From: Dictyophora rubrovolvata
Lineage: Eukaryota; Basidiomycota; Agaricomycetes; Phallales; Phallaceae
Direction: 5' to 3'
DNA: 64,000 nucleotides
Assembly: GCA_029959195.1 (NCBI GenBank)
Contig: CP114121.1
Span: 1,736,001 to 1,800,000 of the forward strand
Below, piece by piece: positions 1 through 64,000 of this stretch. The notes beneath the pieces were generated by a model that had not been told where the DNA came from, searched no databases, and saw only the letters and a list, made by a program, of their open reading frames with translations. Position 1 is the first letter of the stretch; every line of letters starts with the position of its first letter. Made by a program: the position numbers and the translations under genes.

Positions 1-412
1 TGCGTGTTCACAGCCCCTGGAGTTTGTATTAACTGTCTGTCCTAACAGACGAATGACAATGATACGGTTTAGAGGTCTAGCGTAAAGGTTGTCGGTAGAA
101 GCAGCGGGAGTTATGAAGTACTCATGTGTCCCTCGCTTTAGCAACTATTATGGAATCTGAACTTGCCTAACAACACAGGTATTCTTCTACTACCATTAGA
201 GCGTGGCGGACTCATGCGCGAACAAAGCCGCTAGAGCACACTTGCACCACCTTAAGCTCTTGCCAACGATTACACTGCCCATATTTTGTTATTTTTTGGG
301 GATAACCCGGAATGTAAGAACAGCGAATTCCTATGTATACAAATGATACACCAGAAAGAACCGAATAAAACAATAAAGAAATGAAAAGAAGAGATAGCTT
401 GTTGAAAATACA
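1..412. other. Left-edge flank, no gene seen
   Basis: This stretch follows the stop codon of the CSL gene. The reading frames here are short and shadow-like, and I see no tRNA, repeat or conserved protein. It probably holds the 3' untranslated region of the CSL gene and spacer. Confidence 0.5.
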
Positions 413-3400
413 TCATGGGTATAAAACGTTTGAAGGGAACACAACCCCATCTCCACGCACAAGTAAGATTTGTGTCCGTTTTGGTAGCGGGTTTTCCGGT
501 GGCAGACATGTAAGTACCTGTTTGTAAAAAGAGAGAGGGAAAAGGAAAGAACCATGAGAAGTATGTTCAAGCTCGCGATCCCAAAAAAAATAATCTTACC
601 TCAGTGCACCTAATTTCTACATGGGGTGACGGTTCCGAGCCAAAGAATACCGTAACTGGATCCGCCTTTGAGAAGTTCTCTCCATAGACTGTCAGCGATT
701 TCGAAGCTAATGGGTTCGGCTTCGTCATCGCAGCTCTCGATGCGGCACAGCTGGTTTTAGGTGCTTCGGCGGCCCGATCGGGCATGAGATACTTGACGAC
801 GCCAGGTATAGGCGTAACTGGCTTGGAAGGAGTCGGGAAAGAAACAGATGACAAAGCAGGCGCGTGTGGCGAGTCGAATAGCACAGGGGGAACGTAGAAA
901 TTATAGCGCACTTGGTCTGAGGTAAAAAAAAAAAAAATGTCAAAGGTCAGCCAAACTCTCCCCCTCCAATAAAAACGATTCGATTTTTCTTACCTGTGCC
1001 AACTATAGTCCAAACACTCGTCTCACCAATGTCAACCTGCCAGACAGCTCCAGATGACGCACCGCCATCATTTGAATGAGAAGCTCGACCCGATGACGTC
1101 GAGCTTTGTGAATTCTGCCGCCGACGACCACCTTTGGGGGTTTTGGGAATCGGACCTGTCGTGCTACTGACACTATTCCGCTTCCCACGTTTCACTCGAC
1201 CACCATCCGATGACGGGGGATAATCAGAGTCCGGTGGAGATGGTGGAATATTGTTACCACCAAAGTAGTCTCCGTTCAGTCCTGGTGGGGGAGTTGATAG
1301 TAAAGGCGAGTCTGGAAGACCCGGGGGGCTCGAATCCGGAGAGCTACTAGTGATTGTCCAAGTTCGACCTTCAACCGGTCTATAAGTGTTCACTTTTTCT
1401 CCCATACAAGAAAGGAATGAACCAGTTGTGCCTGGAGATCCGGGAGGCGGTGGTACACTTTTGGCCGCATCATAAACTTCAAATGCAATTTTGTGCAGTT
1501 GAGAGACAGGGTCACCGCAGACCTCGCCGGGAGGGCAGTAACTGTCCGGAACACCTTTGGCACCCTCCTGAAGACCACCTCCAACGACAACGGTTGCATG
1601 ATCCACTTTCCGGATAATCAACACTGGGCTTACGACACCGGAAGTTAAACATTGTAAGACTACTGTTTGATTGTAGTAGACGGGGATCTGGGAGCCGTTA
1701 TTTGTGAAGGGAATGGCATTAGGCGGGGGCGAAGGGTAATCGGGTTGAGGAGGTGGGGGAGGGGGTACATCAATACCGCCCGAAGGTTTGTTGACGTCCA
1801 CAATGTAAATAACAAAGGGATCTACATCATGATGAAGTTGATTGTCAATGCCTTTTAGAAAGTCGTTAGAGAGAGATATAAGCTTACCCCAGCTAGCGGT
1901 TCGGGCGACGAATGAAGGAGTAGCATTGCGATGACGGGCATCAATACCAGGTAGGGCCGCACCATCAGATCCTTTGAATGACGATCCTGAGCCAGAAACG
2001 CAGAGATACTTTGTCGAAACTGTTTGAGACCGTAAACGATGAAACAGGGAGATGGTGGACCCGTGATTGATGCATACTAATCAAGGAGAGGGGAAGGGTA
2101 AACAAATCTGATTGAAAGGAAGGAGAGAGAACGAGAAAAGCTCACATTCAAGATTTTTGGCGCTCTGACGTTTCTTAGACGGCTTACTAATAACCTTGAT
2201 AGGTCTGCTCGTAAAAGTTCCAATGACACGTTCAGGTTCATCATCCGAAGTAGGAGCCATGATCTTGACCAATGCCTCAACTTTTTTCCGCTTTTCATCC
2301 ACATCAGAAATGTACAATTGCTTTCCAACACAACGACCAATGTATGTAGTCCCTGTAGGGGGATCATTGACGTCGAAGGTTTTGCCTGAAGTTCCGGTCC
2401 ATTCTACCGATGTCTCTTGGGGAGACGGTTCACCGCTAATAGAGATAACGGCTCTTGGGGGAGCTAATTTAGCCTCTTCCCCACGACGATACGTTTCTGA
2501 CCACCAGCTGTTACCGATTAAGATAGCCGTAGGAGGGGGACAAAGGAACCTATATTAAAAAAAAGAGAGATAGATCAGAGATATAGCATCCAAGTCATTT
2601 TTTTAAAAAAGCTAAACGAACCGCTTTTCAGTGCCATAACTTTTTTGGGCCACTTTACTAGACATAACGATAACGGCGCGTTCTCCATGACCAATTCGAT
2701 TGGGACTTGCCATGTACTGTTCCAGGTAAGGGCTAAAATTACGAGAAGCAGCCAAAAGAAAAGCTCTTTGAGATATTCGCGAATCAGAAGCTTGGAATCT
2801 TGAACTAACCGAATGAATGATTGTAAGTCAGTTCCGCCCTGGCCGGAATGAGGCTGTAATTTCATTCGAGACAAAGTCTCGTCTACGCCCATAGCGGTGA
2901 CAGGAAGGCGTAATGAAAGTTCGCTCTGAGGGGCACTGACGCCATACTGATAATTATCCTGGAAATTCGAATTGTTAGATTCGACCTTGAAACCGTGGGT
3001 GGCATGGGGAGCGACGTGGCGGAACACTTCCGGGCCTGGTTTGGATCGTATTGGTATTGAACTTCCTGATGCATGGGGAAAGTCCACAGGGAAACGTGAA
3101 GGACCCCCAAAAGTACCGTTTAAACCAAAGTCGTCCAAATGGTCGTTGCTCGACGGCCGACGATCCAGTATCAAGTCGTTAAAAGGGTGAGCATTTTCAA
3201 CGTTGTTTGGAACAACTCCTGTGAAGCTGTATGGAGGACGGTGTAGTGGGTTGGCGGGATCTATTGCATACAGGGCGTAAGAATGGCTGGACTAACGATG
3301 ATCATGATGGAAGAGAGGGGTGGTGGAAATACCTGTTTCATATGGACTGGCGGATCCATTTAATGAGGTATCGTGGAAAGTGTTGGAGCCGTTAGCATAT

Positions 3401-3792
3401 AACAGATCCTGGCCGTAGGATGATAAGGCGGGCGAAGGGTTGATTGAAGGGGCCGAGGAAAAGGATCGGTATTTAGCACCATATGAGTTGCTTGAGGAGG
3501 CAAAGAAATCGTAGTTTTGGGAATCCATGTCCAAATTCTCTGAATTTTCGAAATTGGGAGGTACAACTGGTGAAATTTGAGAAGGGCGTTGTTGAATGTG
3601 CTGGGACGAGGAGGAAGCACGACTTCCTCGAAGGACGCTCAAGGATGAATCGATGTCTTGGTAGGAGTTTTGGGGATGGTTGTTTTGGATTGAGCGGTCG
3701 GGGAAAGACATGTCGTGCATTGATTTTGGATGAAGGAGGTCATCCCAGTTGTTGTGGGGGGTGAAGAAGGACGTCGACTCGTCAACTTCCAT
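413..3792 (-). CDS. CSL-family (CBF1/Su(H)/LAG-1) transcription factor
   Basis: Predicted nuclear sequence-specific DNA-binding factor of the CSL family (the Cbf11/Cbf12 class in fission yeast). About 950 residues in 8 exons. The start is ATG 3792 (MEVDES), after a possible 5'UTR intron. The first ~300 residues are Ser/Asn/Pro-rich. The Rel-like N-terminal part has VAQKSYGTEKRFLCPPP and IGNSWW near 2500-2680. The DNA-contact segment has HGSTISLFHRLRSQTVSTKY near 2050, and SWDPFVIYIVDV reads across an intron near 1800-1890. The beta-trefoil has IRKVD and DPVSQLHKIAFEV at 1450-1620. The C-terminal Rel-like part has WTIVGT, SLTVYGENF and CTEVLTCLPPENP, ending at the TGA 413-415. A Pro/Ser-rich, basic insertion of ~120 residues interrupts the trefoil. 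The family call is secure; target genes are unknown. Fungi lack Notch, so the role is presumably in adhesion or cell-cycle transcription, by analogy with yeast. Confidence 0.92.
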
Positions 3793-6700
3793 TGGTTTAA
3801 CTCGACAAATGTGTCTGGGGTGGACCAAACCAAATCAGCTCCGGGTAGTAGGAGAAGAATAAGAGGGAGGTGAAGGGGAGGATGCTTACCTATAGCTATA
3901 GGAATGAATGGAGGAATAAGAGAGAGAAAGACACACAGATGTGTAGCAGCAGCGGGATTCCGAATATACAGGTTCAGAAATGAAAGGATCCTTATACTTC
4001 TTATAAAAGTGTGGTTCGGGTTGTCATCTGGAAGCGCTTGGATAACCGCGAATCTTTTAAGAAAGTATGGGTTGGTTGGTCCACGGAAATCAAACATATT
4101 TGCAGCGAGACTATCTAGGGGTGATCGGGAGGATTCAAGCTAAAAAGATGGTTGGGGGATATCCCAGGATACACAGGCTGGGTTGTTTGGTTCTTCTCGG
4201 TCCCCGAAAGAGGTTCTAGCTGCGGTGCCAAAAAAAGAATTTATTTGACCGCTCGGCTTTAGGAATAAAAATAAAAATAAATCAATAATCAATAATCAGG
4301 TTTCTTTTGAATTTACTTCTGCGATGAGTCCGATGAGTCCGTTAATTCATGATTCGAGGGTGTCGTCACCGAGCCCAGTATTTGAAAAGAGCTAGCTCAG
4401 CTGCACAGGTATGTAGACTCAGACTTAAGACTGACGTTTTCTTTCGTCTGTTTGTCTCGGATAAACTCGGAAAAGCTTTTTTTTCTTTTTTTTTTTGACG
4501 TTGAATCGGAGCTGCTTAGTGTGCATACGTCGAAAAAGCGAAAACAACTCGGAGCTGTCGGGGCTTCGAAGAGGAGAGACTGGCATTCTGCTTCCGCGGC
4601 AAATTGCGAAAAGTGGTGCCTGACCCTCCCGCAAAAACATCAACAAAATTGACCAACCTTGTTCACTGCTTCTCGATCCAGTCTCCATGCCTTGTTAACC
4701 GCTTCTCCGAAGATACGACTAAATACTGGTTAGAAGAATGAAATGAATTAGAAATACCTCTACGGTACTGGCACTCCTAGTCTGTCCGGATAAAACTGTA
4801 TCCTTTCGAGTTTAAGCCTGGAGCAGCGTCACGCGGGCGGCGGCCACTATCGTAAACAGTGATCGAGCGACGACATAGCGGTATCAGTGGTACATAATGT
4901 ATATCAGCATGTATCAGCATGTATCCTCTCCTTCCCGTAGAACTGTGCAAGCCGACCCTGTGTCACGCCCTAGCTCCAAAAAAGAGAAAAAATAATAATA
5001 AAATCCATAGTGGCCGTTTCGGCGAGCATGCTTTTTGATCAGCGTTTTAGTCAGCACTGCGCAGCCGGATCTTTTATCCTAATTGTACGATCGCGTTCTA
5101 GCTGGATGGATGACCGTCGCAACAACAACAACAACAAGTCACCAAGTAAAGTATGTCGGCCTTTTGATTGGTGCCTCGCCTGATGTTTACGTACGTCATT
5201 TAATTCATTCATTCTCTCTCAAGTCTGTGCGCGACGTCGTTCCTAAAATAAACAAGAAGAACTTTGGAAGCAATTAACCGAAGTCTTGATGGTTTATGCA
5301 TCAGTCAAAGTCTACTTTTGGCAACATTGACCTCGCAAGTATTTATGCTGTGGCGCTCTGGCATCTGAATACATAAACGCACAAATTACGGCGATAGTTT
5401 ACGGCGATGTCAGACCAGCATGATGTAAGCCCATTGCCTCGCGATAATTGCAGCGTTGCGTCGGTCATTAATGGCGCAACGAGAAGGAAAAATAATTACA
5501 CAACAGCAATAATGTCTCAAAAAAGGGGGCCATGTTTTGGCGTTCTGCTTTCATTTCCTTGGAATTAACATTTAATTTTTTCACTCTGTGGAGTGGTGAG
5601 ATACCCCAGTAGCCAATTAGGTGGGGTCAATGCGAGGACAGGTACTAGTAGCACTGATAAGTATACATACTAGTATACTCTGTCAGTTTTCAGAAGCAAA
5701 ACACTCGGAAGAGTCGCGTGCCTGAGGAATCCCCTTTGACTATCTGACGTGTCCAAGTGTTCTCCTCAGAGTGCCTTCCTAAAGCAGGCACGCCCGACAT
5801 TAAAAAAAGTGGAACAACTCGAATGAAAGGTTGTAAGTTGACTTTCAGTCAATCATTTACATTGTTAGGAGCGATTGAGGCTAACTTTCGGTATCATCCA
5901 TCACACATACGCGTGTCATTGTTGAACAGATATGTTCGAAGGTGCACATCACGCGATCGATTCGAGTGCTAGGACGATGTACTATATCAACTTCCTTCAC
6001 TCGGGCAGATATTTTAAAAGTAGCACGTATGTCGTAATCGAACATGGCGAGATGCCTGGTGATCAATTAAGCGTGAAGTGTCGAGTCTATAATAATAATA
6101 AATATAATTTTAAAAGAGCGCGTCAGTTCCTGTTCAACAGTTAGATTATACGCACATGATCCCGTCTATGCCCGAGACCTGGGATAGTCGACCGACGAGA
6201 TATTGTGAATTACATTATACATACTGCGGACGACCAGCGTCTCTCCTTTATCGAGAGCCACACAATATGTTATGTATGTACAGATCTCAGATTTCAATCA
6301 GGTCCGTCTTTTTAAGCTTCTTCAAAAATTAAAAGGGAGATTTACACAATGTGCGCACACACTTTTGACTTTCGTCCTCATGCTATTGGGTCCAATCCCT
6401 CTTCCTCCCCCTCTCCTTTCTGATATGTATCAAAGTTGCGTTACAATTTATACATAGCCATTGTGGCCAGTCAGCCAGTAGCATATGCACTTGACTGATG
6501 AATACCAATCGAATCACAGAAGATGCATGTCGATTGAATAAAGCCAAGAGTGTCGACGATAGGACGGTGCTGAACTATCAAAAGTAATTGCATCCATGAT
6601 TCCGAGACCTTAGACGGTAGACGGCGAGACGGCCGCAGCACATCATGTGTCGTAGTAGTAACAAGAACTGTCCGACAACTCCGGCAGAATGTGTTGTGTT

Positions 6701-7201
6701 TGCACACTCACTGCTTATATGTATGGATATCACTCCATAAAATGAGGTTCGATAACGAAGCCTTCTAGGCATAATTTGGATGATAATAGTTGCGAATGCC
6801 GTCAAAGAACTTTGTCGGGAGCTCAACAAGATGACTAAGCCAGCCGCCATGATACTGGCCAGTGAATTCACTAATAGTACTTGTACATACAATATATAAA
6901 TATATATAGTATATATTGGAATCTATATCGCTATATCGCTAGATTTCCCTAATATTATGTATAATTGCACCGGTGTCAGTGAGCTGTTACGCCATGAGGA
7001 ACTCGCGTCCGTGATCTAAGAATACAACCACCCAGACGGCTTACGCGCGCCAAGTTATCATCCTCATCCTCCTTCATCCCGTTTCTCCTCCTCGTCATAC
7101 ATTGACGAAGTCTGTCGTTTTCGCACAACTTTTTTTCCCTAAAAAGTACCTAAACGGAGATTCAGACAGTTCTATTTTTTTTTTCTATTTTTTTTTCGTA
7201 T
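3793..7201. other. 3.4-kb divergent intergenic region
   Basis: This gap separates the divergent starts of the CSL gene and the 7202 gene. It is AT-rich with only short ORFs. On the minus strand a GTAAGC donor lies 100-110 nt upstream of the CSL ATG, compatible with a 5'UTR intron. A short direct repeat (about 4899-4925) carries tandem GTATCAGCAT units. Pyrimidine-rich tracts at 7120-7198 immediately precede the 7202 ATG, as is common in basidiomycete promoters. No tRNA or transposon protein was recognised. Confidence 0.5.
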
Positions 7202-8887
7202 ATGTCATCCTATAGATTGGAAAGCCCTCGTCCACGCTCTCAGCTACCTCCAATTCGCGTTCGTTCAAGCTACACTCCTTCCGCTGCAGGCTCTCCTACT
7301 ACCCTTCTTTATGATCTTCCCCAATCTTCCTCCTCTACACGTTCCCCACCGCCCCAAAAATTGGCGCACGATTCCGTAATTTATTCACCACCACCTCTCA
7401 AGTCCCCAACCCTTCCCCCAGATTCACCTCACCATCGTCCTCGTCAGACTCCTCCTCCTCGTACTCGTTCGGTAACCCCCGCTCCAACATATCGTCAAGA
7501 ACTGGATAGCTTTGCTTCACATTGTCGTGCATGGTATGATCGGACGCCCTATTCCATAATATCTCTGATCGTGCAAATTTTTACCCTAAATCCGTTATTT
7601 ACCTAGGTATTTCGACCAAGATGAACGCGCCGGAAGACAGATGACCCAAATTCTCGAATCCCTCGATCCTTCACAACGTGCACCCTTTTCCAGACTTCAA
7701 GCTAGCATTCGTTCCGCGTACCATGCAGCCATGAGTAGACGCCGCCGTTCCGAATTCAGAGCACATTTATCCTCAACTCATCCCGGTGGATCATTAGCTC
7801 CCTCATCTCGCGCTAATCCGAGCGGAAAAGCTGCTAAAAAGGAACGTTATGATCGCTTTTCCCGATTTATCAAAACTTGGTGTATGACTGGCATGCCTGG
7901 TCCTCGTCCGTTCTTCCAAGCTTTATGGGCTGTCATGCGATTGCAGGTCTTGCCCGTCGATCTGGGTGGTGCAGGTCCTAATCGGATAGAATGGGAATTT
8001 GATGATGCTGTTTTCCAGGAATCTGCGTTAGTGGAATTCTTCCTTTTTTCTTTCTTTCTTTTTTGACTCCACCGTCCCATGAAAACGTCTTCAAAATGCT
8101 AATGATGGTTTTCTATTCCATCCAGTGGCAAGGAATTTATGTTGGAGGCAATCGATATTCTCAAAGGGGTCAGACCTTTTTTCTTTTTTCATTTCGTCTT
8201 TAATATTGATCTTTAATGTGCTGAGATTTTCGCTTTCTCCCATATACACAGGTCTTGGGATTTGAAGAGTGCCTACCTCCTCAGTCACATCGGCAGAGCC
8301 GCGCTGATGAAACCGGTGGAACCATTTCAACATCGACCGCTAAAGTAGCAAATATACGCCCTCGTTCACCGTCAGATCCATTTCTGGATACGCCCACGTT
8401 GTCCCATTCAATCGGGAGCACCGTATCAGGTTCACCGCCGACTCTTGGCTCGAACAACAATAATGAAAATAATATTACAAGCACAGCGAATGATCGACTG
8501 ACTGAATTACCTGCCACTTTCCGTCAGCAACAAGCACAAGGAGGAAAATCAACATCATTGGACTCCGATGAAGATAATGAAGGTCCCTTTTTGCGCGTAT
8601 GGACGGTGTCCGATCTAAGTAATCCAGAACTCCAAGCGCTCATTTCGCTATTTCCTGATTTCATTGCGAGACATGCGTTACCTCGGTTTCCACTGGTATT
8701 AGAGGCTGCTGGTAAACGATATACGCGCGATATAGAAGCAGGGTTAAACGCTGCAGGAGAGGAGCATACAGAAGTATCTTGTGGCACCGGTCGAATATTG
8801 GTTGGAAGAAAGGTGAGGTCGTATGGGTGGCAAGGAAGTTGGTGGCAGAGATTTACTGGTTGGTGGAGACGACTCTTTGGATGCTGA
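7202..8887 (+). CDS. Conserved agaricomycete protein of unknown function
   Basis: Four exons. ATG 7202 follows a T/C-rich tract. Intron 1 is 7534-7606, joining HCRAW to YFDQDERAGRQM. Two further introns near 8027-8125 and 8168-8251 join QESA to GKEFMLEAIDILKG and then to VLGFEECL. The N-terminus (~110 residues) is Pro/Ser-rich and probably disordered. The middle carries a dense conserved-looking block (LDPSQRAPFSRLQASIRSAY, then GMPGPRPFFQALWAVMRLQV). The C-terminus is Trp-rich and basic (GSWWQRFTGWWRRLFGC) and could be an amphipathic membrane-associating end. I recall this arrangement from hypothetical proteins of mushroom genomes, but I know no function and no catalytic motif is visible. 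Confidence 0.85.
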
Positions 8888-10755
<1,868 letters not shown>

Positions 10756-11519
10756 CTTATTATCGCTATTATATATTATATATTCTTTTGTGCTGAATTC
10801 AAACTTTAAAACTTGATGGTATTCGAGGATAGATAGAAGAAGGACAACCAAAGAATACTTGCCTTTTAAATAAATGACTCCTGAGCTATTTTTATTTAAT
10901 CATATCGAATCAGACTATTGAGATATCATATCGGAAGCTATAGCGGCTTCTTCCAATGGCGTTTTAGGATAAAAGATAGTGGCTAGTCGGGATTCAACAC
11001 TGGCAGCAGGTACAATACATATATTTTTATTGCACTCATGCCCTCTTATACAAGCGATTATGCCGGCACTAACAAATGTATTTTAAGAATATGTAACTTC
11101 TGTCTAAACTAAATGCATGTCATGACAAATAGGTCGTAGTCTAGTTGAGCCACAAAGAAGCCACATGGTCCAACCAGGGTCAACCGCTCTCGAAGTGAGG
11201 ATCAAAATTGAGCTTTGACGATATGACATAAAAGTGATTGTAAGATTGATAAATTAACTCTGCTCGTTTAAATGGCTGAATAGATCCATAATGATCCTTA
11301 GGGATATCTCAGATTTTTGATCTTCCGAACGCGATGACAACCACGACGACACAGGGTTCCGTGTGGCGGCTGGTGATGACAGACGGGGCTAGGACAGGCG
11401 AACGACGAAAGAAGGTTGTGTTATTGGGAAAAATCGCTGACATAATCTAGAGTAACCATGCACGTGACGAGACGCGTTCTGTCTTTGGAATCAAAACTCG
11501 TCACAACTTTCGTTTTCAT
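10756..11519. other. Intergenic region upstream of chitin synthase
   Basis: No gene seen. CACGTG (11461-11466) and ACGCGT (11472-11477) sit 40-60 nt before the chitin synthase ATG and are the only recognisable regulatory-type words. The rest is AT-rich spacer. Confidence 0.45.
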
Positions 11520-14500
11520 ATGCCCGTGTCGCGAAAACCACCACCCGTACTCGAACCATTCGAATTAGCTAGTCCCTTGAAGGACGCCCTAGACAAGCAT
11601 GATGAAAGTATCACCGAAAGCAAAACAACTACAATCGAACCCAATTTTTCTACTAGGAACTCTTCAAACCCAATCGATCAGGATCCTTTCAATTCTCCGA
11701 TGGGCGATACAGGAAAGGTAGATCCTACAATATTATATCAATCTTTCGCGGAAGACTCGGCAGACACGATTTCTGGAGAAACAGCGGAATCCAACTCCAC
11801 CAATGAAAAAGTTTCAGAGAGCAGAGCCACCGCTCTCCAAAACTCCACGTTTCATAAGTATCAATCCTCCCCTCATGTCGTTCATAATTTCAACACACCA
11901 CTACGAAAACCCCCAATATCTGCTATGTCTACTCCGGACATAACTGATTCGTTCAATTACGATCCCGAACAATATGGTCCCTATACACGATTGACATATC
12001 CCGCTCAACCCGTTTCAAGATCACCTACTCCAGGTGTTCATGATCTTTCCATGACGAGCGAGAAAGATCTTTCAGGAATCCTTGTTCACTCAGCCGATAA
12101 CGACTCATGGGCCGATAGTACACCACAGGAAGACTTGGAAAAAGAATCCATAGACGAATTTTTGGAGACGAAGCATTTTGGACCTGCGCCAAAGGGACGC
12201 ATTCGACGCCGAAGGCGAACTAAAAGACGTGTTCTTCTTACGGAAGGTAATTTGGTGACAGATATTGACGTTCCGTCCAACTTGGTACTTCCCTGGAAAG
12301 GTGAACCTGAGATGAGGCAAACCCGGTAAATTTATTTATTTACCGGCCTCCCTCGGTCTAAGTTATTTTTTTTGTGTTTACATACAGATATACTGCCGTA
12401 ACCTGCGACCCTGATGATTTCGAAAAAGAACGATTCTATCTCCGGCAAAATATCTATGACCGAACAACAGAGTTGTTCGTATGCATTACAATGTATAATG
12501 TGAGGGGCTTTGTTGAACTGGGATTTCTCTTTTTGATGGAAGTATAGGAAGATGAAATACTCCTTTGTCGAACACTATACGGAGTAATGAAAAACATTGC
12601 CCATCTAGTAATTCTTCTCTTTTCTATTTTTGCGGAAATCAGCTCACCATTCAATGTAAACTAGTGTTCTCGCAAGTCTTCACAAACTTGGGGTCCAGAT
12701 GCCTGGAAAAAGGTTGTTGTTTGTATTATTGCTGACGGTCGCAAGGTGGTGCATCCTCGAGTTCTGGATGTTCTTGCAGCATTGGGAGTTTATCAGGATC
12801 GTGGTCACATGAAGAGCAAAGTGAACGAGAAAGAAGTCACGGCTCATCTGTTTGAATATACCACATCCTTTGCCTTGGATCCCGAATTGCACTTCAAATA
12901 TCCCGATAAAGGGATAGTCCCTACACAAATCATTTTTTGCTTGAAGGAAAAGAACAAGAAGAAAATCAATAGCCATAGATGGTTTTTCAATGCATTCGCC
13001 CCGTTGTTACAGGTTCATCTGGCGATTTCTCTTACATATTCCAGTCTTACATTCTTATAGCCTAACGTTTGTGTATTGTTGGATGTCGGAACTCGTCCGG
13101 GAGGCAAAAGCTTGTATCACTTGTGGAAAACCTTTGACAGAAACTCGAATATCGGAGGTGCATGTGGCGAAATTGCCACATATAAAGGACCTGGCTGGAC
13201 AGGACTGCTAAATCCTTTAGGTCAGTACTTCCTACCCATACGTTTTATCAATAGCTCATAAAATCTCTTTAGTCGCTGCGCAAAATTTTGAATATAAGGC
13301 GAGAACTCAAAATCTTTATATGTCATATAAGCTGAATTTTTTTTCAGATGAGCAATATTTTGGATAAGCCAATGGAAAGTGTGTTTGGTTATATTTCGGT
13401 ATTACCTGGGGCCTTTTCTGCGTATCGCTATATTGCTTTGCAAAATGATAAAGACGGCGTTGGACCACTCGCCAGTTTGTAGTTCCTTGCCTGATGACGA
13501 ATCCCTGCTGATTGCCATTGTGAAGGCTATTTTAAAGGAGAAGTATTGCACGGACGAGATACTGACATTTTCACTTCAAACATGTGTAAGTCTTATTGAA
13601 AAATCGAAGATTTAGAATTCTTTTGCTGATAAATCCTTTAGACTTGGCTGAGGATGTAAGACCCTCCTCTCACCGGACACTGTCCTTGTGTACTCATGAT
13701 TATAAAGCGCATTTTATGCTTTGAGTTAGTAGCAAAGAAAAACGCCCATTGGTGAAGAATTCAACCATGATTGGGCACACATTCCTCCTCTGACATACAG
13801 ACTCTGTCTTTTAGGGTGCTATCATATGTGAAGAATGCTATTGGTGAAACTGATGTTCCAGACTCACTGCCAGAGTTCATCGGTCAACGACGACGATGGC
13901 TGAATGGATCCTTCTTCGCTGCCGTTTACGCTCTTGCGCACACGAAGCAAATTCTAGTATCTGATCATAGTGTTGGCAGGAAAATCTGTTTAATGATAGA
14001 ATCAACTTATGGCTTAATCAATCTCATTTTTGCATGGTTCGCAATTGTAAGCAATTCTGTGCAATCAGCATGTGTGCCAATCTTGATGCAATCGTCAGGG
14101 CAATTTTTATTTATTTTTTGTTGGTCTTCGAGTCCTTTCTTCTCGTGGAGATCTAATGTATTCATTTACACGTCTAGGTTATTCTTACCTCTTCATTGGA
14201 AGATCCGTCATTTGGATTAAAAGGAATAGGCTTCTTTAATTCTATTGTTCAGGTGCCCTTTTATCTTCAATATCCCTTCTTCCGAAAATTGATATCGTTT
14301 TCAGTACTGTTATGCCGGTCTTGTTGTTGGTTGCTTTTTATTTAGCATGGGAAATAAACCCAAAGCGTAGGTGGTGCACGAACTCATGAATGCATACATT
14401 TTGATTACGACGAATGCGATAGCGCGATTTGGAAGTACAAGCTATCGAGTATTCTGCTCGCCATATTGACTTTGTACATGGTCATTTGTGCGATTATTTG

Positions 14501-15453
14501 TACCATTCAAGCCTCTCAATTTCCTGGAACCGCTGTTTATGCCAGAATGCTTGTCTCCATTATTGCAACCTATGCATGTTATGTTGTTTCTAGTGTTTTG
14601 TGGATGGATCCTTTTCACCTGATCACTTCCTTCGTTCAATACGTTTTATTGAGTGCAACGTATGTTACTCGTTTCTACGTCACATTCCCAAACTGAAACA
14701 CCTTAGTTATGTGAATATACTCAACGTGTAAGTATCGAATGTTATCGGATCGTTATCACTTCGCTGATAATCGGCTCAGATATGCGTTCGCTAATCTTGA
14801 TGATGTACATTTTCCCTTCAATTATTTGTATATTCGTCTGACCTCGGCTTTAAGATTTCCTGGGGAACAAAGGAGGTGGGCCCTCAAGCAACAGACCTTG
14901 GTGCTGTCATCCAGGACAAAGAGTCTGGAGTCGATCTTGAGATCATTTCTGAGCCGTCAGATATCAACACCGCATACTCTGAGGTCCTCAGTAATTTGCG
15001 AGAACGAAAACCAATACCAGGTTCAAATACCGGTTCAAATCCAGAACAAAAGGCAAAGGATTATTACGCATCCATTCGTAAGTATTTTGATATGTTTCTT
15101 TGGATCATTGGTGATATACGTTTGTGCACTTTCAGGAACCAATGTGAGTCTGCGGATTTTTTGTAAGACGTTGAACCTTACACGTTAATCCTAGGTGCTC
15201 CTCTCCTGGGTATTGAGTAACGGCGTCCTCTGCGTGTTTATCTTGACTAACAGCGATCAAACAACTGCCTTTTCGAATTCACCAGGTTCGGCCAAAATAC
15301 GAACTTACATGCTTTTTGTTCTTAGTTTTGTTGCTATCACTAGCATTATCGTATGTCCTTCACTGTTATCATTTTCCTTCTAGCTAACGGGTATATTTGT
15401 AGCGATTTGGAGGCTCGGTGACGTATCTCACTATGAGAATATTTACTGGATAA
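11520..15453 (+). CDS. Chitin synthase (division I, GT2)
   Basis: Plasma-membrane processive glycosyltransferase that makes chitin from UDP-GlcNAc for the cell wall. The first ~270 residues are hydrophilic and Ser/Thr-rich, ending in a basic cluster. The chitin synthase N-terminal domain follows ([24 protein letters not shown]). The catalytic part has [50 protein letters not shown], the spliced MYLAED and RILCFELV segments, and the QRRRWLNGS signature. Several membrane segments follow, and SWGTKE is assembled across an intron near 14790-14850. The C-terminus again spans the membrane and ends at TAA 15451-15453. At least 12 introns interrupt the gene. The exact class (I, II or III) is not settled by eye. 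Confidence 0.93.
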
Positions 15454-15584
15454 TTTTAAAGCTTCGATGATCAAGACTGTATTGCTAGAAATCAAGGGAG
15501 ATATACACCGTATATATATATTGTACATTACACATCTAATCTGGAATGAAATCCCAATATGTCAGAAAAATAGTCGTTGAGAAA

Positions 15585-16859
15585 TCAACCGTATACATAA
15601 TGGCAAAACTTCAATTCCTTGTCCGGTGAAAAGTGGTGCAAACGAGCTCGCCTTCTATATGGTCTTCTCGAAGACGGGGACGGGGACGAAGCAGAGCGGG
15701 TTCGTTGTGTTCGGGTAACAATGTTTCTTCGACTTCGCGTTAGTTTAAAGGACAAAGAGTCTTCGGTAGTGGCACGAATCTCAGTAGTTTCGGATCTTTC
15801 ATTGACTTCTGACCAGTCGTCCACGCGAAGCCGAGCCATCGCAGATGAGATTACCAGTCCCGACTCGTCGTCGCTCGATTTTATGCAAGTCCTTCCTTCG
15901 TCACCGTCTTCTTCGGGAACTGTCGGCAATCCAGCAATAACTTCCTCCTGAAAATTCTCTTCTAAAATATCCAAAGTATCGGATAAGGTATCTGATTCGG
16001 TTTCGGTGTCGGCTGGCGTAGATAGACCATCTATATCAGTTGCAGGGGGGGTCTCGAGATGGGATGCAGCTTTGAAGTCTGGATGAGTGGCATTCGGTCG
16101 TAAAAGGTATGTCACTCTGATATCACGTCCGGCGTCACTGATGGTTTTACCTGGACATGAATCTTAAATGCTATGCTTTTTGAACATTAGAAGCTATGAC
16201 ACCCACTATATGACACAATCCCGTAGAATCGCGCCACACAATGCAGTAGGAAACGGGAAAAGTCGTCGTCAACCCTCCAAATTAACCGTAATACCGATCG
16301 ACTAATTTCTTGAATAGATCGAGACACGTCGACATATACTTCCACCGCGTCCAAAGGTCCTACGAGGGGGATATCAGGCTGAATTATAACAGCCGCTGTA
16401 CGCAACCAGGCAGACAGGGCTTCATCGATTTCAGAGACGATCTGTTCCGTCCTGGGCCCGGCTCTTCGTAGACGTTTGCGAATACCCTTCAGGCTAAGCG
16501 AGTACCTTCCCGCATTTGCTGTTATCGGATCTCTACAAGGAATGGCAGATATGGACGGATTGGCGCGAGATATGAATTGAGGAACGGGTATTGGAAATGT
16601 TGTACGAGGAAGTGAAACTGGTGGTTCATAGTCTTTCAAAGAGGGTTCTACAATATGTTCATTGCCAGCGAATCTAGCTAGACGGAGCATGAGTCAACCT
16701 CAACGATGAAAGAAATTCTTTTTTTGCTCCAATCTTACAATTGTCTCTTCGTCGAACTCGACGTCTCCCATTCTTCTCACGCACTGTTGGCCGAACGGAA
16801 ACTAGAGATAGAGACGGACGCCGCTGAGTATTGTCATGTTCAAGTGGAATTCCAGCCAT
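15585..16859 (-). CDS. R3H-domain protein (R3H-associated N-terminal type)
   Basis: Probable single-stranded nucleic-acid-binding protein of about 385 residues in three exons. Exon 1 encodes a basic N-terminus (KNGRRRVRRRDN) that joins SRFAGNEHIVEPSLKDY, like the R3H-associated N-terminal domain of fungal proteins. A conserved block, LKGIRKRLRRAGPR, follows. The R3H motif itself is RFLLH within FSRFLLHCVARFYGIVSYS, and the next exon continues GKTISDAGRDIRVTYLLRP, which fits the end of an R3H fold. The C-terminal third is acidic then Arg/Ser-rich, likely disordered. The start ATG 16859 lies only 28 nt from the stop of the upstream TPP1-like gene. Function is unknown; RNA or ssDNA binding is inferred from the motif. 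Confidence 0.8.
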
Positions 16860-16887
16860 GTATTACATAATTTAAAAATAACGGCGG

Positions 16888-18803
16888 TTAGTTAGGTTTA
16901 TGTGCGCAGACCTCTCGTTTACGTATTACATCCGACAGCAGCGTCTTGAGCCTCTCATGAGTCATAACCCCTGGAATACTCTCAAGAGCCCAGTCTGGTT
17001 TCCAGCCTCCAAGTTTGAGGCCAACAGCGTTGTTCACTTCATTGGCCTCGGGCGTCTGCTTCCGACCTGACTGTTCAGCCCGGTTATTGTTGCGATCTAA
17101 AAAAATAAAATGAACAAAAAACGCGATATACGGAACTAAAACGCACCTTGAGTACCCGTTTCAACGTCCCGTTGAACAGGTGATGCCATAAAACTAGGTT
17201 TCCTCCAAATGGAAGGATCATGCAGAAGATTACTAGGCTGCCTCGATTCTGCAGGCTGTTCTGGACATTTAATTGGATCATGGCTGTTTTCGTCCGATTC
17301 AATTGAAGAATGCTTTCTCTTTCTTTGCCCTGGTAGTCCAGAAGGAGAAAGATGGTCAGGAATCGGGTTGGGATGCAGCGTCTGCTGGGTTAACGTCTCC
17401 CCAGCAGCACCCGGAGGAGCTGTAACACAACCTTTGTCATTTGGTTGAGAAATATTCTGGTGATAATCAAAGCTTGTTTCTGGCACAGAAAACGTTGTTA
17501 AGGAGCAGGGTTCATCCACTATCATTTGATTCGGCAGTGATTGCGACTGAGAATGAGATATATCAGAATCCGGAACTAGGACCTTTGCTTCATGAGCCGT
17601 ATGTAGATTCGACGGTGGGGAATCACTCATCACCCTCGGACGATTATCATCTCCCGAGCCACTTTGATAGTCAGAGATGAGCCTACTCGAAGATGGAGAC
17701 GATGTACCCGATAAGATCCTTTCGTTATCCGTAAGATTAGGTGGACTAGAATAAGCAGCAGCGGAAGGGGACCATTGACTCGGTGTCGTATGGTGGTCTA
17801 TAGGGGCGAACGCTCGAGTAGGAGTTCCGGGTATTAATTCCGACTTCGGAAGTGGTGGGTTAGGAGGGTGAAGTCTGTCTAGATCGTTCTTAAACTCAAG
17901 CTTCTCAGAATCCACTTCTGGATGCTCATAGCAATGTAGCAAGCCCTACCAAACCGATGAACAGTAATTCTCAATAGACTTAACTTGACTTTTACCAGCG
18001 ATTCAATTTCATACTGCCATTTTCTGTATCGTTTTTCAAGGTCTGAATCAGCCTGGACAGATGAAGAACCTCGGGAACGCTCTGAATCATTCGAGACGGC
18101 TGACCCATTTCGTCGTAAAGTCATTTCATTATCATTGGGTCCTTGTTTTCTTAGAACATTGCTAAATAATCTTAGAAAAAAACCCCAGCGGTATGGCAAG
18201 CAGAAAACTCACCCCCGACCCTCAGCCAAGCCTTGCAAGAATTTTTGAACGCGAGATACCTCATTAAACTCTCGAGGTGTTCCAAAATGGGGCTCCCCCT
18301 CACAACCAATCACCTCTACTGCGTCAATCTCGAAAGCTATTTGCCACGAGGGGTTCAAACCCTTTTGAGCACCCAACGGCGGTTTACAGCGTAAAATTTG
18401 CTTGCAATTTATCCTAGAAACAGCAGAACGCCTGCTTGTTAATGGACGACCTTCGTTCTCTCTGCCAAGAAACGAGTTATGAGCGCGACTTTAGGCCAAC
18501 ACTAGCATAATAATCACAAGAACGTACGGGTTATCATTATACGTCTTCATAGCATGTAAGGTAAAGCGAGCAGGGATTATGAATTCTTTATCGGACAAGG
18601 ACGCCCATAAAAACTCTTCATCGGTTTTAGGAAAGCTAAGAAACTAATTCTGACTTTATTATGCCAGCACGACCGGTACGCATGCAACTTACGCTGAGAA
18701 TTTGAACTTTCCCTCTTCTCATGTGAATTTTGCCCAAGTCGTCATATCTTGAGACGTAGCTTTCAAAGTAATCACGAATCCAAGGTCTAAGTGCCTCAGA
18801 CAT
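16888..18803 (-). CDS. TPP1/Tpz1/Est3-like telomere protein (candidate shelterin subunit)
   Basis: Candidate subunit that would bridge single-strand telomere binding to telomerase. Six exons, about 530 residues. The N-terminus MSEALRPWIRDYF recalls the LRPWIREL start of the human TPP1 OB fold. The OB-like region continues with GKIHMRRGKVQILSF, EEFLWASLSDKEFIIPARFT and INCKQILRCKPP, then VEVIGCEGEPHFGTPREF and FLQGLAEGRGNVLR. I remember this layout from basidiomycete proteins annotated as shelterin TPP1/Est3. A charged, coiled-coil-like stretch (DLEKRYRKWQYEIESL) follows, then ~250 Ser/Pro-rich residues. A short conserved-looking C-terminus (LKLGGWKPDWALESIPGV) could bind a partner. An ACGCGT box lies at 18859-18864. 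OB folds diverge fast, so a profile search is needed to settle the family. Confidence 0.7.
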
Positions 18804-19079
18804 AATTTGAAACGCGAGGACATGAACGACTTGTGGACGACTCTCGTTGAACTTGAGAACGCGTTACGTCGTCACAGTCACACAGTCAGGGACTAAGAGG
18901 TATTGTATTAGTTAGGGAGCTTGGGATATAGACTTGATAGGAAGAATAAGAGTGAGGTGAAAAAATATCAAAACCCAGTCTGATACAATTAACTAAAAAA
19001 TCATGCATGAGGCAAGCAGGGTCGTAAAGAGTCGTAGACTCGAGGTATCACAAGTCCGCTAAGGGAATTCAAAACGTCA

Positions 19080-19903
<824 letters not shown>

Positions 19904-20041
19904 TTTTTTAAGTGTAGTATGTGATGTATAAAGAGCGGAGGATGGTCAGGCAGAGAAAGAGAAAGACACGAGACAGGCAACTGGATGAAATACCTCCGAA
20001 CCAAAAGACTGTCGGAGTCTCAACTGAGTTTTTGATCGCAG

Positions 20042-21421
20042 ATGTTCAAATGGCTTGCACCCAGTTCCTTGCGATTCTCAACGCAGCAGCGGCGATTCAC
20101 GAGAGAAATATCGCAAGGTTTTATAGGCGCAGTGGGAAATACACCATTGGTTCGTGAAGAATAACCGTAATTTCCAGAGTTACGAATTTCATCGGTATAG
20201 ATACGTCTAAAAACACTTTCTGAGCGCACTGGATGCACTATTTTGGGAAAATCAGAGTTCCAGAATCCAGGGGGCAGTGTCAAAGACCGTGCGGCTCTTG
20301 GCATTGTGCGAGATGCTGAGGAGAGAGGTTGGTGGGTGGCTGACATGATTGTTTCTATCAGACATCATGTATTGTTAACGCTATGTCTCACGGTAGGTTA
20401 AAGCCCGGCGGGACTGTCATAGAAGGGACAGCAGGAAACACTGGTATTGGTCTCGCGCATGTCTGTAGAGCGAGAGGGTATAAATGTATCATTTATATGC
20501 CTAATACCCAAGTATGTCGCCCATCCCATTTCCGTGTTCAATCACTTGGTACCCCTTGTTTTGCTCACATTTGAAGTAGAGTCAAGAGAAGATAGATCTA
20601 CTCAGGATGCTCGGTGCAGACGTTCGACCCGTCGCTGCCGTTGCCTATGAAAACCCTCTCAACTACAACCATCAAGCTCGAGACTATGCTGCGAGCCTCC
20701 CGAATAGCGTTTGGACAAATCAATTCGATAACACAGCAAATGCATATGCTCACTACCTCACAACTGGTCCCGAAATATGGGAACAAACTGGTGGAAAACT
20801 TGATGGATTTGTTTGTTCTACTGGTACAGGTGGTACATTAGCCGGCGCGGGGAGATATTTCCGCGAGAAGAGCAATGGCAAGACACAAGTCTGGCTAGCA
20901 GATCCACCCGGTAGTGTTTTGCACAGCTACATCACATCAGGAGGAAAGTTGTCCGAACGTACAGGAAGTTCAATTACTGAAGGTATCCGTCTATATTCTT
21001 TTAATGTCACTGCGTTGTTGATCTTTTCATGGTCCAAAGGGATTGGACAAGGTAGAATAACAGATAATTTGGCTACAGAGGTCAAGAACCTGTCAGGGGC
21101 GCTGCATATACCAGACGAGAAATCTATTGCGATGCTCTATGAGTTATTAGATACAGAGGGTTTATATCTCGGTGCAAGTTCCGCTTTAAACATCGTGGCG
21201 GCAGTTGAACTCGCTCAGAAGTTAGGCAAAGGTTCGTCTCCACAAACATACAAGAAACTATTTGTACAAACTAACTTGTTACAGGGTCGACTGTTGCAAC
21301 TATACTCTGCGATGGTGCATATAGGTATCAGAGTCGTTTGTTCTCGAAGAAATGGTTGGAATCCAAGGGTCTTTATACGGCTATACCTGATCATTTGAAG
21401 AAATATGTTGTTTTGGATTAG
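20042..21421 (+). CDS. Mitochondrial cysteine synthase-like PLP enzyme
   Basis: PLP-dependent beta-substituting lyase of the cysteine synthase family (Mcy1/Cys12 type), expected to make cysteine from O-acetylserine and sulfide. The start [20 protein letters not shown] is Arg/Ser-rich without acids, a good mitochondrial targeting sequence. After [10 protein letters not shown] an intron leads to [20 protein letters not shown]. The PLP lysine lies in [29 protein letters not shown] is the substrate loop, and [15 protein letters not shown] is the phosphate-binding glycine loop. The C-terminus has [15 protein letters not shown] and [13 protein letters not shown]. About six exons, roughly 350-370 residues, and the family appears complete. 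Cystathionine beta-synthase is less likely because no CBS domains follow. Confidence 0.92.
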
Positions 21422-21639
21422 GGATATATACTTCTGGAAATAGTTTATAGAATGGATATGATTACTCCGCTGAAAGAGATGTAAAATCCCGTACTACACC
21501 GTAATGATTATTAGTTGAAGCAATTCAGTTGAACTGCGAGAAAATACTATCATAATGAAAATCCGGTCCACAAATGAGAACGTATATATACAAATGCTTA
21601 TTTATAAAAAGTACCAATGTAAACCATAAGCGTAGAATT

Positions 21640-23640
21640 CTAATCCGACAATACTTGGCTATTAGTCTTGTTTGAACCCGTACTGCTTAGTTGAGTTTGA
21701 CTCAAAACCTTCAACCAACTGTCTCCAACGTCATTACGAAGCTCCTCCATTCGTTTCCGTAGTTTCTCACCATCTGGAATTCCCTCGTATGTCGAAGCTG
21801 AATTTCGACTCCACCGTTTACCGGATGCTCTAGAGATCGTCGAGGCCAAAGCTGCCTGTCCTTGAAAAGCATCAGAAGGAATTGAGGTCGGATCTTCTGC
21901 ATTGCTCTGAAGTTTGCCAAACTCAGAACGACTGCTCTTCCCGTCACTCGGTGACAATTCCGAGCTATATCTCATATGTAACTTCATTCGCCTAGGGCTC
22001 GAGGGTGCTGCTTCAGGTTTGTCTTGATCACCCAAGTCGACAAACCGCCTTCGTCGACGCTTTCCTTGAGGAGACTCAGGTATGACGTCGTTTGAAGGAA
22101 TTGAGCTACTCGGTACGGGATTGGGATTCGGTTCGGAATCAGTGCTCCCCAAAGCAACGGTTGAGGACGGCGTTTCCACAGGTTTAGCTCTCATTGAATT
22201 GAATTGTGACGGCGGTCTATCATCTCGTCCACTACTTTGAGAGCCCTTGGAGACAGCGTACGACATCTGACTCTTCTCAAGTAACCCTGGGAGATAACCA
22301 TCTAACAATATCTCTTTTTGTTCCTTGGCGAATAGATCAAAACAGCGCACACGCCAGTTACTGACAGTCTTCGTGAATGGATTTCCCCCGACCCATACTT
22401 CCTTGATGACAGTTACTACGGCAAGTCGACCGACTTCGTCAGGGTCTTGTACTTGGTTGTCACGGAGGTCAATCCTAGATAAACGTTCTAAGCGTTCCAA
22501 TCCACAGAGCGACTCGAGTCTGTTTGAAGATATGTTCAATGATTCAACAGAAGGGATTTGTGAATAAACACCAAGAACTGAATCGATCATATTGTTGGAT
22601 ATATTGAGCGACTTGAGACGCGAGAGGCTAGAGAGGCATGGTGGGACCGAAACCAAGAGATTGTTGGATAAATCCAGGGAACGAAGGGAGGGTAGATGAA
22701 GAAAGGAAAGAATGAAGGTTAGGTTATTGTCGGCTAGGCATAAATGGGTCAAAGATGACCATGCATGAGGAGGTAGACTTTGTCCTAGCGAAACATCAAA
22801 ATCTCCCTCTATACGCACGGACTCTGATAATGAAGAAAAGGTTTTGAGCCCCTCAACTGACGAAGTATTCGAGTCAGGCTTGTGCATTAGCCCCGGACGA
22901 ATAACTCTAGTCCTTCCACCAGTTTCGCGCCTTGCTTTGTCCTCGATCACTAGGTTCACAAGCAGTTCTGGGATGTCCTCCACTCCACTCCGCTTAATGG
23001 TCAAACTTCGTAAACTTTGGCATAACAGATCCCATCCCACTAAGATCCTAGGATCGATGTCGTCGCATTCCAATATCTGTAGGTTCTTGAAGGAATCCAT
23101 GGGTATCGCGCTGTCTGAAGGCGGGTCATCCACTAATTCAGCGAGAGGCTTTCCTTTCGGGGGTTCCAGCCGGAGAGCTGGGAGTCTGGTGAATACACTG
23201 TAGAGGTACTTCAACTCTGAATCGACAGTGAGTGATTCTCTCGACTGAAACCAGCCACCTCCTAAAGAGAACATCGAAACGGACGACATCGCTGATCGGA
23301 GAGATGATATCGACATGGTATCAGACATATCTTTCTGGATCGTGCGTGGAACATAAGGATTATGCATTGATTCAGAGAGATTCTCGATCCGAACGTCCAG
23401 GGAGCCTACGTTGATACCGAGGGCTTCTATCTTTATGAGGAGATAGAATAGGTGATGTGGATCATTTGTGAATATGAGAGATGAAGCTGCCCTATTTCCT
23501 GTAGGAAAACTAAACCAATTCCAAAGAGAAGAGGGCTCATGGGGCCGTCGTGGCTTCACGACATGAGAAATATGGTGCTCGTGGTTTCGGATGAACGACG
23601 CGGTCTTTCTGATATAATCATGTCCTTTCTCGGCTTCCAT
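21640..23640 (-). CDS. Leucine-rich-repeat protein, STK11IP/nischarin-like
   Basis: Single-exon protein of 666 residues starting at ATG 23640 (MEAEKGHDYI). Residues ~300-450 hold about five leucine-rich repeats (LTHLCLADNNLTFI, LRSLDLSNNLLVSVP, LKSLNISNNMIDSVL, VESLNISSNRLESLCGL, LSRIDLRDNQVQD), capped by WVGGNPFT. The N-terminal ~280 residues contain a conserved-looking region (ALRLEPPKGKPLAELVDDPP, LQILECDDIDPRILVGWDLL). The order resembles the STK11-interacting protein family, so a scaffolding role is likely. The C-terminal ~200 residues are Ser/Pro-rich with a basic cluster (GKRRRRRFVDLG) that may be a nuclear signal. A minimal upstream ORF (Met-Ala-stop, 23679-23687) precedes the start. 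Family assignment is tentative. Confidence 0.8.
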   Translation of the reverse strand: MEAEKGHDYIRKTASFIRNHEHHISHVVKPRRPHEPSSLWNWFSFPTGNRAASSLIFTNDPHHLFYLLIKIEALGINVGSLDVRIENLSESMHNPYVPRTIQKDMSDTMSISSLRSAMSSVSMFSLGGGWFQSRESLTVDSELKYLYSVFTRLPALRLEPPKGKPLAELVDDPPSDSAIPMDSFKNLQILECDDIDPRILVGWDLLCQSLRSLTIKRSGVEDIPELLVNLVIEDKARRETGGRTRVIRPGLMHKPDSNTSSVEGLKTFSSLSESVRIEGDFDVSLGQSLPPHAWSSLTHLCLADNNLTFILSFLHLPSLRSLDLSNNLLVSVPPCLSSLSRLKSLNISNNMIDSVLGVYSQIPSVESLNISSNRLESLCGLERLERLSRIDLRDNQVQDPDEVGRLAVVTVIKEVWVGGNPFTKTVSNWRVRCFDLFAKEQKEILLDGYLPGLLEKSQMSYAVSKGSQSSGRDDRPPSQFNSMRAKPVETPSSTVALGSTDSEPNPNPVPSSSIPSNDVIPESPQGKRRRRRFVDLGDQDKPEAAPSSPRRMKLHMRYSSELSPSDGKSSRSEFGKLQSNAEDPTSIPSDAFQGQAALASTISRASGKRWSRNSASTYEGIPDGEKLRKRMEELRNDVGDSWLKVLSQTQLSSTGSNKTNSQVLSD

Positions 23641-23844
23641 GCTATGTTCATTAACAACGGCCGTTGCTGTAAGCTGATTCAAGCCATGATATAATAGCAG
23701 TGTTGTCCACGTACGTTCTTAGGGGTCCAAGAGTATGTATGTATGTGGTCGGAGTTCAACCTCAAGACTCGTGGCCGAACGGGTCACGGCAATGCGTTCA
23801 AGTTGGCAGTCATTAAATTTATGGTACTGCTACGTAAAACATTT

Positions 23845-24816
23845 TTAACACAGACAAGGAAGATGGAGTGTTATATAGTTTGTACAGTTCGCAGAGGGCA
23901 TGTCATTAGATGTGGATAGGAAGAGATTAAAATTGGAAGACCCTGTAATCGGACAAACAAGGAAATTTTGGAGATTTCCGTAAATGATGGTATCGCCAGA
24001 AAGACCCCATGTCGTGGTTGTCGCAGTAGCATCAAAGGAAACAGGTTTCCAATCGGTCGTGGCATCATCATCAATATTGAAGAAGAGTTGACTTCCGTCC
24101 GGGTTATTCAATGTGATGGTGTCTCCGAGAGTGAAGTAACCAGAAGAGGACTCGTTACCCAGTTGGGGAACGCCACCTATTTTTGGGTTAGAAACAAAGA
24201 CAAAGAGCTAATTAGTACTAACCTATGGATTGAAGGTACAGGTGGTAAGCGGGATCCTGGTCGGAACGAATTTGAGAACCGGTGGGCGTCGGGGCAGTGC
24301 CAGTGCCACTGGGCGAACTGGGTGAACTGGCGGTTGGCGTTGGTGTGGTAGGTGAGGAAACCGGACCGGAGGGTGGAGCAGTAGTTACGGGAGGAGAACT
24401 CGGAGAAGCACTGGCAGTTCCAGGAATGCACTGCGAATAGTCTAGATTCCAATAGTAAGCTAATGTGGACTTGAAATACGTTCATGAAATATATTCACAG
24501 GGATTCGATACAGTGCAGACATATCCGCTAACGCAACTGTCATAAAAAGATCAGTGATACTAATTACATGGAATGACAGCTAAGACGTACGTGGTTGCTC
24601 CTGCCCTATCCGAGACCAAATCGAGTTATTGCGCGACGGGATACAAGCCAAGATCACTGAAGTTACTTACCAGCCAATACCACCTAAAAACGGTTTCTTT
24701 CATATATAATCATGCATTAGAACGAAACCAAAAATACCGCATTGAGACCACGCAGAGCCTTGAGCATTAACAACCGCGAAAAATAAACCGGTGAATGCGA
24801 ATACTTTGAAAAACAT
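23845..24816 (-). CDS. Secreted CBM1 cellulose-binding protein
   Basis: Secreted protein of about 230 residues. The signal peptide is MFFKVFAFTGLFFAVVNA. A fungal cellulose-binding module family 1 follows: WSQCGGIGW, ATTCVSGYVC and YSQCIPG, with the usual cysteines and aromatics. Next is a Ser/Thr/Pro linker, then a C-terminal domain (GYFTLGDTITLNNPDGSQLF, NFLVCPITGSSNFNLFLS) of the kind found in many mushroom CBM1 proteins. No glycoside hydrolase active site is visible. The CBM1 of ~36 residues is split over five exons, including exons of 13 nt (24671-24683) and 15 nt (24591-24605). A TATA-like TATATTAA lies about 45 nt upstream of the ATG. Likely acts outside the cell on plant cell wall; activity unknown. 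Confidence 0.88.
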
Positions 24817-25216
24817 TATGTCTTCTTTGACGTTTCTAACATGGCTGCCCTAGGTGCTTAATATACGGTCTGATTTTAATCGGATTGACGTCGCATTATT
24901 GACGGGAGTACCACAGGGGGCTTTTTCGGGGGACCGGAAGTGACGTGAAGCAACCAACGCGTCCGAGTAGCGATTCGAACAGCCGCACTCTCCGTCACGA
25001 AGTAAAACGCAACGTCCAATGTAGCATAAAGTAACTGAATCGGACAAAATAATGGTTAAGAAGCTTTCGAATAATTATATTCCAAGAGGTCGTTGGTAGT
25101 ACGTCACATTATTGCACAAGAGTCTAAAATAGGGAATACACGATACGGAACAATACAAGTAGAAAAATCGGACCATTTCAAACACGTTACAAGCGAATAT
25201 TCAACAAGCGTACAAT
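24817..25216. other. Intergenic region between RAD21 and the CBM1 gene
   Basis: Promoter of the CBM1 gene plus the RAD21 3' flank. It contains TGACGT words near 24888 and 24941 and one ACGCGT at 24957-24962. No gene or RNA was recognised. Confidence 0.4.
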
Positions 25217-27614
25217 TTACAGCCCGAAAGTCGATGCAATAGATGGCGCCAAAGAGGCTTGTCGGGTAGATCGGATGTTATGTTCCCATAATTTATCCTT
25301 CGCCCTGATTTCAATGTTCTCAAAAGGCGCAGCCTGTGATACTTTGATACAATCACGAGTGCTGAGCACCAGTAATTCGAAGAAAAACGAAGACGCAGCA
25401 CGTCGAGTAGCCTAGAAAAAGTATGTCAGAAATGACTTGAGAAAGAAAGAAAAAATAATCCGACGGCACCTTTTCAGACATTTGAGCAAAACTCATAACC
25501 TTCTCTTTCTCCTCAAGCTCCGTAGTAGGATTCAATTCTTTCTGAAGGATAGTCAAAGCTTGAATCGTGTTCTTGCTATAGCCCTTGGTCTTCTCCTGTC
25601 CAGCATCATCAGCTTCTTCCTGTGTTTGACCAGCCGCCGCCTGACTCTGAGATGGGGCTGTGTCAAACATTGCAATAGGACAATTCGCGTCAGTATAAGT
25701 CTGTGCGTCTTCGGCGAAATCTACAGCTGGAGTAGAATGTCTCGTTTCATTGCCTATTTTGGAAGGAAGATCCATGTTGATAGCTTCTCCAGAGGTATCA
25801 AGGGGAAATTCAACATCCATTTGGAGATCGTCCATCCCGGCAGCGCCACCGAAATCGACCACACCAGCACCGGCGTCGGGAATAATGTCGCTCCCGACAC
25901 CAATACTTCGAGCAACACTACCAGCGCGACGCGCCACTTCAATATCGCTGGCATCTCCGTTGACATTCTCATCAAGTCGAGGTTTCTTCTTGGGTCTCTC
26001 TTGGGGATCTTCTCCACGGCGTCGTGATGATAAAGATAAATTAGTTATTGGTCGCATAAACAATTCCGACAATTGGGGAGCTAAACCAGGAGGCCCAGCA
26101 TTAAAATAGACACTACCATCAGGGTTAATCCTGGTGGGCATAAAATACGAAACAGGGTCCGAGCGAATTTCAAGCAAGCGCATCGTTGTTCGAGAAGCGG
26201 GTAAGAAGTATTGCTGAGGAACCACAGATACATATCAGCATAGTTCTTGTTCTGATATAAAGGCCAACGATACATACTTTAGTAAGTATTTCACTCAAGT
26301 CCTTTTGCGATTGACTTCCCAAAGTATCTTCTCTACTTTGTCCAAAACTATGATTTTGCGGGAGTTCAATGACTGAGTCGAAAATCTGCTTTTTATCTTT
26401 CGGTTTTTTTATGATACGCTTGGGTGTCGCCTCTCCAGCAACTTCAACCGGGTTTTGAGACGTGAGGTCAGGGGGAGGTGGTGTTGGTGGTAATTCAGTT
26501 AACGGGGAAGCTAGAATGATCGTCATGAACGAGTCTCAGATGTCGAGACACGAAAAACATACACGCTCTGGAATCTTTTTCTTGTCCAAATGGCGGTGCA
26601 ACATCAGGCGGGGAGGGCTGTTCTCCAAAATCGATACCAAGGTCCAAATCCATACCTACGTCCAGGTCTAAATCCAAAATGCCTCCCGCCATAGGTGCTT
26701 CAGATGGCTCTCGGCTATGGATGCTTCCTGCATTTGCATCTTTATCAAGATCTCCATTTCCAAATAGAGCTGAATCAAGAGAAAAGCGGGAGTCGCGTAG
26801 AGTAATTGCGTCACGAGCAACTTCGACCGACATGCTGTCATCTATATCGCCACCTTCGTTGTCTTTGTGTTGTCCGTCTCCAAAATCGAGTCCTAAATCT
26901 AATTCAAAATCTTGTGAACCAATTCCATCGCCCGGACCAAGACCAAAATCGAATCCAAGATCTTCCAAGTCTCCTTGTAAATCTTCTGCAGTGGCAAGAG
27001 TTATGTCTGCTTGTCTAGCGATATGCTGCCCTCCAGTTTGTGGTTCAAAATCAAGATCGCTAGAAAGTAACTGTGTATCAATGATACCTATAACAAACAA
27101 GCGAAGAACGCTTACAGATTGAGATCAGGGAACATTAAGTCGAGGTCCAAGCCATCTGGTTGAAGGGTAATAGCATTGCGACTGACGGCCAATTGATCCT
27201 CTGTCATGTCAACAATTCCAGGTCGGAATGCCTTCACAAAGGTTGTCGTAACACGTTCACAAAGAGTATGGTCTCGCAAAAGCCTAACGTACCATCTTAA
27301 TCTTGAGCAAAGCCTCATTGCAATCATCCAGCAGGTATTTGGCCTTCCGGCTGTATATACGAACGACGCCTAGAAGTAGCTGTCCACTTAAACGAGGAGC
27401 CATAACCTGAACATCTTGTTCCATAATAGCATCGACGGATTCAGTAATGTCCGTTTGCAGAGTCTGCGTTTTCGACAGCTTCCGTTCCCAGTGTGCTGCC
27501 AGCCACACTCGGGCCAATGGTCCGCGGCGAGATAGTATCGCTTCCGAATAAAACTGTGATAGAGACGCGTTAAGAGACGCGTATAAATCTCCATAGAATA
27601 GTGAGACTTGCCAT
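25217..27614 (-). CDS. RAD21: Cohesin kleisin subunit Rad21/Scc1/Mcd1
   Basis: Kleisin that closes the cohesin ring between the Smc1 and Smc3 heads. About 675 residues in seven or so exons. The N-terminus is the signature [20 protein letters not shown], then [20 protein letters not shown] and [14 protein letters not shown]. The centre is Asp/Leu/Gly-rich with many acidic stretches. The winged-helix C-terminus has [16 protein letters not shown] and ends at TAA 25217-25219. The start needs a 58-nt GC-AG intron (27554-27611) directly after ATG 27614. A second in-frame ATG nine bases upstream (27623) would give MANM before FYSEA. Two ACGCGT boxes (27565-27570, 27577-27582) lie in that intron. Phe-Tyr-Ser-Glu at the very start favours mitotic Rad21, though Rec8 shares the domain. 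Confidence 0.93.
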
Positions 27615-27811
27615 GTTCGCCATGATTTAACGAAGGAGAAACGGTATTGTGGGGGAAAGGTCGCGCGGAGTTTCAAATTTCGTTTGCGTTTGCGATGGGT
27701 GAGTGCATATTTCGGATAACGGTCCAAGCTCTAGTCTGAATATAAATTTTGTTCTGTATTATACAATCACAGCGTGCGAGTAGAACTGCCAGTCCTATTT
27801 CCTTCTCCACC

Positions 27812-29755
27812 ATGACCACTGTTCGAAAACGACTACATATATCTGGTCTTACCCCCGCACTTACTGAAAATGACATCCGAACCCGTTTGGAAAAGTTCAT
27901 CGACGTTAAAGCCATCGACGAGTTTGGTAAACTGAATGCACTAGGTTTTGCTTCATTCCTGGGTCCCTAGATAGAATTGATGATAGAACAACTTTGACAG
28001 GAGAGCCACGGAAATTCGCATACGCGACTGTAGATGCTACAGAGCAAAACCTGGCACGCTGTTTGTCCATACCTTATTTGTGTCTTTGTTTACAATTCCC
28101 ATCGTCTTTCCGATTTACAGGCCTTAACAATCTTAGTGGTACTGTATGGAAAGGTGCCAAATTACGGATTGGAGAAGCTAAACCTGATTATACGCAACGG
28201 TTCGTTTCATTATATTTACGTTCATTCGTTACACAATAAACTGACGTTCACAGGCTGAAGATCGAAAATGAACAACAAGAAATAGGAAATTCAAAAAAGC
28301 GGCTAAGACCGCCGAGGGGCGTTCAAGGTGTTCATGCTAAAGATATGTCTCCTGTGACGCTTGCGAATGCCGATTCTCGACCAGTAAAGACACTGAAGTC
28401 TCTTCTTTTCACGGACGCGCATTGATTATTATATTCTTCCCCAGGGCTGGCATAAAACGGCCTTACTACATCTCATACGCCCCATGAAAATGCGTCCCTC
28501 CCGGCCTCTTCCAACGTTGCCCTCGAAATTATCTTCAAAAACCAAATCGAAAAAAAGTCAACGGAAAACTTCGCATACTCTTTCCAGAGCGAAAGTACAA
28601 AAAATCGATCCAAAATTGTGGGACTCTGTTCATGTAACTGAGAAGATGCTCCAATCTATCATAATTGCGCCGTCTGTGTCGAATATCCTATCAGCGGCAC
28701 CGATACCTACAACTAATGATACCCCCTCTCTCGATGGTGATGATGATGATGAATCTTCAACAATGTCGATTGATGAGCCGATCATTCCGGCTACGAAGGT
28801 GAAAGCTCCGAGTCCTCCAAAGCCTTTAGACACGCAGACTTCACCTAGGACTGCAACAGAGTATGCCATGGATCCAGACATACAACAGGAAAATTCTATA
28901 CATCTCAAATTATTATCCAATATGTTCGCGTCGGATTGGAATGGACGGGAAACAATACAGGAAGACTCGAGTGAAAGTGAAGACACAGATGGCAATAAGG
29001 CAGTAAAATATCATGAAGAGATTTCGTTGTCTCGCGACGTTACAAATGCTGGAGAAGGAGAAACACAGCGCTCGGTTGAAGATATTGTCATGAAAGATGC
29101 ACAAGAACCTGAATCTTCAAAAGGAACAGATGAGAATAAGCAAGGGGCACCTTCTCCAGCATCGGATCATCCGACTAAAACACAAAAATCCAAAGAGAAA
29201 TTACTGAAGGACCTCTTCAAACCTCAGGAAGATAGTACGTCTGCTTTGGACTATAGACTCTTAACTCTCTTTTTCTCATGTTGTTTCAAGCTAATTTCTC
29301 GCTAATGGCCGGTCTCGATCTGGATTTGGATCTAGAACTTGAACTTGATCCAGCGTTTGATTTTACAAAACCAACAACAGAGCCACAAGCACACACCTCA
29401 GGACAAACGGAATCGATTGTTCAATTGAGCACTTCAATTCATCACTATGAAGGACTCAAATTAGATCCTAGTCTTCCTCTTTTCTTTCCGCGTCCCGATG
29501 ATCCTCATAGCAGGGACATAGTTACTTTTGCAAAAGATCAAGGATGGCAATTTTACCGGACAGATGATTCGTACGTTAATGCTCTCCCTCCCTTATATGT
29601 AGCATATTTCCGATACATTTTTTTTCAGAGAAACGATTCACAAGCGATGGGACGAATTAAAGGGAGGACTGACGCATGAATGGAAGAAGCGGTCGAGGGA
29701 AGCTGTTAAAGCCAGGAAAAGACGATTCGGAGCTGAAGCTATAGAGGAATTGTAG
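27812..29755 (+). CDS. NOP8: Nucleolar RRM protein, NOP8/NOL8-like
   Basis: Predicted nucleolar protein for 60S ribosomal subunit assembly. Six exons or so, about 550 residues. An N-terminal RRM begins KRLHISGLTPALTENDIRTR (RNP2-like) and continues FAYATVDATEQNLARC (RNP1-like) and GTVWKGAKLRIGEAKPDY. A basic Lys-rich segment (SKTKSKKSQRKTSH) and a long acidic Ser-rich region follow. The C-terminal domain has PRPDDPHSRDIV, WQFYRTDDSETIHKRWDELK, HEWKKRSREAVKARKRRFG, typical of Nop8/NOL8 ends. It is divergent from RAD21 with about 190 bp between starts. The annotation rests on the pairing of an N-terminal RRM with this C-terminal block; I did not run a search. Confidence 0.75.
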
Positions 29756-29838
29756 GCATCTTACTCGTAAAGGAGATTAATTTACTATAATAGTGATTAT
29801 AACAAGAAAAACATGTGTTTAATAACTAGTGGTAGTGA

Positions 29839-31379
29839 TCAATGATTACGATCGGCATGGAGTAATTGATCTATCTCAATGTCTTCATGGCCTAAAGTCC
29901 GTTCGACAGAATCGGCGCCACCTTTTTTCACCGTCTCCCACTCGATTCTGAAAAAAACCCACAGCCATCTTCGAATAAGCTCTAACGCTTCTAACATAAA
30001 TATTCCACCTTCTAAATCTGCTATTGTGTGTAAATGGGAAGAAAGCTTGAGAGACCATGTGAAACGCAAGACTAGGTTGAGGCTGATAGCCATGTAGTAG
30101 ACGAATGGATCGTTAAAGAGAAGAATGGACCTGAGACCTTTAGGGTATTTTGGTTCTAGGTGTGAGTCGTTGTTTGTGGGTGTATGATTTCCGGTACTGG
30201 TACTGGCAGTCGGTTGGAACATGGAGAGACCCCAGTCGTTAGTTACATCCCACCAAAAAGAATATCCGGAATTGATTATAACAGCGAGTAACCTGTTTAA
30301 CATTCCTTATATGAGAACGGCCGCTGGAAAAAAACATAAACACTCGCCAAAATCTGAATAGTGGGTGCTCTCCGTGCCAAGGAGAATGTAATATCTCCGG
30401 GCCTTTTTCAGCTGCAAGCTCTGTAACTACAAGCCGTTGCGCAGCCGAGAGAAATATAACAGGGAACGACGTGGAATATTTTAATGCGTTGAATAACGCA
30501 CGTTTATTTGTTGCTGTTGAAGAGGAGGAACTAGCGAAGTACTCTGTAAGACACTGACGCAGACGAGCAGCGTATGGCAGACTGCAAAGAGAAATAAATT
30601 ACGTTTAATCAGTGTGATATCCATTCTGAAATGAATGAGATAAGATATCATACCACATCGTTAGTGGTACAATCCACTGCAGCCAGCCTTTTTGAACTGG
30701 GATGATCAGGAAACTTCCACTTGGGAGGAGCATGAGGAAGAACAACCACATGTCGCCTATGACTTTTGCCAGTGATGTGAGAATATCTGCTAATAGTACG
30801 TCTGAGAAGTAGACGTCGTGGCCCGTTATTGAAAAGAAACAGCGATAAAGGCCCCTTTCCAAACAAACGAAGGTGAGATTTCGGCAAGATAACACATACT
30901 TGAGCATTAGCTTACTGTAGAAAAAGCTGTCTTTCCCTCCTCCTGCACAGGTTTAGAGGAGAAAACAGTACGACCAGAATCACAAACACACAGATCGAAG
31001 GAATGAGCTTGTAATGATCCATCGAACGGACGTCTCCTGCGCAAAGAACACGGAATAACAGCCAACATGCAAAACACCACGCGCTATACGCCATGAAAAT
31101 CTTGTAAACAGCAGAATAAAGATGCACCGGCGGAGAAGAAGAAGAAGAAGTTAAAGACGAAGAAGGAGAAGAAGGATGGATTCGGGAATAGGGAAGATTT
31201 GCTCGGGAATGCATGTCTAGTACGTATGCTGTATCCAGGTGCAGGAGATGGAGAAAGTGCAGATTGCTAGCCCAGCATAATATCGCGAGGCCTATTAGAA
31301 ACAGCACTCGCCATGGTAGTGGCACGAAAGCGTATACTCCGATGGAAAAGGCACCAATAGATGTAACATTTGGGCTCAT
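29839..31379 (-). CDS. ERD1: EXS-domain membrane protein, Erd1-like
   Basis: Polytopic membrane protein with an EXS domain and no SPX domain, like yeast Erd1, which acts in the Golgi on phosphate recycling and retention of lumenal ER proteins and glycosyltransferases. I chose ATG 31379 (MSPNVTSIGAFSIGVYAF) because the membrane region VPLPWRVLFLIGLAILCWAS starts soon after; an in-frame ATG at 31490 would add 37 residues. EXS marks are PYAARLRQCLTEY, YSTSFPVIFLSA, NSGYSFWWDVTNDWGL and IRRWLWVFFRIEWE. Five exons or so, roughly 440 residues. The end is at 29839, convergent with NOP8 by 83 bp. Confidence 0.85.
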
Positions 31380-31514
31380 GTCATTGCAGGTTTGTTGAAT
31401 CGGTTCACTTGGGTGTTGCCAGTTGAAAAAAGCGCTGTAAACGCTTCCGGCGGCGGCGCCCAGTGTGAATGAAACACCGCAGTAAATCATTAAATGTATT
31501 GTGATATATATATA

Positions 31515-34022
31515 TTATCGTCGAGCTAATGTTTCCAAAGCATTTGTAGTAGCTATTTGAAACTCTGAAGCATCTGCTGCAACAAATGCTCCATCCTTTT
31601 TGGTAAGACGGCCTTGCTGACGGACAACAGCGGACATCCGTTCTTCTGCATTATTACTGTATGTCTCCTTATCGTTTGTCCTTTTGGTTTTACGTGAATT
31701 TGTTTTCGATTTGGATTTATTGTTGTTCGCGTTGGTTACTGCATTCGGAGCCTCTCGTAGAGCAAAAGCCTTTGCTAAATGACCCAAGTGTAATTGCTTG
31801 ATATGAAATATATGTTTTTCATTTGACGGATGAGTAGAGTAGGCACGCATGTGAGATGAATATGCTCGACGAGCCAGTTCCGAATTCTATTAAAATCTTC
31901 GTGAGCAAGGGGAGAAAGAGAGAAAGAAAGAGGTATTATCTAACTTACATTTGCATTCTGCAAAACCCACCGCTCAAAGGAAAGCTGAACCTGCGTCGCC
32001 CTCATTTCCATCTCCTTTCCACGCCCACCAAACCCGCTCTCAAGCACCGTACTCATCGCAATGGGCTGCAAGACAACAGGTCCGGGATTACCTCCCATGT
32101 GCTGTTCCACCCACGACACCCACTTTTCTTCACTCGGGGTAACAAAAGCCCAGGCTTCACCTCCTTCCCCAACACGGGCTGTACGACCCACGCGATGCAC
32201 ATATTCATCGGCTCCACCCTCGGTAGGAAGATCGTATTGAACGACGGCGCGAACAAAGGGGAGATCGAGCCCGCGAGACGCGACCGATGTGCAAAATAAT
32301 ACTGCCGAGTGGCTTGATTCGGGGTCGTCGTCCTCGTTCAATTTTGGTTTTGATTTCGATTTGGAGGAAGAGAACCCTTTCAAGGATAACAGACGTGACT
32401 GAAGAGGCAGGGATCCATGAAGACGGTACAAATCTGTTTTGGGTAAAATTGCCGATTCTGCTTTGACATGCTTAGATATAGAACTCGGCTCTTCGTCGCT
32501 CTCTTCTTCATCAGTTTTCGATGGATCGTCCTGGTCGTTGTTGTCTTGGCGGTTCATTTTTGAACGTGACAAGAGAGACCAGTGAAAGTCAACCGAGTCC
32601 GTGCAGCTGAAAAAGACAATTATTTTTATTTTCGATCCATCGTGTTTTTTGGACGACGAAGATAGCAATGATCGCAAAAGTGCTGCGAGTGTGACTAGAC
32701 GCAATTTGAGAGGAACGGTTATATACTTTTGCAGTAGTTGAGAAGGTGGTGTGAATTTTTCGGAATTGACACCAGACTCGGTTTCACCACGTGAAACGTG
32801 TGATGCTGAGACTGAATGAGATTGAAGAGCCTTGATAATGACTGGATTGTTCAATGCCATGCCAGCCAACTTTTGAACATCCTCGCGAATTGTGGCGGAG
32901 CAAAGAATAGTACGACGTTCACGCCATTCCCAGGCAATAGGAACATTACCTTCTTCCTCTGCTTGGATAGCCAAACGATGACGACCGGTCAAACTTTTGA
33001 GAATACCTTGAATCGTCTCTTCAAAGCCCAATTCCATCAGTCTATCTGCTTCGTCTAAAACCAGCCACCGACACTTTCCTACATCGAGTGAAGCGGTATT
33101 TTGGAGATGGTCCAACAGTCTACCGGGAGTGGCAACGATGATTGGAAGGCCTTTGCGAAGACGGGCTTTTTCATGGGCTTTGGTTGCACCACCAGTTAAA
33201 AGACCGGGAACTAGCCACCTGGTGAGGCGCTCCGAGTTTTCAAAAGACGGGTCGGGAAGATCGGGATCGTCTGAACGAGGTCGCAAACGCAATTGGAGTA
33301 GCTGTTCGAGAACGTCGTATATTTGCTTTGCTAATTCGCGAGTGGGTGCGATGGTCATGGCGAGGGTGCCTATGGAGCGATCGATATAAGAGAGTGAGCT
33401 GAGTGGTAGGAGATCCTGAATAATAGGCAAAAGAAATGATAGTGTTTTTCCAGAACCGGTTTGAGATTGTATGAAAGCATCTCTTTCTTCTGGAGTGAGA
33501 AGAGTTGGCAGTGCGGCTTGTTGGATGGCGGTGGGTTGTGAGATTAACATTTTGGCAGAAAGGTGGGATATTATGAGGGGTGATAAACCCAGACCTTGGA
33601 AAGTGGATGTATCAACTGGAGCATTGGACGGTTTTGACGGGCGTGGAGTGATGTTGGCGGGTTTGGCTATGACGGGGTTGGAGGTGAAAAGGGACGATAT
33701 GATTTTGGTTTTGGTTGGTCTTGTTATGTCCGAAGGTAATTCTCTTTGGATCCGAGCTCGTTTTGGGAGTGGAGTTGGGTCCGAGTTGTTCAGCGGGTGG
33801 GAATCATCATTATCCTGGTCTGGAACTTTTCTTTTCAACACTCTTTTGGCTGCTTTCTTCGCTTTGAGCCTAGAGAATGTCAGTATAATATCTTTTATAA
33901 TAGAAACACGAATTCCTTGACCTTTCTGTCCATCGACCGCCTTTCTTGGGTGACAGCTGGTACTGGCTGACTGTGTGTGAGTCCTCGTCTGCGAGATTGA
34001 GGATGAGATCATTGGCGTCCAT
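31515..34022 (-). CDS. DBP7: DEAD-box RNA helicase Dbp7 (DDX31-like)
   Basis: ATP-dependent RNA helicase of 60S subunit biogenesis in the nucleolus. Three exons, about 765 residues. Exon 1 starts at ATG 34022 ([10 protein letters not shown]) and its intron joins TER to [14 protein letters not shown]. Helicase motifs in order are the Q-like region [14 protein letters not shown], motif I SQTGSGKT, Ia APTRELA, Ib [71 protein letters not shown] and [18 protein letters not shown]. The last exon has [20 protein letters not shown] and [11 protein letters not shown], diagnostic of Dbp7. Acidic insertions lie between motifs IV and V. A degenerate copy of exon 1 and the promoter occurs at 36965-37192. 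Confidence 0.95.
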
Positions 34023-34159
34023 AGTCAGCGGAGTCAGCGGAAGACAGTGACACGCGATCAGTCACGCAGCTCGACGACGTCTAATATGTACCTGGCGTTG
34101 TTTACTTATAGACACAGTGTGCATTGGCCTCGTTTCTGGGCTTCCCAGGGCAAAGGCTC
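33945..34159. repeat. Dispersed duplication, copy A (DBP7 5' end and promoter)
   Basis: This segment contains DBP7 coding exon 1 (about 78 bp) and the first ~137 bp upstream. It matches 36965-37192 in the same orientation with small gaps. Shared words include GACTGTGTG, GAGTCCTCGTCT, GAAGACAGTGACAC, GATCAGTCAC, GACACAGTG, GCATTGGCCTC and CCCAGGGCAAAGGCTC. Here the sequence is functional, since it encodes [10 protein letters not shown]. Confidence 0.85.
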
Positions 34160-35738
34160 CTAGTACTTTAAACCAGGATTCTTTTTCCCCATAACTCAAA
34201 AGTCCAAAACAGACTGCTCACAACAGTGGCCAACGCGATCAAAGAGAGCGAACAGAAGATCAGTGAGTGTACCGGTCAACTTACGGGTGAGTGCAATAGC
34301 CTCTATATGTCAACAGTAGTACCGAGAGAGATAAACAGGACGTCTTGGAACACCAAAAGACATAGCTGGAACAAGTAAGTCTCAAACGCTCGGAGCTGAC
34401 GAAAACGGATCTCCTTCTCGGACCTACATACATATATCTCGTGAGCCCCGCGTTGGCTCGTGTAGCCGGGGCACATATTGCTTTGGACGGTGATAAGTTG
34501 ATACATACATATCTACAGGAGGTCCGGGTAGCGCCAATTTATACATATACATATATACTACATACATATCTATCTGATGAATGGGGGATGGTATGCGATA
34601 TTATTCATTATTATTGTTTTCAATATGAAGCATATATGTATAGTCTGGGCCTTGTTCTTGATTCGTAAAAGAAGCTAACGACGAGTAACGTTTTTCACAG
34701 TCGTATGCGCTTTCTGCGCGCGATGTTAGAAAGAATATGACGTCTGGCAAATCCATCGAGTTCGAACTTGGGATATATGCTATTGTCTTGCTATGCAGTA
34801 AGATGTCAATTCCAGAGTCTCCTTTCCTCCTGAGCTTTCGTCAGGAGAAAGAATCGATAAAATGAAGATTAATAACAAGCAAAATCTCGATGCGTGTTTG
34901 GAGATAGAGACGCAGTTGAAAGAGAAAAGAAAGGAACTAGACGAACGCAAGCGTAATTGATAAACCTTATTCTTAAAGAGGCGAGACCTGGAAAGAAGAA
35001 TGGAAAATATTCCTCGGGGCTGAAGCGCTGATGGTTGAGGAGCGTCCCAGTCGTACGTCGAATTATGCTTTGACCTCTTCATCAGACGAAATAGCTTCTT
35101 CTGAGAGTCCACGGAAATAGTAAAAGGGAAACGGATGTCGTCGACAAACTCAATAAAATCCGCGGAATCCATATCAGTCCGTAATTTGCCTGAACCAAAT
35201 GCTATCGTATTAGTAGAACGCGAGTGCTCGAGAAAGATGGAGTCCACAAACGTTCTTCGTTGATATCGCAGTACGGTGTGAAACTTTCCTACGCAGAGAA
35301 GAGCCGAGCACGCGAACATAAATTCATTTGAGTGAGAGCGAGAAAAACGGCCAAGGAAAAACGGCGCGGTCCAGTTCAAGTGGTTGCGGAGACGACTTGT
35401 TTCGTGTCTTTGTGGTCAGTCTTTGAAGTTTCTGTGTGAACGTGAATCTCAAAAGAGCAAGGACTGATATCTAATCTGCATCAAAGTCAAATACCCGTCC
35501 AGTCTAAGGACACTTGATTGTGCAAACTGATTAAGTCTGGAGACGGTGCTTCCCCACGATTTACTAGTATCATAGTTAAGAGGACGCTGCATGAAGCATA
35601 GAGCTTCACCTGTAGTTACTCGGTGACAATGTTGATATGTACGCATCAATATTCATAATAAAAAAAACTAGTCGAATGTGAATAGCAATTATAGTATGTT
35701 GTAAATACCACCGACGATATAATCCGTTCTCTATTTCT
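34023..35738. other. 1.7-kb region between DBP7 and the HsbA-like gene
   Basis: It holds the DBP7 promoter (34023-34160), an AT-rich stretch with repeated ACATACATAT-type words near 34430-34580, and one open frame of doubtful status (34780-35319). I see no transposon or RNA gene. Confidence 0.4.
34780..35319 (-). CDS. Unassigned open reading frame, doubtful gene
   Basis: An open frame of 179 codons from ATG 35319 (MFACSALLCVG) to the stop at 34780. It stays open a further 20 codons upstream but without an ATG, so an upstream exon is possible. The composition changes along its length: a plausible globular part (MDSADFIEFVDDIRFPFTI, SQKKLFRLMKRSKH) is followed by a low-complexity Ser/Phe/Leu end. 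I recognise no family. It may be a young or lineage-specific gene or a chance open frame. Confidence 0.2.
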   Translation of the reverse strand: MFACSALLCVGKFHTVLRYQRRTFVDSIFLEHSRSTNTIAFGSGKLRTDMDSADFIEFVDDIRFPFTISVDSQKKLFRLMKRSKHNSTYDWDAPQPSALQPRGIFSILLSRSRLFKNKVYQLRLRSSSSFLFSFNCVSISKHASRFCLLLIFILSILSPDESSGGKETLELTSYCIARQ

Positions 35739-36709
35739 TTACGACTTGATGGGTGGGAATCCAAACGTATTAACAGTATTGTTAAGGGAATTGTCTACAC
35801 TCGAAATAACAGGTGTCAGCTGTTCCACCACACCCTGCAGGGGAAAAGAGGCATGAATGTGAATGTTTAGCGTTCCTCAGATATAATCAAAAACATACCG
35901 ATTCCAATACGGCTGTGACGACTCCGCCCAAATTCTGTAAATCATCATCATTAAGGATCACTAGACACTGTTAGCTTAGCAAGCTAAACTATCTTACCTC
36001 AAGGCCCAATTTCATATTCACAAGCGATGCCACCAAGGCGCCGTAATTGGTAAAATTGAAATCGAGTAAAATGTTTTCCTTTTCTATAAACTGGCTGGCG
36101 GTCTGGTTAAGGCTGAGGACGAGCGGCATAATACCGTCCCTTGCAATTGCTTGACTATCACCCACATCGGTCCTGTTAGGAGCGTTGGGAGCGTTAAATA
36201 CCTTTGTTGATATTATTCCCAGTTTCTTTCCCTATTAAAACCCAAGTTCTCTTACCTCCAATAAGACAGACATCTGTGTGTTTCAACTACGTAAGAACTT
36301 TTTTTTGGATGAGAATAGGGGTGTTTCTCACCGCCCCCACGCTATTTGCGGCGTTTGAACCATCACTTAATATATTCTGAAACACAATGAATCCCCTACA
36401 CAGCACATAACCACCTAACTTTGTTAATAACTTACTTGTACTCCCAATTCGTCAGTGGGTGAAGTAAAATTTTGAACATCGCTGTTGAGTTTTTCCTTAT
36501 CAGGAGCAAGAGTGAAAGAGAGGAAAATAATTCATTCAGTTCATGTGTAGAATAGAGGTGTAAGCGAGACTTACGACAGCCGTATTCGCTGAAGTAAGCG
36601 CATTAATTAGGTCCGTAACTTTAATAGTGTCTCGCCGAATGTGAGTTGCCAAAACGGCGGTGACGAAAGTCGTTGCGAGGAGTGCAAAAGGAGATTTGAG
36701 AAAGTACAT
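35739..36709 (-). CDS. Secreted HsbA-like (hydrophobic surface binding) protein
   Basis: Small secreted protein of the hydrophobic-surface-binding protein A family, which coats hydrophobic surfaces and can recruit hydrolases. The start is ATG 36709; MYFLKSPFALLATTFVTAVLA is the signal peptide. The mature protein begins IRRDTIKVTDLINALTSAN, then EKLNSDVQNFTSPTDELGVQ, DGSNAANSVGA, SQAIARDGIMPLVLSLNQTA and NYGALVASLVNMKLGLE. It ends near NTVNTFGFPPIKS at TAA 35739-35741. About 190 residues are spread over seven short exons, including exons of 18 nt (36256-36273), 36 nt and 45 nt, all in phase 0. Helical, no cysteines, as expected of the family. It is divergent from the EGV-like gene. Confidence 0.8.
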
Positions 36710-37212
36710 GTCCGAACGAACGAGGATAATGTGTCGAAAATGTTCCTATTTTTATACGCAAAAGCCCTGAGAATTGAGCATGAATTTGACCGGGTGCGGT
36801 GTGGAAGGGTCAAAGGTGCGGTGGTATTCTATATCATTGCGGTGTGGAATACAATGCGGAATGTTCAATATTGCGGTGTGAAATGTTTCAACGGCCGGTC
36901 AATTATGGCCATATGTAACTAGAATGCTAGATCATGCAATTCCTGTCTTTTCATTGCACAACCCCTTGGGTGATAGTCGATAGATGGTACTGGTTGACTG
37001 TGTGCGAGTCCTCGTCTACGAGATTGAAAATGAGATATCAACAGAAGACAGTGACACGATCAGTCACTGTCACGCCTTGTAGCTCGATGAACCACGGCGT
37101 AATACTTTGTCCTCAGTTTGCTATGTAGTTGTTGTTTATTTATAGACACAGTGGGCATTGGCCTCATTGCTGAGTTTCCCAGGGCAAAGGCTCTACCTCC
37201 CGCTCTATCCCC
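36710..37212. promoter_or_regulatory. Shared promoter region of two secreted-protein genes
   Basis: This 503-bp stretch separates the divergent HsbA-like and EGV-like starts. The left half carries four TGCGGTG-cored words at 36795, 36817, 36838 and 36872. Three read TGCGGTGTGGAA or differ from it by one base. Spacings are 22, 21 and 34 bp. The right half (36965-37192) is the degenerate copy of the DBP7 5' end. Regulatory function is inferred from repetition only. Confidence 0.45.
36965..37192. repeat. Dispersed duplication, copy B (degenerate DBP7 5' end)
   Basis: Second copy of 33945-34159, same orientation, with an inserted stretch near 37060-37130. The DBP7 start codon and the reading frame of exon 1 are not kept, while promoter-side words such as TATAGACACAGTG and CCCAGGGCAAAGGCTC are. 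The match stops about 20 bp before the ATG of the EGV-like gene. Confidence 0.85.
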
Positions 37213-38040
37213 ATGCTGCACTGTATATACCCGCTCCTCCTCCTAGTAATCTCCGCTGTACCTTGGGCTTCAGCAGATGGCCAGACATTCCAATATGCCC
37301 CGTCCGGTCTCGCAACGATGACGCACTACACGCTCCCTCTCAACTTTGTCGCCAGCTGCGGGTGCACGGCGGAGAGCACACACTATCCTACCGCTGCACT
37401 CAGCAAACTGGCCTATGGCAGTCTGGCATCCTATGGTCCCGGTTGTGGTGAGTGACTAGTGACCTAGTGACCAGTGACGTACTGCCGCTATGGGCTGCTC
37501 CGAGACTGAATACTCCCTTGAACTTCTCAATAGGCCGCTGCTTCAATCTCACTCTTTTGAACACATTCCTTTCGGACCCTCCCTTCTTCCCTGATACATC
37601 AAATAGTATCATTGTCAAAATAACAGACCTATGCACGGGCTCTACCTGGTGTGGAGCAACACAAAATACACCAAATCCGTGAATAGCATACTCCTCACCT
37701 CACCTTCTCTTCCTCTTACGCTCTTCACCAGCGCAGGATATTTCCTAAACTTCGACTTGGCTTTCCCTAGCCAAGCTGTTCCCACTAATTTCTTTCCCAG
37801 CGACTTGGCCCTCTATGGTTACACAGTGCGTACTACTATGTACCTCACTAACACCTCTTCTTTACCGTGCTTCTCACCTCACCTCCTCCCTCAAAGGATT
37901 TCGGCGTATGGAATATCTCATACGAATCTGTACCGTGTCAGGATGATTGGCAAGGATCGAGCAATTCAGCTGCATTAGGCAGTGACCCTAGTATTGCAGA
38001 CAGCGCTTGCTGTCCCGTGGATCCTTTTGTACGTCCTTGA
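37213..38040 (+). CDS. Secreted endoglucanase-V-like (GH45/expansin-related) protein
   Basis: Secreted double-psi beta-barrel protein related to GH45 endoglucanases. The signal peptide is MLHCIYPLLLLVISAVPWASA. The mature chain has THYTLPLNFVASCGC, RCFNLTLLNTFLS, IIVKITDLC, WCGATQNTPNPAGYFLNFDL, WNISYESVPCQ and DSACCPVDPF. Four exons: the donors follow PGCG, TPNP and YGYT. About 200 residues. The GH45 motif with the first catalytic Asp (usually TRYWDCC) is not present; THYTLP stands in its place, while the Asp of the HFD-like motif remains as NFD. This fits the endoglucanase-V-like group, whose activity is unclear. Confidence 0.85.
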
Positions 38041-38386
38041 CCAAATCATTTGCCGCCAAAATAAATACCTCCAACTTAGGTCAACCCAAATACAACATGT
38101 CCGTCCTTTTCTTTACACAACGGCATTCCGTACGTTGCAATTTTTCCAAGCGTCAGGATTAAATATAACCTCCCACTAGACCCAATACATCTTCCACCGG
38201 TTCGGCTGACTCTGGAAGAACAGCAAATATTGTAATCCTCTTGTTTACATCAATCCTTGTTTATTATTTCGGATTCAGCATTCCTTTATAACTTATTCTT
38301 CACAACCAAGTTCACCGTACGAATAAAAGAAAATATGATAAATATTTATTAACGAATGACTATCCTCGGAACTTCAGTCATTTCAT
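38041..38386. other. Convergent 3' flanks
   Basis: Spacer between the ends of the EGV-like and cyclophilin genes. A TTCATTCATTCATT microsatellite lies at about 38380-38400, next to the cyclophilin stop. No gene seen. Confidence 0.4.
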
Positions 38387-40109
38387 TCATTCATTCATTT
38401 CCACCCGGATATAACCCCCTCGTTGCGAGGTCGGCAATACTTCCTTGTTGAACCCTCCTCCCAACCCCAACCTCCGTCGTACAAACTTCAACCCGCCCAG
38501 TCTCATAAACGCGTAAAACGGGATCCCAAAGACAGTAATGAAAACGAGCAACCAAGCCAAGGGCGAACTATCTTCTGGCATCTCTGGTATACTGGCCATA
38601 CTAGCCACCGATAAAGGTACTGTCGATAGCGATGTGTTTTCGGACGTAGTAGTAGTAGTTGAAGCCAACACAGTTTCAGATAGATCAGCCTGAATGTGTA
38701 CACATGAGATTTTTTTGTACTATACTGGAAAAAGTCTAGGAGTGAGCTAAAGCTCAACACGCAAAGGCACCTGATTGCCATCTTCATCCACTTCATGCTC
38801 AACTTCCAACTAGAAAAAGAAGAAGAAAAAAATATCAATGGCTTGCACACCAAAGCTAAATCTGAAATGTACATACCTCCCCAGAAGCGGCAATAATAAC
38901 AGGTTCCGCCGGTCTGTCTTGCGCTCCAGTTTGGGTGTTTTCTTCATTTATGTTAAGCTTAGCGAGAAGGTTCAGTTATGAAAAAGAATTCACCAATGGC
39001 ATGTACTATGTCCATTCCCCTGTTGACGATAAGACAAAGAATATATCTCCAAAAAAAAAAAAAATTGGCGTACTCTAGTACTTTACCGAAAACAACATGT
39101 TTGCCGTCGAGCCAACCTGTTCTGACAGTGCAGATGAACTAGGTCGACGTTAGCTTCATATAGTTGAAAATTTTCAAAGAATAGCGTACAAATTGGGAGC
39201 CTGTCAAATTATAGGCACATAAACACCGAGTCGAGTCTATATAGCATCGGATCATCAAACGGACTGACCATTTGTATCCTATTTAAATGAATGAGCATTC
39301 GTGTTTCACAAGATGAAAAAGCAAGGATGCTTACCCTTCCACTGTTCGCCATGGAGACAGTACCCGGACCGGTGTGCTTGAGTTTGCTGGAGGACGGCAG
39401 CCGTTACATTTAAAAAAAAGCAACCAAAATTGAATACCCAAAACCTACAAATTTTCGTCGGCGAATTTAGCACCGTAAATGGACTAAACGTCTTTAAGTA
39501 TGTACCACGATTCTTCGAATTGAAAAGGAGCTTACTTTTCCACCGGTACCATCACCTTTGGCTAAATGGAGAATTCAATATTTTTTAAAGCACCTCAGAC
39601 AGCTTTCGATCTTACTAAAGTCGCCTCCTTGAATCCTGGTGGCCATCCCCCGTTATATAAGACTGGGCGTTGTCATCTCAGAAATATGAAAACTCACATA
39701 AAGTTTTTAATAACACGGTGGAAGCCCGAGCCTGCATAACCATAGCCTAGCTCATTTCCGTCATTGTCTTTTCCTGTTGCGAGGGCGCGGAAATTCTCGG
39801 CGGTTTTAGGAACGGTCTAAATAATTGAAATTCTCATTTTAAACGACAAGTAGGAGAGAGAGAGAGAGAGATAGCTTACGCCACCAAACAGACCAATTTT
39901 GACTAGACGCAGGCTCTGTTATGAGTACATACATATATCTGCTTAAAACGAAAGACGGTACCTCTGCCAAGGTCTTTATCTCCCTGTTTGATATCGAAGT
40001 AGACTATGTTGGTGACCTTGGGACCTTTGGCGGCATCGACAGTATAGGTACTGGCCAATAAAGTTATAAGCGCAACCGCAAAGAACGAAAGACGGGACAA
40101 GGATAACAT
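38387..40109 (-). CDS. ER cyclophilin (peptidyl-prolyl isomerase) with C-terminal membrane anchor
   Basis: Proline isomerase of the secretory pathway. The start is ATG 40109; the signal peptide [20 protein letters not shown] is followed by [20 protein letters not shown]. Small exons assemble the cyclophilin fold: [84 protein letters not shown] and the [10 protein letters not shown] block carry the catalytic Arg and substrate residues. After the domain come a Thr/Ser linker and one membrane segment ([20 protein letters not shown]) with a basic tail ([12 protein letters not shown]). More than ten introns. It resembles cyclophilin B orthologues of basidiomycetes. An AG microsatellite (39853-39871) lies in an intron. 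Confidence 0.9.
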
Positions 40110-40240
40110 TGAGTCGAGTTGAAGGAAAGAAGAAAAAAAAACTAATACGTGTAATCTTGTGACACTGAACGCAGTCACATAAATTGATTTTGAAAATGAT
40201 TCTATTTTTGGCTCGTCAGTTCTACATATATTCCTTTTGA

Positions 40241-42937
<2,697 letters not shown>

Positions 42938-43070
42938 TTCGTTTGCACTTTGTGTGTACTAAAGCTGGGCTAAGCGAATAATTTATTCACTTGTATTTGT
43001 ACAGAACCATAAAAAGATGTTTGTTTAATACATGTAATACTAAGGACTAACACGAGCATCGCTCTTTCTT

Positions 43071-44798
43071 TCAGCGTTGTCCGTCTATATAATCCATTAG
43101 AACAGTGCTCCGTCCGAGCATTTAAGTAGATAGTACTCACAAGCTTTCGTAGCATAATCACCGCCGTGGACGATAAGGTTTGCAGGATCTTGTGGTTTCT
43201 GGTGGAAGAAGTTTTCCAAAATGCTCCTGACGCCAGCGGCGTATCTTGCCTGGGCGTCCAAAGTCGTACCAGAGTAATGGGGTACCATGCCGTTACCACC
43301 ACCGTTGGGGTTACACATATACCTCCAAGGATGGTTCTGTGAGCAAGGTTGAACATTCCAAACATCACCGGCATAGCCTGCAAGAAATGAGAGAATTAGA
43401 CGTTTAGAAAGGAAGAAAAATAAATCGTACCAAGGAGTTTGCCTGATGTTACGGCAGCGCGGACAGCTTCCGCATCACATATAGCACCACGAGCAGTGTT
43501 AACGAGCCATGCACCATCCTTCATGTGAGCAATGGCTTTGGAATCAATCAACCCACGCGTGCCTTCGTGTAGAGGGCAGTTGACGGTGACAACATCACAT
43601 TGACTAAGGAAGTCGTATAGGTCAGTGACACGAGTAGCGCCAACAGCAGCTTCGCGTTCTACAATATTGTCAGTTTAATTCCAGAGAAAGTGAGAATAAT
43701 ATTGCTAAACCTGGAGAGAGAGCAGTGTAGTCGTAGTACAACAATTTTTTGCAGTTGAATGGCCGCATTCTCTGAGTGTATGGTGAGACCAAGCGATACT
43801 TGAGATGTAACATGACATACTTCGAGAACACGATACCCGATACGTCCTGCACCGATAGTTCCAATAACTTTGCCCTCTACATCATATGAATCACGGGCAA
43901 CCGCGGCAACTTGCCAGGTACCACTAGTTATTTGCTAAAAGAAGGCGGAACGATGCATCATGTAAGAAAGAAAAAAATTGCGGTTTGATCGACAAAAAAA
44001 CGTACTCGGTGTCCTACTTCGTAATTGCGAACAAGTAACAAAATAGACATGACAACATGCTCAGCGACGGATACGACGTTGGATCCGGAAACCTAGTTGT
44101 TTACGGTGAGACATGGAGGAAAGAGAGGTGAAAAATGTGAGTGATCTACCTCCGCTACGGTAACGCCCTGTGCGGCAGCAGCATTGAGATCAATGTGGTC
44201 GGAGCCGACACCTGCGGTTACGGCCAGTTTGAGGTTTTTAGCCTGGATTCAATCGTAAGGAATGTGTGTGAGAAAAAAAGATCCTTCGAAAACGTCAAAC
44301 CTTCGCAATCAAGTCCGCAGTGAGGTATGCGGGGTGGAAGGGTGTGGTGATAAGAACGTCGGCCTCGACGATTTCCTTCTGGAAAACACTGTTTGGGCCT
44401 TCTTTGTCGCTGCTAACCTGAACAATGAAAAGTGTGTGAATTGCCCGTTCAAAGTGCAAAAAAATTCAAAGGAGTGCTTACAATGAAGTCATGGCCTAAT
44501 TCCTTGAGCCAACCAGCGAGGCCAAGCTGTGTTGAATCAGCAAGTCGATCAGAATGAATGAAGCAATCAAGCATACACTGTTCTCGGTGGTACCCAACAA
44601 ACGGGGTTCACTGTGGGCGGGTTCACCACCATCGTACAAAATTGCGACGATCCTCATTGCGTTAATAGGTGTAGTTGAGAAGGAAGTAGATTGTTGGAAA
44701 GCATGAGCGGGAAACTGGGAGCCTTTATATGTGTTGGCCTGAGGATACTTCCTCAGCAGTCCTCCGAGACGGCGAGCTGTGAAAATACGCGTGATCAT
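43071..44798 (-). CDS. FDH1: NAD-dependent formate dehydrogenase
   Basis: Oxidises formate to CO2 with NAD+. The start [18 protein letters not shown] is an amphipathic, Arg-rich extension that looks like a mitochondrial presequence; an internal Met ([13 protein letters not shown]) could give a cytosolic form. Later exons show [38 protein letters not shown], the nucleotide-binding [40 protein letters not shown] (catalytic Gln and His) and [13 protein letters not shown]. The last exon gives only YGQR before TGA 43071-43073. About ten exons, roughly 400 residues. Formate may arise from oxalate breakdown, a known trait of wood-decay fungi; that context is inference. Confidence 0.95.
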
Positions 44799-45637
44799 TT
44801 GTTAAGAGTTGGGATACCGGTTTCTAATACACCCGTACCTAATATATGAATTTGGTACTATTTGGATATCTCGAAACAGGGTTATGATCTTGTTCGTATT
44901 GTCACGTGTGATTTATCCCCGACTCGGAATGCGAATGCCAATGCAAGTGAAGCATCATGTGCGCTGAATTCGTTGATTTTTACCTATATCACCCTATCAT
45001 TTTGCAGGGCCCAAGTAATAAGCTGAGACAATAGCAGGGGCGTTCAGAATGGAAGACATGGGATAGCTTTTTTGAAAAAACGAGATTAAGGATACAGAAG
45101 TACCTGAATCGAAGAAGACAGAAAGCGTGAATAAGATAAAAAGAGTTGGCTCGCCGATTCGGAATTCTTCTCAAAAAGAGACGACTAGGATTGGTCCAAA
45201 TGAGTAAACCTGATTCTGAACTCGTAACAAACTTTACCTGCTAGCGTCAAAGGGGTTGGTTCTATAACAAATGCTTACACGAACAATACAACACTCTTAC
45301 AATCACGCCGTGTCGGGTACCTTCACAGCAAGGTTTTGAAATGAATGTATGGGGCTTCACTACTGTCATTGACAGACTCGTCGTTCACATGCAAGCGCAT
45401 CTAATAATCGGCGGTAAAATGATGATCATATTAATCGAAAATGACTTGCCCAAGACTTACCCCATCTCACTTGGATAAACTTCCCATGCATAAGTCTATC
45501 AGCGTTTGTATCCAAAAAAGTGTTTAACAGGCCCCACGACGAGCGTTTATACCCATGTTCGTGTGGATTATCGCCAGTCCGTGTTGGATTGAGGCGATGC
45601 CAATTCTGTAAGATAGGATTCGCGTGAGTGCACTTTA

Positions 45638-45665
45638 GGTAAGCGGCATTATTATGCCGCTTACC
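45638..45665. repeat. Perfect hairpin, 12-bp arms, 4-bp loop
   Basis: The left arm GGTAAGCGGCAT (45638-45649) and the right arm ATGCCGCTTACC (45654-45665) are exact reverse complements around TATT. It ends 11 bp before the first TTAGGG of the adjoining array. It is far from any gene end, so it is not an obvious terminator. Confidence 0.85.
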
Positions 45666-45676
45666 AAGTGTGACAT

Positions 45677-45831
45677 TTAGGGTTTAGGGCGTTTAGAGGT
45701 TAGGGATTAGGGATTAGGGCTTTAGAGGTTAGGGCTTTAGAAATTAGGGTTTTAGAGGTTAGGGCTTTAGGATTTAGGGCTTTAGAAGTTAGGGTTTTAG
45801 AGATTAGGGCTTTAGAGGTTAGGGTTTAGGG
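45677..45831 (+). repeat. Interstitial telomere-like array
   Basis: Thirteen exact TTAGGG hexamers in 155 bp. Some are tandem, but most are separated by CTTTAGAGG-type spacers, giving an imperfect 15-bp unit (TTAGGG-CTTTAGAGG). TTAGGG is the telomere repeat of most basidiomycetes. The G-rich strand is the plus strand. Confidence 0.85.
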
Positions 45832-46170
45832 ATTAGCGGTATATATTTTTTACACAGGTACTTCAAAACTACAGCTACTTGTGACAATTACGTAAGGACG
45901 CACGAATCCTATCTTACAGAGTTGGTATATACTCTGCGATTCGCTCAAGTTTGTTGCCAGGAGCGTGAGTATTCGGAGGTATTCGGCCATTACTAAGCGG
46001 TGACCTCGGCCTGAGTCAGCCGTGGCTTCTGGCTTGTTTGGGATCACGTGGGAATAGCGCAAACGCGTTGCGATCACGTGACGAGGCGACGCATCAGATC
46101 TCAGACCGCGGCCACGCGACCTCCCCACCGCAAACATCTTTTCCTCCCTTACCTCTGCCACTACCTACTA

Positions 46171-49050
46171 ATGACTATCCCAACTGTTTTGAAGACACCC
46201 ACTAACGAACGATTTTCATCAAGAAACTATAAGCAAAAACATCCTCATTACACTGCTACTCCAGCCACTTTAATGCGCAGTCCCAAGCTAACTAAGACGC
46301 CTTCCAAAAGCACTCAACATGAGTCACCGTCGCTCTTTCGTAAACGTATTTTAGTACAATATGGTGGCAGCGAGCAATCTGACAGTGACGACGACGACGA
46401 TGATGATCTGGAGTCGCCGTCGTCTCGTCGTCGACGGTCCCCATTCGTATCACAATGTGCATCTCCTTTTTTTGGAGCCTGGGGAACACGAGAGCCAAAG
46501 GAGTCAACCTCTAACCAACCTATCCTCGATGACGAAGGTTTGTTTCTCGTGTCGACTGCTGTGTCCACCCCAGTGAAAAATCCGACTCATCCTCGCACAC
46601 GAACGCCTTCTCACTCAGCCACCCCCGCTTTTCCTCGTTTAAGTCCACTTCCAATTATTCAAACACACTATCCTCAAACTCCGGCCGAAACCGAATGGCA
46701 TCTTGGAAGGCAAACAGAATCAATGACCAAGCTCAGTTTACGGGACGATCACGGTCCCAAACGTTCCAAACTTCGCAATAAGCTAACATTGAATCAGTTC
46801 AAGTCTTCACCATCACCAACTAGTCGGTACCGTGGTCGGAAACGATCATTCGATGGCAACGAACTTCCCCGGACCATGGGTGATTTGTTCGAGTCCTCCT
46901 CTGAAACACCTATAACTACCACCTTCCGGTTGCCTGGTAACAACCTAACCACACCCTATCTTCCCGTCCCGGCATTTGATTCTCTCATTTCTTCATCCCC
47001 GTGTTGTACTCCAGCATCCCTGAAATTAAATGACCATACGGAGGCTTCGTCGAAACCCGAGATGGAACCAATAGTAATACCCAAGAAGTACAAACCTCGT
47101 GACTCAGGAATAGCCGGTATCGATGACTCTCTAGACATTTTAGACACGGCCGTTGCACGTCGATTGATCAATGATGACTGCATCGACCTTGTTACGCCTA
47201 GTCTCGAACCTTCATTGCATTCAGCCTGGCCCATCAAGCTTACTGATCCCTCAAATGTGGGCGAGTTGGATGACGTTATATTCAAGACTCTGGCTACAGG
47301 AGTGATGGCAAATAAGGACAAGAAGCTGGTGCCAGGAACGCCAGTGAAAAGAACTCAATACGCACATTCTCGTCCTTGGATGACGGCTGCTAAGCCTGCC
47401 GACGCCCCACGAGGCGGAGGAAGTATGTTTTTAGTTTTTTTCTTCTATCTGACAAACACATTCATATTCTTTTAGTTCCTCGCAAGTCATTACCGTTATC
47501 CTTTCCCAGCCTATCGCAGCTTCAAAACTCTCCAGATGCCAGCCCTTCAGAAAGGTCCTTCACTCAAAGGAAGCCTTATGGTGCATTAGGTCAAGGGCGT
47601 CCCAATATGACGATGGGTCGAGTCAGCGGTGCCAAGATAGTTTTGGGTAGGAGAAACAGCAGCGGTGCCTTTTCAACTAGTTCCAGCGAAGGTAGTTTGC
47701 TGGGTACTCCCGCCAAGCTCAGCTTTACAGGTAAGTATTTTATAGTCCACGCTGTATTAAAATCTCATGGGGTCATTCAAGATAAACACTCGCCAGTCAT
47801 TTCTTCTCGTTCGACCAAAGTTTCCCCCAGACCTTCTATCCAGTATCTAAATAAGCTTACCAACGAATTCGAGCGTCCTGGTAAATTTGAAAGAGAATTC
47901 ACGACTCTCGATAATCTCGGTACCGGAGAGTTTGGTAGTGCTCTCAAGGTTAAATGCAAATCTGGAAATGATCAAGATGTTTATGCCATCAAAAAATCCA
48001 AACGGTTGGAAGGGCCTAAACATCGGTTTGTGGTTTAGTCTTATAACATCGCTCTGACCTAACTATCATTAATTTAGACGACGGTTACGTGAAGAAGTTG
48101 ATGTCCTTCGTCACCTCGCAAAGGAGACTCCCGATGGACATCCCAATGTTCTCAAGTACTTAGATAGCTGGGAGCAGGACGATGTACTTTTCATCCAAAC
48201 CGAAATATGTGAATTAGGGGATCTTGCTAAATTCCTAGCTGAATATGGCTCGCACTTTGTGGCATTAGACGAAGCTCGCATATGGAAAATGACTGCGGAA
48301 CTTATTAATGTAAGTCTTCCCATGCGTAGTTTTCTCTTTTAGCTGGATGTGTCGGGCTGATTTTCGGTAAAGGGTTTACATTTCATTCACCGCTCAGGCG
48401 TTGTTCATCTGGATATCAAACCTGCCAATATATTTATCACAAACCAAGGCCGATTTAGGATTGGTGATTTTGGAATGGCGTCTTTATGGCCAAGGAAAGA
48501 CAAAAGTGATGGGTTTGAACGAGAAGGAGACAGAGAATATATGGCGCCTGAGGTCTTGCAGGGAAAGTATGGTCCGGCAGCGGATATGTTTAGGTTGGTT
48601 TATTTATTCATGTTGTATGTGAGAGTAGTCTGACAATTTCTCGGATAGTCTCGGTATGATTCTATTAGAGGCGACCGCCAATATCGTGGTTCCAGATATG
48701 TAAGCATATAATTCCCTGTTCTTCTCTACATCACTGACACATACTCTAGGGGTAACGAGTGGCATATGTTGCGGAATGATAACTTCTCTGCTGTGGATTT
48801 CGCACCGTCTGGATTCCAACCGCGTAGCGCGGAGCTAGTTGACTTGATCACCGGTCTTATGCGCTCCAAGCAGGCATTTCGCCTTACCTCTCAACAAGTG
48901 TATAATCATCCGGTGATTTCTCGCGCAAGGGCGGCGATGTTGGATAAATTGGCTCATGCTATGTCTAACGGCCTGCCTGTTTTCTCTGCAAGCCCTTTGG
49001 GCGGCGAGCCGGAAACATACTTGACGAACGTTCTGTACGTGACGCTATAA
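46171..49050 (+). CDS. WEE1: Wee1-family mitotic inhibitor kinase
   Basis: Protein kinase that restrains mitosis by phosphorylating Cdk1 on its inhibitory Tyr. I start at ATG 46171 (MTIPTVLKTPTNERF). The first ~550 residues are a regulatory region with many Ser/Thr-Pro sites, an acidic run (SDSDDDDDDDLE) and RRRRSP. The kinase domain starts near FEREFTTLDNLGTGEFGSAL (glycine loop), then YAIKKSK (Lys), HPNVLKYLDSWEQDDVLFIQ, VHLDIKPANIF (catalytic loop), IGDFGMASLWP, and EGDREYMAPEVL, where the Wee1-type EGD-x-x-Y replaces the usual threonine region. It ends at TAA 49048-49050. Eight or so exons. Two CACGTG boxes and an ACGCGT lie upstream. Confidence 0.93.
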
Positions 49051-49410
49051 TTCTGCTTGGGACGTTTTTTTTTTCCTTTTCTTTCATTATTTCCCATCTT
49101 CCATTCATATAATTGCATTATAACGCCCCCTTTTTTTCCGATTGCATTCAATTCATGTTCAATTTTGTTATGAATCCATGTTTATACGACGTTTCGTTCC
49201 TTGTTTACCGCTTCGATACCCGGATATACCTATCAAATTATTTCAACTAATCATCACAACTAATCAGTTATGCATTATAAAAAGGATTATGTACATAGTA
49301 GGACAATATAGGGATTATGGTTACTAGTAGTATAAAATACACAGTCCAACTCTGAAGCCTGTTAGATAAGCAAGTAACTTTGGTCTGACTGCGTTGACTT
49401 AAGTACCATC
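49051..49410. other. Spacer between WEE1 and the TAPT1-like gene
   Basis: The WEE1 3' region and TAPT1-like promoter. AT-rich, with no gene seen. Confidence 0.4.
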
Positions 49411-51791
49411 ATGGTGGTGCTCGAAACGCCTCCGAGAGGGCGACGACCTGAGGTACATCGGCTTAGAACATCTCAGGTATCTGACAGAGAAACTGTCACC
49501 CAGGTTGTCCGTCGTTTATCGCTGTCTGCTATTCCTGTTGATGCAAAAACCGACGACGAGAGCCGCCGAATGACGTCTATCCATCCGGCGGTTTCACCCA
49601 AAACCGCAGATTCCATTGACAACCACCAAAACTTGGAGGTGGAAACTAAAATCTATAAATCTTTACCGCCTTCACCTGTGTCTTTATCCCCCGCTCGCTC
49701 GTCTAATCATACTAGCAGTTCGAAATACCAAGGCCTCTCAACAGTTCCACCCTTCTCTATATGGGACTATCTCCGAGAAGAGCTCCTCGCTACCGATTTT
49801 GATTCACACCAGGAATTGAAATGGGAACGTGTTAGTAACTTTCTCAGCGTTCCGCTAGCCATTGAAAAGGTAGTCCACCGTTACTTATATCTTGGAGCTT
49901 TCCTACAAGTCCTGACTACTACCCAGATATTATTCTTTGGATGTATTCTATGTTCTGATTCGTTGTTATACTCGTTTACTGTTCTTCCCATCCGTTTTTC
50001 ATTGGCTGTTTTTCGACTACTCCAAAACTCTTTTACGAGATCCGTCAAATTCCTCCCACCTTCTCAAAAGGCTGATATACTGGCGTCTTTGTTGATTGCC
50101 TTTTCAATAATAATTCTAACTCCATTCACCGATATTAGCAAAATCTACCACTCCATCAGAGGTCAAGAAACAATAAAGCTTTACGTTATATTTAATGCTC
50201 TCGAGGTTCGATTGATTTTTCGTTCTGCGAGTCGTGCAGCCATCTTATATGACAGATTGCCGATAGATTGTGTACTTCCTTTGGTCAAGATATCATTGAC
50301 TGTCTTTTTTCGCGTTCTACCCTTCTTCCGCTCTCGCGAAAACAACGGTTTGGGACACCCGTTCTTCGACCGTTGCTATATTTCATTTTAGCGATGGCAT
50401 ATACAAGTACGTTCTTCAATCAGTCGCTGAAGGAGATTGTTGATCTGTGCTGCAGTTGCGCATACACTTGTTCTCATTTATCAGTTAACATCCTTAAACG
50501 TCGCGATTAACTCCTATGATCACTCTCTCTTGACCCTTTTAGTGTCGAATCAGTTTGTCGAAATCAAAGGGAGGTTAGTGACTGACACCGTTTTTCTTTG
50601 GCATACGACTAACCCCAGAATTCCAGCGTGTTCAAGAAATTTGAGAAAGATAATCTATTTCAAATTCTTTGTGCAGGTATTGTTCTGCCGTGTGGTGCCT
50701 TTCGACATACTGGACTTTTCTTGTAGATATTGTTGAAAGATTCCAGCTTGCTCTCATGTTATTTGCCATAGCTGCTCGAAACCTAATCGAAATTTCAGGA
50801 TCTGAGTCAGATCCTACCGAGCCGTTCAGTTTGCCGCAAAGTTTCGGATGGGCTCGCAAAGGGAATATCGTCTGGCGAGTTTTTTCGGTAAATCGACTGG
50901 GATAGTGTTATTCGTGAAATTGACACACCTATCAGCCTCTTATGACAGTTATGCTGTCTGAAATTTTGGTCGATTGGCTGAAACACGCGTTTATTACTAA
51001 ATTTAACCATATTCGATCGTCAGTGTATGAACGGTACACTGATGTTCTATGTCGAGACCTGTCTAGTGCAAGTGCTACCGGAAGAAAGGGAGTCCGTAAG
51101 GTGAGTCTGAAGCATCACATAAATTTTGTTGACAACAATACTAACGGTTCTTTCGCTAGCATACCTATGTCGATCAATCGCCACTTGTAGCTCGACGGTT
51201 GGGTTTTGCAGCCATTCCTATGGCTGTTTTGTGTGTCATTGTTACTAGGCAATGCCTGGCCCTAACGCAAGATACGGGTTCTAATGGATCTGTAGCTTCT
51301 TTTATACTTTATAATTACCAGTGGATTGTGCTCGGCGCATTGTTCTGGTTATGGTGAGTATTTACGCTCATGGATTACTTTACATGCTGAAGAAACGAAT
51401 GGTTTCTTTTTTTTAGTTTAGTAGTAGTAAAAGTTATTCTCGGAGTTCATCTTATTACCTATGCAACTCTACGCAGGGACGGTATGGAAGCACGAATATC
51501 AGAAGACTCCATTAACGATTTTGGTCGTGATCCCATCGGCGAGAGTAAACAAGAGCAGGTATGCAGTTTTGCTGTTCCCGAGACTTAATATATTTATCGA
51601 TCAAATCAAATGTTCTTTAGACGTACAACAAGGAGCTGAAGGTTCTGCTTGATCGTTCGGAGTATGACGCGCCTGCGCTTGGGGGACATGGGGAACAAAA
51701 GGAGGACGCAGGCACGAGCGATGACGGAAAGAAAAAACGACCCAAACTAGAAGACTTGACGAGATTTACGATGGTCAAACGGATATGGTAA
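49411..51791 (+). CDS. TAPT1/Emp65-family ER membrane protein
   Basis: Polytopic membrane protein of the TAPT1 (DUF747) family; the yeast member Emp65 works with the SUN-like protein Slp1 in ER protein quality control. The start is ATG 49411. About 110 Ser/Pro-rich residues precede the domain, which has SIWDYLREELLATDFDS, WERVSNFLSVPLAIEKV, LPIRFSLAVFRLLQN, IYHSIRGQETIKLYVIFNAL, YDHSLLTLLVSNQFVEIKGS, FGWARKGNIVWRVFS and LSEILVDWLKHAFITKFNHI. These are family hallmarks, with several membrane segments between. The C-terminus is charged (KKKRPKLEDLTRFTMVKRIW). Ten or so exons, roughly 600 residues. Confidence 0.9.
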
Positions 51792-51927
51792 CATAAAAAG
51801 AGCATTGTTGGTACACAAACACACTGTTATACATCTTTTACATTCCTGAGCGTGAACCGATCAATTGTATATATAAGTAAACCCGAAAGATAAAGTTATA
51901 ATTTAAGCCAAAAGCAACCTCATAGAA

Positions 51928-52605
51928 CTAATACTCGTGTTCTTCACATTCCAAACCGGCTACTTCATCCGCTAGCTCTTCGAACGTAGCAAATGAATAG
52001 CAGGTCCCATATCTACGGGTTGAATCTTCTTCGCGTATAGGACTCAACGCTCGTAATGTATGCAACGGATCGTCAATGACGTAGTTTCTTTGAGCCCGGG
52101 GCGGCCGACTCGCACGGCCACCCGTATTGAAGGCGACGTGACGGCGACTCTGAGAACTCTGAGATTTCACCACCGCGACTTGTCGTGGCTCGAAAATATT
52201 TTCTTTCTCCAAGTCGCGGTGGGTGTCTCGCCTGGACTTCCTCGGCTCGAAGATTCCCGTGTCTTTGTCCTCACGAGCATCTGAGCCATCTTGAGGTTCA
52301 ATGGAGGCACATGGGAGTGTCAAGGCGGCGAAGGGGAGGGAATCATCTCTGTGACGGCCGAGTGTGTCTCGTATGAATCGTCCCCTCGCTATGTCGACCG
52401 CGGTAGACATAAGCGGAGCACTGATATTCTTCTTGTCCATCCTTGTCACCGGCATCGACTGCGTGTGCCTGAGCCTGACCCCGTCAACCGAATGGACCAC
52501 CCTTCGCGTTGCCGAAGCGACCGAGCTGGTGAATCGTTTCCTTGTGGGAGTGGAAATATTAGCTTCTTTTTGGGATGTTGACATTGCATTGGGTTGTGGA
52601 AGCAT
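51928..52605 (-). CDS. Single-exon basic protein with KEN box
   Basis: 225 residues, no intron, ATG 52605 (MLPQPNAMST); an ATG seven codons in is an alternative. The sequence is hydrophilic and mostly disordered, with many Arg, Ser and Asp. KENIFEPR contains a KEN box, the degron recognised by the anaphase-promoting complex with Cdh1. The C-terminus has SPIREEDSTRRYGTCYSF, ATFEELADEVAGLECEEHEY, which looks like a short folded or binding motif. I do not recognise a family. Its length and codon use argue for a real gene. A cell-cycle role is suggested only by the KEN box and should be held lightly. Confidence 0.6.
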   Translation of the reverse strand: MLPQPNAMSTSQKEANISTPTRKRFTSSVASATRRVVHSVDGVRLRHTQSMPVTRMDKKNISAPLMSTAVDIARGRFIRDTLGRHRDDSLPFAALTLPCASIEPQDGSDAREDKDTGIFEPRKSRRDTHRDLEKENIFEPRQVAVVKSQSSQSRRHVAFNTGGRASRPPRAQRNYVIDDPLHTLRALSPIREEDSTRRYGTCYSFATFEELADEVAGLECEEHEY

Positions 52606-52936
52606 TTGTATGGGGTCCTTTTTATCCTCTACGTAGTGTCCTTCAGTCCAACCGTTGATAGTCCAAAGTCATTCCTTGACCCTTCTCCATTATTGTCGTG
52701 TCCACAAGACCATTGAGCCTAGTTTGAATCATAATACCTATTTATTATTATCTCACATGTCTGAAGGCCAAAACAAAGTAGGAAGTTAATACATTCAAGT
52801 GGAACAAAGGTAACTTTTCAATGAGTATACGTGACGTGTCTTATACTACGTATGTATAATCCACACGTCTTGTGTAAATATGTACATTGCCCGGTTCGCG
52901 AAATGGAGCATGTGCTATGATGCACCTAACAGATAC
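52606..52936. other. Spacer between PCNA 3' end and the KEN-box gene
   Basis: Downstream flank of PCNA and promoter of the KEN-box gene. ACGTG-type words near 52833 and 52863 are the only features; no gene is seen. Confidence 0.35.
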
Positions 52937-54248
52937 TCATTCGTCTCCGATTTTAGGCGCAAGGTAATACTGAATAGATCCTTGCCCAAAATGATAAGCC
53001 ACCTAACGATACCATTACAACAACACATACATACTCAAAAGATACAACCACTTACCAGTAAAGGTACCTCGCTATGCAATTTCAGTTGTACAACATCTAT
53101 AAGACTGCCGCCTTTGGTAAAGTTCACCAGATATTTCAAAGAAAATGTAAGAGAGACCGCTTGAGACATTTGGATAGCAACGCCGCCTGAATCACCGCCG
53201 TCGTCCTCAGACTTCTTAGCACGTTTCGTGCCTTTCTTGTCCTTGGAAGCAGAAGGACGTTTCCGCTTTTTCTTGTTCGAAGACTCCTCTTCATCCTCAT
53301 CTTCCTCGTTCTCCTCTTCCTCTCGCTCTGCTTCACCATCGGAATTCTTATCCGATTCGGCTTTACCGTTCTCCTCTTCCGCGTCATCACCTCCTTCATC
53401 TTCGTTCCCCTCTTCGGTTTCTTCTTTCTTGACCTTTTCTTTCTTGATCTTGTTTTTACTACTTCCACTCTTTTGATCCTCTTCCTCCTCTTTCTTGGAG
53501 CCCCAACCGGCATAACGCCGACGAGCAGCATCCGTCTGTTTCAAAAGGACAACTGCATTCGCAGCCTCTCCATCGCTCGCAAAACGTACACCCTCCTTGG
53601 AAACATCCACACGGACAGATTCACCCAGCTGGGCAAGATCTCGGATAATTCGACTAAACTCTGTCGCGGACATGGTCACGCATGCTTCGTAGTCCGTATC
53701 TGGAATTCCCAGTGCGTCGGTGTCAATGTCCATTAACTTCATGTCGTATTCAGCAACACGATCAGAATCTTTTGTCGAAGACTTTAATTCGATGGAAGAG
53801 TACGCATGAAGCAAGAACACTCACTTTTAGCCTCATAAATAAGGTTCAAAGTGTCACCGTTGTCCGTGGCTTTAAGAGTAACCATATCGTCATCTTTGGC
53901 ACATTTTAGAACTTTGGTCAAGGAATTCAAGTTAACGCCCAACGGCATTGGTCTATCGCAGCGATACATGTCGAAACCTGCAGCATCAAGATTCACAGCC
54001 ACCAAGGCAACATGGGAATTATCCATAGCCTGTAAAGCCTGTATATTTTCATGAGAACAAGGAAAAATAGACAAGAGATATACGCACCAAGCCTTCTTCG
54101 TTGCACTCGAAATTGGCATCGGTGACCAGCTCTTTGATTGCTATTGAATGCGTTGAATACAGGTATGATTATGGCAGTAAAACACGATATCCGCACCCTC
54201 AAGTAATCTTTTCAGGACACTGGCTGACTGTAAACGCGCTTCTAACAT
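52937..54248 (-). CDS. PCNA: PCNA sliding clamp with large charged insertion
   Basis: Homotrimeric DNA clamp for polymerase processivity and repair. The start is MLEARLQSASVLKRLLEAIK (exon 1/2 join). Marks in order: ALQAMDNSHVALVAVNL, CDRPMPLGVNLNSLTKVLKC (centre loop), YEAKNSDRVAEYDMKLMD (joined by an intron), GIPDTDYEACVTMSATEFS, VDVSKEGVRFASDGEAANAV. Then, after RRRYAGWGSKK, about 100 residues rich in Glu, Lys and Asp (roughly 53188-53500) are inserted before VAIQMSQAVSLTFSLKYLVN. The C-terminus is FGQGSIQYYLAPKIGDE. Total near 360 residues against ~260 usual. The insertion includes KKRKRPS and KRAKK, possible nuclear signals. Five exons. An ACGCGT box lies 32 nt upstream. Confidence 0.95.
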
Positions 54249-54336
54249 GCTGGAAGGAAGTGGTGAAAGATAAAAATTGACGCGTCGCGTCTGCCTGAGT
54301 CGGAGCTTGAAAGCGTGTCCCGTCGCTTCGCAAAGC
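54249..54336. promoter_or_regulatory. Compact divergent PCNA/THI6 promoter with MCB-like box
   Basis: Only 88 bp separate the two start codons. ACGCGT at 54280-54285 is directly followed by CGCGT. ACGCGT is the MluI cell-cycle box bound by MBF in yeasts, where PCNA is a G1/S target. Confidence 0.5.
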
Positions 54337-56550
54337 ATGGCACGGATTGACTGCTCATTATATCTCGTCACAGGAAGAGAATTACTTCCCCCGGGGAAGG
54401 TACTTGTCCAATTTCAGAGTATTTAATTTTAGTTATTCTCGATTATAATTTAGGATTATCTCGAGTCTGTGGAAGAGGTACATCATGCTGAAATTTCTAT
54501 GGTACCTTGAGTTTATTGGTTACTCTTCCTAGGCTATCAAGGGCGGTGTCACTGTTATTCAAGTACGTACACTATTGCACTATCTTAACCAAGTCTATAA
54601 AAAAATTCAAGGTTAGAGAAAAGGATGTCGACACAAAGGAGGTCCGGGTCATGTATCCAAATCACATGTGAACGTATATCAATTTTTTCATTAGTTCCTG
54701 GAAATCGCACGTCAAACGAAAACAATATGCCAGAAATATGGTATTCCTATAATCATAAACGATCGTATCGATATTGCTCTGGCTATTCAGGCCGATGGTG
54801 TCCACCTCGGTCAATCAGATATGCCTATTCCTATCGCTAGGCAATTGTTACCTCCGGGCGCAATCATTGGAACATCGGTGAACACCGTTCAAGAAGCAGA
54901 GAAAGCCAAAGAAAACGATACTGATTACGTCGGGATTGGTGCCGTATGGGATACGTCGACTAAGAAGTTAACTGCGCCCGTCCTCGGTATCCGAGGTATT
55001 GCGCCCATTCTTGAGGTATTCAAGAATACCGAGATTCAAACAGTCGCTATAGGTTCGTCATCAGTGATCTTTGTGTTTTCTTTCATTCATTCATTCATTT
55101 GCTAGGTGGAATCAAAATATCAAATGCACTACAAGTGCTCCATGGTGGTGTAACACCGTCAGACTATCGCTCCTTGGATGGCCTAGCTGTCGCCAGTGAA
55201 ATTATGGCATCTCCAAAACCTCTAGAACAAGCGAAGGAATTACACCATATAATTAAGTCGTTCAAATCATCTAAACAGCCCCCCGTATTCTCCTCTCAAC
55301 ACAACAAGTATGACGTCACCTCCCTTATCGGCCAGGCTGGCCAACTTCTCAAGTCTGTTCGAAGTCTCAGCCCTTTAATTCATCAGGTAATACAACAACA
55401 GCACTGTTGTTTTGACTCGATAAGCTGAGCCCGTGTAGATCACGAATATAGTAGTTACGACACAATCGGCAAATGTGACTTTGGCCTTGGGTGCTTCTCC
55501 CATAATGTCAAATACTTCCGAAGAAATGTCAGATCTGAGTAAGATAATTGGGGGCCTTCTTATTAACATTGGGACTATCTCCAACAAAGCATGTATGCTG
55601 CTTGCTGGTACATTGGTATTCATATTTTTTTAGCTACAGAATTACTCATGCTATCCCAAAGGGCAACTTGCCAATATGAATCGAAAACCTAGTACGTATG
55701 TAAGAACTCTCTCAACGTTCTCCACCTCTCAGGTCTCAACAGTTGTATTCGATCCGGTTGCTGCCGGTGCAACTTCTTATCGTAAAAGTGCTACCGAAGG
55801 TAAAGTACGGTTTAAAGTTCAAACAAATTTACCAACATTAACTCATCAGAATTCCTCAACGAGTTCCAACCTACTATAATAAAGGGGAATGCCGGAGAAA
55901 TCGGTGCCCTTATTGGTTCACTGGAAGTGAGTGTTATCGTGGAAAGTACTTAGTTCCCAGGCTTAACTCAAAGAGCAGGCAAAATCTCGTGGGGTGGATA
56001 GTATTGGACCGGGGTTTTCTAATCCACCAGAGGTTGTGCGACAATTAGCACGAAGACAACGTCAGCTATTGTCCTTTCATTTCAGAGAAACGTGCATTAA
56101 TGTTTCTTTCAGGCGCCATCATACTTTTAACAGGAGAAACAGATTGGATTTCTGACGGTGATGTCGTTTTGAAAGTGACAAATGGACATCCCTACTTGGG
56201 GAGTATCACAGGTAGCGGCTGTATGCTCGGTACAAGCATTGCTACATTCTGTGCGGCTGCCAATCTGTCAGCCCCAGCATCCCCGTCAGATTCTGATCGC
56301 TTATTAGTACACGGTGATATGTTGGTAGCTGCCCTTGGCGGGTAAGTCTATTATTGTTTTCATACGTGGTTTTTGTGTAGTGAGACCGGACCGTAGGTTG
56401 CTCGCTCTCACAGTCGCGTCTGAGTTGGCAGGGGAACGAACAGATGTAAAAGGTACAGGAACATTTTTACCAGCTCTGATAGATGAGTTACTTCACCTCA
56501 CTCCGGAACGTATTGTCGAGAGAGCGAAAGTTAAAATTGTTCATCCTTGA
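54337..56550 (+). CDS. THI6: Bifunctional thiamine phosphate synthase / hydroxyethylthiazole kinase
   Basis: Phosphorylates hydroxyethylthiazole and couples it to HMP-pyrophosphate to give thiamine phosphate. Exon 1 starts at ATG 54337: MARIDCSLYLVTGRELLPPG. Four short introns follow, assembling AIKGGVTVIQ, VREKDVDTKE and FLEIARQTKTICQKYGIPII. The ThiE half has NDRIDIALAIQADGVHLGQS, GTSVNTVQEAEKAKEN, DYVGIGAVWDTSTKK and the product-binding AIGGIKISNALQVL. The ThiM half has SPLIHQITNIVVT, SANVTLALGASPIMS, AGQLANMNRK, IVFDPVAAGATSYRKSA, IIKGNAGEIGALIGS and GSGCMLGTSIATF (the catalytic Cys follows GSG). It ends at TGA 56548-56550. About 520 residues, normal for fungal Thi6. Confidence 0.95.
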
Positions 56551-56642
56551 CATATTAGATGATACTGTGTTGTTATATGTATTTTACACCTTCCAACCTG
56601 GTCAAAACACAAAGTATAGTGTAATAAACAAGAATGTTTTAT

Positions 56643-58163
56643 TCAAGCAAACAAGCGAGAAAATGGCATGTCCAGAGTAGGCTGTAACCAATTCTTTTCG
56701 TCGTACTGGGCCTTCTCTGGACCTTCTATCATGTGAAATGTGTAAGCAAAGCGAGTGTTTTGGCTCGTATTTCTCTCTGATTTGTGTAAAACAGACCCAT
56801 GAATGAGTACAAGGTCCCCTGTGATCCGTTGTGTAATGGTTAGCAGAAGTAAGCATCCAGTAGTATATCGAGTCGTATTCTTACCCGGCTCACACGTTTC
56901 TAAGATATACTTCCCTCGGGGGCTCGATTGAGATTCTTGACCCGGAATACTTTCGAATGACATTCCGCCTTCCGGAGTATGAACAAATCGTTTCGTTATT
57001 GGTGCGGTCAGGTGCGAGCCCGGTAAGAATGAGAGTGCACCGTTGTGTGCGGTGCACTAGTGTATATATACAGGTCAGTAAATGCTCTGGGGAGTCACCT
57101 CTTGCAAGTTACCTTTTCCAAAGCAAACCAGAAGCCCAGGGCACTCGGGGGGTCGGTGTACTGGAGATATACAAAAAAGGGAATAATGAATCATATGGGG
57201 AATATCATATGAATTAACTATGTGGTTTACGAACAAGAAATGTTCTGGATGAAACCATCAGATGGTTCCAAATTGAGATAAATTGTTGGGAAATCTTACG
57301 AATCATTATGTTCCGGTACTGGAAATATCATCATCAGGGTCATCGCAAGAACCTGAGTTAGTATGGGAATGTACATACCTTCTCCTCCTACTTCACGTTG
57401 CTTGCATATGACCATACTTTGTAGAACTAGAGGCTGGGAAATTACTCGAAGCTCATGATTGATAAAATCTAATGAATACCACGAGGGTCTTCATGAAAGT
57501 TTAAGTCTCTAACCAAAGATTTGAGCTTATCGTTCTCTAGCGTTACCGCGCGATAGGCAGGATCCAATTCATGTAACGCTTCCAAAGTTTTTTAAAAAAA
57601 CATATTAACTAGTTGGTAAAATAAATCATCGTGCGCTCTCACCGTGTCCTATTTTGTTAACAGCCTGTTCTTTAGGCCGGTTCAACTTTCCGTGCTCGTC
57701 CACGGCATCTTCTTCCAGAAAAAAGCGGATCTTGTCACCTGAATTCAAGAAATACTCATCACCGACGTGTTCCCCGTTTTCTCCTGTTGTAAATGTGGTC
57801 TAAATTCATGTCAGCCAAATGTCCTGAGATCTTTGATACCGTCATCAATATTAGCGACATATATACCCTCGGATGAGATGAGATGTCAAAGTCATTTAAT
57901 AATTCCTTTGCACGACTTAGCAAAAGAGCCGTCTGCTCTTCTGATAGAAAGTTCCGTAGGCACAGATAGCTGAGAACGTCTCAATCATCATCAGTGAGAT
58001 GTAAGGAGGAAGTGGCTCAGTACTGACCCATCTCGGCGGAACTTGTTTATCAAAAACATTAGATATTAGCACCGAACCCCAGAATCAAACAGACCTTTGC
58101 AATTTGAATTGGGTTGAGATACTCAAGACTGTGTGGAGCCGTGTCAACGATTGTGGTAGTCAT
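56643..58163 (-). CDS. Phytanoyl-CoA dioxygenase (PhyH) family enzyme
   Basis: Fe(II)/2-oxoglutarate dioxygenase of the PHYHD1-like branch. The start is ATG 58163 (MTTTIVDTAPHSLEYLNPIQ). Exons give FRRDG, YLCLRNFLSEEQTALLLSRA, TTFTTGENGEHVGDEYFLNS, GDKIRFFLEEDAVDEHGKLN, VNKIGHALHELDPAYRAVTL, VLQSMVICKQREVGGEVPEH, then NDSTFLYTDPPSALGFWFAL and CTAHNGALSFLPGSH. The iron site is His-x-Asp in PEHND plus the distal His in LIHGSVLHKS. The chain ends FHMIEGPEKAQYDEKNWLQP and so on. The exon encoding part of STFL is only 10 nt (57235-57244). About 310 residues, ten or so exons. The substrate is unknown. Confidence 0.88.
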
Positions 58164-58264
58164 ACTCAGTGAGGATTTGTTGAGGATACATACTTTCGGC
58201 TCAATTTCTAAATCCGGTAATCCAAATCGTCTAATACACGCTGCTTCTACTAGCTACATACGAC

Positions 58265-58285
58265 ATATATATATATATATATATA
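58265..58285. repeat. AT dinucleotide microsatellite
   Basis: An AT dinucleotide run of about 21 bp in the short spacer between the PhyH-like gene start and the Rap1-like gene end. Confidence 0.9.
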
Positions 58286-58311
58286 CTCTCAAATAACAAT
58301 TACAAATAGAA

Positions 58312-60730
58312 TCATTCAGGAGGGGGTTCAATAGGCAGGTTCTTTCTTATCCGTTCAATGTAATGGTCAATGGTCTTCTTATGAATTCGATGATGCTCCT
58401 GCCAGCCTTTCCACGGATGATGGGGGTACTGGAGACAGCCATCAAAACATGATAGTTAACCAAATTGTTAGTCAAAACGCACCAATTTAGCAAATGCTTG
58501 AAATATTTGATCCGAAGTACCCTGGGGCTGCGTTGCGAAGTACCGCGCAAGGAAAATATCATCTTCGTTGCTGTATCGCAGTTTCTTTTCTGGCAAAGGT
58601 GCGGGTGGGCCATTCGCATCGTCCGGCTCCAGCTCGTGCTTATGACGGCGCCAGTATTTCATCCATGAAGCACGAGAATGATGTGGAGCCTGCAATCTGG
58701 TCTAAATGATGCAGCTTCACCTCACTAATGCTTGTTGACTCACACGTTCCGCAACATCCTTCCAAAACTGTACCATGTCAACTTCCCCATCCCTGGCTCT
58801 GTTAACGGGATTAAGTACAATAAAAGCAAAATTTTGATATTGGCTGCTTACTTCCTGTATCTGAGGAAACGCATCAAGAAATTAACATCCTCCGCAGTAA
58901 ACGCGATCCCTTTACCAGTGGTGCTTCTGGTGAGCGCTCGAGGGGGGGTAGGTGACCGATTTCGTTTTTGAGGAAAGTTGACAGCAGTTGCAACGGCACC
59001 AGAAGAATCAAGGACCGGTTCATCTTCACCCATTAAAGGCCCCGGACTGGGCGTGCGTTCATTGACATCCATCTGATAAGCACCTAAACGTATCTGATGC
59101 TTGTTGCAATATCTACGCCAGCTATAAAACCTATAGATATAGATGTTACATTATGATCAGGAAATGCTCTCAAAGCTGACGTACGTATGATGCGGTGCCT
59201 ATAAAAAAAAGGGGGTTTTCCTGAGTATGTCATGAATGAAGGAAGAATAGGATAGGCGTACTTTGACAGCGATTCTCTCGCATATCTCTCTGAGACTGAT
59301 ATACTGCATCAGCTACCGTGTTGCCGTATTTTTCAGTTGAATAGTCTTACCTAAGGACAAGACCCTGATCTTGACAATAGTCGATGTACTTCTTAAGATA
59401 TTCTACATCGTCTGAAGTATATAAATTACCCCCGTAGGTTGATTTGAGAATACGAGTAGGTGGTGTGGGGGACCTTGCTGGGGGTTTCTTAGGAGGAACT
59501 AATGAAGATGGATTAACAGGGCCACTAATTGCTGTTGAGCGAGTACGCTTGCGGCCCCGTTGACTTTGAGTGGCGGATCCTGGCGCAGGAGCATCTGGGG
59601 GTGCTGCTGAGGATTGGGTGGCTGTGGTATTTGAAGGGCCGGCTGTGGAAGTAGGGTTATCTATATCAAGATAACTACTGTCTGAATACGGGGCTGCGAA
59701 CTAAAGGAGTCAAAAGCATGCCGAATATGCAATATCGAGACACGAACTGACCTGGCTAGAATAATAATCTGTTCCAGCAGACCAGTCGTGCTCTGGTCGG
59801 TATCTTGCATATTCTGCATAATCGCTCGAGGTTGTTCCAGCTGCGTCAAGAGATGCGAAGGGAGGCGAAGGAGGGGGTTGGTGATGCCACAAATGCGGTC
59901 GGGGAGGGTGGGCGATGACATGTTGAATATGAGTTGCTTGAGGAGGTATTCCATTGGGATCTGGCCACGGGGCTGTCTGATGAGGAGGATAGGGGTAAGC
60001 ATGTACATAAGGACCCGGACCCGACGGCAAGGGAGCATGCTGTGGTTGATGGGGCAATGGAGCCTCAGGTTGAGTTGGAATAGGACGGGGCAGTCTCCGG
60101 GAAGCTGGTTCCTCCGGGGGTTGAGACCCTGCTCTATTGTTGTGTGGAATCAGGGGAACAATAACTCATTTTTGGGAACCAAATGAAACTTACCTCTCAT
60201 TACCGGTCAACTTGAAGCCGGCCCAGTTGGATTTGAATGCTAACAATTGAGACTGCTTAACACATTCGAATACCCAACGAGCGTCTAAAACTAATTTCCC
60301 TCTTTTGTTGGCGTATTGTCGAAATAGTGCTTGACCGGTTTCCTTGTGAGGGTCCACTGCACCAAAGCAGTTGAATATGAAAGACAGGAGTCACAGTTGA
60401 TTTGAAAAAACCTACCCAAGATATAGGTCACAGAGCTGTAACTGGGCGATAGAGAACCACCATGGCTCTATATTAGCAAGGATGAATGAAGGCGAGACAT
60501 GTATGATTATTGGGAAATGGAGTAACGGGACTGGAACTTGCCTGAATTAGCTGTTCTATGCGTTCTTTGTCTGGTACGTCCTTATCGACGTAGAACAATA
60601 GTGGTGCACCGAGCATCGGGTCGGTGAATAAATCCGCATTGGCGGAGGCGACTGTTTGGTCATTGCTCACCGGCTGAGGTTGTGGTCGGGAGCGAGAAGG
60701 GCGAGATGGTTTGCTGGTTGCAGGGGGCAT
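58312..60730 (-). CDS. BRCT and triple Myb-like protein, Rap1-like
   Basis: Candidate telomere or chromatin protein of the Rap1 type. The start MPPATSKPSRPSRSRPQPQP is ATG 60730. The BRCT domain runs from LFTDPMLGAPLLFYVDKDVP through IQSHGGSLSPSYSSVTYILV, KRGKLVLDARWVFECVKQSQ and FKSNWAGFKLTG. A Pro/His-rich linker (~250 residues) includes a basic patch (QRGRKRTRS). Three Myb/Rap1-like modules follow: YTSDDVEYLKKYIDYC with YGWRRYCNKH; FTAEDVNFLMRFLRYR with SRASWMKYWRRHKHEL; and YSNEDDIFLARYFATQ with PWKGWQEHHRIHKKTI. It ends EPPPE at TGA 58312-58314. A 74-nt GC-AG intron (60468-60541) is needed to keep the BRCT HGG motif. A C-terminal RCT domain was not obvious, so orthology to Rap1 is likely but unproven. 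Confidence 0.7.
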
Positions 60731-61268
60731 CGACAGGTAGGACCTCTAACTCTCGGAGAAGGACGAGCTTGAGATTCAGACTCCGACCCACCACTGCGTG
60801 TGCCAATAGAGATGCATGACAATAATCGATAATCTCCTGTAGGCTGTGTGCAGATAATACAATCTACGTCAGGTATTAAGAATGTTATAGTCCTATAACT
60901 AAATGTACATGTCCCAAGGCGTTTCAGAGTGTCGAGCTCTGGCGTTACATTACAGCGTCCTGCCAGTGCCTCGGCTATGCATTGACATCAGATGTTCATG
61001 ATGACATGCCTAAACAACCACCAAGAGTTATCGTTCGTTTCTAATCCATCATAATCGTGGCCGTGGCTCAAAAATCCCATTTGATTCTTGCCCGACATCA
61101 ATCCCTCATCCAATAATAATCTCACTTCAAACTCAGAATTTTGGGCCAGTGATTATCTAATCTGTTTGTTTACGTTTGGCCCGGCCTGTCCATCTCTCTC
61201 CAAACTATAATACTTACTACTTGCAACTTTCCCGCGACGACTTCAGCGACGACCTTTCTTTCCAACAA
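60731..61268. promoter_or_regulatory. Divergent Rap1-like/CDC24 promoter
   Basis: 538 bp between divergent starts. In CDC24 the frame is open for about 30 codons before the chosen ATG 61269, but with no upstream in-frame ATG. No repeats or strong motifs were seen. Confidence 0.35.
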
Positions 61269-64000
61269 ATGACATCCGTCTCAAGTCGCAAAAAGTCCAT
61301 CGTTAGCGCGAATGGGATCCCCTCTATTGACATACCACAACAGAATAATACCCTTCTTAACAAAGCCGCATCACAGTCGACATCGCTTTACCAACAATGC
61401 TCTCAGTTACGCTCCCGCTTAATGAGCATCCGCAATTTTCCTCCTTTTTTGGAGCTTCCGATTCCCCAGGACGACGTCAGAAAGTCGACAGACATGGTTC
61501 ATGACCTATGGGATCACCTCCAGCTAGGCGTACCCCTCGTCTACCTTTTCAATCTTCTGCCACCCCCAGCCATCCGTATCGAAAATATAAACACGGATCC
61601 CAGTCACATAGATCTATCTCTTATGACAAGCAAAGACCATACCGTCCGTAAGAGCAAGCAGCGTCCTATTGCCCAGGTTATCATGGCGATAGCGCGTTTA
61701 CAGAAGGATGGTCATTGGAGTTCCGACCTAAATTTCACAGTTGGTGACCTCTTAGAAAGCGACACGAATGGATTTGTCAAGGTAAACCTATTTCTCCCGT
61801 ACACACCAACTATTTTCCAATAACGCCCTCATAGGTCGTCCAAACACTGTCCTATCTTGTTGAACGTTTACCTCCCGATGTATTCTCGGAACACCCACCC
61901 TTTGCCCTTTCGCCTCCAGCTAATGTCTCCCAATCCTCTTTCCAATCAGTGCATTCGGGCGAAAGTAGTATCCCCGAGGAAGTGGAGCGCAAAAATATAA
62001 TCCGAGAAATGTTGGAAACGGAGCGAAAATACGTACAAGATTTAGAAGTAATGCAGGCAAGTATTTATGATACTTGAAATGAATAACCCTTTTTTCCTTA
62101 CATGAGTTTTTCTTTTCACGACTCAATTCAGAAATACGCCACCACACTCCTCCATAGTCGTATCATCGACCAAGATACAATCCACCACCTCTTTCCAGGT
62201 CTGCTCAAATTACTGGACTTTCAACGTAGATTCCTCATCTCTATGGAGCAAATTGCCGAAATTCCATGGAAAGACCAAGCATGGGGAAAGTTATTTACAG
62301 ACAACGTACGTACAGACATTATACCCTATTTGGCACCGACTTCGGACGGAAACGTCCGGGATGTTGCTATATGGCGCTCCTCATCCCCTTGTTCCCTTTA
62401 CTTATTTTCAACCTTTAGGAGGACGAATTCCAGGTGTATGAACCCTATTGCGCCAATTACACAAATGCTACTGAAGTCCTTTTGGCTGAAGAACAAAATT
62501 TGATGGTATGTTGTCCTTCCGTTGGCAACAGGAAGATGTCCTGAGACTGTTTTTATTTTTATTTTAGTCTTTAGCTGATGTAATCAACCCCAAATCAGAA
62601 CTACCCGCTTTCCTGATTAAGCCCGTGCAACGAATATGCAAATACCCACTTCTTTTGGATGTGAGTCTAAAAGTTTTTACCGAATCGTCCCTTCCATTTA
62701 TCCCTTTTTAGCAATTGGTCAAAAAGTCATCGCCGGCTGACTATCCCTTGTATGATAATCTCGTCGAAGGTTCAGCTGCGGCGAAACGCGTGGCTGATAA
62801 GATCAATGAAGCTCAAAGACGAGCAGAGAATCACCTAACAGTGAAATCCCTTCAGCTTCGCGTGGAAGACTGGAAGGGTCACCATCTTGTCAGCTTCGGT
62901 GACCTTCTTCTTGACGACATATTCCTGGTTACGAAATCGGAAGTTGATCGGGAATATCACGTTTTTCTTTTTGAGAAGATTATTCTGTGTTGTAAAGAGG
63001 CAGTCGTTGTACCCAGTAAAAAAGTCGGGAAGAATAACTCTTTGCTAAAGAAACATGTCCAATCGCTGGGTCCTGGTAGTGCGTTGTCGAAGAAGAAGAC
63101 TACTCCTCTCCTTTTGAAAGGACGAATCTTCTTGAACAACGTCACTAGCGCACGGAGAGTAGCGATCCAAGGCGGTAAGCTCACGCTTCCCATACAATGT
63201 CATGAAATCACTAATTCCCATCCCCCAGATACTCACGCACTGCGAGTTTTTTGGCGCGGTGAGGACGACACTGAATACTTTACCTTACGGTGTAGATCAG
63301 AAGAGCAACTAAAGCAGTGGGAAACGGCTATCAACCGGTTGATAGAGCAGGTCAGCACTCGAAGAAACAGTGAACGCCTTCCCACCGCAACTGCTCAGCA
63401 TTTTCAACGTGTAAAGGCACTGAAGCAGGAGCGGGAGAGGGCCCTGCAAATCCAACAAGAAAAGCAACAGCTCAACCACGAAAGAACATCCTCCCTCAGT
63501 ATGCATCCAGCTCCAACCACTGCTTCCATCCAACCAATGCGCTATCCTTTACCCTATCGTACTGAACCCTGGCAAAACGGAAATGACAATCGAGCATCAC
63601 ATCAAGCGGCATTATCTGCATCCTCTCCGGGCTCCATGTATCCTCAATCCGCCTATTCCTATGGTGACGACCTATACGGAGATAACGACGACTCTGAATA
63701 TGGTCAGGGAAGAGGGTTGTCAGGGCGGGGCACTCCCTTGGGGGTGAGGCGACCCGGTGACTCGACGAGCCTGCCGCCAGAACAACGAAACAACGCGTTC
63801 ACCTACGATCGACTGCGAGCTAAAACTGAGGAGCCTTCAGGCCCGACGATTCAATCATGGCGAAATCAGAATTTCCAGGGGTCGTCTCCATCACCTTTAC
63901 CTCCAGGCGCTATGCCTGCCCGATCGCCAATGGTATCTACTAGAACTAGTTCCGATGCCAGTGTTGGATCCAACGGTGGTGTACCGCCCGTAATGCGTCC
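61269..64000 (+). CDS. CDC24: Cdc24 Rho guanine-nucleotide exchange factor (partial)
   Basis: Exchange factor for Cdc42 that drives polarised growth. The start is ATG 61269 (MTSVSSRKKSIVSANG). The Cdc24 calponin-homology-like region has LYQQCSQLRSRLMSIRNFPP, DLWDHLQLGVPLVYLFNLLP. The DH domain starts IIREMLETERKYVQDLEVMQ, then LHSRIIDQDTIHHLFPGLLK, YCANYTNATEVLLAEEQNLM and PAFLIKPVQRICKYPLLLDQ. The PH region has DWKGHHLVSFGDLLLDDIFL, YHVFLFEKIILCCKEA and LKGRIFLNNVT. A Ser/Pro-rich region follows and the window ends before the expected C-terminal PB1 domain. Six introns so far. Divergent from the Rap1-like gene. Confidence 0.95.

Follow-up and report, generated by a model that had tools for sequence, protein, structure and literature searches.

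The intergenic region shared by a WEE1/MYT1-type kinase gene and a 2-hydroxyacid dehydrogenase gene harbours a 344-bp unit which was very likely moved by a terminal inverted repeat (TIR) mechanism. The unit is very probably a non-autonomous, MITE-like DNA transposon, most likely of the Mutator-like type, and it encloses a hairpin and an array of telomere-like repeats. The mode of transposition is a familiar one, and the cargo is unusual. A small non-autonomous DNA element carrying telomere repeats had been proposed in the initial annotation of this DNA, and the proposal is supported by a second near-identical copy, by two empty sites and by a 9-bp target duplication.

Genomic setting and structure of the element

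The window, i.e. the whole stretch of DNA analysed, comprises 64 kb of contig C5 (C5:1736001-1800000), one of the 11 contigs of a 28.2-Mb genome; positions given without a contig are those of the window. The element lies between two divergent genes (Table 1), with the dehydrogenase gene on its left and the kinase gene on its right, 236 bp upstream of the kinase ATG at 46171. Among solved structures, the kinase is best matched by the membrane-associated Tyr/Thr cdc2-inhibitory kinase, and Wee1-like kinase 2 follows lower in the ranking; these matches and the Pkinase domain agree with the name WEE1 which the gene had previously received. The name FDH1 given to the left neighbour agrees in turn with its 2-hydroxyacid dehydrogenase domain (2-Hacid_dh_C), and the more specific name formate dehydrogenase follows the earlier annotation and motifs in its frames.

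Two 23-bp arms (45600-45622 and 45903-45925) had been described as reverse complements at 22 of 23 positions. They were recovered at those places, and they form the only pair in the 64-kb window when 23-mers at least 22/23 reverse-complementary are sought within 400 bp of each other; one shuffled window contained no such pair at the same threshold and distance. The arms belong to longer, imperfect terminal inverted repeats of 32 bp (27/32), of which they form the inner portion; these repeats lie precisely at the two ends of the copied unit, GAG/CTC, and resemble GAGGCGATRCCAAYYCTGTARGATARGWTTCG. The extent proposed initially, 45600-45925, takes in both arms but stops nine bases short of the copied unit on each side.

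The element is short and devoid of a transposase gene, as is the case for non-autonomous TIR DNA transposons. Ten open frames of at least 30 aa overlap it, and the two which lie wholly inside each translate 41 aa of the array. Of the overlapping frames, the two longest returned no Pfam matches at E 1, and no Rfam matches were obtained across the window at gathering scores.

Table 1. Coordinates of the element, its parts, the neighbouring genes and the related ends found elsewhere in the genome
Feature	Position	Strand	Basis
2-hydroxyacid / formate dehydrogenase-type gene	42970..44796 (approximate)	-	2-Hacid_dh_C domain
Left 9-bp flank, TGTTGGATT	45582..45590	+	expected place of the duplication; 2/9 against 45935-45943
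Whole element, 344 bp, GAGGCG...ATACTC	45591..45934	+	start and end of identity with the C1 copy; two empty sites bear out these boundaries at the C1 copy
Left terminal inverted repeat, 32 bp	45591..45622	+	27/32 against the right repeat; core 45600-45622, 22/23
Hairpin	45630..45671	+	perfect 12-bp stem 45638-45649/45654-45665; loop 45650-45653; additional pairing 45630-45635/45666-45671
Telomere-like minisatellite, about 10 units of 15 bp, consensus TTTAGAGGTTAGGGC	45676..45836	+	periodicity; 80-85% to telomere-type arrays
Right terminal inverted repeat, 32 bp	45903..45934	-	27/32 against the left repeat; core arm 45903-45925
Right 9-bp flank, TGCGATTCG	45935..45943	+	2/9 against 45582-45590
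WEE1/MYT1-type kinase gene	46171..48900 (approximate)	+	long frame with its first ATG at 46171; Pkinase domain 48361-48630
Six related single ends	C2:962568, C9:1578253, C5:302508, C9:398389, C4:1436550, C11:1689238		26-base pattern

A second copy and its target duplication

A second full copy is located on the reverse strand at C1:599558-599901 and is identical to the window copy at 340 of 344 positions (99%), the four differences falling at 45650, 45653, 45729 and 45805. Identity between the copies starts at GAGGCG and stops at ATACTC, and the flanks beyond these points are unrelated. The initial annotation had proposed a search for further copies with shared boundaries, and had named the lack of any other copy in the genome as part of an argument against mobility; the copy on C1, with its equal ends, answers both points in favour of a mobile element.

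When the genome was searched with a 332-bp query, at least 48 matches were obtained, consisting of the window, the C1 copy, the hairpin of each copy on the other strand, and 44 matches to part of the array. The latter, at 80-85% identity, are located at or near contig ends and, in addition, at one place 43 kb inside C3. Queries taken from the left and from the right of the array recovered the two copies only, among the matches listed. Both copies are distant from contig ends. Two full copies of the element appear among the matches listed, rather than the many dispersed copies characteristic of a MITE.

The 9 bp immediately outside the ends of the C1 copy, AGACCGACA and AGACTGACA, match at 8 of 9 positions, a level of agreement reached by 0.025% of the 9-mer pairs from its two 150-bp flanks. 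As the surroundings on C1 are repetitive, empty sites were sought. The flanks proved to belong to a dispersed repeat, and two further copies of this repeat are uninterrupted at the insertion point and so represent empty sites, one at C4:2341275-2341481 and the other on C5 from 462958 on. The two C1 flanks were joined after removing k bases of the right flank, with k ranging from 0 to 15, and were aligned without gaps to each empty site. Agreement was highest at k=9, with 67/75 for C4 and 54/75 for C5, against at most 48 and 49, respectively, for all other values. Since k=9 is the best fit at both sites, the insertion on C1 duplicated 9 bp of target sequence, and the empty sites fix both this duplication and the boundaries of the element there. 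Elements of the hAT type have an 8-bp target duplication, a length which does not fit the data, as k=8 gave 44/75 and 38/75.

At the window copy a clean 9-bp duplication was not found, only 2 of the 9 flanking bases being matched. Target-site duplications, which the initial annotation had suggested looking for, are hence present at the C1 copy but not at the window copy. Read at 7 bp, the window flanks agree at 5/7, a value reached by 1.3% of flank pairs, and a gapped reading, TGTTGGATT against TG--CGATT, is weak. The flanks are single-copy in the genome, which therefore offers no empty site for comparison with the window copy. An older insertion with decayed flanks, or an adjacent deletion, would fit these observations.

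The state of the window flanks bears on the second possibility raised in the initial annotation, a scar of break repair, in which a break would have received telomere repeats and ectopic repair would afterwards have copied the region elsewhere. Such a scar would account for a copy without a clean target duplication, and the insertion of telomere repeats at breaks has been described in mammals (PMC7215372). However, the copied unit ends exactly at the inverted repeats, and the second copy carries an exact 9-bp duplication checked against two empty sites, which speaks against break repair and makes it highly improbable. A simpler variant, the insertion of the array alone by break repair and without transposon ends, was rejected because the array sits inside the unit with inverted ends, and this unit is found whole in two places.

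Hairpin and telomere-like array

The perfect hairpin reported between the arms was confirmed, with a 12-bp stem; the DNA fold of 45625-45680 has an energy of -17.8 kcal/mol (z -8.1), and none of 200 dinucleotide shuffles was as stable. The stem is identical in the two copies, whereas the 4-nt loop reads TATT in one and GATA in the other. Two of the four inter-copy differences thus fall in the loop, with a chance of about 0.0008 for at least two of four in a test chosen post hoc. Given these differences, the loop (45650-45653 in the window) may be prone to mutation.

A strong hairpin would also suit a rolling-circle element of the Helitron type, with the hairpin as its 3' end signal, and rolling-circle elements related to Helitrons can carry minisatellites. 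In this case, however, about 40 bp separate the hairpin from the nearer end. Moreover, Helitrons are not known to make a target duplication or to have long terminal inverted repeats; both are present here, on which grounds the Helitron reading was rejected and is left with next to no probability.

The array spans 161 bp with periods of 15, 30 and 45 (best score 229), and contains TTAGGG 13 times, 4 of these inside TTTAGGG. The TTTAGGG telomere repeat is carried by 10 of the 12 contig ends printed, and is absent, among these ends, from the starts of C3 and C10. Since the repeat at contig ends is TTTAGGG, the array is a degenerate form of it, arranged mainly in 15-bp units, and shares 80-85% identity with telomere-type arrays elsewhere in the genome. 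The TTAGGG-rich array of the initial annotation is accordingly there, but its motif is to be read as a degenerate version of the host telomere repeat, TTTAGGG. The telomere repeat of the basidiomycete Rhizoctonia cerealis is likewise given as TTTAGGG (PMC12144256).

A 21-base array pattern, searched with up to 3 mismatches, matched the genome 15 times, 14 of them in the two copies and one at the C4:2738300-2738800 place described below; this lone match sits at the 3-mismatch limit, and the reversed control gave 3 matches. At C3:43140-43727, 43 kb inside the contig, two telomere arrays point towards one another across a run of N, probably as the result of an assembly join or at a point of fusion.

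Telomere-like arrays at interstitial places are commonly interpreted as remnants of fusion or of break repair. The array described here moved as cargo of a transposon, as indicated by the exact target duplication and by the empty sites, and for this reason an interstitial telomere-like array need not mark an old chromosome end.

Superfamily and proposed mechanism

The genome was searched for a transposase by means of the MULE domain, which matched at three places, on C7, C8 and C9. The matches on C8 and C9 fall in open frames of 262 and 270 aa. The match on C7 (C7:2428480-2428746) is below the family cut-off; 1.6 kb separate it from the contig end, and about 1.4 kb from the telomere array with which that contig terminates. 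The ends of the element are absent from all three MULE-domain loci, as fetched, and the C8 and C9 loci were rejected as donors, the stretches searched around them holding only weak inverted repeats (9-25 bp). As an autonomous partner was not found, membership of the Mutator superfamily is likely rather than certain, and the assignment rests on the length of the duplication and on the ends, not on a transposase.

Merlin and KDZ-type elements also make 9-bp target duplications, and the search for the MULE domain tied no Mutator transposase to the ends of the element; a TIR transposon of another such superfamily is nevertheless unlikely. The ends of maize Mu elements start with GAG, as do those of the element described here. 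Furthermore, a 9-bp duplication suits Mutator-like elements, falling within the 8-11 bp reported for the target duplications of MULEs (PMC6446971), and it suits fungal representatives in particular, since both Hop and Mutyl produce 9-bp duplications (PMC5014426). The points against a Mutator-like MITE as the best explanation include the number of full copies, as two are few for a MITE, the flanks of the window copy, which match at only 2/9, and the absence of the ends from the three MULE-domain loci as fetched.

According to the proposed mechanism, a transposase would have been supplied in trans by a Mutator-like element which is now lost, diverged or unfound. Having bound to both ends, this enzyme would have mobilised the element and integrated it through staggered cuts of 9 bp, while the hairpin and the telomere-like array would travel as passive cargo. 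The array would most likely stem from tandem amplification of a 15-bp unit in an ancestral element, followed by spread through transposition, and it is plausible, on moderate evidence, that it represents passive cargo grown in place.

A functional role at the present site would be compatible with transposition. The element could have been kept as part of a promoter, with its TTAGGG-like boxes binding a host Myb-type telomere-repeat protein, in keeping with its position close upstream of the first ATG of the kinase frame and between divergent genes. Position alone is weak support, because genic and near-genic sites are favoured by Mutator-like elements (PMC6446971), and retention as a promoter part is considered quite improbable. 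It is likewise doubtful, and improbable, that a Mutator-like MITE family spreads interstitial telomere-like arrays with a cargo under selection for the element or the host. If this were true, each insertion would plant TTAGGG-type sites for host telomere proteins together with a potential site of breakage and healing, here beside the mitosis regulator WEE1.

Comparison with known systems

Among Mutator-like elements, the fungal Hop and Mutyl share the 9-bp duplication, and the imperfect 22-bp ends of Mutyl are akin to the imperfect ends observed here (PMC5014426). The Ac-mMITEs of pineapple are short, have 9/10-bp duplications and are thought to derive from Mutator-like elements (PMC8449440). 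In comparison with these three, the present element has only two full copies among the matches listed, no partner transposase found in the MULE-domain search, and a hairpin and a telomere-like array as cargo.

MITEs with an internal minisatellite and a foldback transposon tied to tandem repeats are already known. The former are exemplified by BrickBuilt, which, like the present element, is small and intergenic, with inverted-repeat ends around a tandem array (PMC4596501). BrickBuilt differs in being bacterial and in having a 23-bp unit, and the accessible part of its description makes no mention of a resemblance to telomeres (PMC4596501); common ancestry is not implied. Tetris of Drosophila virilis is, as in the present case, a DNA transposon tied to tandem repeats, but it is of the foldback type and the source of an emerging satellite, and telomere-like repeats are unmentioned in the accessible part of the report (PMC4079207). 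Short interstitial telomeric sequences are internal telomere-like arrays, as is the one described here. Those of primates and rodents are described as insertions made during break repair (PMC7215372), whereas the present array lies inside a transposed unit. No fungal transposon of such a build, with telomere-like or minisatellite cargo, appeared in the literature surveyed by title and opening of the abstract, which is weak evidence, with subscription literature thinly covered.

Related ends and a probable diverged relative

A degenerate 26-base end pattern, with up to 3 mismatches, matched the genome 10 times against none in the reversed control; four of these matches belong to the two full copies and six are new single ends. 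The ends at C2, C9:398389 and C11 share further sequence inward, and have for this reason the appearance of old remnants of a larger family bearing such ends. Within the 0.65-0.7 kb read beyond each of the six, no convincing partner was found (best 19/32), nor a convincing target duplication as judged by eye. A 17-base core pattern, again with up to 3 mismatches, gave 65 matches against 60 in the control, and is uninformative as a count. The frames adjoining the single end on C5 resemble, by eye, a GMC-type oxidoreductase. Inside the C11 relative, a 200-bp stretch (C11:1688990-1689189) is 97% identical between C11 and C1 and is apparently another small mobile element, nested.

The interior of the element is resembled by C4:2738300-2738800, which contains AGTGTGAYA, about one 15-bp unit and a diverged form of the region right of the array. 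Aligned with a shortened element, this place scores 63, whereas 500 shuffles did not exceed 32, in an alignment which includes the telomere-like unit used to find the place. The region right of the array reaches 27 when the expected order is kept, where 1000 shuffles gave 26 at best and 5 of 4000 window segments do equally well; its best match at the C4 place is out of order and scores 29, the highest of 500 shuffles being 28. No counterpart of the part left of the array, including the hairpin, was found at C4:2738300-2738800 (score 14, a value attained by 448 of 500 shuffles). By its sequence, and on moderate evidence, the C4 place is a probable diverged relative, in which the array had not yet grown or has shrunk, and the presence of about one array unit suggests that the array grew inside the element. 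Such a relative, if real, would also suggest that amplification of a short unit within a transposable element can give rise to an array of the telomere-like kind.
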